The notes beneath the pieces are model-generated. The model saw only the letters and a program-made list of their open reading frames with translations. It did not search any database and was not told where the DNA came from. DNA of 64,000 nucleotides, taken from contig JABMLP010000032.1 in assembly GCA_013176395.1 (NCBI GenBank), forward strand, positions 186,001-250,000, in the 5' to 3' direction. Position numbers and translations under genes: made by a program. Shown one piece after another: positions 1 through 64,000 of the stretch. How positions within the stretch are numbered: the stretch's first letter is position 1; the number at the start of each line of letters is the position of its first letter. Origin of the DNA: Venturia oleaginea (Eukaryota > Ascomycota > Dothideomycetes > Venturiales > Venturiaceae).

Positions 1-388
1 AATATCGCGATTTGAGGCTAGGGCGGCGGTTGATGTATCGCTGAGGCCAATTGACACCAATTTTGCAATCTGAGCCTACACGCTGCTCGAGTACGATTTT
101 TGCCGCATCGCGTACCCCAGTAACGGTCAATGGATAACCTCTTTCATCCATAGATAGTATCTAATGCTCAACGACCTCCTCTTCCGTATCCGTAAGCTTT
201 TGGCAATTTGGGCGCGAATCGACGCGTGAAGCGCGTCCGCGAAGGCGGGAGGGAAAGGAAGTAAATGGGACAGAATAGGCATCAGCGGCCTTTCGAATAC
301 TTGGAAAATGGCGTTTCAAATAAGCGTCATGAGCAAGGAGTAGTTGACCCTCTTTCTGGGCCTTTGTATTGGCTAGTTGTGGTGGCAT
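1..388 (-). pseudogene. pogo/Fot1-like transposase N-terminal remnant, cut by window edge
   Basis: The minus-strand frame starting at 388 encodes a short basic N-terminus with an Ala-rich helix-turn-helix-like stretch, as in the Psq-type DNA-binding end of fungal pogo/Fot1 (DDE_1) transposases. After about 75 residues it meets an in-frame TAG. The same frame then continues coherently through residues beginning ILSMDERGYPLT to the window edge, as a CENP-B-like second DNA-binding half would. The TAG is one C-to-T change from CAG, consistent with RIP. The catalytic domain would lie outside the window. No terminal repeat is visible. The family call is by motif and layout, so moderate confidence. 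Confidence 0.5.
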
Positions 389-442
389 TGTGGGTTAATC
401 GATGAGGATACGAAAATGTGTACCGCTCGGTGGTGTGTACTA

Positions 443-487
443 TGGTCTCTACGGAATTAAAGGTTAGCTGCACATCATCTGCAGGGG
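443..487 (+). repeat. left terminal inverted repeat of Tc1-like element
   Basis: It begins TGGTCTCTACGG and matches the reverse complement of 1607-1651 over 45 bp with one mismatch (T here, C in the right copy). Confidence 0.9.
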
Positions 488-579
488 GGTCTCCGGGGTT
501 ATAAATGAAGCTCAAATTACATGATACCATCGATTTTTTGGTGTTTTAAACCCGCATTCAGCCATTCTTACCATTAGTC

Positions 580-1542
580 ATTATTTTCATTCACTCAAAC
601 CTCCTCTTCAAGTTGATATCTCTCTACGTCAAATTCAGAAAGCTATCACTCTTGGCCACCCTACACCGCAGAAAAAGAGCCATGTGGGATCCAAACCCCT
701 CCTCTCCGAAGAACAGGTTGATGAGCTTGAAGCCTTTGTCACCGCCTGTAAAAAGAACCGCCTCATGTCCTATCTAGAACTCTCAACCCAATTCAGTCAT
801 TTCAAAGTCTCTGATAGAGTAATTGGAGCAGCCCTTGAAAAGAGAGGCTACTATTGAAGAATTGCACGAGTTAAACCACCACTCAGCAAAAAAAAACCTC
901 CAAGAGAGACTTGCCTTCGCTCACGAACGCTTGAATTAGTCCCTATACGATTGGACACGTATTCTGTGGACTGATGAAACTTGGGTTACAGGAGGGAGAC
1001 ACCGGAGGCAATATGTGACACGAAAAAAGGGTGAATCTCTTCACCCTGACTGTATCCTTGAGAAGTTTGTACGGAAGAAAGGATGGATGTTCTGGGGCTC
1101 CTTTTCAGGCATTAAAAGAGGACCTTCTCTCTTTTGGGAGAAGAGTTGGGGTTCTATCAGTGGTCCTACCTATACAGAACACCTGGTCCCTCTGATTTCA
1201 GACTACGTACGAGAAAAGGGACTCCTCTTAATGCAGGATAGGGCTCCAGGTCACGGTGCAAAGACAACAAAAGAGGAGTTCTTACGGAGAGGGATCTACC
1301 TCATTTATTGGCCGGCTTTCTCTCCAGATCTGAATCCAATTGAGACCATCTGGAACTGGATGAAGGACTACATTGAAGAGAATTACCCAGATAAAGAATA
1401 TGGCTACCCTGAGCTACGTAGGATTGTGCAGGAGGCCTGGGACGTGGTGGTTACAGAGGAGGCTCTTTTTGGATTAATTGCAAGTATGCATCAGAGGTGC
1501 CTTGACGTGATTGCTGCAAATGGCTGGCATACGAAATGGTAG
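580..1542 (+). pseudogene. Tc1-like DDE transposase, frameshifted and with premature stops
   Basis: The first part (about 580-860) encodes the helix-turn-helix N-terminus. An in-frame TGA follows near 855, where the flanking residues suggest an original CGA. A run of nine A residues at about 888 marks a frameshift. Past it the frame resumes through a TAG where a Trp codon is expected (about 937), then the first catalytic Asp in WTDETW, and then 528 clean bases to 1542. This last part holds the second catalytic Asp (QDRAPGH) and the third acidic residue in SPDLNPIE. The spacing between them is 34 residues, so this is the D34E signature of the Tc1 family rather than mariner D34D. The protein cannot be made as one chain. 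The stops are of the type RIP gives. Confidence 0.85.
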
Positions 1543-1606
1543 CTTATTCAGATGTATATTATACCAAATACAATTGGAACCTACGAGAAAAATGAAGCCC
1601 TGAGAG

Positions 1607-1651
1607 CCCCTGCGGATGATGTGCAGCTAACCTTTAATTCCGTAGAGACCA
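1607..1651 (-). repeat. right terminal inverted repeat of Tc1-like element
   Basis: It is inverted relative to 443-487 (45 bp, one mismatch) and is followed by TA, the target duplication. Confidence 0.9.
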
Positions 1652-2529
1652 TAGTACCGCTCGATGGTGGATTACGTTACTGCGACGACCCACGTGTAGC
1701 GCACGTGTATCGGGCTCGGACCGCTGATTCGAGAAAAGTGGAGCTGTCTCCATATTGACTTTTGATCCCTCTCAAGTACCACTCAACTCTCTTCCACACG
1801 AGATCATCAACACCAGCAGCCAATCTGGTGTTCCTCCCATCTCTGCTCAAACCGATTTGATTTGTTCCACCAGTAAAGGAACTTCAAAGCTCGTACAAAC
1901 AATGCACTCGACAATGACTGCAACACCATCATATCCTCCATCGCCCTCCGTTTCGAATTCGAACAAAGGGAGCTTCTACAGCTTAGACAGTTCTTAAGGC
2001 CTCCCAGGATTGCCTTTGACAACACTTTGCTCCGATGGCGATCTCACTTGCGAAGAAGAATACCAGTTTAGTCAAAGGATAAATACGTCTCAATCAATCC
2101 AACCAATTTCATGAGAAGGAATTTGAGCGGTATATAGTCTTTTGACCCTGCCCTTTGAGAAGAGCTAAGTCTAGGAGAGAGTTCTCAACCCCAGGATAAT
2201 ATCGAGTCGAAGAATTTTATGCCCAATGGTACAGTTGGGTCAGATCACGTCGGCAGGGCACTGCAAAGAGAGCGCTGCCTTGACGGTTCATTCTTTCGAT
2301 AAAAGCATGTTGAACACCTGTTGTTATCGAACACGCCATTTATGACAGGCCAACATATAGCTATAACACTTGCTAATCATCACATGGACTTTGTCTTCAT
2401 TTGCCATCTCTTGTGTTCAAGCAAACACGTCGCCATAAAAACGTCGAAAGTCGTCAGTGAAATAGAACTTTTTCCACTCATTACTACACAAAGTATTTGC
2501 CGATTGCGAGTCTCGTAACGGGAGACATT
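1652..2529. other. intergenic, no gene recognised
   Basis: The open frames here are short, have no recognisable motif and lack plausible splice continuity. The region upstream of 2530 would hold the promoter of the BTB gene; no clear TATA box or regulatory motif stands out. Confidence 0.5.
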
Positions 2530-3785
2530 ATGCCATCTACCACACCTCAACCATCCACCGCAAACGCCCACTTTATCATATTCTGTGGCGCCAATCTCGT
2601 GCTATATGCACGAAGCAAACTTGGCCCCGCCTGGCATTCCGCCGTTTCGCGAGACATCCTTTCCAAAGCAAGCCCCGTATTCAACAACTTACTCAAAACA
2701 ACATATCACAATGCAAACGTTTTTATCGATGATGATCCCTCTTCCTGGCTGATTGTCTCAAGTATCATTTACAACCGCTTGGAGAAGATTCCGGACGCAA
2801 CATCAGGCGAGAATTTAGTTTTCTTGGCTAGCTTTTGCGATGAGTATGATGTAGTCCATATTTCTCGGGACTATATTGATGGGTGGGTTGAGCAGATGGA
2901 GCAGTCTGAACCGCAACTTGATGTCTTAGAACGTTTGTGGATCTACTGGGTGTTTGGGTATCCCATAAAAGCGAAGAAGATGATGGCTCTCGCGATCAAT
3001 AGCATAATGCGGGACAAAAAAGGTCGCTGGAGCTTGTCTGATACCGATAAAGTAGTGGAAGATCGGCTGCCTGGGCTTTTAGGTAAGTTGAAAACATCCA
3101 TAAGTCCGAGTAAGACTAATTATTCCAAGCACATTTGAAACGACAACGCACAGAAAAGATCTCAAGATTCAATGACACATTCAGCAATCTCATAACAGCA
3201 TCTGACGAAACCCCAAACCACGATCTAATATCCTGTAAAGCCCTCTTCAAGCTCCGTCAACCTGCTGAAACAATGAGCTGGCAATCTACCGTCCAATCAG
3301 CCAAAGAGGAAGCAGCGAGCCAAGAGATCCGCGAGAACTGTTGTCGCCATGTTATGCTTCAAATTTACAGCATGGCCTATCCTTACTTCCGTAGATATAT
3401 GGTGGGGACGTGGCGCGAGTCTGATAGTAGGGATGCGGTGATGTTGTGTAGTATTGAGGAGATAGCGAAGGTGATGTTTGAAATGGGGGATGCGTTGGAG
3501 GAATTTGTGGATGACAATGAGTCTCTCAGGCAGGCTAAGAAAAAGTCTTCTGACAAGTCTTCTAAAGATTCTCCTGATGAATCTTTTGACAAGTCTTCCA
3601 CAATGCCTGATCATACAAAATGTGTTCCAAGGGAGGAGCTGCGCAAGCTGGGTCAGGAGTTACTGTCTGGCGGCTCAATTCTGACTAAATACCAAGCTGA
3701 GCACCTCCTCGAGCAGGAGAAGAAGCGTACTGGAGCGGGATCTTCCGAGAACTTAATCCATGAACTATTGAGAGAGTTGGATTAG
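2530..3785 (+). CDS. BTB/POZ-domain protein
   Basis: Two exons, 2530-3082 and 3130-3785, give 402 residues. The intron (3083-3129, 47 nt) has GTAAGT, a GACTAAT-like branch site and CCAAG, and joins the two frames without a break. I start at the ATG at 2530. The frame is open further upstream, but without another ATG. Residues about 20-125 show the fungal BTB pattern: a strand pair, then SKASPVFNNLL, an acidic DDDPSSW turn, and a helical FLASFCDEYDVV segment. The C-terminal third is helical with a Lys/Ser/Asp-rich linker of repeated SSDKSS-type units. Fungal BTB proteins of this type mostly have no known role; some act in protein-protein contacts or as Cul3 adaptors. No partner domain is recognised. 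Confidence 0.75.
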
Positions 3786-3858
3786 AAAGAGGGAGTTTTC
3801 TAGGTATAAATAGTTATATTTAGATCTATTAATAGGAAGCAATAGTAATTTATATCGC

Positions 3859-3864
3859 AATAAA
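3859..3864 (+). terminator. putative polyadenylation signal for the BTB gene
   Basis: AATAAA lies 74 nt after the stop codon at 3785. It also lies just beyond the 3' end of the convergent permease gene. Confidence 0.35.
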
Positions 3865-3889
3865 GAGGTAATTAATGCTGGCCGACTTC

Positions 3890-5904
3890 TTAAACCTTCT
3901 CCCCGCCTTTGCCTTCAATAGCAACGACCTCGCTTGAGACATCACTCCCATGCTCAACCCGCCCATCAATCACCTCACCTTTCTCATCAAAAGTGCCGAA
4001 ATAATCCTGATCATCGAGATCGCACCGGTTCTGAATCGGCCAAACACGATCAAGCGCCAAATAAACAGTCGCTGGAACGATAAACCCTACCCACACCGTC
4101 AAATAATAAATCTGACTCCAACCTCTCATTTCCACTCTCGGTGTCCGGATATGTTGGACATACCCCGGCATGACTAGCCAAACACCCATTACCCACGCCA
4201 CAACAGCCCGCCAATTAACTCCACAAGTGAACCAATAGATACTTCGATCCGAAAAATTATACAAAGCAGTAAGCTTGAGATTTCGTTTACGTATAATATA
4301 ATAATCTGCCAGATTGATGGAGAGGAATGGCGCGAGGAAGACAGAGTAGCCGCCGACGACGCTGAGGAAGTTTGTAGCACCGTTGTAGAGTTGCCATGGT
4401 TGGCAAACAATGGCAATAAAGAGGGTTGTGTAGGCGCCGCGTCGGATGTTAAAGTAGCGGGGAAAGGTTGCCGCGAGGTCTATACCGGCTACGATCATGT
4501 TTGATGCGACTGGGAATTGTTAGATAGTGCATTACTTTTTTCCCCGCTGGATATGATTCATACCGGTGATGCCGAAGCATGCAAATATGAAGGCGATACT
4601 GGCGAAAGCCACGGATGCTCGAGATTTGGGCGAGTTGTTGTAATGAGCCTGTAACGCAGTGAAAAGATCGAAAGGTTGCCATAGAAGTTTTGTTGTTTCT
4701 GGGAAGATCTTATTTGCGCAAGAGGTGCAGATGATACCAATAGCTCCGTTGACGATCGCTCCGAGTGGTACCATGACAAGTTGAGCAAGAACCTGATCAT
4801 TCTTCTTTTTCGCGTAGCGAGTGTAGTCTGTTTGACTGAACATGTGAGTAATGGCCCCTGTTCGCCTGTTTAGCATCGCCCCAAAGACTCCCGATGGATT
4901 CAACATACCTCCGATGTTCGATGTCAGCCCCAATATGAACATCCAGCCGAGATGACCACCAGCGGCTTGTTTGACGCCAGAGACTCCTGAGACATCGGCG
5001 AGAAGAGATCCACCACCATTGGCTTGGATCATGAACCAGATCAGGAGGGCGAAGACGCATGGGATGACTGAAATAGTGGCAATCGTGAATGGAATACGGT
5101 ATCTCTCCGGGCTCAGCAAGACCAAAGGCACACACATCAAGATGAACAAGATATAGCCCACGAACTGATTCAACTGCATAGTCCCGCCAGCTAGTGGTCG
5201 ATCGAGATTGACAAAAGATGGCCAGATGGCGCCAATCAGAGTCCGAACGCACTGGCCTCCCCACCTAGTAACTGGTCAGTGATGATTCAGGACACGTGTA
5301 GCGCGAAGAAGAGAGATGCTGACATCGTGTGAATCAACAGATGAGAGATTGAAGAATGTTCAGTCTAATCTTCACTTAGACATATCTTTTAGATATACCA
5401 TAAATCTTAGCTCCAACTTCAACCGCGTCCACTTATAGATCGCTGTATTTGCACAATTTCAAGGGCAGATGACTCGGATGAGACTCACCAAGTATTGGTT
5501 GAAGTCCAAATGAAGGACAGAAAGATCCGGAACGCCAAAGGCACACCACTTCCCCAAATGCCCCAAAACGACCGATTCATGATAGGGAAGCCAATATGCC
5601 ATTTCGCACCAGGAGCACCCGCTACCACACACATTATGCCGAGAAGAACATTGGAGATGATAACGATCAACATTGATTGCCAAACATTCAGACCAAGAGA
5701 GATCAAGGAAGAACCGGTCGTCCAGCCAGAGATATTGAAAGATCCAGTGACGATCCAGAGCCCAACGAACTGCCAGGGTCCATAAGTTCGCCGTGATGGC
5801 GGTAGTGGTCGTGTGTCAAGAGTGATATAACCATTCGAATCGATGTCCTCGTCTCGAGGGACTTCAAGGGGTTTCAGTATATGATGCAGTCTAGAGAGTG
5901 CCAT
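3890..5904 (-). CDS. NCS1-family nucleobase/allantoin-type permease
   Basis: Three exons (5904-5489, 5264-4564, 4509-3890; introns of 224 and 54 nt) join in frame to 578 residues. This is close to the usual 500-600 for NCS1 (Fur-type) transporters. Signature stretches are present in order: GPWQFVGLWIVTGSFNISGW in the first membrane helix, the Trp-rich W-W-G-G-Q-C segment across intron 1, SNIGGMLNP in the middle, and the SNMIVAGIDLAATFPRY loop across intron 2. The protein is very hydrophobic, in line with about 12 membrane segments, with hydrophilic ends. The start is the ATG at 5904, because the longer upstream frame has only a TTG. NCS1 members import uracil, uridine, allantoin, cytosine or related compounds with a cation. 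The substrate cannot be fixed by eye. The gene is divergent from a 2-oxoglutarate dioxygenase gene. Confidence 0.88.
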
Positions 5905-6365
5905 GGTGGAGCAGAAGTCCAAAAACCATAAAACGAAACACCAGAGAGCAACAGAGTATGGTGTGAGTTTATGGTGAATGTTCAACTCGGCCGATAGAAC
6001 GAGCTATCTTGCATGAGATTCATCATGCGACCTGAATCGGTTGCAGCTCGAGTCGTTCGGAAGCAAAGCCGACGGACATGTCCGCAGTATTGGCGTCTAA
6101 ACTGCGGAAGATGGGCGAGAAGTAGCCAGCTCACGCCGTTTATAACTTTCCGTTGAGATGCACCATAGGATGTAAGCACTGTCGCGTGGTTCTTATCCTA
6201 TCTGCGTCGATCTATCAATTATGGAGATCATCACGTGGATGACCCTAGAGATGGCTAGTAATATCAGCGTATTCGTAGCGTCTCTATTTCCCAACAGAGC
6301 TTCTTCAGTATCTGAGCATTTCTTCGTACAAACACAACTTTGTTCTCGCCATCTCCAAATTCATC
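5905..6365. promoter_or_regulatory. shared divergent promoter, permease / dioxygenase, with clustered GATA sites
   Basis: The 461 bp between the two start codons must serve both genes. Three GATA cores lie within about 25 bp: TTATCC at 6193-6198, CTATCT at 6198-6203 and CTATCA at 6212-6217 (all on the reverse strand). The last two fit HGATAR, the site of AreA/NIT2-type nitrogen regulators. Clustering of such sites is typical of nitrogen-scavenging genes, but short motifs also occur by chance. Confidence 0.4.
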
Positions 6366-7562
6366 ATGAGCTCGACAGCAACACAAACCCAGGAGTATGT
6401 CACCTTCCACGCTGCGAAGGGAAAAATATCCCGACCGATCCTAACAGGCGCTGCAATGGAACCGACATTCGAGTCGATACCACAGGTCGATTTCGAGAAA
6501 GCGTTTTCAGCGTCTGTAGAAGACCGTAAGCAGGTTGCAGATGAGGTTGGAAAAGCATTCAGAGAAGTTGGCTTCCTGTACGCGATCAATCATGGAATCT
6601 CCGAGGACCTGCAACAACGGACGACAGCCGTGATCAAGGAGTTCTTCTCGTTGCCAAAGGAGGAAAAGATGAAGGTTAGAACATATCAAAAAATCGGTAG
6701 AGATACTAAAAATTAGAAGATCCACCTCAACAAATCGGATTACCTCCAAGGCTATGAAGCTTTGCTCGAGACAAGGATCGACGACACCACTCGGGGAGGT
6801 GTGTGAAGGTGGATTCAATACAAGATTGACATAACTGACGTGAGAGTAGATGTGAAAGAGGCTATCAACTTTTCGACATGCAGATTCGAACCTGAGTTCG
6901 AGTTCCCGGACGACCTGGACGCGTCAAGATACCCATCAAGCCCCACCAATCAGTGGCCAGACAAGCCAGCAGCATTTCGATCGACGATCTTGGAATATCG
7001 AAAAGCAGCATTAGCGTTCTCGTTAAAGTTGGTCCAGATTATTGCTCTGGCATTAGACCTTCCAGAACACCACTTCGATGCAATGATGAAGTTTCCGGCC
7101 GGGGGCTTCAGACCGCTTCATTATCCGTCTCAAGAAGTGAAAACGGACGTGGGACTCGGCGCACATGCTGACTACTCATGGTTCACTCTTGTCAACCAGC
7201 TGTCAGACACGCCGGCGCTAGAGGTGCTGAACTCTAACGGCCACTGGATTTCAGCACCGCCGATAGCGAATACGCTGGTGGTGAATGTTGGAGACTTCCT
7301 GGAGAGAGCGACCAATGATGTTTTCGCTTCTACTGTGCATCGCGTAGTGAACAAGACTGGGGAAGAGAGATACTCGCTGCCGTTCTTCATGAGCCCTAAT
7401 CAAGATGCTATCGTAGAGGTTCTGCCGTTGTGCATCAGTAAAAACAGGCCAGCCCGATATGAGAGCGTCCGCTGTGGTGATTGGATGGAGGAAAGACTGC
7501 TTCGAGCGAGGCGAAACCACCCATTGAGTATCGCCGCCAGGAAGGAGAAAGGTGAAATTTGA
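6366..7562 (+). CDS. 2-oxoglutarate/Fe(II)-dependent dioxygenase, isopenicillin-N-synthase-like
   Basis: Three exons (6366-6674, 6717-6798, 6850-7562; introns of 42 and 51 nt) join in frame to 367 residues. The N-terminal DIOX_N part has IPQVDF and the GFLYAINHGI strand. The middle exon supplies the HLNKS...GYE segment typical of the family. The double-stranded beta-helix holds the iron triad His236-x-Asp238 (GAHADYSWFT) and His294 (TVHRVVN), and the 2-oxoglutarate-binding Arg304-x-Ser306 (RYSLPFF). All catalytic positions are intact. Such enzymes hydroxylate or desaturate small molecules. The family includes thymine 7-hydroxylase as well as many secondary-metabolism enzymes. Its divergence from a nucleobase-type permease favours a nucleobase or related nitrogenous substrate. 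That is inference only. Confidence 0.87.
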
Positions 7563-8631
7563 TAGGCAGTAGCTTGAACTGCATCGAAGTCTAGTATTCC
7601 GATGCTATTGCTTTTCCTGTACGACATTGATACTGAATGTCATTGAAAGAGAACTCTTTTCATTCGTGACAATGCGTCGAGTACAAGAAGTGAGGCGTTA
7701 CGCCGACTGATCTTTGAAGACCGTGAAGTAAAGTCGTTGCGTGGTTGGCATTATGGAGATTCAGGAAAGGAACTAGGTTACTTGAAGATGGAGCAGATCA
7801 GGGTTCGGTTCGGCTCGGCTCGGCTCTTCTCTGCATCCGAGATCCCCCAAGCTCTTCTCCACCTTCACGAACATACTCGTAGAGCTATACACACACACAC
7901 GCACACGGACACGCGCACACAGCCTCTTCCCACCCTATCCCACCAACCGAATGATAGGCATGAAATCTAACAACGACTGCAACATCAGAATCCTCGCACT
8001 TAATCGTCTGGCGCACCAACCGTGGCAGCATCTTTCTACAGCACTGTCCGGCAATCAATTATGTACATATGTCATGCCTCCCCTAGCATCAGAGGTAGCT
8101 TTCATTGATCGGCCATCCAATGTCTCCTCATCTTGCTGTACCTTGGTGGCGAACCGTGGCTTTGGTATCAGGGAGCGAAGATCTGTCCAGCGATGGCACT
8201 GGGCCCTCTTGTTTGCGAGCAGAGCTCATTTATCAGATCATGTGGTTCATTGAAAGGCTTGTATGCAAGTACTGGCCATAAGTGAAAGCAAGTATAGGAA
8301 TTGCCGAACAATGCATGGGGAAATGCTGACCTGTTGTTCATTTGTTAAGTATTAGGTGACTAGGAGGATACAAAGATACATCTGCGCGGATGATGAGAGT
8401 CGAACCCAGAAAATCGGAGAGTCTGGTAGACCTCGAGTCTCGAATCCGGAACCAGTGGGGAATGATCCTCGCGGAGGCGATTTTCCATCTTCGTTGAATT
8501 GAGCGAGAGATGCTCACAAGAACGCTGTACTTCACCCAATGGCCATGGAAACATGTAAACCTCTTCTGTATTTTGGCTAACACTACCAAGCCCACCATAA
8601 TCATACCGCAACTTCTCGCACAACCACACAT
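7563..8631. other. intergenic, no gene recognised
   Basis: It contains a short imperfect CA-rich repeat at about 7889-7920. Open frames are short and featureless. A tRNA-like T-arm at about 8389-8398 was considered and rejected. Confidence 0.5.
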
Positions 8632-9318
8632 CTACGCCTTGAACTCCATTGCCCTAACCCTAACTGAACCCTTCGCCGGAGTCTTTGCCGGAGCTGCAGC
8701 TTTCCCCTCGCTCAAAGGCCAGATACTCCCACTAACCAAAACCTGTGTATCCGCACCCTTGAACACGGCGATCCCAACCTCAAACATTGTGTCTTGCAAC
8801 TTTGCCTGATCAATGTTTGTGCCCTCTGCGAAAGCCGGTCCCGTCTTGGGAATCTGAGCGGCCATGTTAGGGGGCAATTGTGTCAACATTGCCTCATTCA
8901 GAGACAAGGCTCCCCGCTGCATCTTTTTCAATGCCTCGCCGAGAACGTCAACTTGCTTTGCTTTGACGATGATGGAGCGTTTTGTGACTACAGTGTTGAC
9001 AAGTCCTGTCATCGATTTCTGGATTGGTTGGACGGAAGAGGAGAGGGAGGTTAGGTCGAGGATTCCGAGTGCCTTTGTTGATTTGATCTTGGCTGCAGAT
9101 TCGTCAAGAGCCTTATCAAGGGCTTCGATGGATTGCACGACGATGGGGACTTGGGTTGCGGCATTTGCTGCTGTAATTGCGATGATGTTCTTGTCGATAA
9201 TGGCGATGTTTTTGTTCAATGTAGTGAGCAGTGCTTTGATTGCTGGCGCGTCTGCGGTTGCTGCCGAGGCTAGGCCGACGAGGCTGAGGCCGAACGAGAG
9301 AATGGCTGGAACGCGCAT
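8632..9318 (-). CDS. secreted hydrophobic surface-binding (HsbA)/cell-wall galactomannoprotein-like protein
   Basis: This is a single exon of 228 residues with an ATG at 9318. The N-terminus is a clear signal peptide (MRVPAILSFGLSLVGLASA), with a likely cut after the Ala-Ser-Ala. The mature part is almost wholly helical, Ala/Lys/Thr-rich and free of cysteine, with heptad-like hydrophobic spacing. It includes the LLTTLNKNIAIID and VQSIEALDKAL repeats typical of the HsbA family (PF12296). Members coat hydrophobic surfaces and the cell wall; the Aspergillus HsbA recruits cutinase to polyester surfaces. The C-terminal 30 residues are Ala/Pro/Lys-rich. No neighbour suggests a shared pathway. Confidence 0.78.
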   Translation of the reverse strand: MRVPAILSFGLSLVGLASAATADAPAIKALLTTLNKNIAIIDKNIIAITAANAATQVPIVVQSIEALDKALDESAAKIKSTKALGILDLTSLSSSVQPIQKSMTGLVNTVVTKRSIIVKAKQVDVLGEALKKMQRGALSLNEAMLTQLPPNMAAQIPKTGPAFAEGTNIDQAKLQDTMFEVGIAVFKGADTQVLVSGSIWPLSEGKAAAPAKTPAKGSVRVRAMEFKA

Positions 9319-10816
9319 GATGGAATGAGTGTGATCTGGAGTTGGTCAATGACGGTGATCTTGCCTTAACTTTAGGTGATAGAATGTCTTATTATATCAC
9401 TCTGCTGCTTCTCTTCTCTAACTTGCGGCTCTGGCGCTCGTGACCTTGGGGCAAATTAACGTCCGTCAAAGATTTTGACACGGCATTTAACGAGGCTCGG
9501 CAACTCGCTCGTCCGCGCAAGCGATGTGGGAATGCAGGATCAGGTGGGCAGATACATGGAAAACTCAGGATTAATTCATTTCAAGGCTCATATGGCATCT
9601 GAAGCGGTGAGAATCGCGCTACATGATCCACAGGCAAACCGACGGCTGAATACGCGAGGAACTTTATTATAATGGGGCCACACATATGCGACGTGATCAA
9701 ACTAATCTTCACCAACCACGACTCATTTTCAAGGAAGATATGTTTCTGTTCACTGTGTGAGACAGTACGAGTGCAATGACAGTCCCTGCCAGTGGTCATT
9801 GTGATCCCGGGGCCGTGGAACGGATCAAGACTTCTCAGTGGCACGGAACGATCCAGGCCACCCCACTACTTCACTTGCTCAATGTCTAACAAAAAAATCT
9901 GGTCACGACGTCTCTTTTATCATTTATGTCAGAGACTTTGACATCATCTTACATTGAACTCCTTGCGCGTCTTCACAACCATTCATGCACTTCTTTTGCG
10001 AACCTTGACGAGCGAACTGGGGTCAGCAATTACATGCACATGATGGATGGACATGCGCAATGCTTGTTCAGAGAGCGCGGAAGGGAATGGACAACTCAAG
10101 TTCTCGTCAAGAGAATCCCCCATCACAGGATGCGAGGAAACGACAGCATGAAACATAACTGTATACTAGAGCAACTTCAAGTATTATCAACTCTAATAAG
10201 TATTACAGGATAGAGTGACATAAATTGAATACCTTCCGACTTTGAGATCATCCACCACTCATCAGGTAGTTCTCTTCGACCACCTTCAAACCTGTAGCCA
10301 CCCTACTTTTCGCTATACACCTCAATCGCGTCGGCTAACGATTTGACACTCGGCGACGAGTCTATCAAACCAAAGCCGCCTTCTGTTGATCCTGCAGTTG
10401 ACATGGACGACAGCGGTCAATCTAGACGCGGCTTGACCGGAGTACTGTGGTTTCCGGAGTAATAATCGTGCGTGGATCCGACCAAACCAGCCACTTCTTC
10501 TGCCTGCCACCTGCGCGAATAAAAGATGGGCTCAAACACAGAATGGAAAAGAAAGGAATCTCTATAAATTATCGTTAAGATCTGAAAATTTGAACAAGAA
10601 ACGATTGAGTTGCGGGGAAGAGAATGCTGCGGGCAGGGATGTGGAATGTACAACTATTACCTTGGATACCATAGTACACCAAAATCATTGCGTGATTCCT
10701 GAGTAGTGAATCCTGGCAATGATCGAACCACAAATGATTGTCGCACCTGACTTGTCCATTACCAGGTGACGCCGTGGCATGCCTGGTGCACGACATCCTT
10801 GCGAATCCTTGCGATA
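9319..10816. other. intergenic, no gene recognised
   Basis: It would contain the promoter of the HsbA-like gene just above 9318. The remaining short frames on both strands have no recognisable domain. Confidence 0.5.
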
Positions 10817-11494
10817 ACGTATTCGATCACCCAACCCGTCAGATCACCCAACCGGTCCAAATTTCTTGGCACGACCATCTTATATTACGACTCTTCAATT
10901 TCATCGCTATTAACAATAGATTCTAAGTCCGTCGACATCTTGATATCTTTTTTACAAGTTCGTGCATTATGCCCAGTTGCGCCGCAGTTCCCACAGCGCC
11001 GTTGAGTTGGTCGGGCTGTTTCTTGATCACCACTACCACGAGCCTTCTTAGCAGCTACCTGCGCTGCTGCAGTCCCATACTCTATAGTACCACCTTGCTG
11101 GATCCACTTCCTTTTGCGCCATTTTCGCTTCGTCATTACTGCCAATTGCTCTTCAAGCTCGCGGTTGCGCGCAACAAGTAGAGCGTTCTGGTGCAGCATC
11201 AATTCGGCGCCCTTGACAAGCTGGGAAAAGCCTGCCTGGGCAGTAACTGGATAAATGGGACTCCTTTGCCGCGATCGGAGAGGGTTTGTTGTTTAACGTT
11301 GAAGGCGCTCGCAGCAGCCCGTTGGCTTCGGAGTTGGCCGGTATTCAAAGCTTGGATTGCAAGCTGAATTCTCCCTTCGTGTTGGATTAGTAACTCATTA
11401 CGTTGTTGAGACATAGTAGAATAAGAAGAGTAATTGGGGTCTTGGCAAATTTTGACCGGTTGGGTGATCTGACGGGTTGGGTGATCGAATACGT
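10817..11494 (-). mobile_element. internally deleted pogo/Fot1-like transposon (678 bp)
   Basis: The ends are inverted repeats beginning ACGTATTCGATCACCC, and TA flanks both sides (10815-10816, 11495-11496). Each end carries two tandem copies of GATCACCCAACC about 17 bp apart, likely transposase-binding sites. The same ends and coding edges recur at 58.7-59.9 kb. About two thirds of the transposase core is missing, so the element is a non-autonomous, MITE-like derivative. Confidence 0.87.
10885..11414 (-). pseudogene. pogo-like transposase, N- and C-terminal pieces fused by deletion
   Basis: The start MSQQRNELL at 11414 matches the copy at 59847. The first 48 or so residues (Psq-type helix-turn-helix, with RSQRAAASAFNVKQQTLSDR) are followed at about 11220-11260 by a deletion. 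The C-terminal piece keeps a basic patch (TKRKWRKRKW) and a CCHC zinc knuckle (CGNCGATGHNARTC), ending at 10885. All catalytic Asp residues are gone and the two pieces are in different frames. It cannot be an active transposase. Confidence 0.85.
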
Positions 11495-11598
11495 TATTAT
11501 ACGGGGAAAGTTTTGATTCCGGGACCCGCTTTTCTACTCAATGCTGGCCCTCTGATTGGTTAAAAATCACGGTAGATTTAGAATGAGTACCACGGTAG

Positions 11599-11855
11599 TG
11601 TCACGGTACGACCGCGGACAAGTCTCTCCCGCCGTTGAGGTGGCCCCACGGTACGTGATCAAGGCAGAACCGTAGTTCTGCCGAGGAAAGGTTTTAATAG
11701 CCTGCGTGGCTTCAACGAATTCGTAGCTCTTTGAGCTACATCCTGTCGTCGAACCTGCGTGTTGGTTTGCCTGCCAGTTCGTATATAGCCTGTTGAATGA
11801 TACCTGTTTCTGTTTGCTGCTCCTCCCTCCTGATACCCGAACCCGCCCTGTGACA
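11599..11855. repeat. probable solo LTR of a retrotransposon (257 bp)
   Basis: The ends are TGTCAC...GTGACA, a perfect TG/CA inverted pair. The sequence GGTAG sits directly before the left end and one base after the right end, close to a 5-bp target duplication. No coding remnant adjoins it. The wider flanks repeat CACGGTAGATTTAG (about 11569 and 11879), which blurs the exact limits. The call rests on structure only. Confidence 0.42.
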
Positions 11856-14596
11856 GGGTAGATTAAGTAAAAAACCACGGTAGATTTAGTGATTCCCAAA
11901 TTTTATAGGCCCGACGGATTTAGAACCGCTGGGACTACAATAGCAATGGCTAGCATATGAGATTACTCTCGGGTGGAGAGTTAGATCATTTGTGTTGCGC
12001 TTGCAAAAGGCAGAAGTTGGAGGATCTGAAACTGGAGCAACGACTGGGGAAAAGTGGGGAGTATGGCTGGAAAATTGTGTGCATCCCCGCATTGCTGAAC
12101 AGATACTGCTGTTAAGATGACGCGCATCAGAGCACTGTTGGTAGATAGTACGACTCAAAGATCCGTCAGCAAAAGCCGTGGCCAAAAAGCTTAAGAGTGG
12201 AGGAGTGGTGCGGTAACTTAGGGCTTCATCATCACAAAAGGCATTCTGGAGGAGGATTCGTAACCTGTGTTTCTGTGCATTCTCCAGTCGCCGGAACAGG
12301 CTGGCAGTAAATAAGATGGCAAGAACGAAGCCAATGCTTTTGGGTGTGCGAGGTGAATACATGAGCTATTTCAGGTCATCTCCTCACTTTACCCATCGAA
12401 ATCGCCATTCGTGTCCTGCGATCCAAGGCTTCTCAATGAAAATACGTGCTGCAGAAAATGTCGAATACTAGACGGAGCATATGAATAATTCAAAAATGAA
12501 ATATATACTTCACCGACTTTTGGGACTGCTGCTTTCATGGAGCAGGCTTTCCTCCTTCAAAAGGCCGTCTTATTGCGGCGTTGGCGGCAAAGAGTATCCA
12601 GATCTGCCGACTGGATTCGAAAGTCGATAGGACAGGGTCGATAGGGGATAAGGTACCAAGGGTGATAGAAATACCTTGCGACGCCAGGCCGTAGAGGAAC
12701 ACCATACGCCGATGCGGTTCTAGGAGCAAAAGAAGCCCGATGGCACCCGTACGAATCTACGTTCTCCTTGTGTCATGTTATTGCAGATGGCGATGGGAGG
12801 TTTTGGATGGATATCTACATGAGGTCGGAAACTAACTAATGCGTTGGATGGTGAGCGGCCCGAAGTTCTGCCGTTCGCTGAAATCTCGGAATCCTTCCTC
12901 CTTATTTTACACAAGCGCGAGGTATCGTCACGTTTCGGCGCGCTTCATGATTCTCAACAGGTATCTTTAGCAGGAATCCATTACTTTTACAAATACCTCT
13001 CTATATCGTTTCTAGTAATAAGCATAGAAGACGTAAATCCTAGTCTTCTTCTACTAGTCGTACGTCCATCGAGACTTCTAGCTCCAACAGATATAAGACT
13101 GGGAGTATGTATATGGGGCTGGTTCAGTATCCTCCTGTCCTCATTACTCCATCGCTGGCGATTACAACAGTAAGTGCAAATGTATGGACCAAATTGACAG
13201 ACAGACAAATTGATAGCCTCACACGCGAGTGGCAAGTGCAATAAGGGGCAGGATTTGCTCTGGTAAAAATTTGGACTGTTAGGAATAGAAAAATGGCCCA
13301 AGTCGGTTCGGCACCGAGAGCGTTGGCCCGACGTGGTAGGTTTGCTTGATCAGTCTCGACGATTTATGAGATAGGTCAAAGGATTGCTACGGTCTAGACA
13401 GGGTGCTAACACTTGGTAGGTTGGAGAGCAGTTGAAGGGAAATAGTTGCTAAGGCAATTTGACAGTTTGGCTTGGGATGTATGTAATTGGTGCTGGGAAC
13501 TGGATTGGAAATGTCAAATGAACCCTTTTTGTATCGATTGAATCTTGTATATGTGCTGTCCAACTCTGACAATTTCACATATCTACTGTCTGGTATGCGA
13601 CGCAAGAGACCTACATGTAACACTCCTTCGAATGGCGAGGTGCGTGTGCGAACCAGACACTCTATAGAATTAACCGGGGACTTCGGCACCAGCGACCTCA
13701 GAAGACATTAGCAAAGAACGCCAAATGAGTGTGGGAAATGATCCAAGTCCCATTGCAAAGACATGTCATCTCCAGCCCCCAGTCATCACAATAGTTTTTA
13801 CTCCAAAACCTAGCCCAGCCTAGCCACACGCACGATAGAACCTATGAATGGCACGCCCCGTTCGTCACTGACAGAAATCCGCGAAGCGCGTAACAGCACG
13901 ATGAATTCAAGGTGAAAAATGCCATTGACAAATGAGACTACGAGAACAAAAGGCGAATAATAAAGCAAAAGTACGAAATGCGATTCAAAAAGGTTATATT
14001 CGATACCTATACCAAAAGCGCAATATCCAAAGCACCGAATATGATCACGAATCGAACCGCGTCCAAAACATCACTCAGCGCCGCCTGCTCGATCGTAGTG
14101 AAACCATGAGCCGATCGGTCACGCAGAACTAATAATGAACCCCTTGACAAATACATAGTAGCTCAGGTCGCAATACCCTTCTAGACGCGCATAGCTTCTA
14201 ATCGTGGTCCTTCTTGGTAGCTGGAGGCAAGGGCCTGCAATATACCATTAAAAACGAGCGCGAGAACAGTGATTTATACCAGTTCCCTAGCCAAATCAGT
14301 AAAAAACGCTTTCACCTTTGAAACAAGCGCTAGAGCAGCGAATGTTATGATCAACAGGGTGATGAAGAGATGTAGCCAATCCCCATCAATACCGAGTCCT
14401 CGTAGCCGTTGGTAGCACTACCCTGTCAATTAGTTATGATGTGTGACTTGTTCGATACATTGATGGTGATCTTATGTACGAGGAAATGATGCAATTCGTT
14501 GTATGTGAATTTGCTCAGACGATTGGATGAAAGTTGGATATAGCGAAGAGTGCTCTGGTTACGAGATGATGAGGTCGTAACACATTTGCGAGTTCT
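11856..14596. other. long intergenic stretch, no gene recognised
   Basis: Short frames on both strands lack domain motifs, signal peptides or convincing splice chains. No tRNA or rRNA is seen. Confidence 0.5.
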
Positions 14597-14623
14597 CCTT
14601 TCTTTCTTTCTTTCTTTCTTTCT

Positions 14624-14662
<39 letters not shown>
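14597..14662. repeat. CTTT tetranucleotide microsatellite
   Basis: About 16 copies of CTTT, with one three-base interruption near 14623. Confidence 0.95.
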
Positions 14663-14841
14663 CCGCTTCTATAGAGTAGTCTTTCTTATGTACCAGCTTT
14701 CTCTAGTCGAGTCCTCCCTCTCACGCAAACGAGTTGCTGCAGACTTCATTCCATTGAAGACACCTGAGAGATGTTGATGGTAAGTATTACTTAATTAGTT
14801 AGTATAAGAGTATCAGTCATTCTACTTTCTGATCAGCTTGA

Positions 14842-15818
14842 TTAGAAGTCTCCACCTCCATCGCCGCCAAAGTCTCCACCGCCATCGTCGCCACCATACC
14901 CTCCGTCATCTCCTCCGTATCCGCCGTCGTCCCCTCCATCATGCCCCTCTAAAGCCTCTCCTAATAGAACACCGCCAAGTAATCCTCCTCCAGCACCCAA
15001 CGCCATTCCCGTCCCCATTCCCATGCCACCGCCTGGTCTACGGCCTGGCTGGGCGTACATAGGTTGTTGTTGGTAGTAATTCGGATGTGGTTGTTGAGGT
15101 GGGTAGTATCCTCCGGACGTTGGTCGCTGCTTGCCTTTGCCTAGCAATTTACTTAGAAAACCGCCAGCACCTTTCGAAGAGGTCTGTTGCTGCTGCTGTG
15201 GTGGATATTGGTGTTGCTGAGCGTACTGATCCTGACCGTGCGATGGCTGCTGATGGTACTGCTGAGGCTGGCCATATTGCTGAGATTGTCCGTACGTCTG
15301 CTGAGGTGTGCCAAATGTGCCAATTGCTCCACCTTGCTGATAGTATGCATCGGCAGCGCCTCGATCTGTGACTGTAGATGCTCCGCCATGAGCTCTTGCA
15401 TCCTCTTCTGCCTGTAATTTCCGCGCGTACGCCTCATCAGCGCTGATGTCTTGCTGATGTGACGTGCCGCCACCAAACATGGCCTCTCCGGTACTCGAGC
15501 CCATCTTTTCAGCACTCAATGGCTGTGCATTTTTTGAATCGTAGGAGGGAGGTGCGCCGAGGGAGTCGTCCCCAGCGGTAGCGGGTGCTTCGGGGAGTTC
15601 CCATTGCGATTTCCTCGTGAAAAGGTTGACGTAGAAATATTCGCTGTACTGTTCTGATGGGATATTAGTGGCGAATTGTAGGGAATACAATGAGACAGAC
15701 GATTCCAAACAGCCTTCCAACCTTCAGGAACATGAGGTGGAGGAGGGCCTGAGCGATGTTAGCTTTGAAGGGCGGGTGCATGCCGAGAGACGCAACGGGT
15801 GGGGGGCAGGTCCGCCAT
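14842..15818 (-). CDS. WW-domain protein with Gln- and Gly/Asp-rich tails
   Basis: Three exons (15818-15797, 15748-15701, 15653-14842; introns of 48 and 47 nt) sum to an open frame of 293 residues. The first exon is only 22 nt; intron 1 has a GCTAAC branch site and CTCAG end. Spliced together, residues about 10-45 form a WW domain with both signature Trp residues (EGWKAVW and KSQWELP) and the aromatic patch YFYVN between them. A PPSY motif follows. The middle is Gln/Tyr/Pro-rich and prion-like. The end is a Gly-rich helix-like stretch followed by tandem GGDDGGYGGDDGG repeats. WW domains bind Pro-rich ligands. The layout resembles the yeast Wwm1 type, a small protein linked to metacaspase-related death when overproduced. 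That link is from general knowledge. Confidence 0.8.
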
Positions 15819-16159
15819 GATGTCTGTGCCTGTGCAGCTTTTGATTGGGGTGTCGCTGGTATTATAACAGGATTGAATTTGTCGGTTCTGAATTTGCCGG
15901 TTCTGAATTTGTTTGGTGGGAGGAATAGTCGTCGGAAAGAATGTTTGTGTTCATAGGAATTGGTACAAGACAGCAATCAAGCAGTCGACGTCGTCGTCGT
16001 CATGGCGAGGTCAAGCTTCGTACTAGCATGGGTGGCGGGATGGGACCCACTCAAACACCAAGGAACAAACTATCACCAACAAGAAACACCACAACATCAT
16101 ATATACCCGGTTCCGGCAACCATAGTATAAACACGTATAATTCTCTTCCAAGCAAAAAT
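15819..16159. other. intergenic between two minus-strand genes
   Basis: 341 bp that should hold the WW-gene promoter and the 3' end of the next gene. No distinct motif is seen beyond two adjacent copies of a 14-bp unit CGGTTCTGAATTTG, at about 15884-15911. Confidence 0.5.
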
Positions 16160-17872
16160 CTAGCTAGAATACCCCATCCTCCCGCCCAAAACCAACCCAC
16201 TCCACTCATCGTCACTACTACCATCCTCCCTCGCCACCCACCTCTTCCTCTCCATCATCCTCTCATAAGCAAACCGACCATAAACATTCCTGTAAGAACG
16301 TTCGAAAGCAAGTTCCGCCGATTCCTCCTCCGTCTGTCCATCTCCCATCGAATTCTGTTCCTCATCAGCCGGTGAGAAATTTGAATCCTCGATTTCTGGA
16401 ATAACATCTTCTGGATTTGAGAATTGTATGCATCCCGTCTCTTCGGCTCCTGTTTCCTCTAATTTCTCTCCACCATTGGGGAAAGCCTCGAATGCGAAAT
16501 CTCTGATCGTGACGCCTTGCTGAGTAATCAATTTCATTTCTTTCGTCTTTGGATTGTAGAAACCTCCTGCAGAAGCATTAATAACGTGATTTTGCTGTTG
16601 TATAGCCAATTGCTGGAAGTATACCGATTCGCGGAAGGAGGGAAGATCGCTCGGGGTCCTAGATTCGTTCGGCGTTGGATGTAGAGGATCCATTCGCTGA
16701 GCCGAAGAGCTGTCGCCGGCAGGCATGAAATTACCCCTTCGAGAAGCAAGATTCCGAAGTGGTTGTGTGGCTTCGTTCTCTAGCGATTTCGGAGGAGCAA
16801 TCGGTGTCGCATCTGGAGATGGCGTATCATCCTGGAATGTAGAGGAATTGATAATACGCTCGAGTTCTTCATTGAGGCCTAAGCTACGCGCTGTAGGCAT
16901 CTGTTCCGTGAAAGGATCGCGCAGATCGTGTTCGGAATCGCCAAAAGTGCTGTGTGGGCGGGTTACGGTCATGGTAGGCGATCTAGGCTCACTGGGCCCA
17001 TCACGCTGTTGTTCTTCCGTGACGATACGGTCGATCTCTTCGTTTTCACCCGAGCGACCTCGTTTGCGCAGCTGGGCGGAGGTTCTGGATACGCCTGTAG
17101 TTGCCAAAGGCGGCGACGGATGAATGCCTCGAGGAGACGAGGAGACACTTGCCATACGAGGGCGCGAGGGTATATCGATAGGTATTGACCCGTCTGGAAA
17201 CTGTCAGAACTGGAGAAAGAGTAGAAGTCCCTCACATACAGACCGATATGGATAAATTTCTGGCAATCTGACAATACCAAACTACCAGAAGGTTATCGAC
17301 ATCGATCGTGATTTGAAGGTGGTTAAATGGAAAGCAACTCACGGCTTGGCGGAGAGTTGTTTGGTGTTGTTAACTCCAAATCAGGTCTCCCAAATAGGCC
17401 TGCGCGGCCAGTACGTGGTGGTGTGTTTATTGGGGTCGTCGACTGCTTCGCTTCGAATGGGGATGGGTACGGAGACGGCATGCGCAACTCAGAGAACGGT
17501 GTATTCTTGTTTATCATCTGATTGAAATTCGGGAAATGCGGACGTTCTGGAGTTGAAGGATCATCTTCCCGCAATAAGCTTGTGAAGGCAGGGTTTCTCG
17601 TCATTGGAGATCCAAGTGGATCTAAGGCATTGGTGGGCCTATCCATGCGGCCAGTTTCAGAGATTTGAGCCAATTCTTCTTGGTGTTCAAGTCTAGTTAG
17701 CATAACGAACCTTCACTATATACGCCGAGCTTCCTACCCGCGCTGTCGGCGCTTTCTGCTGACTTCATGTTGGCATCTTTGAATCGGGTCAGTACAATAT
17801 ATGCTTCTGAACTCTCCTAATGCATTACTAACCGGCATTTGCGGGCTCCAAGTGCTCCTCGGGGCCTGACAT
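16160..17872 (-). CDS. hypothetical acidic, largely disordered protein
   Basis: The main exon (about 17190-16160) encodes some 340 residues rich in Ser, Pro, Glu and Asp, with no recognised domain. Its best-ordered parts are FYNPKTKEMKLI...GVTIRDFAFEAFP and a C-terminal basic helix ending in GGRMGYSS. Upstream exons are read as follows: start ATG 17872 (MSGPEEHLEPANA), short exons near 17780-17745 and 17680-17330 (Pro-rich, with RMPSPYPSPFE), and a 42-nt exon near 17275-17230. The donors GTTAGT, GTAGGA, GTGAGT and GTATGT and CTAAC/CTGAC branch sites support splicing, but two alternative joins near 17200-17330 both keep a frame. The gene is probably real and the exon list is tentative. It could be nuclear. 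No function is proposed. Confidence 0.6.
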
Positions 17873-20124
17873 TGTGCTGGAAATAGATTATGGGTGAAGA
17901 GCAGTGCGATTGACGAAAGATGTGGAAGTTGTATAAAGGATTGAGTACGGATCGATTGCATGGTAATGGTGAAGAGTAAAGCGGTGTTGCTCAGGGTCGC
18001 AAAAGAGTATATAATGACAATCAAGAAGGGCTCGGGCTCGAAAACGACGTTGTTGAAGGAATGCCGAAGTCAGCCATAAATGTGTTGTTGGAGGTGAATG
18101 CAAATGTATGTCGTCAGGCTCCAAAAAGACCTTGTGACCGTGGGACTGTGCTTTAGGCCCAACAATTCTGAAAGGAACACAAGACTAAGGCCCAAAGGAG
18201 CGATTGTAATTCCTGCAGAAGTACTGGACACCATCCGTACTACCACCATTCGGTCCGCAGAGGTTGCAGATGAATTTGATGTAAGGTACCAGATCAGGAC
18301 GACGATTTTGATCGGTACCAATGATCAGAAATGCGTTGAAGGATGTCCAAATTGGTAATCAGATATTTCACCAGCATGAGAGAATTTTTGAACGTCCAGC
18401 TGGAGCACTTACTCGATGTGGCTATCCTCCTCGCCGATGTCCAACGTGGAGAGGGGAAAGGAACGAGGGCACGGTGTTAGAGCAATGGAAAGGCGGTCCA
18501 TACAGTCAAGCTCTTATCCGACGTCGACCACACGTGGTAGCAATATTGATTGGAGCTGCAGGCTTTACGTTCCTATCCCGAGGGAATTCGCCTTTCCAAA
18601 GTAGTTGAAGTTTTACACGCCGGGAGAATCGAGGTACTGACGACTTCAACGGCTGGTCGCGAGCGGCTTGCCTCGAGCAGGTGGGCTTTGGCAACCAAAT
18701 TAGGCACTCACAATGTGTTCATGCTGGAACGAGATGTCAAGTATCGAACATCCAGTGGCTGGCGGCTGGCTCCAGGCTGTCAAGGCATACACGGAAATTG
18801 ACTACTCCAGTGGCTGTCCAAACGCGACCGTAGCATGTTGAGAATCTCATGGCTTGACCTCATACGAGTCTCCATCCCGAAATCCCTTTTCTGGAAATCA
18901 AGAGATAACAATATCTGCGTTTTTTGATCGCCAAATGATGCAAGAATGGATAGGACCAATCGAGCTGCAGTCCATGTATGGAAGCGTTGCTATTTTACGG
19001 TGGTTTTTGGCATATGGTCGACGTTCGATAGCAAGCCAGCGACTTCAGAATTGCACGCCTTCAAGGTGACGCCGGAACGCATTGCAGTGAGAGCAATGCT
19101 TTCCGTTTTCTCACTTTTCTGAACCCATGCACCAGTATCAGACCGATTCCAGCTTAAGTGTACCCTCACTGCCGTCCGGACAATGCCCAAATCTAGGCTC
19201 TTTCAAACTTGCTTGCTTCTCATCAAACGTGAAAACAACAGTTGCATCTGCCCTTTCTTTGATCATCTTTGATCCCTCCTCTTATTAAATTCCTCGTCCT
19301 GTTTTACAAGACAGTGGGGATTGTCGTGTGTTCTCAGTGCCTCAAGAATGAAGCCGTCAAGGTTGGCGTGGTGCGGTTTAAATGGCGAAATCGATCATCT
19401 TCGCGAGGATTGTCCTGATTGTTGTTGTCGGACCGCACCGGAATTCTGTCCTTGATCAAACATTTCTTTCCTCGATACAAGAGTCTTGAGATGCCACCAT
19501 AGCTCGTTGTAGCATTGGCAAACTTACTCAAAGATGGATTCTTCAAGAGCTTGTCGAAAGGGGTCGATTTTCTATCGAACAGGCCAAAAACACCACAACC
19601 GCGTTATTGAAGGAACCCATTGTAGATAAGTCTTCCTGGTAGATTTATGTACTGGTGAAGAGAAGTTTGTCTCAACCTGTGATGAACTCCGTGAGGTTGT
19701 GCAAGTTGTTGTGGATCGGTGGCGAGAATAGGGGAATGTTGTCTTCATGTAACCACCTACCACATCAAGAAATCTTGAGCGATTAATCAAATATAAATCT
19801 GGCCAGAACTTCATCTCTTGGAACGTTTTCAAATTAATGTACCCACCATCTCAAAGTGAATTTGAATCCAGAATTATATATCACGTGATACTGGTCGGAG
19901 CATCCACTGCAGCTCCGAGCCGATCCCCGAGTTTGACCGCGTTCAAAACATCAACCACTTCAGCAATGCATTGACTCTCGAAGGTTACAATCTGAACATC
20001 TTAGTCCTCGCTTGCCTCTAGAGAAAGGGAAGATTGATAGGACAGATGAACCAGCAGGCACTGGACAGCGACAGATTCAAACTCCGTTCTCTGCTACGAG
20101 CGCTCGCTGATTAGACCTCCGCCA
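17873..20124. other. intergenic, no gene recognised
   Basis: Scattered short frames only. A minus-strand piece around 19830-19570 has a protein-like stretch (KTFQEMKFWPDLYLI) that may be eroded coding sequence, but no family is recognised. Confidence 0.45.
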
Positions 20125-21169
20125 TCACACAACCACGACAGCGCTAACGTCCCGCCGAACCCAATTCCATCGACGACTCTGTTCAAGCCATTCAAGATCC
20201 GTCAAGCGAGGTCCTTGAAGGGTCTGAATAAGGTCGTCGACGGAGTTAGATGCAGCGAAACTCTTCAAGCGGCGATAGTCGTGCCATACATAGCCGGTTG
20301 ATGGCAAATACAAGATGTCTCAAGAGTTATTGAGAGGCGAATAGTCATTCTGGGACATCTTGGACGATTGCTCTTTGAATGAAGAGACTGGCATTCGTAC
20401 GCATCCTCGACGAGGAGATACTAGAGGAGATGGAGGAAGCAATAAGGGAATCCTTAAGAGCAGTCACTAGCCCTGCTTTCTCAAACTATTGCGACCATAC
20501 TGACTTCTCTCATGAGCACAGTGCTGGTTCCCCTAGCCAAGGCCGTTTGACATTCCTTCACTCACTCGCAATCATCTCCGCCTCCCTCCGTCCCGTCTCA
20601 CAATTGGCAACGATGTACGTCTTTGTCAGGATCCAGAAGCCTGGCAAGCTGCTCTTCTTCGGCCTCGCTACCTCGATGTACAGAATGATAGAGCTGCCAA
20701 TACATTGTTTAGAAAGAGATATCCAGCTTCATTTCCAAGGTCTGCAAGCCCCGAAAGCTTCCATCTTTTGATCGCCACGCGTACGTACCTGAAAAAGGGT
20801 GCAAACCTTCCGGACTGGCAGGCCTTGTGCTGGAACCTAGACTTCTCTTTCTGAATCGTCAAATGCTGGACTTTATCGAGGAGAGTATGCCTCCCAGCGC
20901 ATTGGGCATTGTGAAACCAGCGGTCCGTCAACTTGATCGCTGATATTGTCTGATCATTTCCAGGGTTTTAGACACGCCGATGCCTCCGTGATTTGAGTCT
21001 TCTCGTTGCGAAGTCTCAAGGACGTATCTTGAGACTTGCCACTCTGTGAAATTCGTCGTCGCAAACGCTGGTTCCGAAGATTCTTCAACTGGGAGATCCC
21101 GTAGTTTCGAACGTATTTAAAACCAGCCATCAGTAGCGAAACATCATGTAACCTATTGTTCAACCTCAA
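20125..21169 (-). pseudogene. decayed coding region of unknown family
   Basis: Several minus-strand frames read as fragments of one protein. They are 21169-20954 (basic), 20931-20668 (ending ...AGYLFLNNVLAALSF), then after a frame change LYIEVARPKKSSLPGFW at about 20680-20625, and 20313-20125 in the same frame as 20931-20668 (YVWHDYRRLKSFAASNSVDD...TDLEWLEQSRRW). The break points are stops and frame changes with no splice signals that would rescue them. The composition resembles fungal F-box-type proteins, but no defining motif is seen. It could instead be a gene with unusual introns. Confidence 0.35.
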
Positions 21170-21533
21170 AACTTGCAGCTGCTACCAACCGTAATTGGGC
21201 TTCAATGGGCGTCATCGTCTAAGTGACAGCTAATCGTACTCAAAACCAGCCGGATTGCTCAACGAGAATTCCATCAGCGTTAGTAGTCCCTACAGCGCAT
21301 TTAACCTCGAGCTCGAGCTTAACAAACGCGAATCTCGCTTGTGGGGAGGAAACTCACAATCCGGCAGTCGAACAATCAAGGTAGGCTCACAATCACATTG
21401 TACTTGCTGGCAGATGTCGTAAGATGGAGTATAAATATCGTCCACATCCGACTCGAACTAAGAGTACACATTAACCACTAGAACCTTGAATACAGCCATC
21501 GATCCAGCATACCAACCACGCTTTCCCACCAAA

Positions 21534-22547
21534 ATGAATCGGCAATACGGGTTTGTGATGATGCCACAATCAAACCATCTTCACCTCTTCCAGGGCCGCC
21601 TACTTCCCCGCCTACCACAACCGATCAATGGCCCCGAAAATCTTGGTGGGCGAAGACGGAACCACAATTATCTGCATCCCAATTGTTGCGCAGGCTGATT
21701 CCTCGTTTTTCTCAGTTCTTTTGCAATTCTCGCGGCTTTGTTCAGGGGTTCGGCGCCGCAACCACCAACGCCGTTGAAGGGTCTACAATGGCGAAGTCTG
21801 CTGGATAACCATGATCTATATCATCTTCAAGCGCATGCTAGGGCGCTACGGGCTCCACTCAACAGCTTCCACATGGAATCGAACATGCCACTTTACCGTC
21901 TCTTCGTCTCCTCTGTCCAACAACATAATCAACGAATCCTCCACGGAATCGAGAATGTCACGCTTTGTGTGGAGGATCTTGTCGAGATCTCCGCCTGGGA
22001 AATCAACAGTCAAACTCATCTAGGCAACACATTCGAGCAGAAAGTTGGAGAGTGTGAAAAAGATGTTTAGATTGTGACCTCGATGGCTAAACACGGTGTA
22101 GGTGCTTATGAGCAGATGATCGTCTTCATTAACCACGAATTAAACGACCATGTAAAGACGGCTGAAAGCACGAGAGGCTATTTCTCTCCTCAGACAAAAG
22201 AGCAGGCACAACCCCAGCAAACGAGAATCTCAAGAAGCTGGTGTCCCTTCTTGCAATATACCCGGGTTCAATGGACTGCTGATCAGACACTCCTCGTGAA
22301 GACTTTGACAAGGCTCTCCCGCTTCGGCATAGCGTTGCAAGCCATGCGTCTCAAACGCGTCTAGGGATTGACGCTGGATCTGGTCTGGGAGGAAGTCAAT
22401 GATCGTGCTGCGCTGTGTGAGAGTTTTGAGGTTGTACATGGGAATGGGACGGTGGGGAGTAGGTGGGTTGTTGCTTCCGAGTCGGAGGGTGGGGAGGTGT
22501 ATTTGAATTGGTTTAATGGGGTGGAGGTGGGAAGGGTGGGAGGGTAG
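21534..22547 (+). pseudogene. single-pass membrane protein remnant broken by three in-frame stops
   Basis: From the ATG at 21534 one reading frame runs to the TAG at 22545-22547 (337 codons) and is interrupted only by TGA at 21696, TAG at 22068 and TAG at 22362. All segments keep the same phase, so no frameshift is needed. The N-terminus is polar and Arg-rich, followed by Cys-Cys and a hydrophobic helix (FLVFLSSFAILAAL), suggesting a type II or tail-like anchor. The rest is mixed alpha/beta with an acidic, Gly/Val-rich C-terminus. Each stop is one C-to-T or G-to-A step from a sense codon (CGA/TGG, CAG, CAG), the RIP pattern. Family unknown. Introns covering the stops are not obvious. Confidence 0.45.
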
Positions 22548-24360
22548 GTGGGGGTGTGGTCTCCTTGGAGCCCTAAGGGGTTTGAATAGTTGTTTTGCTA
22601 GAGTTTTGATTTACTTCTCCTTCTTGTTCCTATGGAATTATCTCGCTTCTGTGCTACTCTTTTAACTAGGCCCATTTTTTGCCTCGTCATACATTAGTCT
22701 GGTTGAATGATTAGGCCGGTTATGAATCTCCTTACCAGTAGTTAGATACTATCCCTTAGCCCTATCACACTTTCTTCTTCCCAAACCGGGATCCCAAACT
22801 TGCTTTTGCGTATGTCGTAATTTCCCAACTTCGAAGAAAAGTTAACCACTCCTATAACTCAATACTTTAGGTTATTAACTTATAGATTATCTTCTACAAA
22901 GTCTAATATTATATTCCAAACCGAATCCCACAACGCAATCCCAGTTGGTAAAATAAAGAGACAAAGACATCCCAAGAACAATAACAACATCAAGAGTAGC
23001 CGTACCTAAATAAACCCTACTCCCCACACCCCCATCTTTTCCAAAAATAAACTGTATAAACGTAAGAAGGTCTTATCCCAACTGGGCGTCTCTACAAGGC
23101 TGAATTGATTACAAAACAGACTACCCGGTCTATTTCCCATACACCCCCTCCGCTCCGCTCCTCGTATGTAAGATACCATGTTTCACAATGAATCCCGTTA
23201 CAAGGACCTAGTAAACCCCTCCCTTCCGCGAGGTAACACCTATTCCTATTCCTATTCTTCGACACATTGATATCCGGTCGTACGACGTGGTGCAACATGA
23301 GAGACCTGGTACGTTGTACAGAGGGCGTGGGTATCGGGTACGCTTGTTATTGCTGCTCTGGGCTGGTGGAGGAGGGGGTGGGCTACCTCCTATTCGGAGG
23401 ATATAAATATGGTATAGTGAGGAGAAGTTTAAAGGATTTTTCTTTGGGCGCAGGTAGTAACTTTTATACACGTAGTAGGAGAAAGCGAGATGGCGCGTGT
23501 GGAGAGGTGAAAGGGATGAGTTGTGATTATTCGATTGGTGATTTTTGTATTAGTGATTCGGTGGGAGGTTGAAAAGAGGTGATGGATCTTGTTACGTGTG
23601 TGTTTTCGTTCTTGTTGTTGCGTCTGCTATATAGTACTAAGTAAGGGAACAGATGATGTCATATGATTGTATTGCATATTGACCAGCGTTTATACTATTC
23701 TCTTGTGGTAGTATGGCAGGCAGATGGGAAGATAGATATATTCGGAGATGGACCCGGGGATAATTCAACAAGGCGTTTTGATCTCGGGACAGGTCCGAGA
23801 TACCGTACCTGTACCTGCATTTTACCAACTTGGTGCCCTTCACCTTGATCGGCATGTTACAGATACTGTCCTGCAAATAGAAACACACCGGTTATTTCGT
23901 GGATTGTGTTTCAAAACATTGCGCAGTTCATACCGACTGCCGGAATTTGCCTTGCCCCGATGTTAGACACATTTGAGGCCAGAGCTTGCGGAAGCGACGT
24001 AGATGCGGGTGATGGCGGTTGAGGCGGTTGGAAGGTGTCAGGCTAACACCGGCCCATTCCGTCTGCTTGCCGCGTTTCGTGCATTGGCGAATCGAGGCTT
24101 GTGTAGGAGGTAGTTGTACTTCAACGAGTCAGGCAAATTCGATGTGTAATGCAGGAGCGTGATTCGTACGATTGCCATCATGTACCGCTTTGCGCAAGGC
24201 CGGCGCAAGGCCGGCACAAGACCAAGGAGAGACCCGTATCTTGCTCCTCACCCAACACCTCAAACCAGGTCCACGGCTGACAGATAGCACATCTGCCAGT
24301 GGATGCGTGTGGAATGAATGGACGTCTGCATATGGAAGAAGCTCCGTTGCAATCCTTTCC
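22548..24360. other. intergenic, no gene recognised
   Basis: It is G/T-rich near 22550 and A/T-rich after 22850. No frame has recognisable domains. Short hexamer repeats (CCTATT) lie near 23228-23250. Confidence 0.5.
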
Positions 24361-24450
24361 GCGTATGGCCTTTCCGAATGCGAGATTCCCGCGCATGGCC
24401 TTTCCGAATGCGAGCGTCCCGCGCATGGCCTTTCCCAATGCGAGTGTCAT
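24361..24450. repeat. 30-bp tandem repeat, three copies
   Basis: The unit starts GCGCATGGCCTTTCCGAATG and is repeated with period 30 at 24361, 24391 and 24421. Copies differ at a few positions. The period is a multiple of three, so overlapping frames stay open on both strands, but no gene is supported. Confidence 0.85.
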
Positions 24451-25043
24451 CCTCCGCAGCAGAAGAATCCTTTGTCCGTTCGGCCAATCGGTGCAAGCGG
24501 CGTCATCTCCTCCACCCGTTGTGCCGCACCACGCCAAGCTTCAACCGACAAGGACGCATGCGGGCGCCTTCGAACGACTCTTCCACAACTGTTCTAGAAG
24601 GATGCCTTATCGCCGCTAGCTCGAGATGCAGAGATACGGGCTTCAACGAGAATTGAGGCCGCTCTGATTCGCCATCGACAGGTGCGCCTATCTACGGCCA
24701 ATGGCTGGCGCATTGAACTGCGGACGCCCCGAGAAATACGTCGGCACCATCACGTTCCGGGAATCACGCGAATGATCCAACCGTATTCGCTCTGCTTTGC
24801 TTTACCAGCATCACCTCCTGCGAATGGACTAGCTGGGGGTCCAAGCAACACCATGCGGCTAAGCATTGGTTGGTCTCACGCTAATTGGTCTTAATTCCTG
24901 GCCGATGGTTCTTATCTTCGCCCAAGCTCAAGGCCATATATCCTCGTAATTTATTTATATTCACCCTCTCGCCGGAACTGTTCAATACGTCCTGCGCGCC
25001 TTCCTTTCGTTCTCCGACACTCCTAGCGACTTCATCCTTCACC
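24451..25043. other. upstream region of the amino-acid permease gene
   Basis: No separate gene is seen. A pyrimidine-rich, TC-containing stretch at about 24960-25040 immediately before the ATG is typical of fungal 5' leaders. Confidence 0.4.
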
Positions 25044-27091
25044 ATGAGCGCCAGACGAGAGAGTCTCACTCTTGATGCCGAGAAGGCTGTGCCGGTATAT
25101 GAGCCAGCTAGCTTGGGCGACCATCTGCATGGCCGTCAATTCAGTGTCACCAGTGATGATGTTGGTCCATTCCTGAGCACGAAGAGAATCAATGCTAATG
25201 AGTGCAATAGGTGGCCATTGTCGAGGCCGATCAAGGCAAACTGCACCGAAATCTAAAGGGCAGACATATGCAGATGATTGCCATGTACGTTGTTTCCGCC
25301 GAGACCTGACAAGAAACACCAAGCCGGTCGATGAAGCTTGTTTGCAAAGTGCAATGCTAACATCAATCATAGTGGTGGTGCCATCGGAGCTGGTCTGTTT
25401 GTCAGTTCTGGAGGAGCCTTTCAAACTGGTGGTCCTGGCGCCGTTCTTATTGGCTTCATCATTATTGGTGTCATGATCTACCTTATGATGCAGGCTCTCG
25501 CTGAGCTTGCCGTCATGTACCCCATTAACGGAGGTCTGTAAACAGCTCTCACATCGTCTGATGGTCGTCCTAATAGTCTCCAAGCCTTCACCATGTACAT
25601 TTGCCGATTCATCGATCCATCTTGGGGGTTTGCTTGCGGTTGGCAATACGGTATTGGATGGCTCACTGTCCTGCCTTTTGAAATCTCCGCGGCTTGCAAC
25701 ATCATCCATTACTGGTCATCAACCCAGAACATCACCAACGTGGCATGGATCCTGCCATTGCTCTTCGCCCTCACTGTCATTCAGTTCTTTGGAGTCAAGG
25801 GATACGGAGAAGTCGAATTTGTGCTTTCCATCATCAAAATCACTGCCTGCGTTGGTTTCATGATTCTTGGTATCATCATAGATTGCGGTGGTGTTCCAAC
25901 TGATGATCGTGGATATATTGGAGCTCGCTACTGGTAACAACTCGCGATGGTAACATCAACTTTCGCAGCTAACAGTTGCCCAGGCACGCACCATGGTCTG
26001 GCTTTCTCAACGGTTTCCACGGTTTCTGCACAGTCTTTGTCACCGCCTCCTTTGCTTTTGGTGGAACAGAATTGACTGGCCTGGCAGCTGCTGAGGCTGA
26101 GGATCCACGTAAGGAGGTGCCCAAGGCTTCCAAGCAGGTCGTTTGGCGTATTTGCTTCTTCTACATCATCAACCTCTTCCTCATTGGATTGATCGTCCCG
26201 GCTGACTCTCCCCTCTACCATGGCGAGGGATCTACCAGTCGTCATTCTCCATTCGTTATCGCCATTCAACTCGCTGGCATTAAGGTTCTCCCATCCATCT
26301 TCAACGCTGTCATCCTGATTTCGGTCATGTCTGTCGCCAACTCTTGCACTTTCGCCTCCACCCGAACTTTCCAGGCTCTTGCACAACACGGTATGGGTCC
26401 CAAGATCTTTGCCTACATTGACAAGAAGGGTCGCCCGCTTGTTGTCACCCTGCTCCAGCTACTCTTCGGATGCCTGGCATTCATCAATTTGGCACCTGAT
26501 GGTGGAAACATTTTCAACTGGCTGTTGGCGTTGTCTGGTCTTTCCTCGTTCTTCATCTTCGGAAGTATCGCGATTGCGCATATCCGATTCCGTCTTGCAT
26601 GGTATGTGTTTTCCACCCCCCTTTCTTACAACGTAAACTAACTTTTGCGCAGGAAACACCAAGGTCACAGCGTTGATGAACTCCCGTTCAAGGCAGCGTT
26701 CGGCGTCTATGGGTCATATGTCTGCGCTGTCATGAACTTCCTCTGCCTGGCAGCTCAATTCTACGTTGCGCTTTACCCAGTCGGACCGCCCTCTGGCTAC
26801 CTCGACCCCACGACCTTCTTCCAGGCCTACCTTGCCGGCCCCTTCCTCATCGTTTTGTACCTCGGATGGAAAGCCTACTCCTGGTTTGCCCGTCCAGAGG
26901 AACGTCCACTCTACATTCCCATCAAGAACATCGATATCTATAGCGGCATGCGTGAGGGACAGATGAACTTGATTTCTGGCTCACATATTGATGCCGAGCA
27001 ACGGCGAGCTAGTATTGCTGAGTTGCAGGGTGTCAAGCCTAAAAAGACACCGATGCAGATTGGCAAGTCTATCGTACAGGCTATCTTTTGA
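25044..27091 (+). CDS. amino-acid permease, Gap1/INDA1-like (YAT/AAT family)
   Basis: Six exons (25044-25160, 25211-25284, 25373-25533, 25585-25933, 25984-26601, 26653-27091) join in frame to 585 residues, the normal length for fungal amino-acid/H+ symporters. The first helix carries MIAIGGAIGAGLFVSSGGAF. Further family blocks are LAELAVMYPINGAF, VDPSWGF-like FIDPSWGFACGWQY, FVTASFAFGGTELTGLAAAE with the following EDPRKEVPKA, and FASTRTFQALAQHG. The hydrophilic 55-residue N-tail and short C-tail face the cytoplasm in this family. Donor GTTGGT of intron 1 is weak, but it is the only one keeping the frame into VAIVEADQGKLHR. Substrate range cannot be told. The gene stands alone between two gene-poor stretches. 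Confidence 0.92.
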
Positions 27092-27267
27092 TTGAAGCGG
27101 CCTTGAGCGTGTTTGGGGCTTGGTATTCGAGCGGAGAGTAGAGGAGGGGAAGATATACCAGCAAGTTTTTATCCACGTTTTTTTGGATAGACGGCTTGTT
27201 AGCGAGATGATTTGAAGTCGAAAGACTGTTGTGTATACCACCTTGTAGGAAATCAATGTCCATGATT

Positions 27268-27273
27268 AATAAA
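27268..27273 (+). terminator. putative polyadenylation signal for the amino-acid permease
   Basis: AATAAA lies 177 nt downstream of the stop at 27091. Confidence 0.35.
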
Positions 27274-27602
27274 GATTTCGCCTTGGTTCTTGGGAATTGA
27301 CTAGACCTTGTAGTTTAGATAGATATGGTCGTAGTCATGATAAAGAAAGGAAGATGATTGGATTGGTTTCTGGGTCTACTAGGGATAGGATGGGATTATA
27401 AGACCTCTCAGAAGGGAGGACTTGAATGGATTGATTACGGTATGGTGGTGATTTTGTCTGAAGTTCTTCGTTTTGTAATGGAATTTGGTTGGCGTGTGAT
27501 AAGATGATTTAGGTAGTAAGTAGGAGAGAAGGGTGAGGGGGATACTGGGATAACGACGGTATCGATGGGACGAGAGTACCTGGAAGATGGGAGTTGAGCT
27601 TC

Positions 27603-27650
27603 GTCTTTAACTATGGAGGTCTTTAACTATGGAGGTCTTTAACTATGGAG
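27603..27650. repeat. 16-bp tandem repeat, three perfect copies
   Basis: The unit GTCTTTAACTATGGAG occurs three times without mismatch. Confidence 0.95.
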
Positions 27651-30580
27651 GTGAGAAGAAATAATCTCCTCTATCTTCTCGTTGACAGTTCGAGTATATT
27701 TTTCTGTATCGCGTTGATGAGCTGCTAAATGTCACTATGTAGAGGTGAGGGGTGAAGACAGTATAGTCTCCATTTATAAAAGTTTGTGTGCGACTAGCCC
27801 CTGGATTTTGGCGGGGTATTCTAGAATAGATCTACTGCAGACTGTTCTTCGTTCCGACTTGTCCCTCATCTCCAATCCAAACCTACGTCCAACTCCATCG
27901 GGAACCGATAGCAGCATTTCAGTCTTTATAGCTATATATACCTTCTCCGTCCGTCTTCTACCGCGCTATCAACCTCGCAATAATTTGTAGAGGTCTATCT
28001 TCGTCTCCATCCACGTCACCCCCGTACCTCACGCGACCTTTGGCATCTGCGAATGCGCTGCGTAAGACCTGGATAGTGAAGGTACGACAAGCGACGCCCT
28101 CGTAGGCTCTCAGTATTCATGGCCTCTGTACAAGATGGAGACCAAAGCCGCTTCGCAAATTAGGCATTGGATAGGAAATGACTGTGACAATTACCCTGGA
28201 TAATATCCTTGGAATGGGTTGGTGGAAGGGTTGATCTGGCGTCGAGAGACAGCTTGCTGTGGATTTGAATTTCACATGCAGCGACAAAGTTTACCAACTT
28301 CTGACAAGGACCCAGACGACATAACCATCCGGGAATCATCACCATCAGCGACTTCATCAAGTCAGACAAGAGCCAGACCAGCTTGAGATTTACAGGGCAA
28401 GCTACCGCTGACAAGTTCGTAGCCATACTCTCGAAATCTTGAAGATACCAGCCACCATCCACCATCCACCTTCGTCAGACACTGCTCACGCTCATCTTGA
28501 TCCCACTTTCGCATTTCCGATACACGTCTCTCGCTTGTAGACTCGATTTATACCTACATACCCAGCGGCGCCAGAGGGGCATATCGTATCCACGTTACTC
28601 ACCGGACCCACAAGCAGCGACATAGCACGATCGGACAGTTGCACCACCTTTGATTCGTGTGCAAAAGCGCCCAGAGGCGATATCAAGGCACGTTATTGCT
28701 GACACATTCCTTAGACTTTCCACGCGACCATTATGACCACTTTTCCGCGCTGTGACTTTTGAAGCGAAGACATGGCATGTCGGCTATGAACGCTCCATGC
28801 TGTCAAACACGGGCAGACTCCTCTCCACCGGCAGCGCTCGTCAGGCGGGGTGTCGGAGAAGGGTAAATTTACCATCTATGGACAAACATCACCAAAAATC
28901 CTGTGGCCAGGTATGGCTGCCCTCCATTGCAAATGCACATGCTGACTTCGCACCCAATCTCTCGCTCGCTGCGCTTCTTCGTCGCTCCTCCGTCCTACGA
29001 GGCCAATTCAAACGACCTCTACAAGCTCAGTCTTTCACAGCACCCCCAACAAATTCTTTCAACTTGGAAACAACACAATCGAGACTGGAGACAGATATGT
29101 TCGACTTCTAGCAAGTTGGTGGAAGGGCACCGGTCATCTTTCAAATTATCGTGCTCTTTGCTCACAAGACGCAGCTATGAGGACGATATCTTTAGAGAAG
29201 AGTGCATGTTTAGGTTGGGCATATTGAAGAGGTTGGCAGCATGAAGTAGGGTTCTATCTCTGGCAAGCAGAAATCTCGCTGTTCTTTCGCGCCCTGTGCA
29301 TGACAGTGACAGCCAATTCCTGCTTTAGGCCTTAATCGTAATCTTAAATCTGTCCCTCATTCACTCGTTCAGCGTGTATTCGACCAGATCTGAGGATGGG
29401 CTTGTAGCTGTTCCACTGTATGCTCGCCTCGCTCAATTCCTGCTCAATACCAAGCTGACCGAATTTGTGCAGGAACGAAATCTTGTTACAAACCTTTCAG
29501 ATTCTCACGTACTTAACGACCTTGATGCCTTTTAAGAGTCCTCCTTGAACCTTACAAGAGCCTCCACTCTCATTCGTATCCTCGGCTTGCACGCGTGAGT
29601 GAATACAAGTCATATAAGCCCATCTCAACATTCTCAGAAAGGATGATATGGCCACCTTGCGCGACGATGCCATAACATGACTTCGGAATTATCGACCCGG
29701 TATATCACACACCGCCAGCGATACCGAATGGGTGGGACGTGGACATTCGACACTCGGCATCTGAAGCTATGTCTTCCCCGCAACCCAGTCACGCTCGACG
29801 CGCATTTCTGATCCTTGCCTTGTCTTAGCCCATGGCTGTATCTTGCCGTCATGTGCGTTTGGTATGCGTTTGCTTGATCTTGTATTTATGCAGTTGTATT
29901 GTTGGCTGCTTGGAGGAAGGTCAAATTTTGGGTGATGAGAGGAAGGTACGGAGGTACGAGACTGCAAGAGGTGGGCGTCCCATTTTTTCATCGTTCGCGA
30001 TAGCGAGAGCGTTGGTTATCGAGGCGACGGAGAAGGCAAGTATACTAAGAAAAGTTCAATGCTGGGTAAGCCATATCGGGCCTTCTAATTGGTCGTAGAA
30101 AACCGTCGCATTTTGGTGGTCTGCTGGATAATAAACGTCTAGCAGCTAAATCTTCGAAAGGGTGTTTCTGCTGTGAAGCATGGAACGGACAAGGGAGATC
30201 CACTGACGTTTCTTATCCACCAGACCATAGTAGACCTCCAAGCCTACTGTATACGGCTTGGCTTTTATTTGGATTATCACTGTGTAGATGAATCTAAGTC
30301 TTCAAGGCGGATGATTCAACTTCACATCATTTACTCAACGGCACGACTCGAATCTCAGGTCTTCAGAACTTCCCCACATCGCCTGGCAACTGTCCTATTT
30401 TGGATCCATTCCCGTTGCAATTTCCATTGCACGTTACAACTGCCTGCCTTCTTTGTGGGGGTTGTAACCGATCCCGCAGATCAACCATCCATTTCTAGAA
30501 CATCATATCGAGTACACCTGAAGTCGTATACTCGCTATTCTTGCCCCATCCTTGCTCCCCGTCTGAGCGAGCCTCAAAAT

Positions 30581-30616
30581 AGTAACAGCTAAACTTTCTA
30601 TAGTTTAGCTATTACT
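30581..30616. repeat. inverted repeat, 15-bp arms, 6-nt loop
   Basis: AGTAACAGCTAAACT at 30581-30595 pairs with 30602-30616 with one mismatch. No coding frame adjoins it. Function unknown. Confidence 0.7.
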
Positions 30617-30980
30617 GTTTCGAGCGCTGCATTGACCATCTACAAGGATAGAGCAGTATCCGATTTTGGCCGTTCTCCACTGTACCGCGATCCAGAATAC
30701 GAAGAAACACTACGTTTTCCGGGCAAACTCCCTTTCCTTCAAGCATTGCAGATTTAATCGGAGAGCCTCGCTACCCTCATGAACGTGACGACTTTGGTAT
30801 AACTCATTGGCATCAAATTCGGAAATGGTGGCATTCTAAATTTCGCCCGCTGATCTCCTTGGCCGACCGGTACGGCTCGTGCCCTGTCACGCCTGTGCAA
30901 TGTCGGCTGATATTTATATGACTTGAAGTCCTCGATTCTAATCCGTCCGCCAGATCCAAAGTTCTTGTTCTTTCTTTGTC

Positions 30981-31849
30981 ATGGCTATCCTCTCATACAT
31001 TTTCGCCTCACTCCTAGCCACTGTTTCTGTTCAGGCTAGTGTTATTGAGAAGCGCGCAAATATTGGAACTGATGTGATTGTTGGTCTCCCTGAAGCAGTC
31101 CCACCTGGCACGGTAGGCACCGTCTACAAGACGTATCAGCCGCACCTGAAGTAGGTGATCAATGAAGCTGGTTCGATCCATCAATAACCACCCAAACAGG
31201 ATCGTCAACGGATGCGTACCATACCCAGCAGTCGACGCTTCGGGAAACACCAAGTCAGTATTCCAGAGATTTGTTCAGAATCCTCAATGATAACCCCCTT
31301 CCAGTGCCGGATTAAATCCTACGGGCTCGGCAAGCAGTGGATGTAGCAAAAGCACCGGTCAGGTTTACGCGAGAGGCGCAGCATCTGGCAATATATACGG
31401 TCTGATGTACACAACCCGATGAAGACCCTCGATAAACCCCAAGCGCTCACACCCTCAGGTTCTCCTGGTACATGCCCAAAGACTCCCCCTCAGACAGTCT
31501 AGGCCACCGTCACGAATGGGAAGGCGTCATCATCTGGCTCTCCAGCGCAACAGCAACGACTCCAGCCAACATCGTCGCCGTCTGCCCCTCGGCTCACGGA
31601 GGCTGGGAATGCTCCACCAAAGGCTTCACTTTGCGCGGCACCAGCCCTTTGATCGAGTACAAAAGTCAATGGCCGCTCAATCACGCCATGTTTCTGTCGA
31701 CGGCGGTGGGCGGGAAGCAGCCGCTTGTTGCGTGGGAGAGTATGTCTCCCATTGTGAGGAAGGCGCTTGAGAGTACTGATTTCGGATCGGCGACGGTGCC
31801 GTTTAAAGATAGTACGTTTTCGGCGAATTTGGCAAAGGCCAAGTTTTAG
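30981..31849 (+). CDS. necrosis- and ethylene-inducing-like protein (NLP, NPP1 domain)
   Basis: Four exons, with introns at 31151-31199, 31254-31304 and 31407-31458 (49-52 nt), give an intact frame of 238 residues, the usual length for the family. Residues 1 to about 19 form a signal peptide, followed by a Lys-Arg that may be a Kex2 site. The NPP1 domain holds the conserved Cys pair in the first third and the central heptapeptide at about residues 125-131. That reads GHRHEWE here, where the usual form is GHRHDWE, so the metal-binding acidic residue is Glu. Two further Cys lie in the C-terminal half. Family members are secreted. Many permeabilise dicot plant membranes by binding GIPC sphingolipids, while others have lost that activity. 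Whether this one is active cannot be told from sequence. Confidence 0.9.
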
Positions 31850-33114
31850 GTGCGGAGGTGGCTGGCTGGTTGATGGATTGATTGATTGATGGGGGTGGGG
31901 GAACCGGATATATTTAGCGGGTCGGCGGGGAGAACTGGGCCGATTGATCTCTTTTGCCATGGGGCTTTGATATTGCCATGTGTTTAATCGATGCTCCGGT
32001 GGCGCGGGCCCGGGTCCTTATCGATGCTATTTCTATCCAACACAACCAGCCCACTTCTAGAAATAGCTCGGCCTTGTTTGCATGGATAAACACTTTCCGG
32101 CGAAGCTGGTATAGAACCATCTATTCCTTTTCCTTTCAAGAACTAGATGGATATTGTATTGGATCCGCCGTACTCTCTATCTAGACCATCTTTTTTCTCC
32201 TCTTACTACCACGCTTCCTATTCCTTCTTGAGCTTTAATACAAGTTCCCACCTGTCAACTCCTTCCGGGGCAAGGAGACGGTGCGCAAAAATACTCGAAT
32301 CTACAGATAGATTCTCCCAGGTTTCGCCCGTTACTGACCGAGTTGCCTACGGGTATTTATTGGACACCTCAAAGGAACTCAATATCGATCCGCGCGCAAA
32401 ACCACGCTCGAATTCTAGATAGTAAGGTAGGGGAACATGTCGAAGATATAATAGAGGTATCAGAAATATCTCCCTTCTAACCTTCGGTACGATGATTTCT
32501 TCATTTATACCTTTGGTATTGATTTCGTTCGCTTGCTACTCTGACAAGTCCCGCTGAACAGATTTGTATTTATTCTTGAGATTTTGTTCCATTGTGGCGG
32601 AATTGATCAACGACGAAGATGCATGCAACTGAGGGCCTGGGAGATAGACCAGCTTCTGCGTGGTAGTATCTGTGGTGGTAGAATCGGTAACTAGATCGCC
32701 CTCGCAAGTACCTCCCCTTGAAGGACAAAGAAAGATCTCGACTACTCCCCTTGGGTCTTAATAACAGATAACGGCACAGTTTTCGAAGGGAATAGAAATG
32801 TTTGCCTCGCTTCCTTTTCATTATCGTGGTCCTAACTATGGACTGCTGCGGCGGTGGGGGAGATTGCGTGATGTGAATCGGTGAGCGTCTACTGTGTACA
32901 GTGGGCATCTGAATCCTCGCGGTCATTTGACGACTGGCTCGGCCGGTTTGATAGGGCAATAGCGGCCCATCGGACATGCTGGCAACCGACTGTCTTCTCG
33001 ATGGGATGGATGCCCGGGACAACAAAAGAGTCGACAACAAAGTCTTTAGATTGGGAGAAAATTCTATTCCCACCCTCACCATCGCCTTACCCTCGCCAAC
33101 ATCCAACGAATCCA
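31850..33114. other. intergenic, no gene recognised
   Basis: Just after the NLP stop there is a short TGAT repeat (about 31873-31889). The remainder has no supported frame. Confidence 0.5.
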
Positions 33115-33530
33115 TTATCCCAACTTTTCATCAACGTCATTTAGAGGCACAGTCAATGTACTACGAATATATATGAGTACGTTCTCCATGTTCAAAGGAG
33201 TGGAACATACGCAACAGCTGAATCCACCCGCATCAACATCTCTTTGATTACAGCTTGCCGTGCATGTCCTTATCGGCTTACCAGGGCAGTATTCCTGTGA
33301 CACCTTGTCAGCCTACAAGTTCCCATACCAAAGCAGTACTATCAGTTCCTAGAAAAGAAACGTACGACAGGTTTGTTGCCAAGTTTATAACAAGTCCCGC
33401 AGACAAGGTAGAGGTGTTGCCCTGGCTTTCCCTTCACTTTCACAGGAGATGGAACTTCTATAGGAACAACTGCAGACACTTGCTGTATGGCGTCAAGAAT
33501 AACAATGGAGTGATGAAGTGAGAGGAGCAT
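33115..33530 (-). CDS. candidate small secreted cysteine-rich protein
   Basis: Two exons, 33530-33366 and 33312-33115, joined by a 53-nt intron (GTACGT...GTAG) give 120 residues. The start ATG at 33530 opens a moderately hydrophobic leader (SIVILDAIQQVSAVV) compatible with a signal peptide. The rest has eight Cys: C-x2-C in exon 1, then in exon 2 C-x6-C-x3-C-x12-CC-x-C. An even Cys number, small size and leader are the usual marks of a secreted fungal effector-like protein. No known family is recognised. A further 3' intron is possible at a GTACTC near 33180. It lies 1.3 kb from the NLP gene, which may be coincidence. The alternative is a chance open frame. Confidence 0.45.
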
Positions 33531-34197
33531 GTTTGGAGGTGATGTTGCTTGGAGTTGATATCGAGTTGATAATTAGAACGGAAGGAATTAAAAAATATCA
33601 GTAAAGGCGAAGAATACTCTAGCCTCTATAAATAGCCTCGTTTCGGTATGACATCTACCGGGTCTTTTATATAGTAGTGCTGCCCACTTTCTCGGCCTGT
33701 ACTATAGTATGATAGCCGGGTACTACGGGGGTGGAGGGTTTACATTTTAATTGGTATCCTTGTCGTGGCTCTTGCATCGAATTTAATCTACCTACGAACT
33801 CTCCGGTGTAGTACTAGTACTTGCAAAAGTAGATGCAGGTATCATAGGATCAAGCCCTCTTCTGGTTGTGCGGAATTATTGTGTATTAACCCGGATACCA
33901 TAGCATGCAAACATCATACCGTCCAAGTCAACGAGGAAAAACTGTAAGTCGACTTGACTTGCTTCCCGAGAGGCAAAATTGATCAGCAAGATTTTTGAAA
34001 AAATCTTGCTGATCAAACACTTCGTTCAACTTCGGTTAAAGTCGTTTATAGTGACGTCGATCTGTCAATTACGCCCTCATACACTTCCCATGCTATGATA
34101 TAAAATCTCTAAATTTGATTACTATCTCATAAAAAACCGTATGGGAATCCTGCGAGACCTCATCCACGGCTATCCTAACTCTCAGAAAACCGCTCGT
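33531..34197. other. intergenic with a perfect palindrome
   Basis: No gene is seen. The stretch includes the 38-bp palindrome listed at 33979-34016. Confidence 0.5.
33979..34016. repeat. perfect inverted repeat, 18-bp arms, 2-nt spacer
   Basis: TTGATCAGCAAGATTTTT at 33979-33996 is followed by GA and its exact reverse complement at 33999-34016. It lies outside any gene. It could be a hairpin, a symmetrical protein-binding site or a transposon scar. Confidence 0.9.
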
Positions 34198-35019
34198 TCA
34201 CAGGTTGCAAATGTCCTCGAAAGCACAATGCGAAAGATCTCCTTGAAAAATTGTTTGAGAATCCGGGAGGATACTCTTTGAAAAGCATCCACCAATTACC
34301 TGCATAGGTTTCGGGGCGTGTACGAGTAAGTAAATGGGTTTCGCAGGATTTCTTTCGGCACGGACTTTGAGGTTGTCGATGGGCGACTCCCGGCAATCGT
34401 CGACGGATACAGTTGTCGAACACGGATTGGTTGTTGTATCTACCCTTGGGCTTTTACAGAGCGAATTTGTTTCGTTTACTGAAATGCGCCGGTACACCTT
34501 GTACTCCTGAGAAATGTTGCGAGGATTCGTGCATGAAATTAGCGCCGCAGATCGATCGTACAGCAGTGTTTTACCCATTCGAGAGCTATATGGTCAACCA
34601 AAGACAACTGAACGAGCGCGGGGCACCGTTCGACTCGATCAAGTTCGCAAAGACCGAGGCGTCGCGCTGTGGTTGATTTTAGAATTACGAATCAAGGGAT
34701 TTGCAGCTCGCGGTGTAAAGGTTTCAGCTGGCGCTGGGTGTTCGATCGGGTTGGCCGGGTGCGAAGAAGGGCTTGCCTTTAGTGGGACGGGTTTGCGAGA
34801 GGTTGTTCTGCGAGGACGTTAAAATCTTCTTTCGACGCCGAGGTTTTGACCTACCATTGGGTGCCTGAGCTTATGCATGTCTTGGTGAAACTTTGTGGCT
34901 TCGTCGGCCCATTCACGTTTGAATTCGACAATCTCTGGATGGTCGTGCGGGAAGTCCTTTGGTAAAGGCTCAAAGGCTGCCTTTCTTGCGACGTTGTTGC
35001 TTTCGAAGCAAGTCTTCAA
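34198..35019 (-). pseudogene. probable paralogous remnant of the zinc-finger-module gene
   Basis: The minus-strand frame 35019-34819 contains LPKDFPHDHPEIVEFKREW, which parallels LPPGHADLVKFEEEW at the N-terminus of the gene starting at 38401. It ends in an ATG-GTAGGT exon edge, just as a GTAAGT follows the equivalent helix there. Downstream frames (34578-34198 and between) are short and hit stops, and no C2H2-like module follows. It may be a decayed copy or a very divergent multi-exon gene. Confidence 0.4.
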
Positions 35020-36070
35020 TGCGCCCTCCTACTGTTCGTGAGCTAACGTTTCTTTAGTGTCCTTCATGTTGCAGGAAACGGTTGTCGTTCGGAGAATTGT
35101 CGTTGCTTGGTAGATGGTTTTCTTAGGGAGTGGACTTGCTTTTATAGGTCACTCAAAAGTGCTGGCCCATGAGTCAATCGGATGTTCCAGTGTTACAGAA
35201 CTTGACTTGGTATTTTTTGAAACAACAAGGGTGAAGATGGCTGTGTAAGAGTTTGCTGAAACAGTCGGAAGCGTGGTCCAATTGCAAACCTCGTCAGACC
35301 AAAGGATATTACTAAGAGCCAAATGGCAATAGCGCGCGGTTAGTGCGTGATGGACTTCGAGTGGCATACAGACCGATGATTGCGGCACCGAATGTCGTCC
35401 ATCTCTCTCGGTATATGCAATGGAACGATGGATTTGTCAAAGTTACATGACTGACTCTTTCACTCGGCAAAGCCAGTCGGATGAGCTATCGCAACGTTTC
35501 CACCCACTTCGACCAATGTTGTCTGTCTATACTCGAGTATTGCGCTCGCGGTTGGGGACGGCGAGAAGTTACGCGAAGACTCGCATCAGAAGCAGAAATA
35601 TCGGGAAGTTGTCACGTAGTCTATGAATGGAGAAGGCCAATCTATCCTAAAAACAATATGTTCCCACAAAACGAGACGCCTTATTGTCGGGCAGTTATAC
35701 GACAAATCAGGAAAGAATGGGAACCACAGGCTTAAATTGAATCTGAATTCTGTCTAGACCACTGGACCCTTTCGTCCGCTCATCTTGCGTGCAAATTTTC
35801 GTACTCGTACATTGTACATCGTTTCTCGATTTCTTATTTTGCTTCTTCAATCGGACATCGCCTGTTATCAAAGAGCCGTCGTATTGCAGAAATAGCAATA
35901 GTGGTCGTTAGGAGGTCGTGGATGCAATAGTGGGTATAAAATAGGTAAGAGCTTGTACTTTGTGCTTTCTAACCGAATTGCGCCAAGGATGAACGACCTT
36001 CGATGTTGAGAATGTCGGCCAGATGCGAACGAGACTCAATGCTTATGACACAGATGAGTAGCGGCGATTT
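35020..36070. other. intergenic, no gene recognised
   Basis: Short frames only. It may contain eroded pieces of the neighbouring paralogue, but none is identifiable. Confidence 0.4.
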
Positions 36071-38401
36071 TCAATCTCGTTTCCTTCTCGTCATGACCGT
36101 ATGAACATTGGACAACGACTGCAGCGAGAATCGAGCCTTGTGCTGCCCAACAGCCTTCGTTGCACGTAGGCTTGATGTCATGATCGGGGTAGCAGCCAGG
36201 GACTTGGCAATCGGGATTTTTCTGCTTATTAGTGTTTGAACAGGATTGGTAAGAAATCTTACTAGGCAGATCCGTGGTCGATCACAGCCTCTCTCTACTT
36301 TGCATTTGTGTCCGCTCAATGTGCAAGGACATACTATCTCTAATGAGGTCAATCGAAGATTTCTTATCCTTCGGGTGGTATCTGGCGTAGCTGCATGTAG
36401 ACTCGTGCTGTGCTGAGCTAGAGTAGACAGGTCTGAAAACGGAGGGGATAGTGGTGCTAGACGAAGAGGGCCTGAAGCTGGGACCTGCATGTTTCCAATA
36501 TCTGAAGAATAGTGAAGGCCACTGGAGAGAAGAGCTTTACGCATCGGGTCTACACTACTAGATCTTGGAGCGCTCAGGCGCGGTGACTTACCGACAGCAT
36601 TTCTGGACTGAGGTGCTGGGATCTGTCGCTCTCGAGGCTGATTCTGCTGACCGTGGACTGTGCGACCACGGCGTTCGAGATGGGAGAGAGGCCGAGATGA
36701 GGGTCTGGGATTCCCTGATCGGATCGCTATTTGCAGTAATTAGCAAATGTGATCTTGACGCGGTCTGCATACTTAGCGAGTATTGAATTGCATGTTGGAA
36801 TTATCGTGCATTCAGTAAGCAGCCACTGCCACTTATCGACAGGGGAGGGTGATCGCAGTTCATGAATTATCCGCAGGTGCTTCTCGAAACCTAATATGCC
36901 TTTGAAGAACAAGAAATCACCTCTGTCGTTCTTCCTCGAGGTTACACAATTCGCTCCACAAGCCGTGACCGGATATCTGAGTTCCACCCATTGTCCATCT
37001 CCACGAACTACGACAGTAGGGAAGTCGGCATGTAAATAGGAAAATTTGCCTGAAGAGTCCTTGATACTCAACTGCACCACGATCTTGGAAATTCCCTTAT
37101 TTCCTTGAAAACCAACGGCATCTAGGCAGCGGGCTTCTCCCACGCCCAGTACACGCTTGACATACGGATTCGAATCTGAGAGAAGTCTTCAGGTTTGGCA
37201 GAGTGTTGTCCATGAGAGTGATTCAAGTGAACAAGCATACCGCATACTCCGGAGAATGGTCTGCGAGTCTGCGAGCCGTAGTTTGCGAAGCAAATTGGGC
37301 AATGAAGCTCAATCCAGCCTAGATATGAGGATGGCTTGACAATCACTGCACAGCCCGTGACTAGATCATCTTCGTATTTAAAAGCTGTGTTTGAAGTTTG
37401 TTCGGTCTGTTCATCCTGGTCTTGTGTGATAGGATCACATCGTTTTCGCTCTGAATTTCGAGGAATAGACGAGTCACTGTCGACGGGAGTCGATAGACGG
37501 ACGGGTGGCTGGCCAGCGGTAGTAGATGCGGTGTCTGGTGTCACTCTTTGATTTAGGTGCTGGGTGGGCTGACCCGAGAAATGAGATTCCTACCTTTGCC
37601 AACGTCGGCCCTGTACTCAGCGATCTGGTCCCCAGAGAGCTGACGCCTTACACAATTCTCGAAAATGTATTTGCGGCTGAAGCCTTCATTGGGTATTTCA
37701 GAAGGATGGGTATGAAAGAAAGATAAGTGGTTGAGTGTTCCGTTTATGCCGCTGAAGTAGACACCATCACCTCTAGAGTTGGCGCGACACAGTGAGCAAC
37801 GCAATTCGACCCAGCCTAAGTGGGAGTAGGGAGAACCAGACTTGACGAGTATTGAGCATCCTATGACACGATCATCCTCGCCTATGAAGGCATTTGATGA
37901 GATTTGGTGTGTTGTTACTGGCGTGGGCAAAGAGGGCCTTGATAAAGTCTCATCGATATGTTTTGGAGGAGCAAGACGCCTGCGCTTTACGAGTGGTTGA
38001 TCGTCGTCCAAACCGAGCGCCACCTCCGCAGCTTCTTGCCGAGTGTTTCGCTGCGAAGACTTCGTATTGTCTTGCATATCGATGTGAGGTGACTGAAGCT
38101 GAACTGCTTTGGTATTGGTAGACCCCTGTGAAATTTGAATTGAAGTGTCAGTACTTTTCGCGAGTGGGATGATATAGTCCTCGAGACTGGTAGCAGGCGT
38201 GGAGATGCGACTACTAGGTCGATCGAGTCTGAGGAGAGCGGTCTGGGTTATATTAATATCAAAATCTTTAAAGAGGTTGTTACTTACCTTCATCTGCTGG
38301 GTTCGGCGTGATTTCTCAGAAGCTTGTCCGCGCTTAATTCTCCACTCTTCTTCAAATTTGACCAAGTCTGCGTGTCCAGGAGGTAGGCTACTCAATAGCA
38401 T
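36071..38401 (-). CDS. multi-exon protein with three tandem C2H2-like modules (unknown function)
   Basis: Exons 38401-37594, 37543-37166 and 37121 onward join in frame across introns of 50 and 44 nt. A further 45-nt GTAAGT...CCCAG intron probably lies near 38285-38240. Each of three successive regions carries the same module: a W-[VI]-E-L strand, then a Cys pair, about 20 residues, and H-x4-H. The spacings are C-x2-C-x19-H-x4-H, C-x2-C-x20-H-x4-H and C-x3-C-x22-H-x4-H. Between modules lie Ser/Pro/Lys-rich linkers with a KRRR-type nuclear signal. Past a stop at 36727 coding-like frames continue (about 36765-36600, then 36540-36350), separated by GTAAGT and CTCCAG. The 3' end is therefore uncertain. 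The family is not recognised; the modules suggest zinc binding and possibly nucleic-acid contact. Confidence 0.6.
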
Positions 38402-38823
38402 TGCGTACGCCTCCACCGCACAGAGCTGTCATTTTTCAATATCCCCCTCCCTACTAGAGCTCCGCAACGAACCTATCCCACGTCAGACTCTGTTACGACA
38501 CTTGCCTCAATAGGCGCCTCAATAGATTAAATACTATAACAATTTTCAAAGTATTTGCCCTGCTCGGCGCATAAGCAGCTCTTAAATTCTTGATACCACG
38601 ATGGAACGGGTTTGAAATTCAATGTTGGCTATTTTTGATCATCGCTCGTTGCGTGCGTGTAAGAGTTCAACCCTCAAAGGTGTTTCGCAAGTGAGGGAAG
38701 ACAGCTTTTATTTCAAGTATCTAAGTACAGAGAAGAAAGTGTAAGTACAGGAAGGATAGCTAGTATATATAATCCTCCTCTTACAATAGATCCTTCTAGA
38801 AAGTATCTTTAAATGGAAACGTG

Positions 38824-38924
38824 ACAGCTTGCAAAATAGAACATGGCAGCTTGCGAAATAGAACATGACAGCTTGCAAAATAGAACATGACAGCTTGCAA
38901 AATAGAACATGACAGCTTGCAGAA
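38824..38924. repeat. 22-bp tandem repeat, about 4.6 copies
   Basis: The unit ACAGCTTGCAAAATAGAACATG recurs with period 22 and a few A/G differences between copies. Confidence 0.95.
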
Positions 38925-40063
38925 TAACAAGAGAACAATTGGAAATCCAGTCATGGATAAGCTAGAGAGAAGGATTCCATCCCTTAACAGTGCGATAGCA
39001 CCCCACTTTGGCTGCGCTGGATTTTGCATTTAAAACATCAGTAGAGAAATACAACATCAAGTGCTGGAATTTCGAAGCGCACTCTTACATGGTCCCAATT
39101 CCCGTAAGTCTTAGCATTCCAATCGTGGAATGTTTATAAGCTTGATTCGAGAAGCAAGGAGTCTCACTAGGGGAAAGATTCTAATATGAGAATCGTATTG
39201 TGATATGTAGACAATAGATACGAGTAGGTTATTTGTTCAAGCTACATATCCGCCACAAGCCCAAATTCAGAATCAAAACAGCACCAACTATAGCTTTGGC
39301 TCAGAAAAGTGGGTACCAGCAACGCGACGTCGCCAGCAAGATCTAATCCAAAAAGAGCGTAATCTCTGCACAAAAATAATAACCAAGCCAATCGGCACTC
39401 CCAATCCCGCCTAACTTTCCACACCCCGGAATTTCCCAAACTGATCAATACTCTCCACGACTGTCTCCGTCGTCCTCGTAACAACCGCAATCCGTACCAT
39501 CCCCATCCCAACCTCGATATTCCCAGTGTTTCAAAACGGCTGCCTCATACCCCGTATAACACGTCCCCCTCGCATTTCCATCGACTCAGCTTCCAACCGC
39601 CTAATATTTTCTTTATACCTCCGCGCTCTAAGTTCATCTCTAGTACCCACCACAATTAACGCTACAAAAAGTATCGCAATGACGAAAGTAAGAGCGAGGA
39701 GAAACCCAACTATCGTTACTGTCTACTAACTTCTCAATTTGGATGGCGATGAGGGAATATGTAGTCGTGGATGCGCTTATAGATTGAGGCGTGTGGTAGC
39801 CGATGAAATCGAGGAAGGGCTGTATTACGGTCCAGAAGGTGAGGTGTTCGGTTTCGGTGAGAAGGTGGTAAATTCATGATGCAGCATTGCCGATTTTGCT
39901 TGGAGAGACGAGTTTTTCGGAAGACATTTTGATGGTAGTATCTATATAGGGATGGCTTTATCTCTTGGATGGTGAAGTTTTGTAGATAGATCGGATGATA
40001 AGTAGATAGACGGAGGATGTGAAGTGCCGAGTGTAGAGAGAATCCTGTCAATTATTGTATAAG

Positions 40064-40114
40064 TTGAACAGATACAAGTGTTGAACAGATACAAGTGTTG
40101 AACAGATACAAGTG
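40064..40114. repeat. 17-bp tandem repeat, three perfect copies
   Basis: The unit TTGAACAGATACAAGTG is repeated three times without mismatch. Confidence 0.95.
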
Positions 40115-41180
40115 TTGGATATTTACCAGGCGATGCACTAAAACATCTTTACCTTCCAACAGAGTCGTGTATGAATAAGTGAACAGTGTATCAGCTCAAA
40201 GACTTCCATGGATTATTACCTAGAGATGTTAGGCCTTCTATTATAACATCCGGGCATTCGATGTTGCCATTGGATGTCCAACCGTCATCGTGAAATTGGC
40301 CCATCAGACACCGGACTGATAGACTTCGACCCGTGCCCCTACGTGAGTAGTTTCATCGATGTATGAACCGGATTGAATCCCCGCTAGAACCTACTCTGGA
40401 GAATACCAATGTATATCCTCGGCTGTAAGCCCCTTATCGCCGAGCGCTCTCATTTCGTCTGCGCTCGAACGGAGGAAGCGTTCGATAAGATTATGACTCC
40501 AGCTCTGGCTGAAAACATCGGAGATTAGCTGGATACCGAAGAGCCCGAGTATGCTGAAAGTTTGTCGATCAGATGATTAATCGGGATGTGTGAGTTCCTG
40601 GCACAGTTGCTCTAAGGTAGCTGCAAATATGGGATTTTCCCTGGCCTTCACAACGTGCCGAAGTCGTGCCTGGCTATATCAGCAAACAGGCAACGCAAAC
40701 TACAAGGTGACAATTATACTTTGATAAAGCGGCCCTAATCAGTCTCCTAATCGAAAAAATCGTCTATTCCAATGCCTCATCGGATAGTACGTTAATACAG
40801 TTTGTGAGCATCTTTTTGTAGAAACGATCAAAGGGGATACAATTGATCTGAAGATCGTACAAACCCAAACGGTCGGCAGATAGAACCAAAGCCATGGTTG
40901 CGAATATGGAGAGCAATCTATATAGGAGATGGCTGTGTTGGAGGAGGAGGGTACAGATGCTGTGTAGTCTTAGGGCGGATAAATAGGCAGTCGAGATGCG
41001 TGAATGAGGTCGCTTGATGTGATACTGAAAGATAGGAGAGCTAAGAGCACGGAGAGCTTGAAGGGATCGAGAGCACAATGCCATATGAACACTTACCCTT
41101 GTATTGTGTAACATTGCTAGCGCCGTAAAGCCGCATCGCGACGGTCGGGGCAGTAGATATTGAACACCGTCATATCGCTT

Positions 41181-41345
41181 CACTACGGTCACACATCGCG
41201 ATTTCTTACAGCCATTTACAGTGCGATTTCTTGTAAAAAACAGGATCTGACATTTGCAGGGTTTTACAGTGTAATTCAAATAGCCCGATTACAGGGCTGT
41301 ACAGTGCGATTTTTGGAATTATAATTACAGCAATTTCAGTGCAAT
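41181..41345 (+). repeat. left terminal and subterminal repeats of the CACTA element
   Basis: After the CACTACGGTCACA end come at least four TACAG/TTCAG-TG(C/T)(G/A)A copies: 41217, 41264, 41299 and about 41336. These are probable transposase-binding sites. Confidence 0.8.
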
Positions 41346-41359
41346 TGAGTCCTATCAAA

Positions 41360-44300
41360 TCAAGACCTCGCAATCCTTCGTACCTTAACCTCGTCTAGGG
41401 CCCCTACAATCATCTTCTGAACCTTGCCGTAACTGTCTACTTCCTCTTTGAGCACGCCAATAAGGCCTAGTATATAAGTCGGCTCAATAATTTCCCATCT
41501 GCCACCCGCAGAAGCGTAAGTTATCTGATGTATCCGCTCATTTGTACGTACATTTTTCCGCTTTTGAATGACTGCAAAGAAGACGCCGTTTACCTCAACA
41601 TATAAATGTACTGAACCAAAGTAAACCCCCCCTCGGATCCCGCCCTCATCGGCCTTGACGATGTATACAACGTTATAGTCATTGCGGTTGTTGTTAGACC
41701 TAATCTAAAAGGTTTTTGAGCCAAATGTTAGCTTCTTAGACACCTTACAACGCTTGAAATACCTTATATTCCTCCAAATACACGTCTTTAAGGCCAGATA
41801 CCGAGATACTTGGCCAGTTTGACACGGTGATCATTCGTTAGTTGTACATTCTCGTAAGGATAACGGATTCAGCCATTAAGTTCGGGGTAGACTGTTGAAT
41901 CTTTGGCGTCAGGGTGAAGCCGATTTAGATCGATTCCGAGAAGCCAAAGATAACTGATTTGTTCATCTCGTAATAAGCCATTCGCAATTGACTTGCCGAT
42001 CTCGGATTTAGATCTCGCATAGACCTTAACCTCGTGGCAAAAACGTTCCAAAGGATAGGACCACCAGTATCTCGCAGGGCCGTTGATTTTGAGTCCATCT
42101 GCGAGGTGTAATAGCCAATGATGGTTGACTGTACAAGCCTGAATCCGATTTTTGAGGCCCTGGTAGTAGATCTACTGATAAGTGGTCAAAAACTGTCGAC
42201 ATTTTAGTCGTACCAGCTCAATATCCTTAGTGGTAATCGATTCTTTGGTGGAAGTAACCCAGATCTCGTTTAAAATGTAGAGATTTGAGTGAAATTCTGG
42301 TGGGAGGTAGCCGTGCATAAGGGAGACGCCATATGTCTCTAAAAAGTCTTGCCATTCAGCCGATTTGAACGAACGGAAGTGTGCATACTTGGTTTGACAG
42401 GGAGCTAGCCTTTGAGGCATGCTTTTGCGGGGAATTGAAGCTGTTTGTCGAGTTTCTTTTGCGCCTTCGTGGTAATTAAATAAGGCCCTGGATCGCCGGG
42501 TTTGTTAGATATATCGGCGTTCAATTTGGTACCATCCCAGGTTTTAAATAGCCCTTTCATGATGTTCAGTAGTCCGCAATGCATCATATCAATTGGGAAG
42601 CTGTCAGGGAAGTGTAGCGAACGTAGGCGTAATAGAATGGTGGATCTCTTAATACCTAACGTTTAAAAAGTTAGATTCTGAGAGGGGTAGTTAGAAGTCT
42701 CTCCTAGGGTAGTACAAAGTAGCGATGTATGATGTCAAAAGTGTGTGAATACGAGTGGAAATGAATGAATGCATAATGTCTAGAATACAGAGACTGAAGC
42801 TGCTTATATGGGCCTTAATGAGGCTGTTTGCAGCGATACAAAGGAGAGAGAGACATCAAACCACAATCCATAATCCAGGTTCCAGGTAGACCATCAATCA
42901 CTCTCTCTAATTGGTTCAAACAGCCATATTACACTTGGAACAACGTTATTCCGCGTTATAATCGATTGATTGATGGTCTACCGTAGGAGAGAATTCCTTT
43001 AAAGCCTAAGTTAACTTACCACGTTTGTCCATCTCATCCTTACCGATTATACAGCATAATCGGATCTCTCTGCGGAGGTATGTCCGCATTGGGAGAATAC
43101 CACCAAGATGCTGTGCCGTATGAGGGATATAATAGTGGTTACCAACTCCTTTTTGGGCCTTGATCCGACAAAAACGGCAGGGAACCTTCGCATTGCCTGG
43201 CTTTTTCATACCAATAAGGTCTGCAATTGCAGGGCCATCGTCTATAATATGTTTTATTAGCATGATATATTGAAAGGGCAAAAAAAAGAGGTTGTATAGG
43301 TCGAATTCAAGGTAGTCGTTTCCCTTATGTATTCACGGTCGCAGAAGTTCACGTCGACGTGGCGTTGTATAATAATTAATGCCGTGATGAGGGTAGAGAC
43401 TGATGTAGATTGAGGTAACCAAATGACCGTATATTGAAAAAGTGACTTACCTCGACTGCTACAATCCACGCTTTGAGCGTGAATGGTGCTTCTTCTCTGC
43501 ATTATAGGCCTTGATACCGGTATCTAGCTCCTGAATTTCAGTGACCAGTGGATGGAGGAAAGAATTGAGATCTTTAGGCTCATTGGAGCCCGGAATGATG
43601 TGTGATAAAAGGATATTATCGCGGCGATACCGAATAAAAGATGGGAGGTTGTAGTTGACGAGGATAACTGGTGCAGTAGAATGAGAGCCCTGCCTCACTG
43701 CTTGAACTCCGTCATAGTGTAATGCCAGGGCGATATTAGTAGGCTCTCAAAAGAAGCCCTGGTGGCGAAGATCTCGGTATCTTTGAGCAGCCCACCAGTC
43801 ATCGATATCTGTATGAGGGTTTCGGAGGCGCCAATAGCGATAATGGTGAAATCTGAGAGTGAGCGCACGTCTAGCAGACCGATGCTGGTACTGTAAGCGA
43901 GGGCCAAGTGGAATATACATATATGTACGGAATGGAATGCGTAACTTAGGTTCATCGCCGTTAGAATCACTTGAATCGCTCGAATCTGACGACGAGGATA
44001 AGTCCGATTCAGATGAATCTGCATGGTTCTCAACCGGGGGACGCCTAGAATGCCAACGTTTGTGACCCCAATATGTACATTCTATTGCCTTCGAATGCTT
44101 GCCCGTATAAGCCATACAACTATTGATACAGCAGTCGATAAGCCGGTCCTTGATACCAGTCAGTCTCGTTAATTGGGGACTTCTTCGGCGAAGTTCTGGC
44201 AGTTAGATCTCGTAGTTCTTCTTGATAATACGGCGTAAATCGTCGTATTGAGTGCGACTAATTGACTGATCAATCCACTCTGCAAGTTCAATGAATTTGA

Positions 44301-44833
44301 GCTGTTGCTTGGCGGCTTCTCCAACTAAAAAGATATTAGTCGGATTATATTGACGTGGGAGGTAAGTCTTTTTCTGTAGATAGACGCTGACAGGGGTCAT
44401 TTTGGTGTGAAATCGGGGGGTAGGCTGTCTACCGGAGGAGCCATAGTTGCCCGCATCGTCACCAATATCCACTGAATATGGTCCATCGAGTGGAAAGGTA
44501 GGAGATGGTAATAAAGACACCTAGCTCAAAATCGACCTCATTTTCGATAAACTCCTCCAAATCGGGCTCAAGGTCATCAAGGCCATCCAGAATATCGATA
44601 TCGCTCTCAATTTGAGCACTCGCAACGCTCCTAGCCTCATCAGAAAGAGACTCGTGGTCCTGTATAGCGTGGCGATGAGTGATTGGTGTGGAACTGGTAT
44701 TTTCGTTTCGAAGGTTACTGCGTAGAATCCAATCCCTGAAATGAGCCGCCCGGGTATCGTATGAGACATAATGCGCACGGCCAGTAAGGTCTATACAGAA
44801 GCTGCATTGCGTTGAACGTGTTTTATTTGGCAT
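41360..44833 (-). pseudogene. Tnp2/Plavaka-type transposase, fragmented
   Basis: Coding pieces on the minus strand follow the family order. A Cys/His N-terminus comes first at 44833 (TQCSFCIDL...AHF) with an acidic Asp/Glu-rich tail. Next come 44520-44203 and 44115-43747. The block IPGSNEPKDLNSFLHPLV at about 43600 corresponds to the well-known IPGPKEPKD-NSFL motif. A Cys-rich PCRFCRIK at about 43170, a KAHCxxH-like central region at 42587-42172, and a C-terminal strand-rich region down to 41360 complete the order. Frames change and stops intervene at least five times, and some gaps may be true introns. The element is therefore probably not autonomous. Confidence 0.7.
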
Positions 44834-45048
44834 CGCTGAAAGATCTTGAGAGTAATAGGCTTAAAATCGCCAAAGTCTCTTGAGAGAAAGGGGAGATCTA
44901 GCCTCAAAATTCTATGGAGATGAGCGATTCATCTATTAAGTGGAGTAGCTGCAGAGTTTTTCAGTATATTGCCGGATCCGAGGTTATTGTGTGCACACTT
45001 ACCTCAAAAATCGATATAACGCTATCATCTTTCAAGCCATAACTCAAT

Positions 45049-46199
45049 ATGCCTGAGCCTCAGGGCGAACTTGCGTTGCCACCACATTTTTCTATTACCA
45101 AACTCGCCAATATTAGCGATGCCTTCATGAAAGGAGTCATCCAAGGTAAGGCTTTATATGAGTGGATTGAGAGGAACAAGTAGGCTCTCTCTACTACACG
45201 ATAGCTAAGAATGTACTAATAATTGGTAGTCAGCAACGAAAGATTCCAGTGACTTTGAAACTCCAACCCCGTCGCAATAAGAACGCGATTATCGACACGG
45301 TCTACGAGACCTTCCCTGCCTTTGAATGCTGCGAAGATGACTGGCCAGTAGTCAACGCCGTACGAATCAAGATTGACGATATGCGAGGCTATGGCGGCCG
45401 AAATCGAGATCGTGACACCTCGGCGGCAAGGTCTTCCCCTATACCAGCAACACCTCGACAAACATTAAGGGCAGGCTTCATAGCATCCTCTACAACGTCC
45501 AGTTTCCCTATGCCTGGTGGTGGCAACCAGGACGTACCTCGTATACCCGAAGCCCTAATAGTACCTAGCCAGTCCATTCGTGCTGTAGAGAGGGAATCTT
45601 CAGCCCAATCTCACCACGAAGAAGTCGTTATCCCGACAACTGAACCTACTGAAGCCGAAAATGAGGTTACCGAGACCCCTCACAAAGGCTACGGCAATAG
45701 CTATGGCAATGGTAGCAACCATAGTGATGATGAGGCCGCCGAATTACCACGAAAAAGAGGCCGCCCTCCGAAGGCTCGTATGACTGCAACCACTCGCCGC
45801 CATACACAATCTGGGTACGTCTCTGGCAGCGATATTGAGTGGACATTGGATAACACAGTTAGTGATGATGACTACGAGAATGCCAACCTTATCACGCCTT
45901 ACAATCCTCGCTCTTCAAGTCGCCATAGAACGCCATCAGTCAGGGTCAAAGATAACGAGAAAACAGAGAAGATTCTGGCTAAGATGAAGCCGGAATCTAC
46001 GAAAGAGAGAGTGGCCAAGAGGGCTAAGATCGATGACACTGTGAGCGCTGCAATGGCGGCATTAAGAGAGATAGGTCCGGAAATTAATATTGAGTTGCCA
46101 CAACTGGCGGATGACGAGGAATGGTCAATTGACCCTAGGGGCTTTGCTACACATTATGGAGAGACATATTACTTATACAAGAAGAAGATTGAGCTGTAG
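45049..46199 (+). CDS. AT-hook protein encoded inside the CACTA element (TnpA-like accessory?)
   Basis: A long clean frame runs from about 45234 to 46199 (some 320 residues) opposite in orientation to the transposase. It is Ser/Thr/Glu-rich and contains a textbook AT-hook (RKRGRPPKAR) mid-way, an acidic stretch before it and a Lys-rich segment after it, ending DEEWSIDPRGFATHYGETYY. An upstream first exon from ATG 45049 with donor GTAAGG at 45146 looks likely, but the phase does not match either acceptor (45229 or 45233), so there is an error or frameshift. Plant CACTA elements encode a second DNA-binding protein (TnpA) for the subterminal repeats. This ORF could play that part, by inference. 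Confidence 0.6.
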
Positions 46200-46299
46200 A
46201 TAACGCATTGTAGTGGTGGAGTTCGAAAGTTGTAGTTTTGAGTTCGAAATATTGACACAAAATGTTCGGATGGCAACGCCTTAACGTGACTTTTGGAAC

Positions 46300-46446
46300 T
46301 GAAATCGCACTGAAATCGCTGTAAAATTTAGCCCAGGATGGATCGCACTGTTTGATTTATTTGAAGAATAAATCAAAATAAAATGGCTGTAAAATCCCAC
46401 GATTTACACCCAAAAGGGTTGTAAATCACAGGTTGTGACCGTAGTG
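46300..46446 (-). repeat. right terminal and subterminal repeats of the CACTA element
   Basis: It contains AATCGCACTG, ATCGCTGTAAAA, ATCGCACTG and GGCTGTAAAA, inverted relatives of the left-end motif, and closes with TGTGACCGTAGTG. Confidence 0.8.
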
Positions 46447-48002
46447 GAAAGACGACGGAGGATACTGGCCCGGCCTACCGTGGGAGACAGTTTGGCGGCT
46501 CTGGCGCTCAGAAAATCATTGAATGTGCTACGGCCGTTGGAAGGACGTATAGTTTGGAGTTGGTAGCAGGAAACTTTGGTTGGAAGATGGGTTTTCGGAT
46601 AATATCTTGGCTCAGGCATGGTGGAAGAATCGGCGAACGCGAAACATTTGTAGCTCTTCTTCAATTGCTCAGACGAAAAAAGGCACGAAGTCGATGCGCA
46701 CCATATCAGAAGCAGCAGGAGAGTAGAATTCGATCAGAGGAGTAATCGAGTTGAAGTTTCTCAAGTAGAGGATTGGAGTTGACCGAAGTTTGAGTGATGA
46801 TGCCTCGAGGATATAGAAGAAAGAAAGTGGTAGAGGAGCCTCAGTTAGGGCGCACCCGACTCATGCTTAAAGCTACCCCTACTAAACACCATCTTCGAAA
46901 CATTTTCACGCCCTTCCATTTTTACTACCTCGACCGTCTTTCCCCGTCCCTCTCTTCTCCTCAGCAGTCGATGACCCTATAGCTCTCAACTATCGCGGCT
47001 CTGTATTTCGCGCCAGGATTGTAGTCTCTTAATGCTCCTCCTCCCTCCCAGATACGAATAGTTCCGTCTGTACCGCGTCGCATGTACACCCAATTCGAGA
47101 ACAAGAGGCTGTGGATTGAGCCAAGGGAGAAAGAGACTGGATTTGGATGGGAAATATGGAAGAGGACGATCACACTCAGAAGGTCGTGGACTGTACAAGA
47201 CGTCGAGTCTCCAGGAGTTTCAAACAAGCCATCTGCTTGTGACAATGGCATTCGCTTATGTGAAGAAATTTGCGACAAGATAAAGCTTTTAGAGGCCCTG
47301 TTCTAATGCCGTGTCACTCAGAGAATCTCGTCAGAAGCAATCACCCAAGGGATAGTCATACCAGATTGCACTGCCATCTCGTTCACCCTCATCTATCACC
47401 ACGATGTAGGCGCCCAGTATAATGACACGTGCAGGTGAGAACGCTGCCGAGGAAAGACTGGCATAGCTCATGTTCTTGCTCATCTAATGGGAATACTCTT
47501 CGTACTGCTAGTAGCCCTCTCATTCGTAATCTGGAAACAAAAACGCCATCGACATCAAGCCAGCTCAATCTAACGAGTAAACCATCCATTATAGTGAGCA
47601 AGATGCCGATGAGAGCTTTGCCTCATGGGCTTCAACGCGGTTTCTTGTTTTCAGGAAGCTTGGCGCTTGAAGATCTATCTCGCCGTGGGGATCTTCTGGC
47701 AAAGACTGCCAGCACGTGATCTCATTGTTAGCCTGGCAATTGATTTCCTTATTTACTTTTTTTGCTCATCTGTAGTTTCTTCTGATAATTTTCTCATTAA
47801 GACTGAATCAAATCGTATGATGGTGAGTGGCAGCTCTCTTCCTATAGGAGTCCGATCGCATTCGAAAACCCCGGCAAAATCTATGACGATACCGGAGCGA
47901 AACGGTGAAAGCCGCATGCGAGCATTGGCAACTAGTATCTTACTAATGCTCTGCTCATTACTTACCAAATACCAGGAATTCATCTGGTCGTCTTCGAAAA
48001 TC
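46447..48002. other. intergenic between the CACTA element and the NRPS-like gene
   Basis: Minus-strand frames at 47198-46961 (WVYMRRGTDGTIRIWEGGG) look like eroded coding sequence but match no family I know. The last few hundred bases should hold the NRPS-like promoter. Confidence 0.4.
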
Positions 48003-51000
48003 ATGGCCGAGTTGACCACCAACTACTTTGTCTGCACACTGGGAGAAGCCGCAGGGCTTCAAGTCCAGATCAACAAGTCATACACGACTGTCAACCATCT
48101 CATTGAGCAACAAGCGCATTTCAATCCTGACCTACCTGCATTCGCCTTTCCCGTCCCGGGTCCCGGCACACGATGGGATTCTCAAATATACAGTACGTCC
48201 ACGTGATTCGTTCGATTCCAGATATAAACTGACAATGCAAAGCCTTCAAGGATGTGTACAATATATCCATCTCTTTTGCGAACAGATTCCACGAACAGCT
48301 GCTTCACTACACGTCGCCCACTGTCGCGCTTCTGTGCCCGAGTTCCAGTGACTTCGTGTTCGCTTGGTTGGGATTAATGCGAGCTGGGTTTTCCGTCTTG
48401 ATCATCGCGTGAGTTCGGTGGTCCGAAAACATAATTACCAATTCTAAACTGGTCAAATTTAGTCCGCAATGTCAACCAGCAGCCGTCGCTCATCTTTGCA
48501 GTACCTGCAGTGTTGGTTTTCTATTTTACGACGAAGCATACTCGGAGCTGGCCCAGTCCGCTTCGTCAATCGCCGGCTTCGACCTGAAGTTTCAAGCTCT
48601 CACGAAGAAAACCCAGCACTTTGATATTCGCGATCCATCGAGACGTTTCAGACCCCATTATTCCGACGACATCGCCTTCCTCTTCCACACATCTGGAACA
48701 TCAACAGGACTACCAAAACCGATACCTCAGAGTCATCACGCGGCTGTAGGAGTACTACCTACTTTGGACGGAGTAAAATCAGCGACATTCACAACCACGC
48801 CTCTTTACCACGGGGGAATTGCGGATTGTTTACGAGCATGGACGAGTTCAGCGCTGATCTGGCTTTTCCCTGGGGCTGATGTGCCTATCACTTCGAGAAA
48901 CATATTGCTTTCTATTGCCTGTGCCAAGAAATCCGAAAGAGGACAAACTACGCCGTCGGTATCGTATTTCGCCAGTGTTCCATACATCCTTCAAATGCTT
49001 GCCGACGAAGAAGACGGCTTCAACATGCTCAAGTGTATGCAAATAGTTTCAGTTGGCGGCGCCGCGCTGCCACAGAATGTCGGCGATAGGCTCGTCGATA
49101 ATGGAGTCAATCTGGTCTCACGATTTGGAAGCGCCGAGTGCGGCTTCCTGCTTTCGTCCAATCGGTTCTATGAGAAGGACAAAGAATGGCAGTATCTTCG
49201 GCTCCCTGCGAACAACAAACATCTTAGTTTCGAACCAGAAGATGATGACAGCAAATTGTCTCAACTGATTGTTCTTCCAACCTGGCCACACATCGCGAAA
49301 ACTAATCGTCTGGATGGTAGTTTTGCGACCAGTGATCTTTTTGAGCCACATCTTGGTATTCCCAACGCATGGAAGTATCATAGTCGCAATGACAGCCAAA
49401 TCACCCTCAGCACTGGCAAGAAGTTCGACCCAGCTCCTGTTGAGAACTCAATATCCTCCGCATCGCCGTTAATCAGGGATGTCTTAATCTTTGGGAACGG
49501 CCAACAAGTGCCTGGTCTTCTGGTCTTCCCCTCCAATACGTCGGCACAAAAGAAAAATGAGGACATGGAAAATACAATATGGAAAATTGTTCAAGACGTG
49601 AACTCTCAAGGTCAAGACCACACCCGCATCTCGCGGAACATGATGATCATATTGACCCAAGATGAAGATCCGCTCCCCAAAAGCAGTAAAGGGACGATCT
49701 TACGGAATATCGCCAATGAAAAGTACGCAAGGCAGATTGGAGCTGCTTACAATGGTGGATCGCAAGACAGTCTCCAAGATGTTAAATTGCTCTCCGAGAC
49801 ATCCACAGGGCAGCATGTGCTTGAGGTAGTTCGTCAAATCGTCCATGCTGTGACGAGTAGTAAGGGTGCTTTAGAGGACGACGCCGATTTCTATCAATAC
49901 GGCGTGGATTCAGGCACATGTTCGCAAATCCGTGGGAGATTGACGAAAATAACTACACCGCGCGTGAAGCTACCTTGGAGTATTGTTTATGATTGTGGAA
50001 ATATTGCTATGTAAGTCTGATGCTGTTGCAAAAATGCCCGTAGACTCATTGTTGCAGGCTATCTAAGCACCTCTTTGATACTCTCCAAGGAAAATCTCCA
50101 TCTGAAAACAAAGACGCTTCCCAAGGAATGCTTAGCCTTGCTGCCAAATACTCAAACCTCTCATCTCATACCCTTTTACGCCCAGGGCACCAAGAGCGAC
50201 TAACAATAGTTGTGAGTGGCATCCATCTCTTCTGCATACTCTTATCTGACAAACCTAGCTTCTGACTGGTGCTACTGGCTCGCTCGGTGCACACATTCTA
50301 CACTTTCTCCTCCAAGATCCCTCCATCGTGAAAATTACGTGTTTGGTTCGTGCACAAACCGACGAAGAGGCAAGAGATAGAGTCAAGGCTTCACTTGCGC
50401 GACGAAGAAAAGACGTATCAGATATTACAGAAGATCTAGCTGGCCGATTGACTTGCCACGCGTCAACTCTCGGCTCATCTGATCTCGGCCTTTCAAAAAC
50501 GAATTACGAAGCATTGGTTGGAGAAGTGACGCATGTGATTCACTCAGCATGGGCGGTGAATTTCTCCCTCCCTCTCCACTCATTCTCGGATAACATAGCC
50601 GGCCTTCACAATCTCCTCACTCTCACGATTTTGTCGGAGCAAAATGCCAGTATGGTGTTCTGCTCTTCCACAGCCTCTGTTCTCTCCTCGCTCGACCATC
50701 CCATTCATGAATCTCTTTCTGATGATCCAAAGGAGGCGGATTTACTTGGTTACTCACAGTCAAAATGGGTCGCTGAAAGAATCTGCGCCTCAGCTTCACG
50801 ACTTCCTTCTATGGCTGGTCGTATCTCCATTCTACGAATCGGACAACTCACCGGCGATACCAAGAACGGGATCTGGAATATATCCGAAGCATGGCCGTTA
50901 ATGCTCAGTACCGTTACTAAACTCAATTGTCTCCCAAAACTAGAGGGGGAAAGACTGGCTTGGTTACCCGTCGATATGGCCGCCAAAGCCGTTTGCGATA

Positions 51001-51440
51001 TTGCCATGACGTCAGAGAACATCCAAATCTCTACTCGCAGCGAAGAGAATGGAGAAGAAGGGGAAACGTGTCTGGTTTATCATCTCGTTGCGAACATCAC
51101 CCCCGATACACCCACGTGGTCTGATCTCCTCACTTGGATCCAAAGTGCCCGCAAAGAGCCTTTCGATATCGTGTCTCCACGGATTTGGCTTCAAAGACTT
51201 CGTCGCCTTGATGAGCACCCTGCTCAGGCTTTAGTTGGGCTTTGGGAGCGTGCGTATGGTGGTGAAGACGGTGATGGAGCACGGGATGGAGGGGAAATAC
51301 AGGTGAGACCGATTAGATTGTTCGAGACTGCGAGAGCGGAAAGAGCGAGTGCGTGTATGAGGAACTTGAAACCGGTTGATGAGGTTTTTGCTAGGAGGAT
51401 GTGGGCATGGTTGGATGGGGAGATGGGTGGGGAGAAGTAG
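48003..51440 (+). CDS. NRPS-like A-T-R enzyme (adenylation, thiolation, thioester reductase)
   Basis: Five exons (48003-48192, 48243-48408, 48463-50010, 50058-50211, 50259-51440; introns 47-54 nt) sum to an open frame of 1,079 residues. The adenylation domain (about 20-560) has the core A3 loop FLFHTSGTSTGLPK near 190-203 and a TTTPLYHGG segment. The carrier domain shows DADFYQYGVDSG with the phosphopantetheine Ser602. The C-terminal reductase has the NADPH loop TGATGSLGAH (about 689-698) and the Y851-x3-K855 pair in GYSQSKW. There is no condensation or thioesterase domain. Enzymes of this layout activate a carboxylic acid, load it as a thioester and release it as an aldehyde or alcohol. Its neighbours are mycosporine genes, so the substrate may be an amino acid or a mycosporine side-chain carboxylate. 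This is inferred. Confidence 0.92.
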
Positions 51441-52209
51441 GTGGTTGGATTTGGTCTGAAGCAGATTTGGGATTCGTAATGGTACGGGTGCTATGTATGT
51501 TTAATGTACATTCATTCTCCTGCGCCTGAACGTGCTTTAAAACGGCCGGCTTTAGTAAGGAGAGATATGTATACTCATCTTAGAGTGAACAAAGGGTCCT
51601 CCAAACACCACGGCGCTGCCAGTCTTTCCTCTAGCAATCTTTCATTCTGTCTCACGAAGGGCTAATCTATAGACTAGTCAACCTTAGTCCCTACTATATC
51701 TTTAAAAAAAAAATGTATAAATCTCCAGGAAGTGGATTACCAAGAGTTAGTGTACTAGTTTAGACGATACCTTGCTCGGAAAGCTGTCTTCCTTTTATTG
51801 GGTGATAACATTTAGAGCTAATTTCTTTCTTTTTGAGTGTGGTTCTTCTTAGTTATTTGAAGATATGCACTTGGAATTGGAATTGGGTAGGTCTTCTTTA
51901 TGTTATGATTTTGAAGGAGATGGATTGTGAGGGGAAGATTTGTGTTGCTTTTGGGTATCGAGATGAGTTTTTCATAAGCTTTTCGAAAAAAAAAAAAAAA
52001 AAAAAAAGGTCTTTTCGGGATATTGTGTTGTTTTGCAAAAATCTCTGATATTTTCGTCGACAGATGGTTCCAGACAAAAACCATCGTAAAGGCGTGCTTC
52101 GGTCATCGTCTCTAGAAGCTAAACAACGCCTAGCCCGCACAACAGCGCAACAACAAACAACTAGGGGAGAATCCCTTTTACGAGAGCGAAAGTACCCACT
52201 CATCGAGCC
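51441..52209. other. intergenic between convergent NRPS-like and ATP-grasp genes
   Basis: A/T-rich. It holds a 22-base poly-A tract at 51986-52007 and an A10 run near 51705-51714. No gene is seen. As the genes converge here, both 3' ends lie in this stretch. Confidence 0.6.
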
Positions 52210-53712
52210 TCAACATAGAAACATCTTCCCGGTACTGACATTACACCTGCTCCACCACTTTCCCCTCACAATCGCGACCGCAAATTTCCCGGGCCAGTAC
52301 ACACAATATAGCCACCAAAATGGCCACGGATCCCAGAGTTCGAAGGTGCCGTCTTTCCAGGTGGTGTTGTGGGTGAGGAAGTCGTGGAGATTGTTGTAGG
52401 TAGTACTGGGGCTGGAGTTGAAAGTGAGGAGGGAGAGAAGGGGAAGGATGAGACGGGTCAGGATGTCGTGGCCGAGCCAGTAGTAGCGGTTTTGGGAGGA
52501 GGGGAAGACTGTCTTCACCTCGTTCTTTTCCTCGTCGTTAGAGGTAGGATCGGAATCGAGTAAATGCAAATACGCATCTACCATCCTCCCTGTGTCACTT
52601 CCAAAAAGCACAACAGCAGTATGTGCCCTCGGGTTACATTCGATAGGGTAGATCCTCTCTTCCAACTTCTTTTCCTGCTTTCCATTTCCATCTGCCGTCT
52701 CATCGACGAGAAAATCCATGGAAAAATGCCCCGTCATTTCCTTGCCCATTTTCTCGGCATACGTCTTCGTGTACTCGAACATGACACGGAATAATGGCGA
52801 ATCGGTGGGCAGAGATTGATAATGCATGAGCATATCAGCAGAGGGGCAAGCAGTGAACAGCATTACCTTGCCTCTTATTACGATGGAGTGCGTGCAATAC
52901 TCTGGCCCCTGGATGTACTGCTGCAGAACAAAGGGGCGGGTTGGGCTTGGATTGAGACGCGTGACGTGGGAGCGAGTTTTGGAAGCGGAAGGGCGGGGGA
53001 GTAATGTCATGTCTGCGCGGGTTATGTCGTCGACGCCAACGGGTTTCATTATGTATTTCGTGTGGTCGGTATTTTTGTCCGGATCGAGGGTTCCGAGAGC
53101 ATCGTCGATGGATGTGATCAGATGGGTTTTCGGCGTATTGAGTCCTAGCTTTCGAGTGTTTTCACTGAAGGAGAACTTCTCATGTAACGTCGCTGTCATG
53201 TCAACGCCGAATTGGAGGGCTTTACATTTTGTTTCCTTCTCGACGGCTTCGGCTGATCTGGCATCTTCGAGTGCTGAAGCGACGCCAGAGCAGCTGACCC
53301 AGAGATCAATCTTCTCCTTTCTGACGATAGACAAGATGGCCGTGACATAACTCGATTCGCCTAAATCATTTTGTGATTCTTGCGGCAGCCGATAGAACTT
53401 TCTTGCGGCATTTGAGAAGCGTCCACAGACAGGAATTCCGTCTGGCTCAAAATCAGCAGTGACCACATGGTGCCCTTGTTGGTAGAATGCGCGAGCAATG
53501 GCCAAGCCTTTGCTCATTCCCACCCCTGTCACCAAGATCCTTCGTGGTTGAGTAGCACATTCCCTCCGACTGCGGCCATCTCGGTGACGTGACGAGAGAG
53601 AGGCGAGGATTGTCGCAATGGTGCAATAAGGCGTAGAGACAATGGCGAGGACGAGTAATGATAGATTCTGCAGCAGGTGCTGCCATGAAGGCGAGGCAGA
53701 CGAAAGAGGCAT
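52210..53712 (-). CDS. ATP-grasp ligase, MysC-like (mycosporine amino-acid ligase)
   Basis: A single exon of 500 residues with ATG at 53712. A hydrophobic N-terminal stretch (about 15-42) could be a membrane anchor or signal-like segment. The pre-ATP-grasp domain starts ILVTGVGMSKGLAIARAF (about 59-76). The ATP-grasp core follows, with the Lys strand YIMKPVGVDD, the hinge FVLQQYIQGPEYC, GHFSMDFLVDE, and the metal-binding end IECNPRAHTAVVLF. The C-terminal 100 residues include a Trp-rich segment. MysC in cyanobacteria couples 4-deoxygadusol with glycine using ATP. In fungi the linked amino acid may be glutamine, glutamate, serine or another, and is not predictable by eye. The place between the cyclase/methyltransferase pair and the NRPS-like gene supports this role. 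Confidence 0.85.
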   Translation of the reverse strand: MPLSSASPSWQHLLQNLSLLVLAIVSTPYCTIATILASLSSRHRDGRSRRECATQPRRILVTGVGMSKGLAIARAFYQQGHHVVTADFEPDGIPVCGRFSNAARKFYRLPQESQNDLGESSYVTAILSIVRKEKIDLWVSCSGVASALEDARSAEAVEKETKCKALQFGVDMTATLHEKFSFSENTRKLGLNTPKTHLITSIDDALGTLDPDKNTDHTKYIMKPVGVDDITRADMTLLPRPSASKTRSHVTRLNPSPTRPFVLQQYIQGPEYCTHSIVIRGKVMLFTACPSADMLMHYQSLPTDSPLFRVMFEYTKTYAEKMGKEMTGHFSMDFLVDETADGNGKQEKKLEERIYPIECNPRAHTAVVLFGSDTGRMVDAYLHLLDSDPTSNDEEKNEVKTVFPSSQNRYYWLGHDILTRLILPLLSLLTFNSSPSTTYNNLHDFLTHNTTWKDGTFELWDPWPFWWLYCVYWPGKFAVAIVRGKWWSRCNVSTGKMFLC

Positions 53713-53729
53713 TTTGGAATGACTTTGGA

Positions 53730-53828
53730 CCTCGCTTCGTTGGCTCTGGAGTCGTCTTCGAGCCTCGCTTCGTTGGCTCTGGTGTCGTCTTTGGGCCTCG
53801 CTTCGTTGGCTCTGGTGTCGTCTTCTCG
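53730..53828. repeat. 33-bp tandem repeat, three copies, 18 bp upstream of the ATP-grasp start
   Basis: The unit begins CCTCGCTTCGTTGGCTCTGG and repeats at 53730, 53763 and 53796. Copies differ at one to three sites. It lies in the presumed 5' leader or core promoter of the ligase gene. The period keeps upstream frames open, so an N-terminal repeat-coding extension is conceivable but has no support. Confidence 0.9.
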
Positions 53829-54744
53829 AACAATCACAAGCCAGTCCTTTGGCGGTACAAAAGATATTGCGATGCTGCCATGCAATTTGTCGAAGAACGT
53901 CATGAGTCTGTAACCCGTTTGAGCTAGACTGTATCGGGAAAAGGGCATGCGCACCCGCTAAAGACGGGCTGGATCGTTGTGGAGACTGCCCCGAGCCAAT
54001 AATAGCGCTGGATTAGGAATTACTTAAGGAGAGACCTACGAAGGCGGGATATGGAATCTAACCATAGTTAATTGGGGGTCATTTGCGATACCACTTCCGT
54101 GCGTAGTACTCGTATTGAAACGGGACAATTGGAAGGCTAAACGTCAGATTACTTTAGGCTATTGTCGTAGAGAGGGGGAGACTTTTGTGCGTGGAAAAGC
54201 TGAGAACTCGACATGCGGTTGGATGGTACCCGTCGCTTATTGAGCGACCCCCGTACTCATTGAGCGACCCTCGTACTCATTAAGCGACGGGTAAGATTTT
54301 GAAGTGGGTGAGCCGTGGAAGAGCATGGCGTGACTTCCCATGTGGCAAGGGCGGCTACTCAGAAATGTGCTGATGACCCAAGACACTGCAGGGCTGAGAG
54401 CTTCCTGGCCACCATCAAGAGGGCAACCTGGTCTCAGATCATGGATCATGGCATGGTGAGAGTCGCCTCCGAATTCGGTCTCTGTCTCTGCCCGTATTCC
54501 AAATGCGTTCTTCAATGCCGTCATGGTTGCTAGAGCGGAAAGACAAGCTAGGCGACCGTAAAGTCGTTGCCTCTTGAGATATCTATTGTCGTTCCTTGAG
54601 ACATCTAATCTGACATGTATACATTAATGACTAAGTTGCTATCATGCTCTGATCGAAGGCACAACCTTTGAGAACCGTATGTCATCGCCCTTCTCAGCTC
54701 GCAAGAAGATGTTTTTCCACACCACCTATCTTCGTTGCTTGCAG
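53829..54744. other. upstream region of ATP-grasp gene and 3' flank of methyltransferase gene
   Basis: No gene is supported. It contains an inverted repeat (54228-54239 / 54281-54292, 12-bp perfect arms) enclosing copies of a 20-bp direct repeat. Confidence 0.5.
54228..54292. repeat. 12-bp inverted repeat enclosing 20-bp direct repeats
   Basis: ACCCGTCGCTTA at the left end is the reverse complement of TAAGCGACGGGT at the right end. Between them CGTACTCATTGAGCGACCC-type units repeat with period 20. Confidence 0.85.
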
Positions 54745-55710
54745 TCACTTGCCCGACGTCTCTTCGCCCATGCAATACGTGATTTCCACGCCATCCTGAA
54801 AACGTCAGTGGCAGGACTTCGAGTGGAGATAGAGGGAGATACTCACTGGGACTCCTGTTGGCTCAAAGCTGTGCACAATATCGCTCTTATAGATGATATC
54901 TGGATTGCCTGGCGTCTCGTTCTTTGGAATCTCCTCGCTGCCATAAAGAGCAGCATGCGTGATGGAGAATTTCTTGAACTCCTCGCGCGTATTCACTTCA
55001 GGATCTCCTGCTTTCAAGGCCATTCGTTTTTCTTGCGGTGTGCTGCGAACGTATTTGAGGTAGCGTGGATTTCCGGGCTTGATGACATTGTCGGCGGCAA
55101 GTACAGTCCCCTTCTTGATCAGGCCAAGTGACTCGCACAGCTTGAGATCCGTGGTGTATAAAGGCTTGACGTGGTCCAAGAACATCATATCGACCTGATT
55201 TAGCTTTCCATCGTCATGCAGCTTCTGGAGGCTCTCGGTGCTTCCTCCGACGACCACTTCAACAATGTCATCCAAACCAGCAAGTTTGACCAAATTCTTG
55301 ATAATTTTTCCAAACTTTGGGCTCTTCTCCAAGCAATAAAACTTTTGGCCTCCCCTCTCTTTCAGTGCATTGGAAAACAGAATGGTCGAGTAGCCGCAGT
55401 ACCCTCCAAGTTCCACCATGACCTTGGGTTTCACGTCGTGAATGAGATTGGTCACAATTCTGCCTTTGTCTTCACCCACGTTCATGAGGTACTTCTGTTT
55501 CCGACCATATTCGTCGATTGCGTCCAAAATCTTCGAGGGCTGGTTTTGTATGCCGGTTTTGGCCTGCACAAAGGCAACCAAAGCTTCCTCTCGGCCATCA
55601 TCGAACTGAGTGATTCCTGTCAGCGGAGGTCTCAGGTTGCCGGACGGTACGTTACTCACATATGTCTCTTCCTGCTCGGCGTACGCCTTTGTCTCGTCAA
55701 AGGAAGGCAT
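54745..55710 (-). CDS. SAM-dependent O-methyltransferase, COMT-like (4-deoxygadusol-forming, MysB role)
   Basis: Two exons (55710-54847 and 54795-54745; a 51-nt intron GTGAGT...TTCAG) give 304 residues, ending ...ITYCMGEETSGK. The fold is that of catechol-type O-methyltransferases: a helical cap with KYLMNVGEDKGRIV, the SAM-binding strand VMVELGGYCGYSTILFS, the acidic strand end FYCLEKSP, and the metal-site segment VDMMFLDHVKPLY plus AADNVIKPG. An N-terminal extension of about 60 residues precedes the cap. In mycosporine pathways an O-methyltransferase turns demethyl-4-deoxygadusol into 4-deoxygadusol. Cyanobacterial MysB is a different, smaller methyltransferase type, so equivalence is by context. 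The gene is divergent from the cyclase gene, which strongly suggests co-regulation. Confidence 0.87.
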
Positions 55711-56543
55711 TTTGATGTGTGTGTACGCTGGACGCGTCTGTCAACACATGCCAAGTGGGAGAGGAAGCAGGCCGCGGGCAGGATCCGAGTGACGTCCCCG
55801 CACTTTGGTCGCCAGGAGCAGATTCCCAGTATCGCATGCTTGCTGTTGATTGGATTTGGATGAGGAGTCGACGTGTAATGGACGTTTCGATAGACACGTT
55901 GAGCCCGTCACGTTACCTCGCGATCCCAGTCGGAGCGTTGCCCTCGAGTCATTGGTATAGCATCACTATCCCACCTGTCACCCACCATCTCCACACCTGC
56001 ACCACCTCCGCTCCCCAGGTCAACACCATCGAATCATCATCACCACTCCCTTCCAGCGCTACTACCGATGGTCCAGATCAACTCTTGCGCCATCCTGCCG
56101 CGGTTCAGGAGCAGGTACGTACAGCATTACGTACAGATGTCAAAGTGAGGCACAGGAGTCTTGATCGCTCCCCAACGTCGTCCCCCACCATGGTGTTTCA
56201 ACCCGCATCTCTCCGCCATGTATGGATTCCATCCTTGTTGCTATGCAGTTCGGTTCCGTGCTGGCTAGATGCTGCATACATCTGGACACCAGAACCCTCA
56301 TGATCTCACTTGTACCTTGTATATGCCCATCAATAGCTCATGCTGTGTAACTATGTCAACGTATCAACACTTGTCTCAATCGAGGTAGCTGGAGAAGGGC
56401 CGGAAGTATGGTCATTGTAACGGCTTTCATATACCGTCTGTTGCCTGCCTTCTCTTCTCTCACAATTCTCCCTCACTGATCACTCTTCACTCCATCTTTC
56501 TTCAACTCGCGCGTAATTCCATTTTCAACAGGAATTTTTCGCC
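55711..56543. promoter_or_regulatory. shared divergent promoter, O-methyltransferase / sugar-phosphate cyclase
   Basis: The 833 bp between the two start codons is the only upstream region for both genes. Pyrimidine-rich leader sequence (TC-rich, about 56440-56530) lies before the cyclase ATG. No binding motif can be assigned with confidence. An open frame at 55719-56303 appears to be chance. Confidence 0.6.
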
Positions 56544-58043
56544 ATGTCAGACCTCAAAGCTACCGTCAAGGAGACGAAGACCCCCTCTGGTCACGCTGGA
56601 TTCCACGTCGAAGGCTACGAGAAGATTGAATATGATTTCACCTTCATCGATGGCGTTTTCAACATCGAGAATGCCAATTTGGCCGACCTCTACAAGAAGT
56701 GGGAAAGGTGCCTTGCAGTGACAGATATCAACATCTACAATGTCTACGGCGAGCAGATGGAGAAATACTTCAAACACCACGGCATCAAGTTGGTCATCCA
56801 CAAGACCAAGATTGGCGAGAAGGCAAAGACCATTCCAACTTTGCTTTCCATCGTCGAGGCCATGGTGAGTCTTAACGTGCTTCTTTCCGCCTATCATCCT
56901 AACATCCGACAGACCGAATTCGGCATTATTCGTAAGGAACCAGTCTTGGTCATTGGAGGTGGTCTCGTCACCGATGTCGCTGGCTTTGCTTGTGCCGCCT
57001 ACCGCAGGAACACAAACTTCATTCGGATCCCAACCACCGTCATTGGTCTCATCGATGCGTCAGTGTCAATCAAGGTCGCCGTCAACTATGGCAACTACAA
57101 GAATCGTCTAGGTGCTTGTAGGTACTCTGGCATATATCCTTCCCTTCTATGACCACTCTAACATGGCTCAGACCACGCTCCCATCCATACCCTTCTCGAC
57201 TTTACCTTCCTGCGTACATTGCCCATCTCCCAAGTACGAAATGGCTTTGCTGAGCTGATGAAAATCTCCATCTGCTCACACCTATCCACATTCGAACTGC
57301 TCGACAAGTATTGCGAGCAGCTTATTGAGATGAAATTTGGTCGTGCAGATGGCTCGTCCAAGGAATTGATCCAGGCCGCCGACAAGATCAACGTTGAGGG
57401 CATCCACGAGATGTTGAGGCTGGAAACGCCCAACCTTCACGAGATTGGCCTTGACCGTGTCATTGCCTACGGTCACACTTGGTCACCCTTGCACGAGCTA
57501 GTCCCAGAGACGCCTTTCCGTCATGGACACGCCATTTCCATCGACATGGCTTACTCTGCGACGCTAGCCAACAGCCGCAAACTCATCACTGACGAGGAGC
57601 ACCACCGTATCCTGAAGCTCTTCTCTCGTGCTGGTCTGACCATGGATCACGAGTCCTTCACTGGAGAAATTCTGGAGAAAGCAACTGCTGCCATTCTGAA
57701 GACCCGTGATGGTATTCTCCGCGCCGCCGTGCCATCACCAATTGGCTCATGTGTGTTCCTCAATGACGTCTCCAAGCAAGAGATGGACGCTGCTTTGCAC
57801 AGACACAAGCAGATCATGAAGGAATATCCTCGCCAAGGCGCCGGCCTCGACGCGTTTGTCGACGCCAGCGATACTGGCGAGGACGAGCACGATCACGTTA
57901 TCGCCAAGAACCCGTTGAACGGCAAAGGCGCCAAGGAAACCAATGGCAGCAATGGTGTCAATGGTATCAAGAAGGATTCCATCACCGAGATAGAGTGCGC
58001 CTCTAAGCTGGCCCAGCCACCAACCACAAAGGTGATGGCATAG
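56544..58043 (+). CDS. sugar-phosphate cyclase, demethyl-4-deoxygadusol synthase type (MysA-like)
   Basis: Three exons (56544-56864, 56913-57117, 57172-58043; introns of 48 and 54 nt) give 465 residues. It belongs to the dehydroquinate-synthase fold. Visible blocks are GGGLVTDVAGFACAAYRR (from about 122, NAD-binding Gly-rich), the RIPTTVIGLIDASVSIKVAV strand-helix, NYGNYKNRLGAY-HAP across intron 2, GFAELMKIS, and the metal ligand pair His293/His295 in RHGHAISID. It differs from true dehydroquinate synthases and lies beside methyltransferase and ATP-grasp genes, so DDG synthase is the best call. 2-epi-5-epi-valiolone synthase is the close alternative. The C-terminal 60 residues are a polar Asn/Gly/Lys tail not seen in bacterial enzymes. 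Intron 1 (48 nt) has no in-frame stop, so retention would add 16 residues. Confidence 0.9.
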
Positions 58044-58097
58044 TATTCAGATATACTCGTCAAACACGCAAGCATGTATTTTGTAGACATAGACGCA

Positions 58098-58103
58098 AAT
58101 AAA
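58098..58103 (+). terminator. putative polyadenylation signal for the cyclase gene
   Basis: AATAAA lies 55 nt after the stop codon at 58043. Confidence 0.4.
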
Positions 58104-58698
58104 AGTTATAGATTTATATTCTCTCGTGGTTACCAAGTCATTGAAGCATAAGCATATCGACATAAGAACAGCAGTTTCATATTTGCCATTTCCTTTTTGA
58201 ATTTATTTTCCTTCTTTCTGTCGTTTTGAATCGCGTCTCATTGATCAACAGACTGAATGCGTTTCACATAGCGAATTTTTTGCTCATTGTTTTGTTTTTC
58301 CCCTGTCCTCGGTACTCTCGGCCCTGTTTTACGTTTCCGGCTTGATGAAATATGGGAATCCGGTAGAGTATCTAAGTGAACTGAATGGGGGAGTTTGGGA
58401 AATAATATAAGTGAATGCTTTGGAGGATAGAAGACGGCCATACCCCGATCGTATCCTATATTTCGAGTCGTGAATATAGAACTCTATTCGATCTAAATGG
58501 TATCACGAATTTCCGAACCACGAGATTGAGAAATGGACCGCTATAAGGAAGGCTCTAAAACTCCCACACCTAGGATAGCCAAACAGTCCGCGGCGAGGAC
58601 GAGTATAGCTAAAGCGACTTAACTCGGCGGAAAACGAATCAGTCGCTGGTAGATAGGAGTGGGTAGATATCTTCTTCTATCTACCTTACCTTATAGCC
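58104..58698. other. intergenic between cyclase gene and pogo element
   Basis: No gene or distinctive repeat is seen. Confidence 0.5.
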
Positions 58699-59927
58699 CG
58701 TTGTTCCGATCACCCAACCCGTCAGATCACCCAACCGGTCCAAATTTCTTGGCACGACCATCTAATATTACGACTCTTTAATTTCATCGCTATTAACAAT
58801 AGATTCTAAGTCCGTCGTGCTGCCATCTGATTCAGAAGATATCTCGATATCTCTTTTACAAGTTCGCGCATTATGCCCAGTTGCGCCGCAGTTCCCACAG
58901 CGCCATTAAGTTGGTCGGGCTGTTTTCGATCCCTGAGGCGCTACAGACGCCTCTGCAGCTACCTGCGCTGCTGCAGTCCCATACTCTATAGTACCACCTT
59001 GCTGGATCCACTTCCTTTTGCGCCATTTTCGCTTCGTCGCCTTTGTATGCGCGTCAAAGTGCTTCAACCACTCAAGACCCAGCGCGTTGTTTGTCCAGCC
59101 GTTCTCAGAGACTGAAAGCTTCCAATTGCGCGGTATATCTGCCTCCTCATACCACGTAGAGATGTGAACTCGTCCTTTGTAGATAATGAATGGCGGGGTC
59201 GCATACCCAGCTGCGCAAATGCTCTGAATAACCGTAACCCATTCGCGATCGCCCGGCTGAATGAGTTCAGGCCTTGTACGTCTCTCAGAGGCTGTAACGA
59301 CCTTCATTGACCCAATAATACCCATCTGGAAGCCAATCTCGTCAAAGTTGTGCGTATCCTCGTCGTGGATGCCGTACTTTGCCTTGGTGTCTGCAACGAG
59401 CTTGAACCACGTGCCAATAATCTCTGGATCTTCCTGTAGTATCCTCTGCCTATCCTCGGCTCGATTGAAGGCTGTTTTGAGCTCACCTGAGCGCTTTACG
59501 AACCTCTCAGCCCACTTTTTGCCTACTGGCTCTCCACCGCGTATACCCAACAATTTATCCGCCATATCTGCCACCTCACACAGCCGGGGCGCAAATCTTC
59601 GCGAATCGAGGTCGAGGGTATATCGGACAAGCGTTTGCTCTTCGTTAAGGGTAAGTTTCCGACCGTTTGGTGGTCTTTCGAGGATAAATGGGACTCCTCT
59701 GACGCGATCGGAGAGGGTTTGTTGTTTAACGTTGAAGGCGCTCGCAGCAGCCCGTTGGCTTCGGAGTTGGCCGGTATTCAAAGCTTGGATTGCAAGCTGA
59801 ATTCTCCCTTCTTGTTGGAGTAGTAACTCATTACGTTGTTGAGACATAGTAGAATAAGAAGAGTAGTCGGGGTCTTGGCAAATTTTGACCGGTTGGGTGA
59901 TCTGACGGGTTGGGTGATCGAATACGT
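58699..59927 (-). mobile_element. internally deleted pogo/Fot1-like transposon, second copy (1.2 kb)
   Basis: The right end is identical to that of the 10.8-kb copy and abuts TA at 59928-59929. The left end keeps the doubled GATCACCCAACC motif, but the outermost 10 bases have diverged. It retains more of the transposase than the other copy. Confidence 0.85.
58768..59847 (-). pseudogene. pogo-like DDE_1 transposase, core deletion and nonsense mutation
   Basis: From the ATG at 59847 a clean 313-codon frame covers the Psq helix-turn-helix, the CENP-B-type second DNA-binding domain (GKKWAERFVKRSGELK) and the start of the DDE domain, with the first catalytic Asp in NFDEIGFQMG. At HFDAHTKA the frame jumps to the basic patch TKRKWRKRKW, so about 150 residues including the other two catalytic Asp are missing. 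The frame then meets TAA, where the other copy has CAA. The adjacent CGG is TGG, so two neighbouring C-to-T changes have occurred. The same frame continues to a CCHC knuckle and stops at 58768. Not functional. Confidence 0.88.
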
Positions 59928-60466
59928 TATCTATATAATTTTCCTCATCAGAAAGGACATGTTATTACGAGCCCCTCTTAAAACCTCAGTATTAACTCTG
60001 TAATCCGATATAACCTTTACTAGGAGAAAAGCGCCAAGACCCTTTAGTATCCATTCCGAAGCCTAAATAACGCCTTTCCGCCTAACGGGAAGGCGAATAT
60101 CTTAATGCGGGAAGTCTCGCGGCGGGAATAACGAAAGTCTGTAGATTGCTTTACCTCTAATCGCCCTAGCCGGGCAATGTTATGTGGGCAGTTGAGTTGG
60201 CCTATCTATACCTCGACTTGTTTAAAATGGTAACACACACAAATGAAGATAAATTCAATGAGTGACTGCATGGCCCTCAAACTGAGTGGAAATGAGGGCT
60301 CTATATATACAAGAGAATGTACTAAAGTAAGGATAGAGGACTTGAAGATCCTATAAAGAATCTGCCCAAAATACGAGGCTAAACGGGGGCTTAAGGCCTC
60401 CAGCGATATAGCCCTATTGCGTGATTGCAACACGACTCCTCCTTTTCCTGCTGCTACCCCTCCTGG
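59928..60466. other. intergenic, no gene recognised
   Basis: No supported frame or repeat. Confidence 0.5.
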
Positions 60467-61067
60467 TGTTACGGGGAACTCGTTCCTCAACACAGTTGAT
60501 TATGTCAAGACCTTCTTGACACCTGTGTTCTCTTGTTCTGGTCCGCGGGTTTGGGGTAAGGGCAATATCAGTCTGGAAGTACTTACCTCAAGTACCTTCC
60601 CTTGCTCAGGTTCTTTGGAGGCTCACTAGATCCTAGCCGTCCGATGTATCTCCCAATTCAATTGTCGTCTAACCGATTTGATCCTCAGATCAATCCTGAA
60701 CGCTTGTCGGTTAGTATGAAGGTTGGGGGTGGGCTTGCTTCGTGTGCATATGACTTGTGCTTGATTGTATCTAAGTAAAAGGTCGTTACTGTAGTAGGTT
60801 GAAGAAGCTCCTATGTGAGAAACATAACATGAGATAACCACGAAGAGAGAAAGGAAAGTCCGTCCAACGTCCTCCCTATATACCCTTCTGGTTCTGGGTG
60901 CCAAGGTGTATTCCCACACTTCCCACACAGTGGGCAATGCCAAGTGCTGTGGGAACTGTGGGAATATCACGTGACTCCTGCATGTACTATTCTCTCTTAG
61001 GACTGACCTGGTTGCACCAGTCCCCTCTTGTGCGCCCAACGGATTCCACTCCACATCAGTCCTAACA
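60467..61067. repeat. possible solo LTR (about 600 bp)
   Basis: The segment starts TGTTACGGGG and ends CCTAACA, giving a TGTTA/TAACA inverted pair of the kind found in Ty3-type LTRs. It contains a TATATA-like box near 60880. There is no clear target duplication and no adjoining coding remnant, so this is weak. Confidence 0.25.
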
Positions 61068-61602
61068 ACAACTTCTTGTTATCCAACCATCCTCTGCAGG
61101 TCCCGTTGTCCCTGCTCTTCGGTCTTGAGGTGATCTGTAACAAGCTACTTGTTGTAGTAGAATTCTACTTAAAATAAAGAAGAAGATGAAGAAGAAGTCT
61201 AAGTTCTCCTTTCTTCTTGTTCTATTGTTTTTTGTATCTATGATACATAAGGTCAAGAGGCGCGCATGTATTTATGTTCATTAGAATTCCATTCTCTAGA
61301 AGATTCCGTAAGCCACCTCGACATTTCTTAGTAATCAACCAAAGGGCAAAAACATTCCAGACTCTTCTACGAGGGTCTTCTGGCTACAATGTTCGTTCGT
61401 GCGCAAAAAAGCGGAAGCTAGAGGTGGACGCTACTGTAACAGCCACAAGTTTAGTAAGATGTTTTGTGACTAAGTTAACGTGTTTCACCACTCACTTGGC
61501 CACCCCACTCACTTGGCCACCCCAACCACTAAATCTCAAGTCATCGTGCGATAAACCTCCCACCAATACAGCTTTTGTTAAATAATTCTAACAATACATT
61601 CT
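61068..61602. other. intergenic, no gene recognised
   Basis: It includes two adjacent copies of CACTCACTTGGCCACCC (about 61491-61522). No gene is seen. Confidence 0.5.
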
Positions 61603-63034
61603 TTACGTATTTGGGCATCGATTAATCTTATGACCTTGAATACCGCAGCCACTACATGTTGGTAATGTTCGCTGTCGTACGACGACTTCCTGATCTTGAA
61701 CACTATCTCTAGAGCTATTTTCGCATCCCTCGATCAAGAACTGACCCTGTTGAGCTTGTAAAACGCCTCCATATTCAACATATCGTCTGCGATACTGTTG
61801 CTTCTGTTTTCGTCGTTGGTTCTCTGTACGAAGCTTCCTATTCTCTTCTGCAAGTATTACTGCTGAATTCATTGCGACTTGATATCCTTTGATGAGTTGA
61901 CCAATTGCTTGACTACTTGGGCTCTGAGATTGGCGATGAAGAAGATTTCGGACGAGCTGAGCCTGCTGCTCAAGCTGAGCTATCTTACGAGGAGTTTCTG
62001 ACGTCCACTGTGGCGCTACTCCATGGGGTGTACCTGGTGGTGAGGGCGTTTTGGTAACTGTAAGCGACGAAAGAACGCGCTGCGGGTCGTACGGAATAAT
62101 TCTTGTCGCTTGAAAACCGCTCTTAATATTCTGCTCAGAGAAGATAGTAGGTCGGATGCTTGCATAGATTGATAGAAAGTCCTCTTTATCAATATGGTGG
62201 GTTCCCTGACGAACAAGCTCTTGAACTGCTTGACCGTAGGAGCGTTTCAAAGGCGAAAAACAGCTTACATCAAGCGGCTGAAGAAGATGAGATGTGTGTG
62301 GCGGCATACAGAGTGTGATAATGTTATTCGTACGTCAATATTCGTCAAAGTCTGGTGTTGCGTGACTGCTGTGGCCATCGAGGATAAGGAGGAGGTGGGT
62401 ACCCTTCGTACGAGCTTCGGTATGAGTATTGAAGTGCTTGATCCACTCAAATCCAAGCTCATCAGTTGTCCAGCCATTATTGCTGATAGCAATAACCCAA
62501 TCGGCCGGTAACTGACGGTACCAGTTTGATTGATGTACTTTTCCAGGAAGGATAATAAACGGCGGAATTGCCCAGCCTGACGCGTTGATTTCCTCAATCG
62601 CTGTTATCCATTCACGATTCCCTGGCTGTACAACAGTTGCTCGTCCGACTGTATCTGCGCTTGTAACCACCTTTGGGGTCGCGATAACCCCCATCATAAA
62701 GCCAATCGTCAAAATTATATATATCCTCCGTAAGGATGCCGTACGACAGACGCGTCTCTTCAACACGCTGAAACCACGCGTTGATTGTCGCTGGATCTTC
62801 GCATTTTGCACGCTGTGAATGGAATTTACGATTTCACTTCGTACAAAGCTCCGGCTGAGCGTTGATGAAGCGGGATACCCAGTTCTTCCCGACTAATGAC
62901 GGTGCAGCAAAGATTGAGGGCTGAATACGTACAGATTGATTCGCTCCTTTTTCTCGGCTTGAGTTGTAGTTGTAGTTGCGCAAGCGATGCGACTTTGAGA
63001 GTCTGTATAAGCGGTACGACTTTGAGGATTGCAC
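61603..63034 (-). pseudogene. third pogo-type DDE_1 transposase, different subfamily, decayed
   Basis: The order runs from a CENP-B-like piece at about 63000-62840 (GKNWVSRFINAQPEL), through an in-frame TGA at about 62820, to the first catalytic Asp region IYNFDD at about 62720. A one-base deletion there breaks NFDE-IGFMMG. Then comes an intact 62700-62340 frame with the second Asp in LLILDGHSSH, a TGA near 62338, and the final frame 62307-61603 starting MPPHTSHLLQPLDVSCF with the third Asp. That part ends in a CCHC knuckle (CSGCGIQGHKINRC). The N-terminal helix-turn-helix is missing, replaced by the tandem array to the right. All three catalytic Asp are present but not in one frame. Confidence 0.85.
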
Positions 63035-63134
63035 AAGCGATGCGACTTTGAGAGGTCTCGATAGAGAGAGAATATGTATTCTTCTTCCGCCCTAGATTCG
63101 AGCGAGGAGAGGTTGTTTTATGCTTGCAAGGCAG

Positions 63135-63515
63135 AGGAATTAAAACCCGTAGAAGAATGGTCGTTTTGTACGCAATGTAAGGGACTTGAAACCCGAAGAA
63201 GAATGGTCGTTTTGTACGCAATGTAAGGGACTTGAAACCCGAAGAAGAATGGTCGTTTTGTACGCAAGGTAAGGGACTTGAAACCCGTAGATTTGTTTGT
63301 AGGTATTGAAACCCGTAGAGGAACGGTCGTTTAGTACGCAATGTAAGGGACTTGAAACCCGTAGATTTGTATGTAGGAATTGAAACCCGTGGGTATTGAA
63401 ACCCGTAGAGGAATGGTCGTTTAGTACGTAATGTAAGGTACTTGAAACCCGCAGATTTGTATGTAGGAATTGAAACCCGTAGATTCGTATGTGGGAATTG
63501 AAACCCGTAGAAGAA
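63135..63515. repeat. tandem minisatellite array, mainly 46-bp period
   Basis: Units consist of TTGAAACCCGTAG followed by AATGGTCGTTTTGTACGCAA-type sequence and GTAAGGGAC. Near the left end the period is exactly 46 (63181, 63227, 63273); to the right, units are shortened and mixed. It abuts the truncated end of the pogo-type transposase. It is not a CRISPR array (see rejected items). Confidence 0.88.
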
Positions 63516-63540
63516 TGGTCTTGATAAGGCGTAGGCTTCT

Positions 63541-64000
63541 GAACTTTACATCAAACCAGATAGGTCAAAGAAGTGGTCTCGAAGCGGCAAACGTGAGCTG
63601 GATCAAAGCTAGGCTTGGTACATAGAGAGCGCGTCTTAGACCGTAGGTAATGAGAGAGAAAGCTGGGCCTGGATTGATTAATAGATGTGGTTGAGATGGG
63701 GACTTGATGATGATGAGTGATAGGTTGGCGGCGCTTGATGGATTCGTCGGCGTGAAAGGTTGAGGTACGAATGATGCGACCGTTTTTCAAGCAAGACTTT
63801 GTAGATGCTGTGGCCATCGAAGCCAACGATTTTGCCTGCTAGCGAGCGATCTTTGAAGCCTTTGGTCTTCTTTGTGATGGCCCAGCCGTTGCTACCAAAG
63901 ATGAGCATGTTGGAGACTGAGGGAGCAATAGAGGTCCAAGCCTCAAAGATGGTCATTGCAAGGCTGGAATGAGGTCCCAAGACGCGTACAAAGTTGGCGA
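63541..64000 (-). pseudogene. Ty1/copia polyprotein remnant, continues past window
   Basis: The minus-strand frame entering from 64000 encodes the segment between integrase and reverse transcriptase of copia elements. It includes the adaptor-like block WAITKKTKGFKDRSLAGKIVGFDG, equivalent to the conserved F-GY-G region. Near 63790 the frame shifts and continues as NGRIIRTSTFHADES, the R-S-R-DV-F-E equivalent, before ending in low-complexity sequence. It is truncated at 63541. Confidence 0.6.

Follow-up and report, generated by a model that had tools for sequence, protein, structure and literature searches.

A candidate mycosporine gene cluster with a putative NRPS-like carboxylate reductase in Venturia oleaginea

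Fungal mycosporines often carry serinol. Glutaminol is also frequently carried (PMC10057719), and the available text of that paper names no enzyme for the mycosporine alcohol group. The locus described here, in a stretch of 64,000 nucleotides of Venturia oleaginea DNA (the window), raises the question whether four neighboring genes form a mycosporine cluster and what the fourth of them may contribute. The core three-gene pathway is already published for the fungus Phaffia rhodozyma (PMC10057719). The new part is an NRPS-like protein with adenylation, thiolation and reductase domains (A-T-R), encoded beside three known mycosporine genes; the role given to this fourth gene is a prediction from its sequence. 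The literature searched, as far as its text was available, assigns no reductase to any fungal mycosporine cluster.

Gene models

Between positions 48003 and 58043 of the window, a cyclase, an O-methyltransferase (OMT), a MysC-like ligase and the NRPS-like A-T-R are encoded by four genes that are intact after splicing (Table 1). The earlier note had claimed such a set, with all frames intact and no other gene in between. The spliced models bear this out: they give open frames of the lengths listed and contain seven introns, each GT-AG, and the ORF list holds no further convincing gene between the four. Near full-length Venturia protein matches were obtained for A-T-R, MysC and MysA, the three proteins searched. 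Judging from the gene models and the Phaffia layout, the gap between the divergent OMT and cyclase genes is possibly a two-way promoter.

Table 1. Predicted features of the cluster (positions in the window)
Feature	Position	Strand	Basis
A-T-R (NRPS-like carboxylate reductase, predicted), 1079 aa	48003..51440	+	gene model, Pfam, Venturia relatives, folds
A-T-R exons	48003-48192, 48243-48408, 48463-50010, 50058-50211, 50259-51440	+	gene model
MysC (ATPG), predicted ATP-grasp ligase, 500 aa, without introns	52210..53712	-	homology, fold
Putative MysB-type O-methyltransferase (COMT-like), 304 aa	54745..55710	-	gene model, Pfam, structures
OMT exons	55710-54847, 54795-54745	-	single intron close to the 3' end
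OMT/DDGS shared upstream region, 833 bases	55711..56543	.	gene models; OMT and DDGS divergent
MysA, predicted 2-desmethyl-4-deoxygadusol synthase (DDGS), 465 aa	56544..58043	+	structure match, tree, motif
MysA exons	56544-56864, 56913-57117, 57172-58043	+	gene model

The core enzymes and their known counterparts

The best solved relative of MysA is 5tpr (487 bits), which we take to be the DDGS of A. variabilis (labeled 3-dehydroquinate synthase in the structure listing). The structure 4p53, presumably an EEVS (listed as Cyclase), reaches 235 bits, and the best plain dehydroquinate synthase (DHQS) about 117 bits. In a quick tree (all trees discussed here are quick trees without bootstrap), MysA forms a clade (96), as do the fungal MysA proteins (100), and 5tpr falls inside the MysA of bacterial loci. 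A DDGS motif pattern, relaxed from PMC10057719, fits 17 of 18 MysA sequences and none of the five others. The earlier note had named a placement with DHQS or EEVS as the point on which its cyclase reading would turn; bit scores, tree and motif all put MysA with the DDG synthases, and on this sequence evidence the cyclase is assigned as a DDG synthase and as neither DHQS nor EEVS. The Venturia relatives of MysA are 90-91% identical (V. inaequalis 91%). This identity and the intact frames would fit selection maintaining the pathway.

The OMT carries the Pfam domain Methyltransf_3, and its structure matches are catechol O-methyltransferase structures, so that the methyltransferase of the earlier note can be specified as COMT-type. 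In 21 of 66 bacterial loci an OMT match lies in the slot between MysA and MysC (E up to 10), which weakly supports orthology to MysB. No Pfam match was found for MysC. Its AF2 model (pLDDT 87.9) has ATP-grasp proteins as Foldseek matches, and MysC homologs are encoded at 68 of the 80 bacterial MysA loci; the bacterial-locus homology and the predicted fold thus support a MysC-type ATP-grasp ligase, as had been proposed. The Venturia relatives of MysC are 72-79% identical.

The three genes of the Phaffia MYC cluster (DDGS-OMT-ATPG) were proven by deletion and by expression in yeast (PMC10057719). According to the available text of that paper, the Venturia cluster shares with it the three enzymes, a DDGS gene divergent from OMT-ATPG and the DDGS motif region, and ATPG is 500 aa in both. 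The OMT/DDGS gap measures 1568 bp in Phaffia versus 833 here, and the Phaffia genes have 14, 7 and 6 exons, whereas the Venturia cluster has few introns. The same text mentions no A-T-R for the Phaffia cluster, whereas the Venturia cluster has one. In the 80 bacterial mysA-mysB-mysC loci kept, MysA is 49-59% and MysC (68 of 80) 26-34% identical to the proteins of the window. In 66 of the 80, MysC comes after MysA on the same strand, whereas the two are on opposite strands in Venturia.

The A-T-R protein and its linkage to mycosporine genes

The earlier note had called the fourth gene NRPS-like and proposed no role for it. The NRPS-like label still stands, refined to an A-T-R reductase on account of the C-terminal reductase domain. 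Pfam detects AMP-binding, AMP-binding_C_3 and NAD_binding_4; the carrier domain has no Pfam call in the protein of the window, but GVDS is present there. All 40 aligned relatives share the reductase Tyr and Lys (GY..SK), and the protein of the window has both residues as well. An adenylation domain, a carrier serine and a YxxxK reductase, as in an A-T-R carboxylate reductase, are thus all found. Three Venturia relatives are full length (64-73% identical), and the A and R folds are seen in the model of one of them, P0002 of V. inaequalis. The domain order and the R-domain fold are shared with carboxylic acid reductases (CARs), both the N. crassa CAR (R domain 8aep) and bacterial CARs. The R-domain matches also include MxaA, whose R domain releases alcohols; identity to the known CAR and MxaA R domains is about 25%. 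In its fold, the A domain is similar to aryl- and acyl-acid ligases and also to NRPS modules. Its A4 motif reads PLYHGG in the alignment; in amino-acid A domains this motif is FDxS. A profile comparison for the A-domain specificity yielded no substrate code: in the alignments of 3 of the 7 matches, the profile covered nothing beyond the R domain or the C-terminal section of a CAR A domain.

Two other identities were rejected. A MysE-like NRPS would have the architecture A-T-thioesterase, and the C-terminal domain found is a reductase (NAD_binding_4). The A-T-R also ends after one R domain, whereas the published NPS10 has an additional domain after the reductase, a second reductase or a dehydrogenase (PMC5118889, available text). 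An A-T-R-R architecture is described in PMC8403587, and it is our own reading of these partial sources that NPS10 and A-T-R-R (glycine betaine reductase type) are one family. The NRPS-like genes of the Hypoxylaceae 'myc' families occur with mycosporine-type clusters whose products are unidentified, and the available text of PMC8403587 gives no role to a reductase.

Of the 35 species in which the A-T-R gene could be paired with MysA or MysC, 22 have it on the same contig as one of these (expected: 1.1). Such co-location recurs in Venturia, Leotiomycetes, Lecanoromycetes and other Dothideomycetes. The A-T-R is one locus tag away from the mys genes in Claussenomyces and three away in Cadophora gregata and Oculimacula, while linkage is loose (23 to about 112 tags) in those Lecanoromycetes and Dothideomycetes of the list whose tags are readable. 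In the remaining 13 of the 35 pairs the genes are not on one contig. For Botrytis, Sclerotinia, Hymenoscyphus and Glarea no A-T-R was found among the 120 of 948 matches listed, and MysA or MysC matches are present. The Podosphaera A-T-R is without the aligned thiolation serine. This serine loss, the loose linkage, the separated pairs and the genera without a listed A-T-R were counted against a role of the A-T-R in the pathway.

Proposed pathway, alternatives and possible transfer

We read the locus as a Venturiaceae mycosporine cluster in which the A-T-R would reduce a carboxyl group, giving a glutaminol- or serinol-type amino-alcohol mycosporine, with a probability of about 0.6. MysA would cyclize sedoheptulose 7-phosphate to desmethyl-4-deoxygadusol, the OMT would methylate this to 4-deoxygadusol, and MysC would couple an amino acid, or else an amino alcohol, to it at the expense of ATP. 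These three steps are assigned by homology to enzymes proven in Phaffia; they have also been proven in cyanobacteria. The homology of cyclase, ligase and OMT and the Phaffia-like layout lend support to the MysA, MysB and MysC roles given in the earlier note. The A-T-R would adenylate a carboxylic acid, bind it as a thioester and reduce it, with NAD(P)H as reductant. Its most probable substrate would be the mycosporine-amino acid or else the amino acid prior to attachment. The glutaminol- or serinol-type product should absorb near 310 nm.

That the cluster is a silent relic without a product appears very unlikely. The region occurs twice in the assembly, on contigs C26 and C31, and in the near-identical C31 copy two MysC residues differ and the A-T-R stop codon is lost, which would suit a relic; however, C31 may be an assembly duplicate, the window copy retains all four frames intact, and A-T-R, MysC and MysA are conserved in Venturia. 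In a genome search, close copies of MysA, MysC, OMT and A-T-R were found only on C26 and C31, with distant relatives elsewhere (A-T-R: 1286 bits here, then 82 bits on C8 and 39 bits on C11). Apart from one stray hexamer, no telomere repeats occur in the terminal 6-8 kb of C31 and C26. The transposase-like ORFs seen by eye to the right of the cluster (58906-59961 and 61603-62892) would also favor a relic and agree in part with the earlier picture of a neighborhood full of broken genes; signs of repeat-induced mutation are weak (composite RIP index >0 in 7 of 107 one-kb windows outside the cluster and 1 of 19 inside).

The least probable alternative is that the fourth enzyme adds a second amino acid. 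In place of an A-T-R, cyanobacteria have an NRPS or MysD, and the clustered NRPS of Anabaena attaches a second amino acid to form an imino-mycosporine (PMC10057719, available text); the Venturia enzyme is likewise NRPS-like and clustered with MysABC. However, it ends in a reductase rather than in the thioesterase of MysE, and no relative was found in the 80 bacterial mys loci (3-21 kb) at E 1e-5; at E up to 10 there were four weak matches, the best at 0.099. An ordinary three-gene cluster is a more serious rival, if still an unlikely one. Here MysC alone would yield the mycosporine-amino acid or -alcohol, and the A-T-R would be unrelated, e.g. serving aryl or fatty acid reduction, as the fold of its A domain and an A4 motif other than FDxS might suggest. 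Three genes are enough in Phaffia and in yeast: S. cerevisiae with only the Phaffia DDGS, OMT and ATPG gave a peak identified as mycosporine glutaminol by HPLC co-migration (PMC10057719, available text). The A-T-R was thus dispensable in that experiment, unless an enzyme of the yeast stood in for it. An unrelated A-T-R, however, would leave unexplained its recurrent co-location with mys genes across the four groups named above, and also its short distance from them in Cadophora gregata, in Oculimacula and, with adjoining locus tags, in Claussenomyces.

The trees bear on how the cluster may have spread. In the A-T-R tree Venturia groups with Leotiomycetes, and a grouping with Dothideomycetes is rejected (p 1e-6). 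The Dothideomycetes form one clade (100), so this test is free of class mixture, but an unseen duplication of the gene might produce the same topology. In the MysA tree three eurotiomycete sequences sit among the Dothideomycetes, and an initial rejection of Venturia with Dothideomycetes (p 0.0017) was withdrawn for this reason. The reruns gave p 0.48 with these sequences in the group, 0.20 with Dothideomycetes alone and 0.59 with them left out, where the tree with the grouping held scores better. For MysC, no dothideomycete-named sequence except Venturia is present among the 120 matches listed. Neither of the two trees rejects a single Leotiomycetes clade that excludes Venturia (p 0.30 and 0.86), and the trees therefore give no direction of transfer. 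Since the A-T-R tree places Venturia with Leotiomycetes and the MysA tree does not settle the matter, a transfer between fungal classes is a lead, not a result.

In a wider and rather doubtful reading, the A-T-R would be the missing amino-alcohol enzyme across filamentous ascomycetes, located near the mys genes for a very long time and later tightly clustered in Leotiomycetes, and the four-gene pathway, or at any rate the reductase, would have been transferred between Leotiomycetes and the Venturia lineage. The clustered and conserved A-T-R offers one named candidate gene for the mycosporine alcohol step. The fungi that host such genes live on sunlit leaves and rock, and mycosporine is a natural UV sunscreen. 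Should the cluster indeed have moved between fungal classes, protection against UV would be acquirable as a unit.

The mycosporine core and its neighbourhood

The earlier note had read the locus as a four-gene mycosporine cluster, leaving open the role of the NRPS-like fourth gene, an adenylation-thiolation-reductase enzyme (A-T-R). The core pathway reading was right: the cyclase groups with DDG synthases (DDGS), MysC homologs lie beside bacterial MysA, the O-methyltransferase (OMT) is COMT-like, and the layout, a DDGS divergent from OMT-ATPG (the ATP-grasp ligase, MysC), equals that of the Phaffia cluster as far as the available account goes. In the available text of PMC10057719, the function of Phaffia DDGS, OMT and ATPG is proven by deletion and yeast expression. 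The three-gene core itself is already known; what is new is the host. The window covers bases 186001-250000 of contig C26 in a fungal assembly of 46 Mb. Among the matches listed, the top relatives with a species name come from the dothideomycete Venturia for A-T-R, MysC and MysA, so the host is probably a species of Venturiaceae.

Features of the cluster and its flanks (window positions)
Feature	Position	Strand	Remark
A-T-R	48003-51440	+	intact, spliced gene model
MysC	52210-53712	-	intact, intronless gene model
GCCTCGCTTCGTTGGCTCTG-like short head-to-tail repeats	53729-53822		directly upstream of MysC start codon; spotted by eye
OMT	54745-55710	-	intact, spliced gene model
MysA	56544-58043	+	intact, spliced gene model
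ORF	58906-59961	-	right of cluster; by eye, a putative pogo-type DDE transposase piece
ORF	61603-62892	-	right of cluster; by eye, a putative pogo-type DDE transposase piece

MysA scores 487 bits against 5tpr, which we take to be the A. variabilis DDG synthase, and 235 against 4p53, presumably the EEVS ValA; its top score with a plain DHQS is about 117. The listing labels the two structures '3-dehydroquinate synthase' and 'Cyclase', respectively. In a quick tree of 23 rows, it falls into one clade with the MysA of fungi and bacteria and with 5tpr (support 96; fungi 100), while 4p53 and the DHQS domain of the genome's own AROM fall apart from this clade, the outer branches being long. The available text of PMC10057719 uses one sequence region for telling DDGS from DHQS; a relaxed version of this pattern matches 17 of 18 MysA rows and none of the five EEVS/DHQS rows. 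The C-terminus of fungal MysA (alignment A2, columns 415-548) is a variable, often NG-rich tail in most aligned proteins and extends past the point where the aligned fragment of the bacterial enzyme ends.

A MysC homolog is present in 68 of the 80 bacterial MysA loci kept (out of 315 found), in 66 of them downstream of MysA, on its strand and separated from it by a median of 1120 bases. The Pfam search of MysC gave no match; its structure model (pLDDT 87.9) matches ATP-grasp enzymes, YwfE and PurK first. A long N-terminal helix, hydrophobic in look (residues 9-48), and a Trp-rich C-terminal part in this model suggest membrane association. The putative orthology of the OMT to MysB is a weaker tie, because matches occur in only 17/80 loci at E 1e-5 and in 21/66 of the MysA-MysC intervals at E up to 10.

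A near-identical copy of most of the window, the cluster included, lies on contig C31 (156,290 bases) of the same assembly. Over the 80 kb of C31 compared, bases 1 to about 67000 match C26, the contig of the window, from window base 13253 onward at ~99.9% identity; the copy begins at C31's own first base, and an inverted, shuffled stretch lies further right. The 12 kb around the cluster differ by three substitutions, two altering MysC residues and one removing the A-T-R stop codon, and by two one-base gaps. Gaps account for 16 of the 28 difference columns over the compared stretch. Such gap-dominated differences are as in a redundant contig, with a recent segmental duplication as a possible alternative.

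Linkage and phylogeny of the reductase gene

From 120 matches listed each, of 948 (A-T-R), 1338 (MysC) and 3324 (MysA), species that occur among the A-T-R rows and also among those of MysA or MysC were paired by eye (35 species). Genera represented only by non-matching species, by more than one strain or under inconsistent names were excluded, among them Hortaea, Alternaria, Coniosporium, Candelina, Pyrenophora, Rhynchosporium, Paraphaeosphaeria and Diplocarpon mali/coronariae. The longest contig was identical for both in 22 of 35 species versus an expectation of 1.1 if a genome of 35 Mb is assumed, the species being related and the counts hence non-independent. By group, this held for Venturia (3/3), Leotiomycetes (10/13), Lecanoromycetes and allies (3/8) and other Dothideomycetes (6/11); outside Venturia and Leotiomycetes, 9/19 compare with 0.43 expected. 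Linkage is tight in Claussenomyces (neighbouring tags 002762/002763), Cadophora gregata and Oculimacula (three tags apart) and Lachnellula occidentalis (one 17-kb contig), and loose in Xylographa bjoerkii (23 tags apart) and Lecanora helva (54). For some of the 13 pairs without a common contig, the contigs are short or the two rows come from separate assemblies.

A quick tree of the A-T-R with 49 rows, the window's own and 48 of the 120 listed, groups Venturia with Leotiomycetes (support 100) and has the other Dothideomycetes as one clade (100); constraining Venturia to the latter was rejected (p 1e-6). This one gene is a lead towards transfer of the reductase or the whole cluster, the alternative explanation being a hidden gene duplication. 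For MysA, a quick tree of 57 rows (56 of the 120 listed plus the window; first 430 residues) also puts Venturia on a branch with Leotiomycetes (95). A first rejection of the dothideomycete grouping for MysA (p 0.0017) was dropped, three eurotiomycete rows standing among the Dothideomycetes. With these rows put into the dothideomycete group, p was 0.48; with them omitted, 0.59, the dothideomycete grouping scoring slightly better. The MysA sequences therefore neither support nor exclude transfer. Dothideomycetes minus the eurotiomycete rows were not rejected as a MysA clade (p 0.20), nor was Venturia as sister to Leotiomycetes, rather than inside them, in either tree. The displaced rows are from Exophiala and Aspergillus; Aspergillus multicolor MysA adjoins Lophiostoma on a long branch.

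The proposed role of the reductase

The A-T-R carries the Pfam domains AMP-binding, AMP-binding_C_3 and the reductase NAD_binding_4. Structures matching the model of P0002, its V. inaequalis relative (model pLDDT 81, pTM 0.52), include aryl-acid ligases, NRPS modules and CAR didomains, as well as the R domains of MxaA and of the N. crassa CAR. All 40 of 40 aligned relatives keep the Tyr and Lys of the reductase, and the window A-T-R has both. The enzyme would be expected to reduce a carboxyl group to an alcohol. Amino-acid-activating A domains carry FDxS at A4; PLYHGG in its place in this family is a weak hint that the alpha-amino group of the substrate may not be free, as in an assembled mycosporine-amino acid. 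Against the alcohol-forming reading counts the finding, in the available text of PMC10057719, that yeast with the three Phaffia genes alone gave a mycosporine-glutaminol peak, identified by HPLC co-migration; there, glutaminol is added by ATPG, and its source is not stated in that text. In P0056, the A-T-R of the powdery mildew Podosphaera aphanis, the alignment lacks the carrier region that holds the conserved GVDS serine, so this copy may be inactive or mis-predicted. The A-T-R reductase is the part for a specialist to follow, with its phylogeny as the second lead.
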